Positions 1-34,259 of a DNA stretch of 34,259 bases are shown one piece after another. Source of the stretch: Flavobacteriales bacterium (GTDB lineage: Bacteria > Bacteroidota > Bacteroidia > Flavobacteriales_D > Sanyastnellaceae); the NCBI GenBank assembly GCA_030828175.1, contig JAURDB010000012.1:1-34259 (forward strand), in the 5' to 3' direction. A program made the position numbers and the translations under genes. Below the pieces are notes generated by a model. The model made no database searches and was not told the origin of the DNA. It was given only the letters and a program-made list of their open reading frames with translations. How positions within the stretch are numbered: the stretch's first letter is position 1; each line of letters opens with the position of its first letter.

Positions 1-25
1 GCCCGTCTCAGGGCGGGCCCTTCTT
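1..25 (+). terminator. Possible intrinsic terminator, truncated by the window edge
   Basis: GCCCG(1-5)/CGGGC(14-18) hairpin followed by CCTTCTT; weak T tract. Confidence 0.3.
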
Positions 26-38
26 CCGAATGCACCCC

Positions 39-71
39 GACACCGCTCCTCCGGGGGCGGTGTCCTTTTTT
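39..71 (+). terminator. Rho-independent terminator of an upstream gene outside the window
   Basis: GACACCGC(39-46)/GCGGTGTC(57-64) stem followed by CTTTTTT. Confidence 0.75.
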
Positions 72-107
72 GAATGAACAAATCCGCCGATCGCTATTTT
101 ACAGGAC

Positions 108-1244
108 ATGCATGCTTCTTTTCCCCAATTGACCACCCTGCTCATGTTGCCCCTCTTTCTCCTAGGCCTAACAGGAGAAGTCAACGCACAATGGCCCTAC
201 AATCCCAACGCCGATGGGGACACCCTGATCGGTACTGGGGATGTCCTTCAACTGCTCACCCTTTTCGGTTTGCCTTGGGAAGATGAGGGGGTTCTGGGTA
301 TTGAGAGCGGAGGTACTGGCGCATCGTCTGTGGATTCTGCCCGCGTTGCGTTGGAATTGAGCTACATCTCGGACTCCACCACCATCTCTGGGATCAATAC
401 TTACATCTGGACCTGGATAGAGAGCCGAGCCCGAATCACGGAACAAATGGCCCAAGGTCGCGATGTCACCGCCACAGGTTCCTATGCTTCCGCGCTGGGT
501 GACGGAGCCAATGCGCCGGGCAACTACAGCCACGCCACCAATCGGAATACCACGGCCAGCGGAACTTGTTCGAGTGCCATGGGTGAGGGAACCGAGGCGA
601 CCGGGACAGCAGCCCATGCACAAGGCATGTTCACGGATGCCACCGGCACTACCGCCCACGCACAGGGCTACAACACCAAGGCATTGGCCAACTACGCACA
701 CAGCGAAGGATACGGTTGCCAAGCCACCAATACAGCGGCTCATGCTGAAGGATATAACACGGCCGCCACGGGCTTTTTCAGCCACAGTGCCAATCGGAAT
801 ACCGTGGCCAGTGCCACTTGTGCCCATGCCGTGGGTGAGGGCACGCAAGCCACAGCCGATGCATCGGCCAGCGAGGGCTACTACACCGTCGCTTCCGGTT
901 TCGCCGGACACGCAGAAGGCTATGAAACGCTGGCCAGCGCCTATGCTTCCAGTGCCGGTGGATACTATACGGTAGCCGATCAACCGTACCAGACGGCTGT
1001 CGGCAAGTACAACGCTGCTGAACAGACCGGGCAACTCTTCGCTGTCGGCAACGGCAACGGAGTCGATGACCGCTCCAATGCATTTTCAGTAGATGACATG
1101 GGCAATGCCACCGTGGCCGGCGGACTGCAGGTCGGAGACATCAGCGTACAAGACACCATCGCCAACCTCAATGCAAGGATTACCGCTTTGGAGGCGGTGA
1201 TCGAAAGCCTCATCGAAGTCGTGGGTCCCATCGACGCGGATTGA
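108..1244 (+). CDS. Secreted protein with dockerin/EF-hand-like segment, tail-fibre-like GGTGA motif, YadA-head-like 14-residue repeats and short C-terminal coiled coil
   Basis: 378-aa ORF; N-terminal signal peptide (LLMLPLFLLGLTGEVNAQ); NPNADGDTLIGTGDVLQLL; ESGGTGASSVDSARVALEL; repeats such as AHAEGYNTAATGFF; C-terminal LNARITALEAVIESLIEVV. Confidence 0.8.
   Translation: MHASFPQLTTLLMLPLFLLGLTGEVNAQWPYNPNADGDTLIGTGDVLQLLTLFGLPWEDEGVLGIESGGTGASSVDSARVALELSYISDSTTISGINTYIWTWIESRARITEQMAQGRDVTATGSYASALGDGANAPGNYSHATNRNTTASGTCSSAMGEGTEATGTAAHAQGMFTDATGTTAHAQGYNTKALANYAHSEGYGCQATNTAAHAEGYNTAATGFFSHSANRNTVASATCAHAVGEGTQATADASASEGYYTVASGFAGHAEGYETLASAYASSAGGYYTVADQPYQTAVGKYNAAEQTGQLFAVGNGNGVDDRSNAFSVDDMGNATVAGGLQVGDISVQDTIANLNARITALEAVIESLIEVVGPIDAD
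444..1031 (+). repeat. About 14 consecutive 14-residue (42-bp) YadA-like repeats with an 84-residue (252-bp) super-repeat
   Basis: Units ASALGDGANAPGNY / SHATNRNTTASGTC / SSAMGEGTEATGTA / AHAQGMFTDATGTT ... SHSANRNTVASATC / AHAVGEGTQATADA; CAATCGGAATACC-rich block at 539 recurs at 791. Confidence 0.85.
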
Positions 1245-1263
1245 ATCGACTTCTTCCCGCCGA

Positions 1264-1297
1264 TTTGCGGTGGAGATGATGTCTTTTCTTAATTTCG
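1264..1297 (+). promoter_or_regulatory. Candidate Bacteroidota-type promoter for tRNA-Gln (TTTG-N22-TAATTTCG)
   Basis: TTTG 1264-1267, TAATTTCG 1290-1297, 19 nt upstream of the tRNA 5' end. Confidence 0.5.
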
Positions 1298-1316
1298 CGG
1301 CTCATTCTTCGCGGAA

Positions 1317-1390
1317 TGCCCCATGGTGTAATGGTAGCACACCGGTTTTTGGTACCGTTTGTCAAGGTTCGAGTCCTTGTGGGGCAACCA
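1317..1390 (+). tRNA. tRNA-Gln (anticodon TTG), CCA encoded
   Basis: Acceptor TGCCCCA/TGGGGCA, anticodon loop TTTTGGT, T-arm CAAGGTTCGAGTCCTTG, 3' ACCA. Confidence 0.95.
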
Positions 1391-1424
1391 CGAAAAGCAT
1401 GACAAGAGTCAATGCAACCGCACG

Positions 1425-1459
1425 AAGACCGGCACGTTTGTGACCGGTCTTTTTCTTTT
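1425..1459 (+). terminator. Rho-independent terminator after tRNA-Gln
   Basis: AAGACCGG(1425-1432)/CCGGTCTT(1444-1451) followed by TTTCTTTT. Confidence 0.85.
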
Positions 1460-1491
1460 CGTCCCCACCTTGTGGTCCCAAGCGGTAATCG

Positions 1492-2940
1492 ATGGAAAAG
1501 GACATCCTCAATCTCATCAACGGTGAATCCGTCCCTGCCCTGAGCGGGCAATGGCTGGACAATGTGGAACCCGCAACGGGCGCGGTGTATAGCCGAATCG
1601 CACGATCGGGCGCCGAGGATGTGGAAGCCGCCGTGGCGGCCGCCCGCAAGGCTTTTCCTGCCTGGCGTGCATGGGAACCTGCCCAAAGACGGGCGGTGCT
1701 CATGCGGCTCGCGGACAAAATCGCCGAACACGCGGACATGCTGGCAGAGGCCGAATCCCGGGACAACGGCAAGCCCGTTTCGGTGGCCGCCGCTGTGGAC
1801 ATTCCCCGCGCAGAACACAACCTTCGCTTCTATGCTTCTGCAGCCGAGCAGTTTGCCAGCGAAAGCCACACCATGGGGGATGGCACGGTAAACTACACAC
1901 TGCGCAAGCCCTTGGGCGTTGTCGGCTGCATCAGTCCGTGGAACCTGCCCCTTTACCTCTTCACCTGGAAAATCGCGCCCGCCCTGGCCAGCGGCAACTG
2001 CGTGGTGGCGAAACCCAGCGAGGTGACCCCAATGACAGCCTTCCTGCTCGGCACGTGGGCCAAGGAAGCCGGACTGCCCGATGGGGTGCTCAACATCCTG
2101 CAAGGGCTGGGACCCGAAGTCGGCCAAGCCATGGTAGAACACCACTATGTGCGCGCCATCTCCTTTACGGGTGGCACCGCCACAGGGGCCGCGATTTCTG
2201 CATTGGCCGCGCCCAAATTCAAAAAGCTCTCCCTCGAACTCGGCGGGAAGAATGCCACCGTGGTCTTCGATGACTGCGATTTCGACGAAGCCGTTTCCAC
2301 TGCGGTTCGTGCTGCATTCTCCAACCAGGGTCAGATCTGCCTGTGCGGGTCGCGCATCCTGGTGCAAGAAGGCATCTACGACCGGTTCCGCGATGCCCTG
2401 GTGGCCAAGGTCTCCAAGCTGCGCATCGGCGACCCCATGGACCCCGCTACACGGATGGGCGCGGTTGTATCGAGGGCGCACCGAGACAAGGTGATCGCCG
2501 CCATACAGACCGCAAGAGGAGAAGGCGGGCGCATCCTGTGTGGAGGCGGGCGCCATCAACCCGGGGAGCCCCGCATCCGCGAAGGATTCTTCGTCCAACC
2601 CACCCTCATCGAAGGGTTGGGTCACGATTGTGTCACCAACCGCGAAGAGATCTTTGGTCCGGTCGCGACCCTCCAGCCCTTTTCCGACGAGCAGGAAGCG
2701 CTGGGCCTGGTCAACTCCACCAAGTACGGCCTTTCCGCATCGGTCTGGACACGGGACCTTCAGCGAGCACACAGATTCGCCGCCGGCATTGACACGGGCA
2801 TGGTCTGGTTGAATTGCTGGTTGGTCAGGGACTTGCGGACGCCTTTCGGAGGCACCCGTCATTCAGGGGTGGGACGGGAAGGCGGTTACCACTCCATGAA
2901 CTTCTTCACCGAGCCGCAAAACGTCTGCGTGAAGCTGTGA
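1492..2940 (+). CDS. NAD(P)-dependent aldehyde dehydrogenase (muconic-semialdehyde/betaine-aldehyde dehydrogenase-like)
   Basis: 482 aa; ALDH motifs ISPWNLPLYLFTWKIAPALASGNCVVAKPSE, SFTGGTATG, LELGGKNATVVFDDCD, FSNQGQICLCGSRI. Confidence 0.9.
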   Translation: MEKDILNLINGESVPALSGQWLDNVEPATGAVYSRIARSGAEDVEAAVAAARKAFPAWRAWEPAQRRAVLMRLADKIAEHADMLAEAESRDNGKPVSVAAAVDIPRAEHNLRFYASAAEQFASESHTMGDGTVNYTLRKPLGVVGCISPWNLPLYLFTWKIAPALASGNCVVAKPSEVTPMTAFLLGTWAKEAGLPDGVLNILQGLGPEVGQAMVEHHYVRAISFTGGTATGAAISALAAPKFKKLSLELGGKNATVVFDDCDFDEAVSTAVRAAFSNQGQICLCGSRILVQEGIYDRFRDALVAKVSKLRIGDPMDPATRMGAVVSRAHRDKVIAAIQTARGEGGRILCGGGRHQPGEPRIREGFFVQPTLIEGLGHDCVTNREEIFGPVATLQPFSDEQEALGLVNSTKYGLSASVWTRDLQRAHRFAAGIDTGMVWLNCWLVRDLRTPFGGTRHSGVGREGGYHSMNFFTEPQNVCVKL

Positions 2941-3031
2941 ACTGCTCAAAGGGACGCAATCCACATTCGTTTGTTGCGTAAGCCCTTTCAACCGACTGAG
3001 GGACAGGCCGCAGGGTGGAGAACTTGGTGTC

Positions 3032-3982
3032 ATGAATTTTCGCGCCCCTTTGTCCGCATTTACAGCGGCTGTGCTCCTGCTCGTCGGATGTGTGCCCATG
3101 AGCCAATTCACCGAAGTCCGGGACGACCGGGATGCGTTGGACCAGAGCGCAGCAGAGTTGACCGAACAGGTGCAAGCCCTGCGCTTGGCGGTGGCAGAGA
3201 AAGACGGCCAACTGCGCGAAGATGCGCGGCGAATGGAGGCTCTGCGGTCCGACACTTCCGGCTTGGGCAGTCGTCTCAGGCAGTGCGAATTGCGAAACGA
3301 AGGGCTGGAAGAATTGAATGCCATGCTGTCCGCTGAATTGGATGACAAGCGGTCCTCCAGCGGAGCAGAGCAGGCCGCGTTGCTTGCGGAACTGCAACGC
3401 ATACGCGCCGACCTCCAGTTTCAGCAGGACAGCCTGTACGCCTTGGAACAAGACCTGAAGGCCCGAGAAGCCAAGGTCGCAGAGTTGAGCCGCCTGCTCG
3501 ACGCCCAAAAAGCGGCTGGAGCCGCTTTGAAAGAACGCCTTTCCGATGCGCTGTTCGCGTTTCGGAACAAAGGACTCGAAGTCGAAGAGCGAGATGGCAA
3601 AGTATACGTGCGCCTTTCTTCCAAACTCCTCTTTGCTTCAGGCAGCACCGCCATTGATCCAGAGGGAAGAAAAGCCTTGTCCGACCTCGCCCGCGCCATC
3701 GAGGACGAAGACGGTTTTGAAGTGGTCGTGGAAGGACACACGGACGACGTCGCTTTTTCCTCAGCTTCCTCTCCGCGCAACAATTGGGAGCTGAGCGTCC
3801 TTCGCGCGACGGCGGTTGTCGAGGTCCTGACGTCAAGCAGCTCACTGAAGCCGGAGGTGCTTACTGCTGCCGGACGCAGTCAATACCATCCCCGGGACCC
3901 GCAAGACCGGAACCGGAACCGCCGAATCGAAGTGGTCCTCAGCCCCCAATTGGGCAGTCTTTACGAACTGCTCGAAGAGTGA
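3032..3982 (+). CDS. OmpA-family peptidoglycan-binding lipoprotein with long coiled coil
   Basis: Lipobox-like LLLVGCVP; C-terminal VVVEGHTDDVAF...NWELSVLRATAVVEVL...RNRRIEVVLSP. Confidence 0.9.
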   Translation: MNFRAPLSAFTAAVLLLVGCVPMSQFTEVRDDRDALDQSAAELTEQVQALRLAVAEKDGQLREDARRMEALRSDTSGLGSRLRQCELRNEGLEELNAMLSAELDDKRSSSGAEQAALLAELQRIRADLQFQQDSLYALEQDLKAREAKVAELSRLLDAQKAAGAALKERLSDALFAFRNKGLEVEERDGKVYVRLSSKLLFASGSTAIDPEGRKALSDLARAIEDEDGFEVVVEGHTDDVAFSSASSPRNNWELSVLRATAVVEVLTSSSSLKPEVLTAAGRSQYHPRDPQDRNRNRRIEVVLSPQLGSLYELLEE

Positions 3983-4945
3983 TCAGTTGATGGGCAACTG
4001 GAAAGTGCCCTGGGCAATCGAGATGCCTCCGGTACCGTCGCTGCCTATGAGGCTACCTCCGAACGTACCGATGGCGATGCCTCCATCTTCCGGCAGGATG
4101 TAGATGATCTCCACCGTGAAATTCGCGCCTGGCAGGGTAGAAGTATAGGTCTGACCCGAAGGGCTGTTGTACGTGCAGACGCCGGTCGGGGCGCTTCCTT
4201 CATTCAATGTGACCTGGGCGCCGTCCAGCCAGCCTACCGATGGCTCCGGAAGCGTCATGCCAATGGCATCGGTCGTCACGGAAACCCCTCCAATCGTAAG
4301 GGTACCGGAACCGTCAATCGTACATGTGGTTTCGAAATCCGCCACCAACTCGGTGCCGTTGGCCTTCCATTCCATATTTCCCTCGCACGGTGGGCAAATC
4401 GTACCACCGCAATCGATGTAGAGCTCATCGCCGTCCAACAAACCGTTGGTGCAATCGCCGTCGGTCGGACAGGGTGGGCAATCCGGTCCACCGCAGTCAA
4501 TGCCGAGCTCCTCACCATTGAGCAGTTCATCCTCGCAACTCGGACAAGGCTCACAGTCCGGGCCTCCACAATCAACATCGATTTCGTTGCCGTTGAGCAG
4601 GCCGTCACCGCACAATTCGCCGCAGTCGATGCCCGTGTCTCCACCGCAGTCGATGCCGGTCTCTCCTGGATCGAGTTGGCCATTGAAGTTCAAGTCACAG
4701 GGGGCACAGGAGCCACCACAGTCTACCCACTGCTCGCCGAGCACCTGATCCCAGACTCCATTTTCACAGGGGTCACAAGGCTGGCATATGGAACCGCCGC
4801 AGTCTACCAACTCCTCACCATTGTTGAGGATGCCGTCGAAACAATTGGGACCAATGAGGTTGTCATCGTTGAGACATGAGCTCAGGGACAACGCAGCGAC
4901 GGTGAGCAGGAGGAGAGAAATGGAGGGAAGGCGAAACGAGGTCAT
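3983..4945 (-). CDS. Cys-rich repeat lipoprotein ('NGxELxxDCGGxxCxPC' repeats) with C-terminal beta-type domain
   Basis: ORF extends to 4969; start at 4945 (MTSFRLPSISLLLLTVAALSLSSC) preferred because a TAATTTGC box (4966-4973, minus) overlaps the upstream ATG; lipobox LSSC. Confidence 0.75.
   Translation of the reverse strand: MTSFRLPSISLLLLTVAALSLSSCLNDDNLIGPNCFDGILNNGEELVDCGGSICQPCDPCENGVWDQVLGEQWVDCGGSCAPCDLNFNGQLDPGETGIDCGGDTGIDCGELCGDGLLNGNEIDVDCGGPDCEPCPSCEDELLNGEELGIDCGGPDCPPCPTDGDCTNGLLDGDELYIDCGGTICPPCEGNMEWKANGTELVADFETTCTIDGSGTLTIGGVSVTTDAIGMTLPEPSVGWLDGAQVTLNEGSAPTGVCTYNSPSGQTYTSTLPGANFTVEIIYILPEDGGIAIGTFGGSLIGSDGTGGISIAQGTFQLPIN
4385..4843 (-). repeat. Tandem degenerate Cys-rich protein repeats (about 6-7 units)
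   Basis: NGEELVDCGGSICQPC / LGEQWVDCGGSCAPC / PGETGIDCGG / NGNEIDVDCGGPDCEPC / NGEELGIDCGGPDCPPC / DGDELYIDCGGTICPPC. Confidence 0.85.
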
Positions 4946-5043
4946 CGTTGTATCTTTCAAGCTGCGCAAATTAAGGGAGTAAGGACCGATTCAATGCGGT
5001 TGTTCCCAGATCCGTGATCACCCCAGCAAGGCAAACAACGGAA

Positions 5044-6762
5044 ATGACCCGTCAACCTCATATCCCACCCGCCGATTGGTCACCCCGTGCGAGACGAGAT
5101 GGACTCCAGAGGAACAACGGGATTGCAGATGATGTGGTTGCACAATTGCTCGGCCTGAGGGGGATTTCCCAAAATGACGCCGACCGGTTCTTTGCCCCTT
5201 CCTTGGACGATCTGCACGACCCTTCGAGGATGCGGGACATGGATCGCACGGTGGATCGATTGATTCGGGCGCAAAGGGAAGGGGAGCGGATCATGGCTTA
5301 TGGCGACTACGACGTGGATGGCGCCACCTCCGTTTCGTTGATCTTGGATTTCCTTCAGAACAACGGTTTTGATGTGATTCCCTACATCCCAGACCGATAC
5401 AACGAAGGTTACGGACTCTCCTCCCAAGGCATTGCTGCGGCAAGCCAAAGCGGATGTGCCATCATCATCACCCTGGATTGTGGGATTCGCGCCACTGAAC
5501 GCGTCGCTGAAGCCAATGCTGCGGGCATCGATGTGATCATCTGCGACCACCACCTTCCGGGTGAGGACATGCCCGATGCCCATGCCATCCTCAACCCCAA
5601 GCATCCGGAATGTGAGTATCCCTTCAAGGAACTCAGCGGTTGCGGTGTCGCGTTCAAACTGACCCAAGCGCTGACAGAAAGAATCGGGCTGTCGCCCATG
5701 AGCGCATATGACGGCCTCGACTTGGTCGCTTTGAGCATTGCTTCAGACCTGGTCGAAGTCACCGGAGAAAACAGGGTGCTTCTCTATCACGGTTTGCGCG
5801 CCATCTCCAAGAATTCCCGGCCCGGCATCCGGGCCTTGCTTCAGGTTGTCCACTGTTCTCCCGACTATCTGACCGTTCGCGACATCATCTCCCGCGTCAG
5901 TCCTCGGATCAATGCCGCCGGTCGCATGTCCCGCGCCACAGAAGCGGTGGCCCTCCTGACGGAAAAGGAAGACGCCAAAGCCAATGAGTTGGCCTTGAAT
6001 CTCGACCGTTTGAATCAAGTCCGGAGATCTTACGACGCGCAGGTTACCCAAGACGCCATCAACCAATTGGCCGAACGCGAAGAATTCGAGCACATCAACA
6101 TTGTCTGGGGCGAGAATTGGCACCGAGGGGTCATCGGCATCGTGGCCACCCGGCTCATCGAGCACCGCTACCGGCCCAGCATCGTAATCAGCGATGACGA
6201 CGGGGTTCTTGTGGGCAGTGCCCGTTCAACGCCCGGGTTGGACATCCACGACCTCATCAAGGCCTGCTCCGTTCACCTGGAGCAATTCGGAGGCCATTCC
6301 ATGGCAGCTGGCATCACGGTCAAGGCCGGACAGGCCGATGCCTTCGCGCGCGCCCTGGATGCTGCCGTAGGAGAAAGACTCGCCGCCATAAGCAAGCGCG
6401 AACCGCGGTACTTCGACTTGGAAATTCCGATTTCGGATTGCTCTCCGGAGCTGTTGGGAAAACTCAGAAAATTCGAGCCCTATGGGCCCGGGGCTCCCGC
6501 TCCCGTTTTCCTTTCAAGGGACGTTCGCCTTTCCCTTCCGCCGAAAAAAGTCGGCAAGGACGGACGCCACCTGAGGGTCACCTTCACTTCAGCCGATTCG
6601 TCCCAGGCCCTGTCAGCGGTTGGTTTTGGTTTGGGCCATCGGTTCGAAGCCCTGTCTTCTGCCCAGCACCTCGACGTCGTCTTCAAAGTAGAGACTGAAT
6701 GCTACCGCGGTATGCTTCAGCCGCGCATTACCCTGCTGGACTTCTGGACGAAGCGGCACTGA
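5044..6762 (+). CDS. recJ: Single-stranded-DNA-specific exonuclease RecJ
   Basis: GDYDVDGATS, CDHHLPGEDMPDAHAILNPK, SGCGVAFKL, INAAGRM, GHSMAAGITV; ORF opens at 5014, MTRQP start at 5044 chosen. Confidence 0.92.
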   Translation: MTRQPHIPPADWSPRARRDGLQRNNGIADDVVAQLLGLRGISQNDADRFFAPSLDDLHDPSRMRDMDRTVDRLIRAQREGERIMAYGDYDVDGATSVSLILDFLQNNGFDVIPYIPDRYNEGYGLSSQGIAAASQSGCAIIITLDCGIRATERVAEANAAGIDVIICDHHLPGEDMPDAHAILNPKHPECEYPFKELSGCGVAFKLTQALTERIGLSPMSAYDGLDLVALSIASDLVEVTGENRVLLYHGLRAISKNSRPGIRALLQVVHCSPDYLTVRDIISRVSPRINAAGRMSRATEAVALLTEKEDAKANELALNLDRLNQVRRSYDAQVTQDAINQLAEREEFEHINIVWGENWHRGVIGIVATRLIEHRYRPSIVISDDDGVLVGSARSTPGLDIHDLIKACSVHLEQFGGHSMAAGITVKAGQADAFARALDAAVGERLAAISKREPRYFDLEIPISDCSPELLGKLRKFEPYGPGAPAPVFLSRDVRLSLPPKKVGKDGRHLRVTFTSADSSQALSAVGFGLGHRFEALSSAQHLDVVFKVETECYRGMLQPRITLLDFWTKRH

Positions 6763-6780
6763 ACCCGCACAACGCAGACA

Positions 6781-8805
6781 TCAAAGCCCTTCATCGCTGC
6801 CCATCCGGTGCAAAATGGTGCTCCCGAAGTGTGCAGCGAGCCGCTCAATGCGCTTTGAAACGGTGATTTTGCGCTTCAACAAATCCACTTCTTCGGCCAT
6901 GGGATCCTCTGAAGTTCCCGGGTCCTCCGCCAATTCCCCCAGCCTGGAGGTAATGCGCTGCCCGTCGCGTCGCGCTTCGTCCAAGAGGAGGCGATACAGC
7001 GCGCCTTGAAGAGCGGGCAACAGCAGTTCCGCCTCCGTTTCAGGAATGATGCCGTGGCGGTTTTCCCAATTGTCACTGAGTGTGAACTCGGTCACCAGAA
7101 TGTCTGCAGTCATGGCGGCCACCTCCGGGCCGCTTTGGGCCCAGATCTCCGGACCGGGAATGCGGCCTTCCTTCATGTGCGCCCGGTACATTTGGATCAC
7201 CTCATCCACGATCGGGTGCCGAATGGCGATGCCCATGGTATCCAGCTCGTGCATGAGCACCTCCGCCAAGGGGGCTTCTATGCTCGGATTTTCCTCCCCA
7301 TCTTCCTGTGTTACCACATCCTCCGGCAAATCCAAAGTGATCTTCTGCGGCCCGTATTGCAACAAGAGCCGAAGCAAATCTTGCTCCCTTCCCGGGCGCC
7401 CCACCTTGCCCAGCAGCCTGGGCTTGCCAATGGGTGCCTCCCGCTCTGGCTGCAGCGAGGGCAAAGGCGCCTTGGCTTCTTTTTCCAGTCTGGCGCGGGC
7501 CTGGCGTGACAACTCTGCAAGCAAATCCTCGACCTGCATGCCCAATCGACCGGCACTTTCCTGGATGTAAACGGTTCTTTTCAGTTCGTCTGGCACATGG
7601 GCAATGCTTTGCACCACGCTGCGCACGAGTTCCGTCCGCTTGATAGGGTCATCCGCTGCCTCGGCATCGAGGAGATCGATCTTGAATCGGATGAAATCGC
7701 GGCTGTGCTCGGCAAGCCACTCCATCAAGGCCTCGCGGCCCATCCGCTTGGCGAACGTGTCCGGATCTTCCCCATCGGGAAGCACCGCCACTTTCACATC
7801 GAGCCCCTCGCCCAGAACGATGTCCACCCCGCGGATGGCCGCACGAAGGCCGGCTGGGTCACCGTCGAAGAGCATGGTCATGCGCTTGCTGAACCTGCGC
7901 AACAGCCGTACCTGCTCTACCGTCAATGCCGTACCTGAACTCGCCACCACATGCTCGACCCCTGCTTGGCGCATCGCCATCACATCGGTGTAGCCCTCGA
8001 CCAGAATGGCGCGGTCTTCCCTGACGATGGCATTGCGGGCCAGGTAGATTCCATACAGCGCCCTCGACTTGTCGTAGAGTGGACTTTCCGGGCTGTTGAC
8101 GTATTTCGGAACCTTTTTGTCCGTCTTGAGGGTACGCCCACCAAACCCGATGAACCGACCGGTCACATCGCGGATCGGAAATATGACCCGGCCCCTGTAG
8201 AAGTCATACAGCGTGCCGTCCTCTCTTTCTTTGCACAGTCCGCTGGCCGTCAGCCATTTGTCCTTGTATCCCGCTTTGCGTGCAGCCACTACCAGGGCGC
8301 CTTCCTCGCCCCAAGGGCGGTCCGGACAATAACCGAGCGCGAAATCGGAAAGGGTCGCATCGGAGAAATCTCTGCTCCTGAAATAAGCGAGGCCGACGCT
8401 CTTGCCCTCTCCCGTCTCCAACAGTTGAGTGGTGAACCACTTTTGGGCCCATGCCGATAGATTGGCCAGGCTTTCTCGCTCCGTCTGTTCCTCGAGTTCC
8501 TCCGGCGTCATCTGCCGTTCCTCGATCTCGATGCCATACTTCCTGGCCAGCCAACGAAGCGCCTCTGGATACGAGAGCTTTTCGTGCTCCATCAGAAAGC
8601 TCACAGCACTGCCCCCCTTGCCAGAGCTGAAATCCTTGAAGATTCCCTTGCCTGGCACCACATAGAATGAAGGGGTCTTCTCGTTGGTGAACGGGCTCAT
8701 GCCACGCAGGCTCGTGCCGCTCTTCTTGAGCTGCACGAAGTCTCCGACCACCTCTTCAATGACGGTGGCCTGCAGAATGGCATCAACGGTATCCTTGGGA
8801 ATCAT
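6781..8805 (-). CDS. dnaG: DNA primase DnaG
   Basis: MIPKDTVDAILQATVIEEVVGDFVQLKKSG...EKTPSF; Toprim VEGYTDVMAMRQAG...VASSGTALT...FDGDPAGLRAA. Confidence 0.93.
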   Translation of the reverse strand: MIPKDTVDAILQATVIEEVVGDFVQLKKSGTSLRGMSPFTNEKTPSFYVVPGKGIFKDFSSGKGGSAVSFLMEHEKLSYPEALRWLARKYGIEIEERQMTPEELEEQTERESLANLSAWAQKWFTTQLLETGEGKSVGLAYFRSRDFSDATLSDFALGYCPDRPWGEEGALVVAARKAGYKDKWLTASGLCKEREDGTLYDFYRGRVIFPIRDVTGRFIGFGGRTLKTDKKVPKYVNSPESPLYDKSRALYGIYLARNAIVREDRAILVEGYTDVMAMRQAGVEHVVASSGTALTVEQVRLLRRFSKRMTMLFDGDPAGLRAAIRGVDIVLGEGLDVKVAVLPDGEDPDTFAKRMGREALMEWLAEHSRDFIRFKIDLLDAEAADDPIKRTELVRSVVQSIAHVPDELKRTVYIQESAGRLGMQVEDLLAELSRQARARLEKEAKAPLPSLQPEREAPIGKPRLLGKVGRPGREQDLLRLLLQYGPQKITLDLPEDVVTQEDGEENPSIEAPLAEVLMHELDTMGIAIRHPIVDEVIQMYRAHMKEGRIPGPEIWAQSGPEVAAMTADILVTEFTLSDNWENRHGIIPETEAELLLPALQGALYRLLLDEARRDGQRITSRLGELAEDPGTSEDPMAEEVDLLKRKITVSKRIERLAAHFGSTILHRMGSDEGL

Positions 8806-8878
8806 GCGAACCGAACCGGGAGAACCAAATTAAACCCCGAAAACGGGCCCCCGAGAACCGTTCGTCAATTTGTCTTGT

Positions 8879-9574
8879 TCAATCCGCGATGAGCTTGAAG
8901 CCTTTGCCATGCACATTGAGGATTTCCACGCGGGGATCCTCCTTCAAATGCTTGCGCAGTTTGGCTATGTAGACATCCATGCTCCTGCCATTGAAGTAGT
9001 TCGCGTCTCCCCAGATGGCATTGAGCGCATACTCCCTCTCCAGCAGGGCGTTTTTGGCTTTCGTGAGGAGGAAGAGGAGTTCGTTCTCCTTGGTCGTCAG
9101 TCGCTGTGCCTCATCTCCAAGCCGCAATTCCTGCCGATTGTAATCGTAGGCATAGTGTCCAATGGTCATCTCCTCGACGTCATCGGTGTTTTCCGGTAGG
9201 GCAGCCGATCGGCGCAAGATGGCCTCGATTCGGGCCTCCAGCTCATCCATTGAGAACGGTTTCGTCATGTAGTCGTCCGCTCCCACTTTGAAGCCCTGCA
9301 GGGTGTCTTCGCGCTGGCTCTTTGCGGTGAGAAACAAAATGGGAACGTGCCGATTGAGCCCTCTGATCTCCTCCGCTACCTGGTAACCATCCTTGACCGG
9401 CATCATCACATCGAGGATCACGAAGTCAAATGAACCCACGCGGAAATTCCGCACACCTTCGGCACCGTCCTGCGCCCAAGTAGTATTGTATCCCTTGCGA
9501 TTGAGAAAGTCCCTCAGGAGCTTTCCGAGGTTGGGGTCGTCTTCACAGAGAAGAATGTCGAGCTGTTGTTTCAT
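8879..9574 (-). CDS. OmpR/PhoB-family response regulator
   Basis: Receiver DILLCEDDPNLGK...DFVILDVMMPVKDG...FLTAKS...GADDYMTKPF; winged-helix C-terminus. Confidence 0.92.
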   Translation of the reverse strand: MKQQLDILLCEDDPNLGKLLRDFLNRKGYNTTWAQDGAEGVRNFRVGSFDFVILDVMMPVKDGYQVAEEIRGLNRHVPILFLTAKSQREDTLQGFKVGADDYMTKPFSMDELEARIEAILRRSAALPENTDDVEEMTIGHYAYDYNRQELRLGDEAQRLTTKENELLFLLTKAKNALLEREYALNAIWGDANYFNGRSMDVYIAKLRKHLKEDPRVEILNVHGKGFKLIAD

Positions 9575-10893
9575 GACGTTTTCTTTGTTTGGGGAAAAAC
9601 CAATGTGAACGTGCTGCCCTTGCCGGCTGTACTCACAACGTCAATTTGGGCGCCATGTTGCTGCATGACTGCCTTTACGTAGCTCAATCCGAGTCCGAAT
9701 CCCTTCACGTCGTGCACATTTCCGGTAGGAACGCGGTAGAGTTTATCAAAAACCTTGCCTAAATGTTCCCGCGGGATTCCAATGCCATTGTCGACGAAAG
9801 CGATGTGCAAGGAACCGGCCTGGTTCCATGACTTCACCCGGAGATGCGGTTCAACCCCTCCGTACTTGATTGCGTTGTCTACCAAGTTGAAGACCACATT
9901 CGTCAAATGGGTGCGGTCACCTGTCACCACCGGGTCCGTTGCTTCCAGTTGCGAAGAGGTGCTTCCTCCTTGCTTCTTGATGTGAATGGCCTGGTTGCGC
10001 AGAACCTCCTTGACCAGGTCATGGAAATTCAAGGGCTGGCGGTACAGCTCCAATTCACCTTGGTCGAGCATCGCCGCCCGCAACACGTTTTCTACGAGCA
10101 GCCCCAGCCTCTTGTTTTCCGAACGGATGAGCTGAACGTAGTATCGAAAGTTCTCTGGGTCGGCTGACATTTCTTCATCCAACAGGGCCTCTCCCGCCAA
10201 TCCAATGGTGGAAATGGGGGTCTTCAACTCGTGCGTCATGTTGTTGATGAGGTCGCTTTTCAGACGATTCAATTGCTCTGCCTTGCGCAGGCCGTTTGCG
10301 GCATACACCGTGAAGGCCAACAGCACCACCATCAGGAGCAGATTGGCCGTCAGTTCCAGCCACATGTCTTTCGCGAGCACCAGTCTCTTGCGGGGAAAAA
10401 ACACAGTGTAGAGCTGCACGTCGTCCAAGCGCTGTGCGTCTCCTGCGGGAATGCGATAGCCTTGATCTTGCAGTTCATCCAGAAATTGCACATCCTCGTC
10501 CTGCAAGAAAATGGGTCGGCCATAACGGTCCAGCAGCGCAGACCGGAATTCAAAATCAATGCCCCGGTCCCTCAAAATGATGGTCAGGATGCTGTCTGCC
10601 ACCAGCATGGCCGCTTCGCGCTTCAAAGTGCCTTCGGCGCGAACGACCACCAAACTATCTGCTGCTGGCCCGGACACCGGAGCCAATCCTGCGGGAGGAG
10701 GTGGGGGAGGGAAATCGGCCGTAGACAGAGCGAGAACGGACTGGACTTCAACCAACGCCGTGCGGGCCTGCTCGTCAAACAAATCGCTGCGCGCTTCCAC
10801 CAATGCGCGCACCCATCCAAACTGGAGCGTCAGCAGGCCGGAAAGCAGGGCGCCCATGCCCAGGACGAGTACAGCTGTGCGGCGGCTTCTCAT
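9571..10893 (-). CDS. Membrane sensor histidine kinase
   Basis: NNMTHELKTPISTI H-box; NVVFNLVDNAIKYGG; VDNGIGI; GFGLGLSYV; two TM helices flanking a sensor region; 4-nt overlap with the RR gene. Confidence 0.92.
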   Translation of the reverse strand: MRSRRTAVLVLGMGALLSGLLTLQFGWVRALVEARSDLFDEQARTALVEVQSVLALSTADFPPPPPPAGLAPVSGPAADSLVVVRAEGTLKREAAMLVADSILTIILRDRGIDFEFRSALLDRYGRPIFLQDEDVQFLDELQDQGYRIPAGDAQRLDDVQLYTVFFPRKRLVLAKDMWLELTANLLLMVVLLAFTVYAANGLRKAEQLNRLKSDLINNMTHELKTPISTIGLAGEALLDEEMSADPENFRYYVQLIRSENKRLGLLVENVLRAAMLDQGELELYRQPLNFHDLVKEVLRNQAIHIKKQGGSTSSQLEATDPVVTGDRTHLTNVVFNLVDNAIKYGGVEPHLRVKSWNQAGSLHIAFVDNGIGIPREHLGKVFDKLYRVPTGNVHDVKGFGLGLSYVKAVMQQHGAQIDVVSTAGKGSTFTLVFPQTKKTS

Positions 10894-10935
10894 GCGACAA
10901 AATTACAGGTGTGTCAGGGGCATTGACGTCCGAAC

Positions 10936-10943
10936 TATCTTTG
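10936..10943 (+). promoter_or_regulatory. Candidate Bacteroidota -7 element (TATCTTTG) upstream of prs
   Basis: Exact TAnnTTTG match 20 bp upstream of the prs ATG; no good -33 TTTG at the usual distance. Confidence 0.4.
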
Positions 10944-10963
10944 CGCCCTTGAATCACGCTACG

Positions 10964-11905
10964 ATGGACGATTCTTTGCGCATCCTGGCCGGCTCGGCAT
11001 CGAAAGAACTCGGTGGTCGGATTGCCATGGGCTATGGTGTTCCATTGTGTGAAACCACCCACACGGTTTTCAGTGATGGGGAGATTCGCGTGAGCATTGA
11101 GGAGACCGTTCGGGGCAAGGAAGTGGTGATTGTGCAGAGCACTTTCCCCCCTACCGACAACCTGTTCGAGCTTCTGATGCTCATCGACGCAGCCAAGCGT
11201 GCGTCCGCGAAGAGAATCGTGGCGGTGATCCCCTATTTCGGCTTTGCCAGGCAGGACCGCAAGGACGCGCCCCGCGTGGCCATTGGCGCCAAGCTCATCG
11301 CCAACATGCTCACAGCTGCAGGCGTAGACAGGGTCATCACCATGGACCTGCACGCCGACCAGATCCAGGGATTCTTTGAAGTGCCCGTCGACCACATCTA
11401 CGGTTCGGCCATCTTCCTCCCCTACCTCGAAAATCTGGGGTCCGACAATCTGCTGATTGCGACGCCGGACACGGGCGGTACCAAGCGGGCCAATGCTTTT
11501 GCGAAGTACCTCGGTGTGGACATGGCCATCTGTTACAAGCAACGCAAAGTGGCCAATCAAGTGGCCAGCATGCGGGTCATTGGAGACGTTGAAGGCAAGG
11601 ATGTGGTGCTCGTGGATGACATCTGCGACACCGGAGGTACCTTGACCAAAGCAGCAGACATGATGAAGGAACACGGTGCACGCAGTGTGCGCGCAGTGTG
11701 CACCCATGCTGTTCTGTCCGGACCCGCCTACGAGCGGATCGAGGCCAGTTCGCTGACCGAACTCGTCGTGACCGACAGCATTCCGCTGCGCAGCGACAAA
11801 CCCACAGACAAGATTACCGTGCTCGATTGTGCGGACCTTTTTGCCACCGTTGTCCGGTGCCTGGTCCAGAACGAGAGCATCAGTTCGCATTTTCTCATCA
11901 CCTAA
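10964..11905 (+). CDS. prs: Ribose-phosphate pyrophosphokinase
   Basis: MDDSLRILAGSASKELGGRIA...FSDGEIRVSIEETVRGKEVVIVQST...YFGFARQDRK...VDDICDTGGTL; trimmed from ORF 10559-11905 to a 313-aa Prs-length product. Confidence 0.95.
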   Translation: MDDSLRILAGSASKELGGRIAMGYGVPLCETTHTVFSDGEIRVSIEETVRGKEVVIVQSTFPPTDNLFELLMLIDAAKRASAKRIVAVIPYFGFARQDRKDAPRVAIGAKLIANMLTAAGVDRVITMDLHADQIQGFFEVPVDHIYGSAIFLPYLENLGSDNLLIATPDTGGTKRANAFAKYLGVDMAICYKQRKVANQVASMRVIGDVEGKDVVLVDDICDTGGTLTKAADMMKEHGARSVRAVCTHAVLSGPAYERIEASSLTELVVTDSIPLRSDKPTDKITVLDCADLFATVVRCLVQNESISSHFLIT

Positions 11906-11914
11906 TACAAAACC

Positions 11915-12535
11915 ATGAAAACTGCTTCATTGAGCGGCTCTCCCAGAGAGGGCGTAGGGAAAAAGGATGCAGCCGAACTGCGCGCCAAGGGTCAGGTTCC
12001 CGGCGTGCTTTACGGAGGCGCCGAGCAGGTTCACTTCCATGTGAACGAGATTCAGCTGAACAAGCTGGTCTTCACCCCTGAGACCTACCGACTGAATTTC
12101 GAGGTCGGAGGCACCACGTACGACTGCGTGGTTCAGGACATCCAGTTCCACCCGGTCACTGACCGCATCGTACACGTCGACCTATTGCAGGTCGTGGCGG
12201 ACAAGCCGATTCGTGTGAAACTGCCCGTTCGTACAACCGGCACGAGTGTGGGTGTGCGGAATGGCGGTCGCCTCCACGTCGTATACCGCCGCCTGCCTGT
12301 CGTTGGTCTTGCCGACCAGATTCCGGAAGACGTGAGCTTGGACATCAGTCCCTTGGACATCGGAGATTCCCTGCGTGTCGAAGGCTTGTCCGTTGAAGGT
12401 TGCTCCATTCCGTTGAACCCGTCCGCTGTTGTTCTCAGCGTTCGCCGTACCCGTGCTGCCATGTCTGCTGCGGCTGAAGTCGCCGATGACGGTGCCGGAG
12501 AAGGTGAAGGCGGAGAGGAAGGCGGAGAGGACTGA
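11915..12535 (+). CDS. rplY: 50S ribosomal protein L25/general stress protein Ctc
   Basis: REGVGKKDAAELRAKGQVPGVLYGG...VQDIQFHPVTDRIVHVDLLQV; acidic C-terminal tail. Confidence 0.93.
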   Translation: MKTASLSGSPREGVGKKDAAELRAKGQVPGVLYGGAEQVHFHVNEIQLNKLVFTPETYRLNFEVGGTTYDCVVQDIQFHPVTDRIVHVDLLQVVADKPIRVKLPVRTTGTSVGVRNGGRLHVVYRRLPVVGLADQIPEDVSLDISPLDIGDSLRVEGLSVEGCSIPLNPSAVVLSVRRTRAAMSAAAEVADDGAGEGEGGEEGGED

Positions 12536-12560
12536 TATCCTCGCCCGCTTTCAATAGCCG

Positions 12561-13124
12561 ATGAAATTCCTCCTGGTCGGATTGGGTAATCCGGGAGCCG
12601 ATTATGTGCGCACGCGTCACAACATCGGCTTCATGGCCCTTGACGCTCTGGCCGGTGCTTCAGAGGTGGCTTTTTCGCCGGACCGGTTGGGAGATGTCGC
12701 CCGTTGCCGGCACAAAGGACGCCAGCTCGTTCTCGTGAAGCCATCGACCTTCATGAACCTGAGTGGCAAGGCCGTGAGGTACTGGATGGACACGGAAAAG
12801 GTGCCCGTGGAACGGATGATGGTCATCACCGATGACATCAACCTGCCCTTTGGCACCCTGCGTGTTCGCGCCAAGGGAAACGACGGCGGCCACAACGGCC
12901 TCAAGGACATCCAATCGGTACTGGGCTCATCCGCCTATCCCAGGCTCCGCTTTGGGGTCGGTGCGGATTTTGGCCCAGGTCGCCAGATCGACCATGTCTT
13001 GGGCCGGTTCTCCGATCAGGAAGAGTCCGCATTGGGCGAGCGTTTGGAGCGCACTACGGCGTTGATGCAGTCCTTTGCCTTTGCGGGTTTGCAACGGACC
13101 ATGAACACCTTCAACAACACCTGA
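12561..13124 (+). CDS. pth: Peptidyl-tRNA hydrolase
   Basis: LLVGLGNPGADYVRTRHNIGFMALD...LVKPSTFMNLSGKAV...DDINLPFGTLRVRAKGNDGGHNGLKDI. Confidence 0.95.
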   Translation: MKFLLVGLGNPGADYVRTRHNIGFMALDALAGASEVAFSPDRLGDVARCRHKGRQLVLVKPSTFMNLSGKAVRYWMDTEKVPVERMMVITDDINLPFGTLRVRAKGNDGGHNGLKDIQSVLGSSAYPRLRFGVGADFGPGRQIDHVLGRFSDQEESALGERLERTTALMQSFAFAGLQRTMNTFNNT

Positions 13125-13154
13125 CGGGCGCCCTGGAAAAGGGCGCTGTTGGCT

Positions 13155-13763
13155 TCAATTCTGAGGGGAGAAGGCGTAGAGCTTTTTCTCGCGGATGTAA
13201 CTGGCAGCGGCGTCCGGCAGCAAGTAACGCGCGGAATCTCCGTGGGCCAACGCAGTCCGCAAATACGTGCTGGAAATGCTGATGATGGGAGCCGGGCTCA
13301 TGACGATGCCCTTTCCATCCGGGATTACGGTGCCGTTGGAACCTGTCGATTCCCCCTGCTCGGGGGCTCGGGGGTACACCAGAAACCCATGTCCGTCCAC
13401 GAGTTCGCGCCAACGCGCCCATTGTTGCAACGTACGCAGGTTGTCTTCACCAATGATGATCCGGAACTCCTCTTCCGGATGCCGGCGGCGCAGGAAGTCC
13501 ATGGTATGGGCGGTGTAGTTGGGCCGTGGCAATCCAAACTCGACATCCTCTGCTTTCAATCGGGGGTTGTCTGCGACGACGCGACGTACCATCTCCAGCC
13601 GGTCCCCTTCAGGAGCCAATTCCTCCGCCGCTTTCATTGGGTTGTGGGGAGTAACCACAAACCAGACTTCATCGAGGCCGTGGTGGGTCAGCATGTGCTG
13701 ACCTATGATGAGATGCCCGGTGTGAATGGGATTGAAAGAGCCGAAGTAGAGTCCAACTTTCAT
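13155..13763 (-). CDS. nadD: Nicotinate-nucleotide adenylyltransferase
   Basis: VGLYFGSFNPIHTGHLIIGQHML...VVTPHNPMK...ISSTYLRTAL. Confidence 0.93.
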   Translation of the reverse strand: MKVGLYFGSFNPIHTGHLIIGQHMLTHHGLDEVWFVVTPHNPMKAAEELAPEGDRLEMVRRVVADNPRLKAEDVEFGLPRPNYTAHTMDFLRRRHPEEEFRIIIGEDNLRTLQQWARWRELVDGHGFLVYPRAPEQGESTGSNGTVIPDGKGIVMSPAPIISISSTYLRTALAHGDSARYLLPDAAASYIREKKLYAFSPQN

Positions 13764-14398
13764 TCCACCTGCATTGTCCCTGTAACCAAGAATTTCTGGG
13801 CTTTGCCAAGGAGCTCCGCGGTGGCACGATCGAGGTCGTCATTGACGAGCTCCAAATCAAAACCGGGAGCCAGGGCCATTTCCGTTTCTGCCTTGGCCAA
13901 ACGGCGCTCCACGTCCTCTTCGGAATCCGTTCCCCTGCCGCGAAGGCGTGCTCCGAGAACTTCGAGTGAAGGTGGACGAACGAAAATGGCAAGCAGCCGA
14001 TCGCCGAGCAGCTCTTTCAACCGCAATCCGCCCACGACATCCACATCGAAAAGGATGTGCCTTCCCGCCGTCCAATGACGGTCGATTTCCGATTTCAAGG
14101 TCCCGTAATACCTGCCGGGATAGACCTCTTCCCACTCTAGGAAATCGCCGGCCTCGACCTTGGCAAGGAAGACCTCGGTAGAAAAGAAGTGATAGTCTTC
14201 GCCATTCACCTCATCCCCCCTCAGCGGCCGGTTGGTGGCGGAAACACTGAAAGCAAGGTCGTTTCTCTCTGCCATGAGGCGGCGCACCAAGGTCGTCTTG
14301 CCGGCCCCTGATGGAGCGGAAAAGGCGAGTGCCCGGGTGGTGGTATGGACTGGGTTCGGCTCAGACACCGCTTCCTGCTTGATGGGATTCTCGATCAC
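13760..14398 (-). CDS. gmk: Guanylate kinase
   Basis: FSAPSGAGKTTLVRRL, SVSATNRPLRGDEVNGEDYHF, FLEWEEVYPGRYYGT. Confidence 0.93.
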   Translation of the reverse strand: MIENPIKQEAVSEPNPVHTTTRALAFSAPSGAGKTTLVRRLMAERNDLAFSVSATNRPLRGDEVNGEDYHFFSTEVFLAKVEAGDFLEWEEVYPGRYYGTLKSEIDRHWTAGRHILFDVDVVGGLRLKELLGDRLLAIFVRPPSLEVLGARLRGRGTDSEEDVERRLAKAETEMALAPGFDLELVNDDLDRATAELLGKAQKFLVTGTMQVE

Positions 14399-15285
14399 AA
14401 TATGTTCAGCACCTGTTCCTTGATCTTCTCGAGCTCGTCTTTCATCTGGACTACGATGCGCTGCATGGCCGCGTCTTGACTCTTGCTTCCCAAGGTGTTG
14501 ATTTCCCTTCCGATTTCCTGGCCGATGAAGCCCAATTTCTTGCCTTGACCGGAAGGGCCGTCCAGCATTTCGATGAAATATGCGCAGTTGGCTTCGAGCC
14601 TGACGAGCTCTTCCGTTACGTCGAGCTTCTCCAGGTAGAAGATCAACTCGTGCTCGAACCGGTTTTCATCCACCCGGTCGCGGGGCAGGTCGGCCTCCAA
14701 ATGTTCTTTCAAGCGGTCGCGCACGCGGTCTGTGCGGGCCTCGAGCAAGGGGGCGAGTTCCTGCCTGAGGGATTCAATCCTTCCCACCCGCTGGCGGAAA
14801 TCCAACTCCAGCGTTGCCCCCTCCTGCTTGCGGTAGGTCATGAACCCCTCACACGCCTCGCGGACCAGCTTGATCATCCCGGACCACTCTTCCTCGTTGA
14901 AGGTGTCCCTCGACGTGCTGACCGCATCCGGGAAATGCAAGGCGGAATCGAGCTTTTGCAGCTGGCCATCCACATGGCTCTTGGGCACTCCATTCTCCTC
15001 GAACAAAGGCGCGAGCTGGTCCAAGTATTGTTGGACGAGGGGTACATTGACTTCGTGCCGAACGTCGCCCGCATCGGATTCGAAGTGGATGAAGAAATCG
15101 GACTTGCCCCGGCCCACCACCTGTCCCAGCTCCTTTCGCAGCTCCATCTCCTTCTCCCGGAATTGGGGTGGCATGCGGACGGAGAGGTCCAAACCCTTGC
15201 CGTTCAACGACCGGAGTTCGACCGTGTATTTGCGGGTGCCGATGTGGGCTTCGGCTTTCCCGTAGCCGGTCATGGAAAGGATCAT
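14395..15285 (-). CDS. yicC: YicC/YloC-family endoribonuclease
   Basis: MILSMTGYGKAEAHIGTRKYTVELRSLNGKGLDLSVRMP...IGREINTLGSKSQDAAMQRIVVQMKDELEKIKEQVLNIL; start trimmed from 15591. Confidence 0.9.
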   Translation of the reverse strand: MILSMTGYGKAEAHIGTRKYTVELRSLNGKGLDLSVRMPPQFREKEMELRKELGQVVGRGKSDFFIHFESDAGDVRHEVNVPLVQQYLDQLAPLFEENGVPKSHVDGQLQKLDSALHFPDAVSTSRDTFNEEEWSGMIKLVREACEGFMTYRKQEGATLELDFRQRVGRIESLRQELAPLLEARTDRVRDRLKEHLEADLPRDRVDENRFEHELIFYLEKLDVTEELVRLEANCAYFIEMLDGPSGQGKKLGFIGQEIGREINTLGSKSQDAAMQRIVVQMKDELEKIKEQVLNIL

Positions 15286-15349
15286 GCCGCAAAATACATC
15301 CGTACCCCCACCCGGCATCAGGGCACGTTCGGGAAGGTAACTTCGCTTC

Positions 15350-16324
15350 ATGGCTGATCTCGCCTCGATACAAAAACCCGTGGCCCGCGAAATGCGGGAA
15401 TTCCAAGGGCACTTCAAGGAGGCGATGCGCACATCCGTGCCGCTGCTCGACCACATCACCCGGTACATCGTGCGAAGCCGCGGAAAGCAGATGCGTCCGC
15501 TGTTGGTATATCTGTCCGCTTCTGCCTCCGGAGGCACGCAGGAGAGGACCCACATCGCGGCGACCCTGATCGAACTGCTCCACACCGCCACCCTCGTTCA
15601 CGACGACGTGGTCGATGCTGCCGAAACGCGGCGTGGATTCCTTTCGATCAACGCCCTCTGGAAATCCAAGATTGCCGTCCTCGTAGGAGATTACCTCCTC
15701 TCTCGCGGACTGCTCATTTCCATGGAAAACGAGGGCATTGATTTGCTTCGAATCACCTCCAAAGCCGTCGAGGCCATGAGCGAGGGAGAGTTGCTGCAAA
15801 TCGAGAAGGCGCGCCGGTTGGACATCACGGAGGAGGTGTACTTCGAGATCATACGGCGCAAAACAGCATCGCTCATCGCGGCATGCTGCTCGGCAGGGGC
15901 CGCCAGTGCCGGAGCCGATGCGGAGCGCATTGAGCTGCTCCGCTCCTTTGGAGAGGAAATGGGCATCGCTTTCCAGATCAAGGACGACCTGCTGGATTTC
16001 ACACCTGCTGCCAACACGGGCAAGCCTTTGGGAGGCGACATCAAGGAGCGCAAGATGACCTTGCCCTTGATCCACACCCTCCAGTCCTTGGGCAAAGGCA
16101 AGCGCCGGTCTCTGATTCGTCGCATCAAGCGGAGTGCAGACCACCCCGGGGAAGCGGAATCCGTACTGAATGAGATTCTTGCAGGATCCGGTATGGCCTA
16201 TGCCGAGGAAAAAATGCGCCACCACCGAGACCGTGCCATCGCGTTGCTTCAGGACCTTCCCGATGGAGAAGCCCGAAGGTCACTGGAGGCGCTGGTGGAC
16301 TTTACGATATCCCGGACCAAATGA
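15350..16324 (+). CDS. Polyprenyl (all-trans) diphosphate synthase
   Basis: LVHDDVVDAAETRRG and FQIKDDLLDF Asp-rich motifs; GGDIKERKMTLPLI. Confidence 0.92.
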   Translation: MADLASIQKPVAREMREFQGHFKEAMRTSVPLLDHITRYIVRSRGKQMRPLLVYLSASASGGTQERTHIAATLIELLHTATLVHDDVVDAAETRRGFLSINALWKSKIAVLVGDYLLSRGLLISMENEGIDLLRITSKAVEAMSEGELLQIEKARRLDITEEVYFEIIRRKTASLIAACCSAGAASAGADAERIELLRSFGEEMGIAFQIKDDLLDFTPAANTGKPLGGDIKERKMTLPLIHTLQSLGKGKRRSLIRRIKRSADHPGEAESVLNEILAGSGMAYAEEKMRHHRDRAIALLQDLPDGEARRSLEALVDFTISRTK

Positions 16325-16755
16325 GACCGTCAACCCTCGCCTTTTTTTGCTGTACCCTGCTGTTTTCGGCATGCACAACGCCTTCCATCGAGGAAAAGGT
16401 GATCCGTACCTGGCCGGAAAGCGGGGAGCCCCGGGAAATCCACATTGCATTGCCGGACAGCTCCGGCACTGAAGTAAAGATTCTGCATGGCAATGGACGC
16501 ATTCACATGCGCGGTGTCCTGAAGGCAGGAAAGCGGGAGGGGACCTGGAACACCTACCGGGAAGACGGCATGCCATGGAGCCAGGTTCATTATGTCGACG
16601 GATTGAAAGACGGGCTTTTCAGAACGTGGCACGCCGGTGGCGTCCCTCACATTGAAGGCCAGCACCGCAACAACCAGCCGGACAGCACCTGGCACTTCTA
16701 CAGCACGGAAGGCGTGCTGGTCCAGACGGAGTTCTATGGGGAAGGGGCGAATTGA
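16321..16755 (+). CDS. MORN-repeat-like lipoprotein
   Basis: Lipobox LLFSACTT; repeats GVLKAGKREGTWNTYREDG / VDGLKDGLFRTWHAGG / NQPDSTWHFYSTEG. Confidence 0.8.
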   Translation: MRPSTLAFFCCTLLFSACTTPSIEEKVIRTWPESGEPREIHIALPDSSGTEVKILHGNGRIHMRGVLKAGKREGTWNTYREDGMPWSQVHYVDGLKDGLFRTWHAGGVPHIEGQHRNNQPDSTWHFYSTEGVLVQTEFYGEGAN

Positions 16756-16825
16756 ACCGTCCGATGTGGGTCGTTTTCGACAAGACACATACCGAAGTAC
16801 TCCCTTCCGGGCGTTGATTTGTTCC

Positions 16826-17875
16826 ATGCCTCACATTCGTTTCGCATCCCGTCTCCCCCTCCTTGTTCTGCTCTGCTCGGCTTCAGCCTGCATGGCGAGC
16901 GGTGAGGAAGATCAGCGGAACTACATCCAGAAATGGAAGGATGAAGCCGTTCGGCAAATGGCCATCCATCGGATTCCGGCGAGCATCACTTTGGCACAAG
17001 GCCTTCTGGAAAGCGGGTCGGGAAAAAGCGAGTTGAGCGCACGCTCGAACAACCACTTTGGCATCAAATGCCACAAGGATTGGGAAGGGGGGCGCACCTA
17101 CCACGACGACGATGCCAAAGGCGAGTGCTTTCGGGTCTATGCTGACGCCCGGGACAGTTTTGAGGACCACAGCATCTTCTTGAAGCGCAAGCGCTATGAA
17201 AGTCTTTTCGAACTGAATATCGATGACTACAAAGGCTGGGCAAGGGGGCTCAAGAGATGCGGGTATGCAACCAGCCCAACCTATGCCAAGGCTTTGATTG
17301 AACTGATTGAGCGCCATGGGCTAGATGATTACGACGAAGAGGGCATCGCCTTGCTGAAGGCCGGCACCATCCCCAATCGAATCACCGATCAGGAAGCCGA
17401 AACCGTGTCTGATGCTCATCCGACCGACGGAGGGTCCGCGGGCCAGGGGTCATCCTCTGTTCGCGTTGGGGGAGGACGTCTGAACGGCATCACCGAGAAT
17501 GATGTGTCCTGGGTGGAAATCCGGGCCGGTGAAACCATTGGACAGATTGCAGAGCAGATGGAGTTGGCCCTTTGGCAGCTTCGCAAATACAATGACCTGG
17601 GCGAATTGAGCAAAACCACCCGCTTTGATTCGGCCCGACGTCTTTACATCCAGCCCAAGCGAAGGCGGGGCAGCCAACATTGGCACCTTGTCAAGAATGG
17701 GGAAACCCTGCGTACCATCAGCGATCTGGAAGCGGTAAAGCTGAAGGTGCTCATGAAGAGGACAGACAAAGGCCCCGATGAGGAATTGAAAACCGGTACC
17801 CTTGTTCCCCTTCGCTTCGCTACCGGCGACGATGGCAAACTGCCTTGGTATGCTTGGGGCGGTGGTGCGCGTTGA
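16826..17875 (+). CDS. Exported glucosaminidase (GH73-like) with C-terminal LysM-like repeats
   Basis: IPASITLAQGLLESGSGKSELSARSNNHFGIKCHKDWEGGRTYHDDDAKGECFRVYADARDSFEDHSIFL; LysM-like VEIRAGETIGQIAEQMELALWQLRKYN and HLVKNGETLRTIS; start trimmed from 16637. Confidence 0.9.
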   Translation: MPHIRFASRLPLLVLLCSASACMASGEEDQRNYIQKWKDEAVRQMAIHRIPASITLAQGLLESGSGKSELSARSNNHFGIKCHKDWEGGRTYHDDDAKGECFRVYADARDSFEDHSIFLKRKRYESLFELNIDDYKGWARGLKRCGYATSPTYAKALIELIERHGLDDYDEEGIALLKAGTIPNRITDQEAETVSDAHPTDGGSAGQGSSSVRVGGGRLNGITENDVSWVEIRAGETIGQIAEQMELALWQLRKYNDLGELSKTTRFDSARRLYIQPKRRRGSQHWHLVKNGETLRTISDLEAVKLKVLMKRTDKGPDEELKTGTLVPLRFATGDDGKLPWYAWGGGAR

Positions 17876-17900
17876 GGCGCAAGCGCGCTAAATTGCAGAC

Positions 17901-19085
17901 ATGCCATTCTATCAGCGGAAGGGGCAGGTCCCGCACAAGCGGCACACCCAATTCACCCAGGCGGACGGAACGCTCCACCACGAACAGCTCTTCGGAACGA
18001 TCGGCTTTGTGGGCATGAGCTCGCTGCTCTACCATTTGTATCCCCCCACGATGGTGGAGTCCGTGGCCGCGCCGCGCGATGCCCGGCCCGTGGAAGGCGT
18101 GAAGGAGAACATCACCTCGCGCCGGGTCCCGGGGTTTTCCGCGCCTTCCTCCGGCAGCGCCCTGGAAGCCCGGGTGCCGCTGATGTTCAATTCGGACTGC
18201 ACGATCTCGGTGGCCAGGCCCGACCTCCCGGACGACGAGGACCGCTTTTACAAGAATGCCGACTCCGACGAGGTCGTCTTCATCCACGACGGTGAAGGCA
18301 TCCTCCACACCCTGTTTGGCGACCTGGCCTACCGCCCTGGAGACTATCTGGTCATTCCGCGTGGCGTCATCCATCGGTGGGCTCCAGCGAACGGATCGGA
18401 GCAGCGCTGGCTGGTGGTGGAGAGCGCCCATCCCATCGTCACACCCAAGCGCTATCGGAACCATTTCGGGCAATTGTTGGAGCACAGCCCATTCTGCGAG
18501 CGGGACTTGCGGGCGCCTGAGCATGTTCCGGCCGTCGACCGCGCCGGTTCTTTTCCGATTGATGTGCGCAAAGAGGGCATGATCCATACCGTCACCTACG
18601 GCCGCCATCCCTTCGACGTGGTCGGTTGGGACGGATACCATTTTCCCTACGCCTTCTCCATCCACGACTTCGAGCCCATCACGGGGCGCGTGCACCAGCC
18701 GCCGCCGGTGCACCAGACCTTTGAGACCGATGCCTTTGTCATCTGCAGCTTCTGCCCCAGGCTCTACGACTACCACCCCAAGTCCATTCCCGCCCCTTAC
18801 AACCACAGCAACATCGATTCCGACGAAGTGCTGTACTACGTAGAAGGCAATTTCATGAGCCGCAAGGGGATCTCGCGCGGGGATCTGACCCTGCATCCAG
18901 GAGGCATTCCCCACGGACCGCACCCCGGCACCTACGAGGGCTCCATCGGCAAGACCGGTACTGCCGAACTCGCCGTCATGGTCGACACCTTCCGGCCCCT
19001 GCGCCTGACCCAGCAAGCCCTGGACATCGAGGACGGTGGCTACCACACCAGCTGGCTCGGTTACACCCCAAAAATCATCGACTGA
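17901..19085 (+). CDS. hmgA: Homogentisate 1,2-dioxygenase
   Basis: 394 aa; cupin protein with YRPGDYLVIPRGVIHRW and GDLTLHPGGIPHGPHPG; adjacent to hppD. Confidence 0.9.
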   Translation: MPFYQRKGQVPHKRHTQFTQADGTLHHEQLFGTIGFVGMSSLLYHLYPPTMVESVAAPRDARPVEGVKENITSRRVPGFSAPSSGSALEARVPLMFNSDCTISVARPDLPDDEDRFYKNADSDEVVFIHDGEGILHTLFGDLAYRPGDYLVIPRGVIHRWAPANGSEQRWLVVESAHPIVTPKRYRNHFGQLLEHSPFCERDLRAPEHVPAVDRAGSFPIDVRKEGMIHTVTYGRHPFDVVGWDGYHFPYAFSIHDFEPITGRVHQPPPVHQTFETDAFVICSFCPRLYDYHPKSIPAPYNHSNIDSDEVLYYVEGNFMSRKGISRGDLTLHPGGIPHGPHPGTYEGSIGKTGTAELAVMVDTFRPLRLTQQALDIEDGGYHTSWLGYTPKIID

Positions 19086-19093
19086 ACCCTGCA

Positions 19094-20233
19094 ATGACCA
19101 TGGAACAGCAGACCCCCCAACCCGCCATCACCGTTCCCGAAGCGGACGACTTCCTGCCCCTGCTCGGCACGGACCACGTCGAGCTCATCGTCGGCAACGC
19201 CAAGCAGAGCGCCTATTACTACATGCACGCCTGGGGCTTCCAGCCGCTGGCATTCAAAGGCCTCGAGACTGGAGATTCCGACAGCGTGAGCTACGTGCTG
19301 AGACAGGATAAAATCACCCTCGTGCTGACCACGCCGCTGATGGCCGACGGGCCCCTGAACGACCACCTGAATCGCCACGGAGACGGCGTCAAAGCCGTTG
19401 CGCTGTGGGTGGACGACGCGGAGAAGAGCTGGAAGGAGACCACCTCCCGCGGCGCGGTGAGCGCCTTTGCCCCCGAAACCCGTGAAGACGGGGACGGAAA
19501 GGTGGTCCTGAGCGCCATCGAGACCTACGGCGACACCATTCACGTCTTCGTGGAGCGCAAGGCCTACAACGGGGTCTTCCTCCCTGGATACCAGGCTTGG
19601 AATCCGGTGGCGACGTCACCCGTTGTCGGCCTCAAATACATCGATCACATGGTGGGCAACGTCGGATGGGGCGAGATGAACACCTGGTGTGAATTCTATG
19701 CCAAAGTCATGGGCTTTGCGCAGTTGATCTCCTTTGATGACAAGGACATCTCCACAGATTACACCGCCTTGATGTCCAAGGTGATGAGCAACGGAAACGG
19801 GCGCATCAAATTTCCGATCAACGAGCCCGCCGAAGGGCGGAAGAAGAGCCAGATTGAGGAGTACATCGACTTTTACCAGGGCGCGGGTGTGCAGCACATC
19901 GCCGTGGCCACCGACAACATCATCGAGACGGTCACGGAGCTGCGGCGCCGCGGCATTGACTTCCTGAAAGTGCCCAGCACTTACTACGACACCGTACTGG
20001 ACCGGGTGGGTGAGATCGACGAGGACCTGGAACCCTTGCGCGACTTGGGTATCCTGATCGACCGGGACGACGAAGGGTATCTCCTGCAGATCTTCACCAA
20101 GCCCGTGGTGGACCGGCCCACGATGTTCTTCGAGATCATCCAGCGCAAGGGTGCCCAGAGCTTCGGAAAGGGCAATTTCAAGGCGCTCTTCGAGGCCATC
20201 GAACGGGAGCAGGCCTTGCGTGGCACACTCTGA
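19094..20233 (+). CDS. hppD: 4-hydroxyphenylpyruvate dioxygenase
   Basis: Two VOC halves; YIDHMVGNVGWGEMNTWCEFYAKVMGF; GVQHIAVATDNI; C-terminal LQIFTKPVVDRPTMFFEIIQRKGAQSFGKGNFKALFEAIE. Confidence 0.95.
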   Translation: MTMEQQTPQPAITVPEADDFLPLLGTDHVELIVGNAKQSAYYYMHAWGFQPLAFKGLETGDSDSVSYVLRQDKITLVLTTPLMADGPLNDHLNRHGDGVKAVALWVDDAEKSWKETTSRGAVSAFAPETREDGDGKVVLSAIETYGDTIHVFVERKAYNGVFLPGYQAWNPVATSPVVGLKYIDHMVGNVGWGEMNTWCEFYAKVMGFAQLISFDDKDISTDYTALMSKVMSNGNGRIKFPINEPAEGRKKSQIEEYIDFYQGAGVQHIAVATDNIIETVTELRRRGIDFLKVPSTYYDTVLDRVGEIDEDLEPLRDLGILIDRDDEGYLLQIFTKPVVDRPTMFFEIIQRKGAQSFGKGNFKALFEAIEREQALRGTL

Positions 20234-21878
20234 ATCCCCCACTGCTCCTGCCCTCGCATGGCGAGGCGTGGACCTGGACATCGGGGACAAGGCCATCCTG
20301 CGTGGAATCGACCTGGCGGTGGACCACGGAAGGACCCTGGCCCTGGTCGGCGAAAGCGGGTCGGGCAAGACCATGTGCTGCATGGCCGCCCTGGGCCTCA
20401 TTCCTGGCGGAGGGCGCCTTACCGCAGGGCGGATAGAAGGGCCCGGCGGGGTGTGGATGCGGGCAGACGAAGGGGACACCGTGCCCATCCCGCGGGGCAA
20501 GGTGGTCACGATGGTTTTTCAGGAGCCGATGACCAGCCTCAACCCCACCATGCGGTGCGGTGCCCAGGTCGCGGAAGTCATCCTGAGGCACGAAAAATCG
20601 GAAGCTTCAAAGGCCCGGAAAAAAGTCCTTGGCTTGTTTGAGGAGGTCCAAATGCCCGATCCCCAGCGGGCGTGGTCTGCCTATCCTCACGAACTATCTG
20701 GTGGACAGAAACAGCGGGTTTTGATTGCCATGGCGTTGGCCAACGACCCTGACATCCTGCTGGCCGATGAACCCACCACTGCCTTGGACAGCACACTGCG
20801 TGCGGAACTCCTGGACCTCATTGCCTCCATTCAGCGCGCGCGCGGTTTGGCCTTGGTCCTCGTGACGCACGACATGGATGTGGTGGAAAGGGCGGCTGAC
20901 GAGGTGGCCGTCCTCTTGAAGGGACGGGTAGTAGAACACGGCAGCGCGGACCGCATCTTACATGCCCCAGCGCACCCATACACACGCGGCCTTTTGGCCT
21001 GTCGTGTTCCGAAGAAAGGAAGAATGACGCCGCTTCCCGTGCTCTCGGACTTCATGGGAGATGAAGCCGGCTCGGCCACCTTCCAACATCAGGAAATCCA
21101 AAGTGCCCCTGCGGACCGGCCCATGCTGTTGGAAGTGAACGCCGCTTGTAAGACCTATCCAGGGGGGGGCGTGCCCGCCTTGGACAACGTCGGCCTTTCA
21201 CTCCCGGAAGGGGGAAGCCTTGGAATTGTGGGTGGAAGCGGGTGCGGCAAGACAACCCTTGCTCGCGCCATTCTCGGTTTGCATCGACTGGACAGCGGCA
21301 GCATCCGCATCGCCGGAAAATCGGTAGAACAAAACTCCCCCGATCAGATCCGACACATCCGCAGTCAAGTAGGCCTGGTGTTCCAGGACCCTCGGGCGGC
21401 GTTGAACCCCACTCGAAAGGTGGGCGCGGCCATACGGGAGGTCCTCACCCGCTGGGGCCATACGCCCGACCAAGCCTCAACAGAAGCGGTGAAACTGATG
21501 GAGGCTGTGGGGCTTGAAGCAGATGCCCTGCATAGAAAACCAGACGCCTTTTCCGGTGGGCAACGCCAGCGGATTGTGATCGCACGGGCCCTCGCGGCCG
21601 ACCCCAAGCTGCTCATCTGTGATGAAGCTGTCGCAGCGTTGGATGTGAGCGTGCAGGCACAGGTGCTCAATCTATTGGTCGAATTGCGCAGGAAGCGCGG
21701 TCTTGCCTTGCTGTTCATCAGCCACGACCTCGGGGTTGTGAGATATCTGTGTGACCGGACGCTGGTGCTGGATCGTGGCCAAGTTGTGGAGGAAGGAGAA
21801 TCGGACCAATTGTGGGCCCATCCAACCCATGAAGTGACCCGGAGACTTCAGGCCGCCGGAGGGGGTTCGATTGCCTAA
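20220..21878 (+). CDS. ABC transporter ATP-binding protein with two fused NBDs (Opp/Dpp, YejF/GsiA-like)
   Basis: Walker A GESGSGKT and GGSGCGKTT; signatures LSGGQKQR and FSGGQRQR; Walker B ILLADEPTT and LLICDEAVA; probable GTG start at 20220 overlapping the hppD end. Confidence 0.9.
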   Translation: MAHSESPTAPALAWRGVDLDIGDKAILRGIDLAVDHGRTLALVGESGSGKTMCCMAALGLIPGGGRLTAGRIEGPGGVWMRADEGDTVPIPRGKVVTMVFQEPMTSLNPTMRCGAQVAEVILRHEKSEASKARKKVLGLFEEVQMPDPQRAWSAYPHELSGGQKQRVLIAMALANDPDILLADEPTTALDSTLRAELLDLIASIQRARGLALVLVTHDMDVVERAADEVAVLLKGRVVEHGSADRILHAPAHPYTRGLLACRVPKKGRMTPLPVLSDFMGDEAGSATFQHQEIQSAPADRPMLLEVNAACKTYPGGGVPALDNVGLSLPEGGSLGIVGGSGCGKTTLARAILGLHRLDSGSIRIAGKSVEQNSPDQIRHIRSQVGLVFQDPRAALNPTRKVGAAIREVLTRWGHTPDQASTEAVKLMEAVGLEADALHRKPDAFSGGQRQRIVIARALAADPKLLICDEAVAALDVSVQAQVLNLLVELRRKRGLALLFISHDLGVVRYLCDRTLVLDRGQVVEEGESDQLWAHPTHEVTRRLQAAGGGSIA

Positions 21879-21887
21879 TTTCGAGCC

Positions 21888-22667
21888 ATGTCCGAAACCG
21901 CCCTCGTCACCGAGGTCCTGCACGGCCCTGTCGCCTGTTGGACACTGAACAGACCCCAGCAACTCAATGCCCTGAATGGCAAGCTCATCGAGAAACTCGG
22001 TGCCCTGGTAGAAGAAGTCCAACAGCGCGATGAAGTGCGCTGCGTGGTCCTCACCGGCTCAGGGGAAAAGGCCTTTGTCGCCGGCGCTGACATCAAGGAA
22101 TTCGCAGATTTCGACAGTGTGGCAGGACGCCGCCTCGCCGAGAAAGGTCAACGCATTCTGTTTGATGCCATCTCCCATTCGTCCAAGCCTTTTGTGGCGG
22201 CTGTGGGTGGCTTTGCGCTCGGAGGCGGGTTGGAGTTGGCACTGGCCTGCCATGTGCGTGTGGCTTCTGCCAATGCACGGTTTGGCCTACCCGAAGTTAC
22301 CCTCGGCCTGATCCCAGGATACGGTGGCACCCAACGCCTCTCCAAAATCGTTGGGCGCGGTCGCGCCATGGAGATGATTCTCTCGGCACGCATGGTGAAG
22401 GCCGACGAAGCCTTGGCCATGGGGTTGGTCAGCACGGTTGTGGAGCGAGACGTGCTCATGGATGAAGCACTGCGCATGTCCCGTGCCCTCTCAGCAAACA
22501 GCCCAAAGGCCATAGGAGCTGCCATTCGTGCCGTGCAGGCCAGCGGGTCTCCCGAAGGTTACGAAGTGGAAATCGACCAGTTCGGGCGGTGCTTCTCCAA
22601 TGAAGACTTCAAGGAAGGCGTAGCCGCCTTTCTCGAAAAGCGGAAACCTGAATTTCCCGGAAAATGA
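21888..22667 (+). CDS. Enoyl-CoA hydratase/isomerase (crotonase) family protein
   Basis: [69 protein letters not shown]. Confidence 0.92.
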
Positions 22668-23125
22668 ACGAGTCCCCCGATTTACGCATCCGAGTGGTCC
22701 ATGCGGGAGACACGCAACTTCCCCAATATGCCACCCCGTTGAGCGCGGGTCTGGATTTGCGCGCCCACCTGCCCGGTCCGGTCGTTCTGGAGCCTGGGGA
22801 ACGCCGCTTGGTGCCCACGGGGCTCCACATTGAATTGCCGGCGGGCCATGAAGCCCAGGTACGACCGCGCAGTGGCCTTGCCTACAAGCATGGCATTACG
22901 GTGCTGAATGCCCCGGGTACCATCGATGCAGATTACCGAGGAGACATCGGTGTGCTGCTCATCAACTTGGGCCAAGCCGCATTTACCATTGAACCGGGCG
23001 AGCGCATTGCCCAACTCGTCGTAGCCCCATACACCCGTGTAGAATGGGCTCCCGTCAAAGACACTGCCGAACTCGCGGTCTCCAAACGGGGAGAAGGCGG
23101 ATTCGGACATACTGGAACCTCATGA
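22664..23125 (+). CDS. dut: dUTP diphosphatase
   Basis: [58 protein letters not shown]. Confidence 0.96.
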
Positions 23126-24123
23126 ACCTCATCATCCCCATGGCGGGACGCGGCAGTCGTTTGCGTCCTCATACCCTCACGGTCCCCAAACCGCTGGTCC
23201 ACGTGGCGGGCAAGCCCATCGTCCAGCACCTTGTGGAGGACCTGGCTGCCATGAGCCCCCGTCCTTTCGCCAACATCGCCTTTGTGATTGGCGACTTTGG
23301 CGACCAGGTGGAAGCAGATTTGTTGAACCTCGCCAGCCGTCTCGGTGCCCAGGGGCACATCTGCCATCAGGACCAGCCGTTGGGCACTGCACACGCCGTC
23401 TGGTGCGCCAAGGAATGGCTGTCTGGCGAAACCGTGGTGGCATTCGCAGACACATTGTTTCGCGCGGATTTCCAGCTCGATGCAGAAGCAGACGGACACA
23501 TCTTCGTCAAGCGCATTGAGGACCCCCGCCAGTTCGGCGTGGTTGTGCTGGGTGATGATGGCGCCATCTCTGAGTATGCGGAAAAGCCAGAAGAACCCGT
23601 TTCCAACCTGGCGATGATTGGGATTTACCACTTCAAAGACGGCGGAGCGTTGGGCAGGGAAATTGACCTGCTCATCGAAAATGGCACGATGAAGGGGGGC
23701 GAGTATCAACTTCCCGATGCCTTCCGCGCCCTGACAGAACAGGGTGCGCGCTTCCGACCGGGTGAAGTCAATGCCTGGATGGACTGTGGAAACCGCGAAG
23801 TCACCGTGGAGACCAACGGCCGCATGCTCGAATTTCTGGGCGATGCTGCCGGCGTTGCGCCTGGAGCCACCGTGGAGAACAGTGTCGTGATCCCCCCTTG
23901 TATCATCCAAGAAGGTGCCGTTGTCCGAAACGCAGTCGTAGGTCCTTGCGTGACCATCGGGCCTCGAACAGTAGTAGAACGCAGCATCCTGAGCGATTGC
24001 CTCGTAGGCAGTGATGGCCATTTGAACGGTGTGAACCTCAAGGGGTCCATGATTGGAAACCACGCCTCTGTCAGCCGGTCCGGAGAGGACCTCAGCATAG
24101 GGGATTACTGCACGTCTGCATGA
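23122..24123 (+). CDS. Sugar-phosphate nucleotidyltransferase with C-terminal left-handed beta-helix
   Basis: [40 protein letters not shown]; hexapeptide-like C-terminus; start trimmed from 23044. Confidence 0.9.
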
Positions 24124-25838
24124 TGTGTCGCGCGACATACTGCCTTCTGGGTTGTATCCTGGTTGCGATGTCGATGGGCTGCTCCCTGCTCGGTGGTGTT
24201 GCCGAGTCCGAAGAAGCGGGACTGGGCACCGTTGATCGGGACTTCCATGCCGCCTACTATGAGGCCCAAACAGCCAAGGTCAAAGGCGACCGCGTTGGCG
24301 CGCGCGAAGCTTTGTTGGCCTGTCTGGATGCCGACCCCGATGCTGCCATCGTGCACTTTGAGCTCGCCCGAATCGAAAGAATGGACGGCCAGTGGGCGGC
24401 AGCGATGAGCGCCGTGGAACGCGCCGTAACGCTGGACGGAGACAACCCCTGGTACCGCAGGGAGTTCGCGGAAATCGCATTGGAGCTCGGCCGCAATGAG
24501 GAAGCCGATGGTGCTTTGTCTTGGCTGCTGGAAAACAAGCCCGAAGACGATGTCGCAGCGATGATGCTGCTGGATTTGCGGAGTGCAGAAGGCCGAATAG
24601 ATGATGCTTTGAAGGTGGTCGACGTCCTCGAGCGCGAGTGGGGTCCCGATCCGGAATGGCATTTTGAACGGCACCGTTTGAACCTGTCCGCGGGACGCAT
24701 GGAAACCGCCTTGGGCAACCTACGCGCACTGGAACGGGACTTCCCAGAAGTGATCGAAGCACCCCTTCAACACGCCCGGCTGTTGATTTCCGAGGGTCGT
24801 GTGGAAGAGGCTGAATCGATGTTGCGCCAGTCCTTGGAGCGGACGGGGCATGGCCGCTTGCACCTGGAGTTGGCGCACATTTTAACGGCGAGAGGAGACA
24901 CCGAGGCGGCACGTGAACACGTCCGTTATGCCTTTGCTTCCGATGAAGTGCCATTGGAAGAAAAGCTGGACATCGCTTGGGCTTACGTTGAATTGGCGGA
25001 AATCCAGCAGGAACTTGAGCCCGAAGCTTCCCGCCTCATCGATTTGCTCCTTGAAATGAATCCAGAAGAAGCCGAGCCCTTCGAGCTCTTGGCTGCGTTG
25101 CGCGACATCCAAGGAGACGGTGAGGGGGCGCTGGAGGCCCTGGAGGCAGCTTTGGAGCGAAACCCCAATTCTGCGGAACGCTGGCTGGAAGCCTGTCAAT
25201 TGGCCATCGCCTCCCAACAATGGCAGCGACTCAATGGCCTCTCTGGGTCCGCCGGGTCCTTGTTCCCCAACCTCCCTGTTTTCCCCTATTTCCAGGGAAT
25301 GGCACAGATGGAACTCGGGCAAGACCAAGCCGCCGAAAGACAGTTGAAGATGGCCCGAAACCTCATCGTGGACCGGCCCGATTTCGAATCAGACGTCCTC
25401 GCCATGCTGGCACAGTTGGCCCATGAACGAAAAGACCATGCGGCCTCAGATGAATGGTTCGAGATGGCCATTGAGGTCAATCCGCAGAACATCCTTGCCC
25501 TGAACAATTACGCATACTATCTCGCGGTTCGGGGTCAGAAAACAGAACGGGCAGTGGAAATGGCGGCACGGGTCGTGGCCCTGTCTCCCGGCGACCCCAA
25601 TTTCGAGGACACCTACGCTTGGGCCTTGTACCGTGATGGAGACATCCAGGAAGCCCTTGATTGGATTGAATTGGCCATCCTCCACGAAGGCGATGCCCCC
25701 TCACCGACGGTTCTGGAACATTGCGGAGACATTCTCCACGCCCTGGGCAGAGAAGAAGAAGCCCTGGAGCGTTGGAAGGCTGCCCTTGCTGCCGGTGGAA
25801 ATAGGGATACGCTTGCGCCCAAAATCGAAGGTGAATGA
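24120..25838 (+). CDS. Tetratricopeptide-repeat lipoprotein
   Basis: Lipobox MSMGCSLL; repeated TPR helices, e.g. AASDEWFEMAIEVNPQNILALNNYAYYLAVRG, NFEDTYAWALYRDGDIQEALDWIELAIL. Confidence 0.88.
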   Translation: MMCRATYCLLGCILVAMSMGCSLLGGVAESEEAGLGTVDRDFHAAYYEAQTAKVKGDRVGAREALLACLDADPDAAIVHFELARIERMDGQWAAAMSAVERAVTLDGDNPWYRREFAEIALELGRNEEADGALSWLLENKPEDDVAAMMLLDLRSAEGRIDDALKVVDVLEREWGPDPEWHFERHRLNLSAGRMETALGNLRALERDFPEVIEAPLQHARLLISEGRVEEAESMLRQSLERTGHGRLHLELAHILTARGDTEAAREHVRYAFASDEVPLEEKLDIAWAYVELAEIQQELEPEASRLIDLLLEMNPEEAEPFELLAALRDIQGDGEGALEALEAALERNPNSAERWLEACQLAIASQQWQRLNGLSGSAGSLFPNLPVFPYFQGMAQMELGQDQAAERQLKMARNLIVDRPDFESDVLAMLAQLAHERKDHAASDEWFEMAIEVNPQNILALNNYAYYLAVRGQKTERAVEMAARVVALSPGDPNFEDTYAWALYRDGDIQEALDWIELAILHEGDAPSPTVLEHCGDILHALGREEEALERWKAALAAGGNRDTLAPKIEGE

Positions 25839-26731
25839 GGTTGTTGGCGAGCCTGTTGATCCTGGTTTTGCTTTCCGGGTGCACGAACATGCGCCGGCTG
25901 GAAAAGGGGAAGCCCATTCGCTCGGAAAGTGCGTCGACCATCTTACGGAAGCACCTGGCCACCAATGCCAATCCAGAATGGGCCACCATGCGCATGCAAG
26001 TGGAAACCCAGATAGACGGAGAGAGCAGCTCGTTCAAAGTCAATGCCCGCCTTCGGCGGGACTCCGCCATTTGGCTGAGCATTACCCCTGCATTGGGTGT
26101 GGAAGCGGCCCGCATCGTCCTGACCGTGGATTCGGTGCTTTTCCTGTCCAAAGTGCCGGGGAATCGCTTCGGCTATGTGGGAGATTATGCCGCATTCGAC
26201 ACCCTATTGGGAACGGAAATCAACTACAACATGGTCCAGCGCATCATTACAGGTGAAGCGATCAACCTGTTGGATGAAGACATCAAGTACATCTCCAAGG
26301 TGGACGGACGAGAGCACTTGCTCATCAGCAAATACAAACGGCGCGTACGGCGTTTGGTCGGGGTCAAGGAAAAAGAGATCAATCCACAAGACAGCCTGTC
26401 GGTGGAAGCGTCTCCAGAAGTCCAGGAACGCGTGATGAACCGCTCTGATGATGAAGACCTTCTCGTCAAGCGATACTGGTTCGATGGCTTGGGTTACCAA
26501 CTCACACGCACCCGCTTTGACGACTTGTACAACGGACGCTCCATCGAAATCGGACACGGTGGATTTGAGCCCGAGGCAGGAGGATGGATCCCCCACCGCA
26601 CGGAACTGATCATCGCCTCTCCATTGGGAACCCAGCGCATCAGCCTGGAAATCTTGAGGGCACGTTACAACAAGGCATATTCCATGCCCTTTTCAATTCC
26701 GGAAGACATTGAGATACGGAAAGGGCTTTAA
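25835..26731 (+). CDS. DUF4292-like lipoprotein
   Basis: Lipobox LVLLSGCTN; VNARLRRDSAIWLSITPALGVEAARIVLTVDSVLFLSKVPGNRFGYVGDYAAFDTLLGTEINYNMVQRIITGE. Confidence 0.78.
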   Translation: MRLLASLLILVLLSGCTNMRRLEKGKPIRSESASTILRKHLATNANPEWATMRMQVETQIDGESSSFKVNARLRRDSAIWLSITPALGVEAARIVLTVDSVLFLSKVPGNRFGYVGDYAAFDTLLGTEINYNMVQRIITGEAINLLDEDIKYISKVDGREHLLISKYKRRVRRLVGVKEKEINPQDSLSVEASPEVQERVMNRSDDEDLLVKRYWFDGLGYQLTRTRFDDLYNGRSIEIGHGGFEPEAGGWIPHRTELIIASPLGTQRISLEILRARYNKAYSMPFSIPEDIEIRKGL

Positions 26732-27917
26732 GCGCACGTTTTGGCTGATGGTTGTCTTGGTCGCCAGCGGATTTGCAGCTTCGGCGCAAACCGGAGACAA
26801 GGCTGCACTGGAAGCAGAACGCGAAGCCATTGCTGCCAGAATCGCTGCCACCCAGAAGCTTCTCCATGAATCTCAGGATGACCAGAAGAAGACCACACGT
26901 CAACTGGCCATACTGGAAGAGGAGCTCGCCCTTCGCCAACAATTGCTGAGCAACCTTCAAAGCGAAAGAAGGGAAACTGAGCGCCGGCTTGCGGCGAGGC
27001 AGTCCAGCGTTTCGAAAGCCGATGCCCAAGTGCAAGCTCTCAAGGATGAGTATGCCGAAATGATTCGCGTTGCAGCGCGCCTGCAGGGTCAAAATGCCCT
27101 GTGGGGACTCCTGCTGGATGCCGAAACCACCACGCAGGTCTTCCAGCGTCTTTTGCTGATCGAAGAATACGGCCGCTTACGGAAGAGCCAAGCTGAACTG
27201 ATTTCCACCTCCACTTTGGCACTCAGAGAAGAAATGGATGGCCTGCGACGGGAAAAGGCCGCGCTGGTCTCCCTCGAAGTCGAATCGCGCGAACAACGGG
27301 ATGCCGCCCGAAAAGGGGCCCTCAGACAGGAGAACATCCTTTCGGATCTCAGGTCGAAGGAGAGACAGCTGAAAGACCAATTGGCCAAGGAAGAGGCCCG
27401 GCGCGCCGAATTGGGCAAGGCCATTGACCGCATCCTCGCCGCAGCCCGGCGCAACAGCAACGAGGGTGAGGGCTTTGCAGCCACCCCGGAGGGGAAAATC
27501 ATCGGAGCTGAGTTCAAGGCGAACCGCGGCAAACTGCCTTGGCCTGTGGCAGAAGGAGTCATTGTGGGTCGGTTCGGAACACACAATCACCCTTCCATAC
27601 CGGGCATTCAGATTGAACGCCGAGGCATTGACATTGCGACATCATCAGATGCGGCAGTAACGGCTGTATTCAGCGGGCGCGTATCGAATGTGATCACCAT
27701 CCCCGGTGGCGGCATGGTGGTGATGGTGGACCATGGTTCGCATCGCACGGTGTACGCCAACCTGTCACGTGTGGACGTGCAGGATGGTGAGGATGTCATC
27801 ACCGGGCAGCCCGTGGGAACCGTTCTGGACCAGGGCAATGGACACCGGGCGCACTTCGAAATCTGGGATGCGGCGGGCAGTGCCCCGTTGAACCCTGAAT
27901 TATGGATTGCCCGATGA
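26709..27917 (+). CDS. EnvC-like murein hydrolase activator (coiled coil plus degenerate M23/LytM domain)
   Basis: Signal peptide, long coiled coil, C-terminal GIDIATSSDAAVTAVFSGRVSNVITIPGGGMVVMVDHG...GQPVGTVLDQGNGHRAHFEIW. Confidence 0.88.
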   Translation: MRYGKGFKRTFWLMVVLVASGFAASAQTGDKAALEAEREAIAARIAATQKLLHESQDDQKKTTRQLAILEEELALRQQLLSNLQSERRETERRLAARQSSVSKADAQVQALKDEYAEMIRVAARLQGQNALWGLLLDAETTTQVFQRLLLIEEYGRLRKSQAELISTSTLALREEMDGLRREKAALVSLEVESREQRDAARKGALRQENILSDLRSKERQLKDQLAKEEARRAELGKAIDRILAAARRNSNEGEGFAATPEGKIIGAEFKANRGKLPWPVAEGVIVGRFGTHNHPSIPGIQIERRGIDIATSSDAAVTAVFSGRVSNVITIPGGGMVVMVDHGSHRTVYANLSRVDVQDGEDVITGQPVGTVLDQGNGHRAHFEIWDAAGSAPLNPELWIAR

Positions 27918-30040
27918 AGTACGTGTTGATCGGCAACCCCAATTGCGGCAAGACCTCGCTCTTCAATCATTTGACCGGGTCTCGCGCCAAAGTAGCGAAC
28001 CTGCCAGGTGTGACGGTTGAGCCGCTGGTCGCCAACGTGAAGCGGCGCAACGGGAAGCAACACGACATTCAACTCGTGGACCTGCCGGGTACATACAGCC
28101 TGTACCCAAAGGCGCTGGATGAAGCGGTGACGCGGGATGCTCTGTTCAATCCAGACCACCTCCATCGGCCAGATGGCTTGTTGGTGGTGATGGACGCAGC
28201 GAACCTCAAGCGGAACCTCTACCTCACGTTGCAGGTTCTCGAGTTGGAGATTCCAACCTTGGTGGTGGTCAACGAAACGGCACCCACCAGCTGGTCGCCC
28301 GAAGAACTTGCGAATACGTTGGGATGCCCTGTTCTTCCGGTGCACGCCCTGAAAGGCACCGGGACGTCCTTGTTGATGGATCACCTGGAAGCGGGCCTGT
28401 CCCCCTCGCAAAACAATGCAGGTTTGGATTCAAGCGCCCGGGGATGGCGGCACCGTGTCGATCTCGGAGCGTTGTCCTCTGCCCTTCCCCACTTGAGCAC
28501 GGCTGGATTGGAATTGCTTGTCACCTCGGACGATTCGCCCGAATGGTTGTCCAAGGAGGCGCGCGAGGCGTTGCAAACGGTCCGAACTGCCACGGGCTGT
28601 GGTGCTTCTGAGCTCCAATTGGGCGAGGCAGCACACAGAAGCCGACAAGTGCGGAGCATTGCCACAAAAGCACTCGGGCAGAACCCGCCGGCCAGCAGAA
28701 ACATCAGTGCCCGTTTGGACCGGGCGTTGACCCACCGCTTTCTCGGGCCCATGATTCTGATGGCCGTGTTCTTCCTCATTTTCCAGGCCGTGTATTCATG
28801 GGCGACTTGGCCCATGGACCGCATTGATGAGGGCATGGGATGGCTGATGGAAGTCTCCAGGTCTGCGCTGCCCGAAGGCTGGTGGACAGACCTTTTGGTC
28901 GATGGGCTTTTGGCCGGCCTCGGAGGTGTGGTCATTTTCGTTCCTCAGATCGCCCTTCTTTTTGGGGCCATTGCCGCTCTTGAAGAAAGCGGATACATGA
29001 CCCGGGTGGCCTTCATGAACGACCGCTGGCTGCGCGCACTGGGATTGGATGGGCGCTCTGCCATTCCTCTGCTGGGCGGGTTTGCCTGCGCCATTCCTGC
29101 CATTTTGGGCGCGCGAACCATCCCTGGAAAAAGGGAGCGGCTGCTCACCATCCTCATCACGCCATGGATGACCTGTTCGGCCCGCCTGCCCGTGTACCTT
29201 TTTCTCATCGGGTTCGTCGTACCCTCCACGCCCTGGGGACCGGGCGGCCTGTTGAACCTTCAGGGGGTCTTTCTCTTCGGTATATATGCCGCCGGACTGT
29301 TTGCGGGACTCTTGTTGGCTTGGGCACTGAACCGAGGGATTCCGAAATCAGCGCCCACTCAATTTCTGCAGGAATGGCCCCCGTACCGTGTTCCCTCCCT
29401 GCGGCGAACACTGGAACAGATTTGGATGCAGGCGCGCGCCTTCATCGAAGGTGCTGGCAAGGTCATCGTCGTCGTTTCGATCCTGCTTTGGGTGCTGTCC
29501 AATACGTCACCCGGAGGCTTCGAAGCCATCGATTCCGAATATGCGGAACGCATGGAACAAAACGAAGCGGTTTCCGGTCCTGTTGCCGTCTCTGAAAAGG
29601 CGCAAATACAGCGAGAATGGTCCGCTGCCCGCATGGATGCTTCTTGGTCAGGCCGCATGGGCGCATTCATTGAGCCGGTCATTGCCCCTCTCGGTTATGA
29701 TGGCCGCATGGGGGTTGCGCTGATTGCGTCCTTTGCCGCCCGCGAGGTGTTCGTGGGAACCATGGCCACCCTTTATGCCGCGCCAGACAGCGACGAAGGC
29801 ATCGGGCAACTGAAGGAGCGCCTCGGTCGCGAATTGAACCCGGATACCGGAAAGCCCATCCTTACGACCGCCACTGCGATGTCGCTCATCGTTTTCTACA
29901 TGCTTGCCATGCAGTGCATCTCGACGATAGCCATCGTCCGACAAGAACTGGGAAGCTGGAACATTGCAGCATTGCAAGCACTGGGCATGACCCTGTTGGC
30001 TTACTTGGCTGCCTGGATGACGTACGGCTTGATCAGCTGA
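27914..30040 (+). CDS. feoB: Ferrous iron transport protein B
   Basis: G1 GNPNCGKTS, G3 DLPGTYSLYP, gate motifs GGFACAIPAILGARTI and TPWMTCSARLPVY; start 27914 (4-nt overlap) preferred over 27902. Confidence 0.93.
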   Translation: MKYVLIGNPNCGKTSLFNHLTGSRAKVANLPGVTVEPLVANVKRRNGKQHDIQLVDLPGTYSLYPKALDEAVTRDALFNPDHLHRPDGLLVVMDAANLKRNLYLTLQVLELEIPTLVVVNETAPTSWSPEELANTLGCPVLPVHALKGTGTSLLMDHLEAGLSPSQNNAGLDSSARGWRHRVDLGALSSALPHLSTAGLELLVTSDDSPEWLSKEAREALQTVRTATGCGASELQLGEAAHRSRQVRSIATKALGQNPPASRNISARLDRALTHRFLGPMILMAVFFLIFQAVYSWATWPMDRIDEGMGWLMEVSRSALPEGWWTDLLVDGLLAGLGGVVIFVPQIALLFGAIAALEESGYMTRVAFMNDRWLRALGLDGRSAIPLLGGFACAIPAILGARTIPGKRERLLTILITPWMTCSARLPVYLFLIGFVVPSTPWGPGGLLNLQGVFLFGIYAAGLFAGLLLAWALNRGIPKSAPTQFLQEWPPYRVPSLRRTLEQIWMQARAFIEGAGKVIVVVSILLWVLSNTSPGGFEAIDSEYAERMEQNEAVSGPVAVSEKAQIQREWSAARMDASWSGRMGAFIEPVIAPLGYDGRMGVALIASFAAREVFVGTMATLYAAPDSDEGIGQLKERLGRELNPDTGKPILTTATAMSLIVFYMLAMQCISTIAIVRQELGSWNIAALQALGMTLLAYLAAWMTYGLIS

Positions 30041-30266
30041 TGGGCTCGACCCACATGAGCTCTGCCTGCTCCTTGCGAAGGGTGACTACGTTTCCACCTG
30101 TGGTCACGGCCATGGGGTCTCCCAATGGAGCAATGTGCCGGACTTCGATGTCTTCGCCGACCACGCAACCCATTTCCATCAGAGCCAACATCCCTTCCGG
30201 GGCGTCGATTCGGGTGAGCTTGCCGCGCTGGCTGGCTTCGAGGTCACTCAGTCTCTTGAGATCCAT
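30033..30266 (-). CDS. feoA: FeoA-domain protein
   Basis: MDLKRLSDLEASQRGKLTRIDAPEGMLALMEMGCVVGEDIEVRHIAPLGDPMAVTTGGNVVTLRKEQAELMWVEPIS; start trimmed from 30368. Confidence 0.88.
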   Translation of the reverse strand: MDLKRLSDLEASQRGKLTRIDAPEGMLALMEMGCVVGEDIEVRHIAPLGDPMAVTTGGNVVTLRKEQAELMWVEPIS

Positions 30267-30301
30267 GGTGCAAACCTCGCACATGAACCATCTACAGCGA
30301 C

Positions 30302-30321
30302 TCCCCTTTTGAGGGGATTTT
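30302..30321 (+). terminator. Possible weak terminator for plus-strand (feoB) read-through
   Basis: TCCCC/GGGGA stem with TTTTGA loop followed by TTTTG. Confidence 0.3.
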
Positions 30322-30351
30322 GCCCCCGCTTTACTTGCCGAAGCGTCTTCC

Positions 30352-30381
30352 AAAGAAAAACCCGGCACGGTGGCCGGGTTT
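30352..30381 (-). terminator. Rho-independent terminator after tRNA-Val
   Basis: Minus strand AAACCCGGC CACCGT GCCGGGTTT followed by TTCTTT. Confidence 0.85.
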
Positions 30382-30385
30382 CCTG

Positions 30386-30460
30386 TGGGTCATACTGGAC
30401 TCGAACCAGTGACCTCTGCCCTGTCAAGGCAGCGCTCTGAACCAGCTGAGCTAATGACCC
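30386..30460 (-). tRNA. tRNA-Val (anticodon GAC), CCA not encoded
   Basis: Minus strand GGGTCAT...CTGCC TTGACAG GGCAG...CTGGTTCGAGTCCAG...ATGACCC A. Confidence 0.95.
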
Positions 30461-30479
30461 TCTTGCTGAATTCGGACGG

Positions 30480-30515
30480 CGAATATACGATGTAGCAGCG
30501 TCAGTCCTCCTCCAA
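30480..30515 (-). promoter_or_regulatory. Candidate promoter for tRNA-Val (TTGG-N24-TATATTCG)
   Basis: TATATTCG on minus (30487-30480), 19 nt upstream of the tRNA 5' end, same spacing as tRNA-Gln; TTG near 30515-30513. Confidence 0.45.
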
Positions 30516-30767
30516 GGCTTCCTCATCGATGTTGTCCAGGTCGAATCCCTCATCCATGTTCTCTTCGAGTACTTCGAGCATGGCTCTGTCAATCCTGAAA
30601 AGGTAGATGGCCTCGTCAGTTCGGATCTCAAGACAGCGCATGATGCGCCCATCTGACAGGTTGATGGACTGCAGATCGTCGTCACTGAATCCTTCGGGAA
30701 AAGCCGACCCGATGAGGTCGAGGTGATGGGCCTCTACGTTGTTGTAATTCTTGATGATGCGTTTCAC
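30501..30767 (-). CDS. Small acidic conserved-looking protein of unknown function (88 aa)
   Basis: MKRIIKNYNNVEAHHLDLIGSAFPEGFSDDDLQSINLSDGRIMRCLEIRTDEAIYLFRIDRAM...; highly acidic C-terminus; sits 21 bp after the DHS-like gene. Confidence 0.7.
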   Translation of the reverse strand: MKRIIKNYNNVEAHHLDLIGSAFPEGFSDDDLQSINLSDGRIMRCLEIRTDEAIYLFRIDRAMLEVLEENMDEGFDLDNIDEEALEED

Positions 30768-30788
30768 GGTAAGTCTGGATTTGAGGGG

Positions 30789-31772
30789 TCACCAGTCGAG
30801 CAGCCAGCCGAAAAACAGCGGCGCCACGATGGTGGCATCCGATTCGATGACGAATCGGGGCGTCTCAACGCCGAGTTTGCCCCATGTGATTTTTTCATTG
30901 GGAACCGCTCCCGAGTAGCTCCCGTAACTCGTGGTACTGTCGGAAATCTGGCAGAAATAGGACCACAGTGGAACACCGGTTCTGCCGAGGTCCTGATGCA
31001 GCATGGGCACCACACAGATGGGGAAATCGCCCGCTATCCCGCCGCCAATCTGGAAGAAGCCAACGCCCTGTCCGGTCTCCTGAGTCGTCTGCGTGTACCA
31101 ATCCGCGAGGTACATCATGTACTCGATGCCGCTTTTGACCGTTCCGGGTTGGACATCTCCCTCCAGGCAGTGGGCGGCGAAGATGTTGCCCAGCGTGCTG
31201 TCTTCCCAGCCCGGACAGACGATGGGAAGTCCCTTCTCGGCCGCTGCGTGCATCCAACTGTCGGCCGGATCGATCTGGAAAGCGTCGTCCAGTTGTCCAC
31301 CCAAAAGAGCCTCGTAGAAGAACTCGTGTGGGAACTTCCTTTCGCCGCTCAGCTCGGCCTCCTTCCACAGATCCACCATCACCCCCTCCAGCTTGCGAAA
31401 AGCCTCCTCCTCCGGGATGCACGTATCCGTTACGCGGTTCAGTCCGCGGTCGAGCAACGCCTGCTCCTCGGCGGGCGACAAGTCACGGTAATGCGGTACC
31501 CGCTCGTAGTGGTTGTGCGCGACAAGGTTCATCACGTCTTCCTCGAGGTTGGCTCCGGTACAGCTGATGATGTGCACCTTATCCCGGCGGATCATCTCTG
31601 CGAGGCTGCGGCCCAATTCAGCCGTGCTCATGGCGCCTGCGAGGGTAATCATCATGCTTCCTCCGCCCTGCAAGCAAGTGTCGTACGCCTGCGCAGCCTC
31701 AGGGATCACAGCGGCGTTGAAGTGGCGATAATGGCGATCCGCAAAGGCGCGGACAAACGGTTTCTGCTCCAT
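30789..31772 (-). CDS. Deoxyhypusine synthase-like protein (candidate homospermidine synthase)
   Basis: MITLAGAMSTAELGRSLAEMIRRDKVHIISCTGANLEEDVMNLVAHNHY...GGGIAGDFPICVVPML...SGAVPNEKITWGKLGVETPRFVIESDATIVAPL; start 31772 (MEQKPF) or 31796. Confidence 0.92.
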   Translation of the reverse strand: MEQKPFVRAFADRHYRHFNAAVIPEAAQAYDTCLQGGGSMMITLAGAMSTAELGRSLAEMIRRDKVHIISCTGANLEEDVMNLVAHNHYERVPHYRDLSPAEEQALLDRGLNRVTDTCIPEEEAFRKLEGVMVDLWKEAELSGERKFPHEFFYEALLGGQLDDAFQIDPADSWMHAAAEKGLPIVCPGWEDSTLGNIFAAHCLEGDVQPGTVKSGIEYMMYLADWYTQTTQETGQGVGFFQIGGGIAGDFPICVVPMLHQDLGRTGVPLWSYFCQISDSTTSYGSYSGAVPNEKITWGKLGVETPRFVIESDATIVAPLFFGWLLDW

Positions 31773-31773
31773 T

Positions 31774-32724
31774 TCAGGTGGATTTTGGCTCGGCAATGGG
31801 CTCGGGTTCCAGCACGTAGGTCAACATCTTGTGCAAGAGTTTCGCTGCGGTGAATGCACTGGGGCTGCGCTCCATCCGGGGGGCGAGCTCCACAATGTCA
31901 AATCCGACAACGCGGTGCCGTTCTGCCGCTGCCCTGATGAGCCCGATGACCTGGTACCAATTCAACCCCCCGGGCTCAGGCGTCCCGGTTTCCGGCAGGT
32001 AGGCAGGGTCAAAAACGTCCAGGTCCACGGTGATGTAGAGCGGGGTACCCGCAGGCCCCAATCTGTCGACAGCAGCCGCGATCCAATCGGCGTCGGCAGC
32101 AGCATGGCAATGCGCTCCGTGAAAGACATTGCCTTCTTGCTCGTAGTGGCGCTCCTCGGCCTCCGTGCTGCGGATCCCCACCTGAACGAGTCGGGCATGT
32201 GTCGCAGCCCAATGCAAAGCGCAAGCGTGGTTACAAGCGGATCCATGGAAGGTGCTCCGCAAGTCGCTGTGTGCATCCAACTGCAAGACTGCCAATCCCC
32301 GCTCTGCAGCCGCACAGGCCTGAATCGCTCCGATACTGACGCTGTGCTCACCCCCTACCACAATGGGCATGACCCCTTTTCCCATCCACTTTCCTACTTC
32401 CCCTCGGACATCCGCGCAAACCTGCTCAGGAGACTTTGCCACGCCATCCACCTCCAGCGGAAGGGCCTCCAGAATGGCAATGCCCTCACCGTGTACTTCG
32501 GAGCCAGACTCGATGTCGAACAGCTCCATGTTCTCGAGTGCCTCAAACATGGCATCCGGTCCTTTGTCCGCCCCCTTTCCCCAAGTGCTCGTCCCATCAT
32601 AGGGCACAGGCAGGATCACGGCACGGGGAAGGCGGCCATCCGTCAGTACGGGCTCTCCGGCATAATGCCGTATGCCCAAAGTGGGAGGGTGGAAATCCGG
32701 CTCGTTGTACATGGAAACCATCAT
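31774..32724 (-). CDS. speB: Agmatinase (arginase/ureohydrolase family)
   Basis: VVGGEHSVSIGA, QLDAHSDLR, TVDLDVFDPAYLPETGTPEPGG; start trimmed from 32949 to the ATG overlapping the speA stop. Confidence 0.92.
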   Translation of the reverse strand: MMVSMYNEPDFHPPTLGIRHYAGEPVLTDGRLPRAVILPVPYDGTSTWGKGADKGPDAMFEALENMELFDIESGSEVHGEGIAILEALPLEVDGVAKSPEQVCADVRGEVGKWMGKGVMPIVVGGEHSVSIGAIQACAAAERGLAVLQLDAHSDLRSTFHGSACNHACALHWAATHARLVQVGIRSTEAEERHYEQEGNVFHGAHCHAAADADWIAAAVDRLGPAGTPLYITVDLDVFDPAYLPETGTPEPGGLNWYQVIGLIRAAAERHRVVGFDIVELAPRMERSPSAFTAAKLLHKMLTYVLEPEPIAEPKST

Positions 32725-34220
32725 TGTCGGACCGATTGGGACGCCCGAAAAGCCTTGCGCCGGGACTCCGCTTGTTTGGCCTTGTTGCTCGCCTCGTCCT
32801 CCAAAAGGACGGCTTCCGAACGCTGCTGGCCGTATCCAAGCAGGGCGAGTACGTCTTCCCCCTGCTGCTCGTCGCAAAAAACCTCCGCCTGCAGACGGCC
32901 CTCCGCATCCCGGTTCAACAGCACATGCTTGGGTCCGGGAATCAAGCAATGGTGCACGCCCCCGTGGCCCCCGATGTTGTCCTGATACGCCGCAGTGTTG
33001 AAGAAGGCGAGGTACAGCGGTTTCTCCGGGCTGAACTTGGGCAGGTATATCGCATTGAGGTGCTGCTCCGAATTGTAGTAATCATCGCTGTCGCAGGTCA
33101 ACCCTCCCAGGAATACCCGCTCGTAGTTGTCCTCCCAGCGGTTGACGGGCAGCATCATGAAACGCTTGTTGATCGCCCAGGTGTCCGGAAGGGTCGTCAT
33201 GAAGCTCGAATCGATGAGGTTCCAGCGCTCCCGGTCATTCTGGCGCTTCTGGTACAGGACCTTGAAGAGCGTTCCTCCGGCCTCTCCCACCGTGAAAGAG
33301 CCGAATTCCGTGAAGATGTCCGGAACGGGAACCCCCTGTTCACTGCAGTGTACCATGATCTGTTCGAGGATGGCCTCGATCATGTAGCTGTAATCGTATT
33401 CGAAGCCCAGGGAATTCTTGATGGGAAGCCCGCCGCCGATGTTGAGTGCCGTCAATTGAGGACATTCCTTTCTCAGCAGGCAATACACGTCCAATGCCTT
33501 GCGCAGCTCGTTCCAATAGTATGCCGTGTCCCGAATGCCTGTATTCACGAAGAAGTGGAGCATGCGCAGCCTGAGATTCGGATGGTCCGCCAGGTGCTCC
33601 CGCCAGAAAGGCACGATGCGCCGGTATCCCATTCCCAGGCGAGAAGTGTAGAACTCGAATTTGGGCTCCTCCTCCGATGCAATGCGAAGTCCAACGTCTA
33701 TGGGCGATTTCACCGCCTCACTCAGCATTTCGAATTCCAGCTCGTTGTCCAGAACGGGCAGGATTCCGGTGAACCCATCCGAATGCAGGGCCGCGATCCG
33801 GTCCACGTATGCCCGGGTCTTGAAGCCGTTGCAAACCACCGTGGCCTTGCGGTCCAAATGACCGCTCCCCTCCAGCGACCGAACGATGTCAAGGTCGAAA
33901 GCGCTGCTCGTTTCCAGGCGGGCCCCATGCCGCAACACTTCCTCTGTGACATGGCGGAAATGTGAGCTCTTCGTCACGTAACAATAGTGGTAGGCGCCTT
34001 GGTAGCCCAGCTTGTCCATGGCTTCGTTGAACCAGCCAGTGGCCTTTCGGATGCTCTCGCCGATGCGGGGCAGGTAGGTGAAACGCAGAGGAGTGCCGTA
34101 ACGCTCCACGAGGTCCATCAGGTCAATGCCGTGGAAGTGGAGACTGTCGCCTTCGAGTACGAATTCGTCCTGGGGCCAGTCGAAAGTTTGCTCGATTAGG
34201 TCGAGATACCTTGTTTTCAT
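32721..34220 (-). CDS. speA: Biosynthetic arginine decarboxylase (fold type III PLP)
   Basis: GTPLRFTYLPRIGESIRKATGWFNEAM...YHYCYVTKSSHFRHV...ARLETSSAFDLDIV...LNIGGGLPIKNS; adjacent speB. Confidence 0.9.
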   Translation of the reverse strand: MKTRYLDLIEQTFDWPQDEFVLEGDSLHFHGIDLMDLVERYGTPLRFTYLPRIGESIRKATGWFNEAMDKLGYQGAYHYCYVTKSSHFRHVTEEVLRHGARLETSSAFDLDIVRSLEGSGHLDRKATVVCNGFKTRAYVDRIAALHSDGFTGILPVLDNELEFEMLSEAVKSPIDVGLRIASEEEPKFEFYTSRLGMGYRRIVPFWREHLADHPNLRLRMLHFFVNTGIRDTAYYWNELRKALDVYCLLRKECPQLTALNIGGGLPIKNSLGFEYDYSYMIEAILEQIMVHCSEQGVPVPDIFTEFGSFTVGEAGGTLFKVLYQKRQNDRERWNLIDSSFMTTLPDTWAINKRFMMLPVNRWEDNYERVFLGGLTCDSDDYYNSEQHLNAIYLPKFSPEKPLYLAFFNTAAYQDNIGGHGGVHHCLIPGPKHVLLNRDAEGRLQAEVFCDEQQGEDVLALLGYGQQRSEAVLLEDEASNKAKQAESRRKAFRASQSVRQ

Positions 34221-34259
34221 AGGGGTTCGAAAAGGGGGTGAAAAGGGGAAGGGACGAAC

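Follow-up and report, generated by a model that had tools for sequence, protein, structure and literature searches.

What does a homolog of deoxyhypusine synthase (DHS) make in a bacterium where it is encoded directly behind an arginine decarboxylase and an agmatinase? The question is raised by a gene cluster close to one end of contig JAURDB010000012.1 from a Flavobacteriales bacterium. This contig was analyzed over its whole length of 34,259 nucleotides and is called the window in what follows. The window is a single contig of a genome of 2.32 Mb (84% complete, 252 contigs), and for comparison this genome was combined with those of 59 relatives to a set of 60 genomes. Judged from the sequences, the operon very probably constitutes a homospermidine biosynthesis unit, the product of which would replace spermidine as the triamine of the cell. 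This reading is well supported because eIF5A is absent, because there is one triamine enzyme per SpeA, because Flavobacteriaceae have both homospermidine and the gene, and because residues typical of DHS have been lost.

Layout of the operon

Three tightly packed genes on the minus strand had been described in an earlier note on this DNA, and all three were found. The first, speA (34220-32721, minus strand), encodes a short arginine decarboxylase of the alanine-racemase fold with 499 amino acid residues, whose best relatives of solved structure are biosynthetic arginine decarboxylases (ADCs). The protein is shorter than the TIGR01273 type and scored 147 bits on that model, and because this is under the equivalog cut-off of 624, the name SpeA should be read as putative. 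The start codon of speB (ATG at 32724; gene 32724-31774, minus strand, 316 amino acids) overlaps the speA stop by the 4 nt (ATGA) noticed before. The agmatinase assignment made with it holds: SpeB scored 182.6 bits on TIGR01230, which exceeds the cut-off (174.3), and among proteins of solved structure its closest relative is the agmatine ureohydrolase 3pzl. The DHS-like gene (31772-30789, minus strand), a candidate gene for homospermidine synthase and abbreviated here as dhs, has its best start at ATG 31772, 1 nt after the speB stop, leading to a protein of 327 amino acids, and an alternative start at TTG 31796 would extend this protein to 335 amino acids.

The cassette is larger than the three genes to which it had been confined. 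A fourth gene in the same direction, orf88 (30767-30501, minus strand), starts 21 nt 3' of dhs with a GTG codon and encodes a small protein of 88 amino acids with an acidic tail. Past orf88, the gene order continues with tRNA-Val(GAC) (30460-30385, minus strand; detected by ARAGORN) and then feoA, with feoB convergent. Only 39 nt of the contig precede the start of speA, which leaves most of the promoter region outside the visible sequence. Promoter and terminator scans gave no signals above chance. The packing of three independent families into one operon that recurs in many related genomes is far beyond chance.

In many cassettes of relatives speB is not adjacent. Several family members carry another gene at the place that speB has in the window. 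In locus L037 (8373-9227) this gene encodes a protein with a mechanosensitive channel domain of the MscS type, and by eye its counterparts in L038, L046, L048 and L049 resemble it, so that polyamines may have an osmotic link.

Family and fold of the DHS-like protein

The DHS-like protein was recognized by Pfam model PF01916 (1e-38; 133.6 bits, above the cut-off of 27). When its predicted structure (pLDDT 85) was compared with the PDB, the top matches were all deoxyhypusine synthases, with a TM of about 0.7 and 16-20% identity; the active-site loop 280-295 of the monomer model has a pLDDT below 50. On the model for SpeY (NF001980) the protein scored 100 bits (cut-off 450) and on that for CdmS (NF002699) 83 bits (cut-off 500). 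True SpeY proteins of the same phylum reached 468-566 bits on NF001980 and CdmS relatives of the same phylum 563-597 bits on NF002699. Membership in either family was rejected on these scores, and of the previously drawn comparison with SpeY there stands that both are kindred bacterial DHS homologs, not that the window's protein is of the SpeY family itself.

A tree of 49 proteins places the window's protein in a clade of 27 members, which is set apart with a support of 100/99. The clade falls among the bacterial enzymes, SpeY and CdmS, and apart from the DHS of archaea and eukaryotes. Its exact place in the tree is tentative, as a long branch leads to it and the tree program warned of long-branch attraction. 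Taken by its sequence, the DHS-like protein belongs with strong support to a clade of its own, as yet without a curated name, that is neither SpeY nor CdmS. This clade is spread over Bacteroidota such as Flavobacterium, Chryseobacterium, Riemerella, Chitinophaga, Hymenobacter, Pontibacter and Algoriphagus, with a few records from other phyla. Six members nested inside the Bacteroidota clade (L138, L161, L162, L165, L092 and L091) come from records named Gemmatimonadaceae, Gammaproteobacteria, Acidobacteria, Verrucomicrobia, Deltaproteobacteria and Neomarinimicrobiota, and represent either horizontal transfer or misbinned contigs. Two further observations concern other DHS homologs. A lone PF01916 protein with a very long branch (L181, G185:C121) fell short of the cut-off of every NCBIfam DHS model and is possibly a further DHS-like type. 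In one genome of the same phylum (G285), two SpeY-like genes were found, each on a contig of its own (L174 and L175).

Active-site residues

The region around the catalytic lysine is kept, as the earlier note had stated: the DHS-like protein contains the motif SGAVPNEKITWGKL, and its Lys299 corresponds to human Lys329. In an alignment with the human enzyme, the numbering of which is used below, the catalytic residues Lys329, Trp327 and Glu323 are invariant in 28 aligned members, and Thr131, Glu137, Asp238 and Ser317 are kept as well. His288 is replaced by Asp in all clade members tabulated, an assignment that was anchored on the GGG motif because a clade-specific insert around 287-292 makes gap placement there somewhat uncertain. 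His289 is replaced by Phe and Tyr305 by Gln, both as in most bacterial types: SpeY and CdmS have mostly Gln at Tyr305 and Asn/Phe at His288/His289, and DHS proper has Tyr and His/His. Also, Asp316 is Tyr and Asp243 is Asn in the DHS-like protein; haloarchaeal DHS, like almost every member of SpeY and CdmS, has Leu at the position of Asp316. In DHS, His288 has been described as an invariant proton acceptor/donor (PMC7226451). This residue pattern indicates that the covalent chemistry has been kept and that marks common to the protein-modifying DHS examined have been lost, and the presence of Asn at Asp243 and Tyr at Asp316 suggests a substrate pocket unlike that of any characterized member.

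The pattern bears on whether the DHS-like protein might modify, in a hypusine-like manner, a lysine of some bacterial protein instead of a free amine. Such an activity would be in line with its kinship to DHS and with the retention of Glu137, a residue of DHS proper. However, His288, His289 and Tyr305, which the DHS examined from archaea and eukaryotes have in common, are all lost and, together with the genomic evidence given below, this makes the modification of a protein very improbable.

Distribution of SpeA, triamine enzymes and eIF5A

SpeA was found in 42 of the 60 genomes and the DHS-like protein in 31, every one of them with SpeA. SpeE or CASDC accompanies SpeA in nine genomes, none of which has the DHS-like protein, and the two types occurred together in 0/60 genomes. 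SpeE was called at >190 bits, with the addition of G046, where the gene is truncated at a contig end; weaker or longer-frame matches to the SpeE Pfam family (for example, 158 bits in a 625-aa frame in G005 and 144 bits in G027) were excluded by score and length. In the remaining two SpeA genomes (G011 and G043), where no triamine enzyme was detected, SpeA is cut by the contig end, for which reason the idea that speA of G011 is a remnant was rejected. The 18 genomes without SpeA have neither the DHS-like protein nor SpeE or CASDC. SpeA pairs in every intact case with exactly one triamine enzyme, and the DHS-like protein, SpeE and CASDC swap in this role. Fisher tests gave 1e-7 for the exclusion and 2e-13 for the pairing of SpeA with any triamine enzyme, values that are indicative only, since the 60 genomes are related by descent and independence is overstated. 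At the level of genera, 26 with the DHS-like protein stand against 9 others, and no genus is mixed.

A search of the whole genome for eIF5A, SpeE and CASDH/CASDC had been proposed in the earlier note. In a search in which archaeal controls were positive, eIF5A was found neither in the window's genome nor in the 59 relatives, and the hypusine pathway was rejected as the main reading on this ground. The absence of eIF5A also disfavors, along with the residue losses, the aminobutylated protein target that had been named as the alternative, as does the alternation of the DHS-like protein with SpeE and CASDC, which make a free triamine. Similarly, neither SpeE nor CASDC was found in the window's genome, and its only two saccharopine-dehydrogenase-type matches are both partial and probably represent one gene split between contigs. 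Matches to PF16653 of about 450 aa are present in nearly all 60 genomes, with or without the cassette, and no curated NCBIfam name applied to them. They were read as saccharopine dehydrogenase, and the presence of an additional, HSS-type homospermidine synthase was rejected.

With no recognized spermidine-making enzyme in the window's genome, spermidine would have to be imported if the DHS-like protein worked like plant homospermidine synthase (HSS) and transferred the aminobutyl group of spermidine to putrescine. According to the literature, plant HSS and DHS both take spermidine as donor, but Flavobacterium cells hold almost no spermidine, and a route from imported spermidine seems highly unlikely.

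Candidate route to homospermidine

For all Flavobacteriaceae, homospermidine has been reported as the main polyamine (PMC3072086), and it amounted to 20-27 umol/g dry weight in two Flavobacterium species that contain only small amounts of putrescine and spermidine (PMC8570120). In Flavobacterium psychrophilum, Flavobacterium foetidum and Flavobacterium suaedae, speA, dhs and orf88 were found in a row. Among DHS homologs, SpeY from Anabaena is an established homospermidine synthase (PMC10385936), those of the SAR11 cluster have been described as homospermidine synthases (PMC9992855), and clusters of speDA, speB and speY have been described (PMC10407285). Within the openly accessible literature searched, there was no paper naming the homospermidine enzyme of Flavobacteriaceae and no reported assay of any member of the window's clade.

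From the observations made here, we infer the reaction, its substrate and the cellular product as follows. SpeA would decarboxylate arginine to agmatine, and SpeB would convert agmatine to putrescine with removal of urea. The DHS-like protein would oxidize one putrescine with NAD+ and bind its aminobutyl group to Lys299 in an imine linkage, and transfer of this group to the amine of a second putrescine, followed by reduction, would lead to sym-homospermidine. Homospermidine would then serve as triamine in place of the spermidine formed by SpeD/SpeE or CASDH/CASDC. Points that weigh against this reading are the low scores on both curated bacterial models, the changes at Asp243 and Asp316, the cassettes from which speB is separated, and the long branch of the clade. 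The same order, from arginine via agmatine and putrescine to homospermidine, had been put forward before; its end point is favored by the mutual exclusion, by the absence of eIF5A and by known producers carrying the gene, and its putrescine step is left between two routes.

In the second of these routes, which is modeled on Thermus, two agmatines would be coupled to caldomycin, and SpeB would then strip off both guanidino groups to yield homospermidine without free putrescine. The DHS homolog CdmS couples agmatines in this way, and Asp243 and Asp316 are lost there too (PMC10981699); the separation of speB from many of the cassettes would also suit this order of reactions. However, the DHS-like protein lies far below the CdmS cut-off, and since SpeY and haloarchaeal DHS lack Asp316 too, this change is not specific to the use of agmatine. 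An apparent match to Ser67 of CdmS turned out to be Ala here, as in SpeY (the numbering is uncertain), and a comparison of the guanidino-site residues of CdmS did not discriminate between the routes. An agmatine deiminase gene next to dhs, substituting for speB, would have been a sign of the putrescine route, but a motif search of 80 named loci revealed none. We consider coupling of agmatine before the action of SpeB rather unlikely, and the substrate that is coupled is probably putrescine.

The small acidic protein encoded by orf88

In 37 of 99 loci orf88 is located directly 3' of dhs, and it occupies this position in Flavobacteriales, Saprospiraceae and at least one Bacteroidales relative (A2 alignment). 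For its product, a compact core was predicted (pLDDT 90), followed by a tail of which about half consists of Asp and Glu (median fraction 0.55, and 0.53 in the window). No match was obtained in Pfam, NCBIfam or PHROGs, and the fold had no PDB match at E <= 0.001. As the sole small protein linked to dhs, the orf88 product was considered as an obligate protein substrate of the DHS-like enzyme and rejected, because most dhs genes have no orf88 next to them and none of the lysines of its product is invariant, which argues further against modification of a protein. From its charge and location, one might guess at a polyamine-binding or regulatory role. A bolder and rather doubtful proposal is that the clade is a separately specialized homospermidine synthase with a remodeled site (Asp at His288, Tyr at Asp316), and that it works with the orf88 product as a dedicated partner, the acidic tail of which would bind homospermidine and buffer or regulate it like an antizyme or polyamine sink.

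Probable loss of the cassette in sibling species

The tRNA-Val gene is a conserved flank of the cassette that is also present where the cassette is not. In seven siblings (G001, G002, G016, G013, G008, G009 and G005; also listed as loci L197-L201, L203 and L204), tRNA-Val, feoA and feoB are continuous and the four genes, orf88 included, are absent. The gene before the tRNA encodes a sulfotransferase in those siblings for which enough upstream sequence could be read, for example G001, and a sulfotransferase gene also precedes speA in the cassette-bearing G006. In G025 and G028, which belong to two other genera of the family, cassette genes likewise lie upstream of a tRNA-Val(GAC). Since these outgroup genera carry the cassette, at least seven sibling species most likely lost all four genes at an otherwise conserved site. 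CASDC, and SpeE by the >190-bit criterion, were not found in the cassette-free siblings, which would then either import triamines or live without them; they are possibly polyamine auxotrophs or triamine-free cells.

Comparison with known systems

With the swap of the DHS-like protein, SpeE and CASDC, and with the loss in siblings, it becomes possible to study whether homospermidine and spermidine can stand in for each other, and under which conditions bacteria dispense with both triamines. For Flavobacterium, Chryseobacterium, Hymenobacter, Chitinophaga and others, the clade is the obvious candidate for the homospermidine enzyme, and the sole family name that it earned in these searches, deoxyhypusine synthase, is misleading for bacteria without eIF5A.

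With SpeY the clade shares PF01916, the catalytic lysine, Gln at Tyr305 (in most members), Phe at His289, SpeA and SpeB as partners and presumably the product. In contrast, the positions His288/Lys287/Asp316/Glu137 are Asp/Gly/Tyr/Glu in the clade and Asn/Lys/Leu/His in SpeY, and the two form separate clades. CdmS from Thermus is similar in belonging to the DHS family, in its catalytic lysine, in the loss of Asp243 and Asp316 and in having a ureohydrolase in its pathway, but many substrate positions differ, the score is 83 bits as compared to 500, and CdmS too forms a clade of its own. Human and archaeal deoxyhypusine synthases have the same fold and the same Lys329/Trp327/Glu323 chemistry, whereas the window's clade occurs without eIF5A, has lost His288, His289 and Tyr305 and is only 16-20% identical. 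Finally, the bacterial HSS of the Blastochloris type would form the same product but belongs to another family, akin to carboxyspermidine dehydrogenase (PMC9992855), and the protein of the window has the DHS fold. In summary, the pathway is one known in kind, and what is new is the clade itself and its small, very acidic partner protein encoded by orf88.
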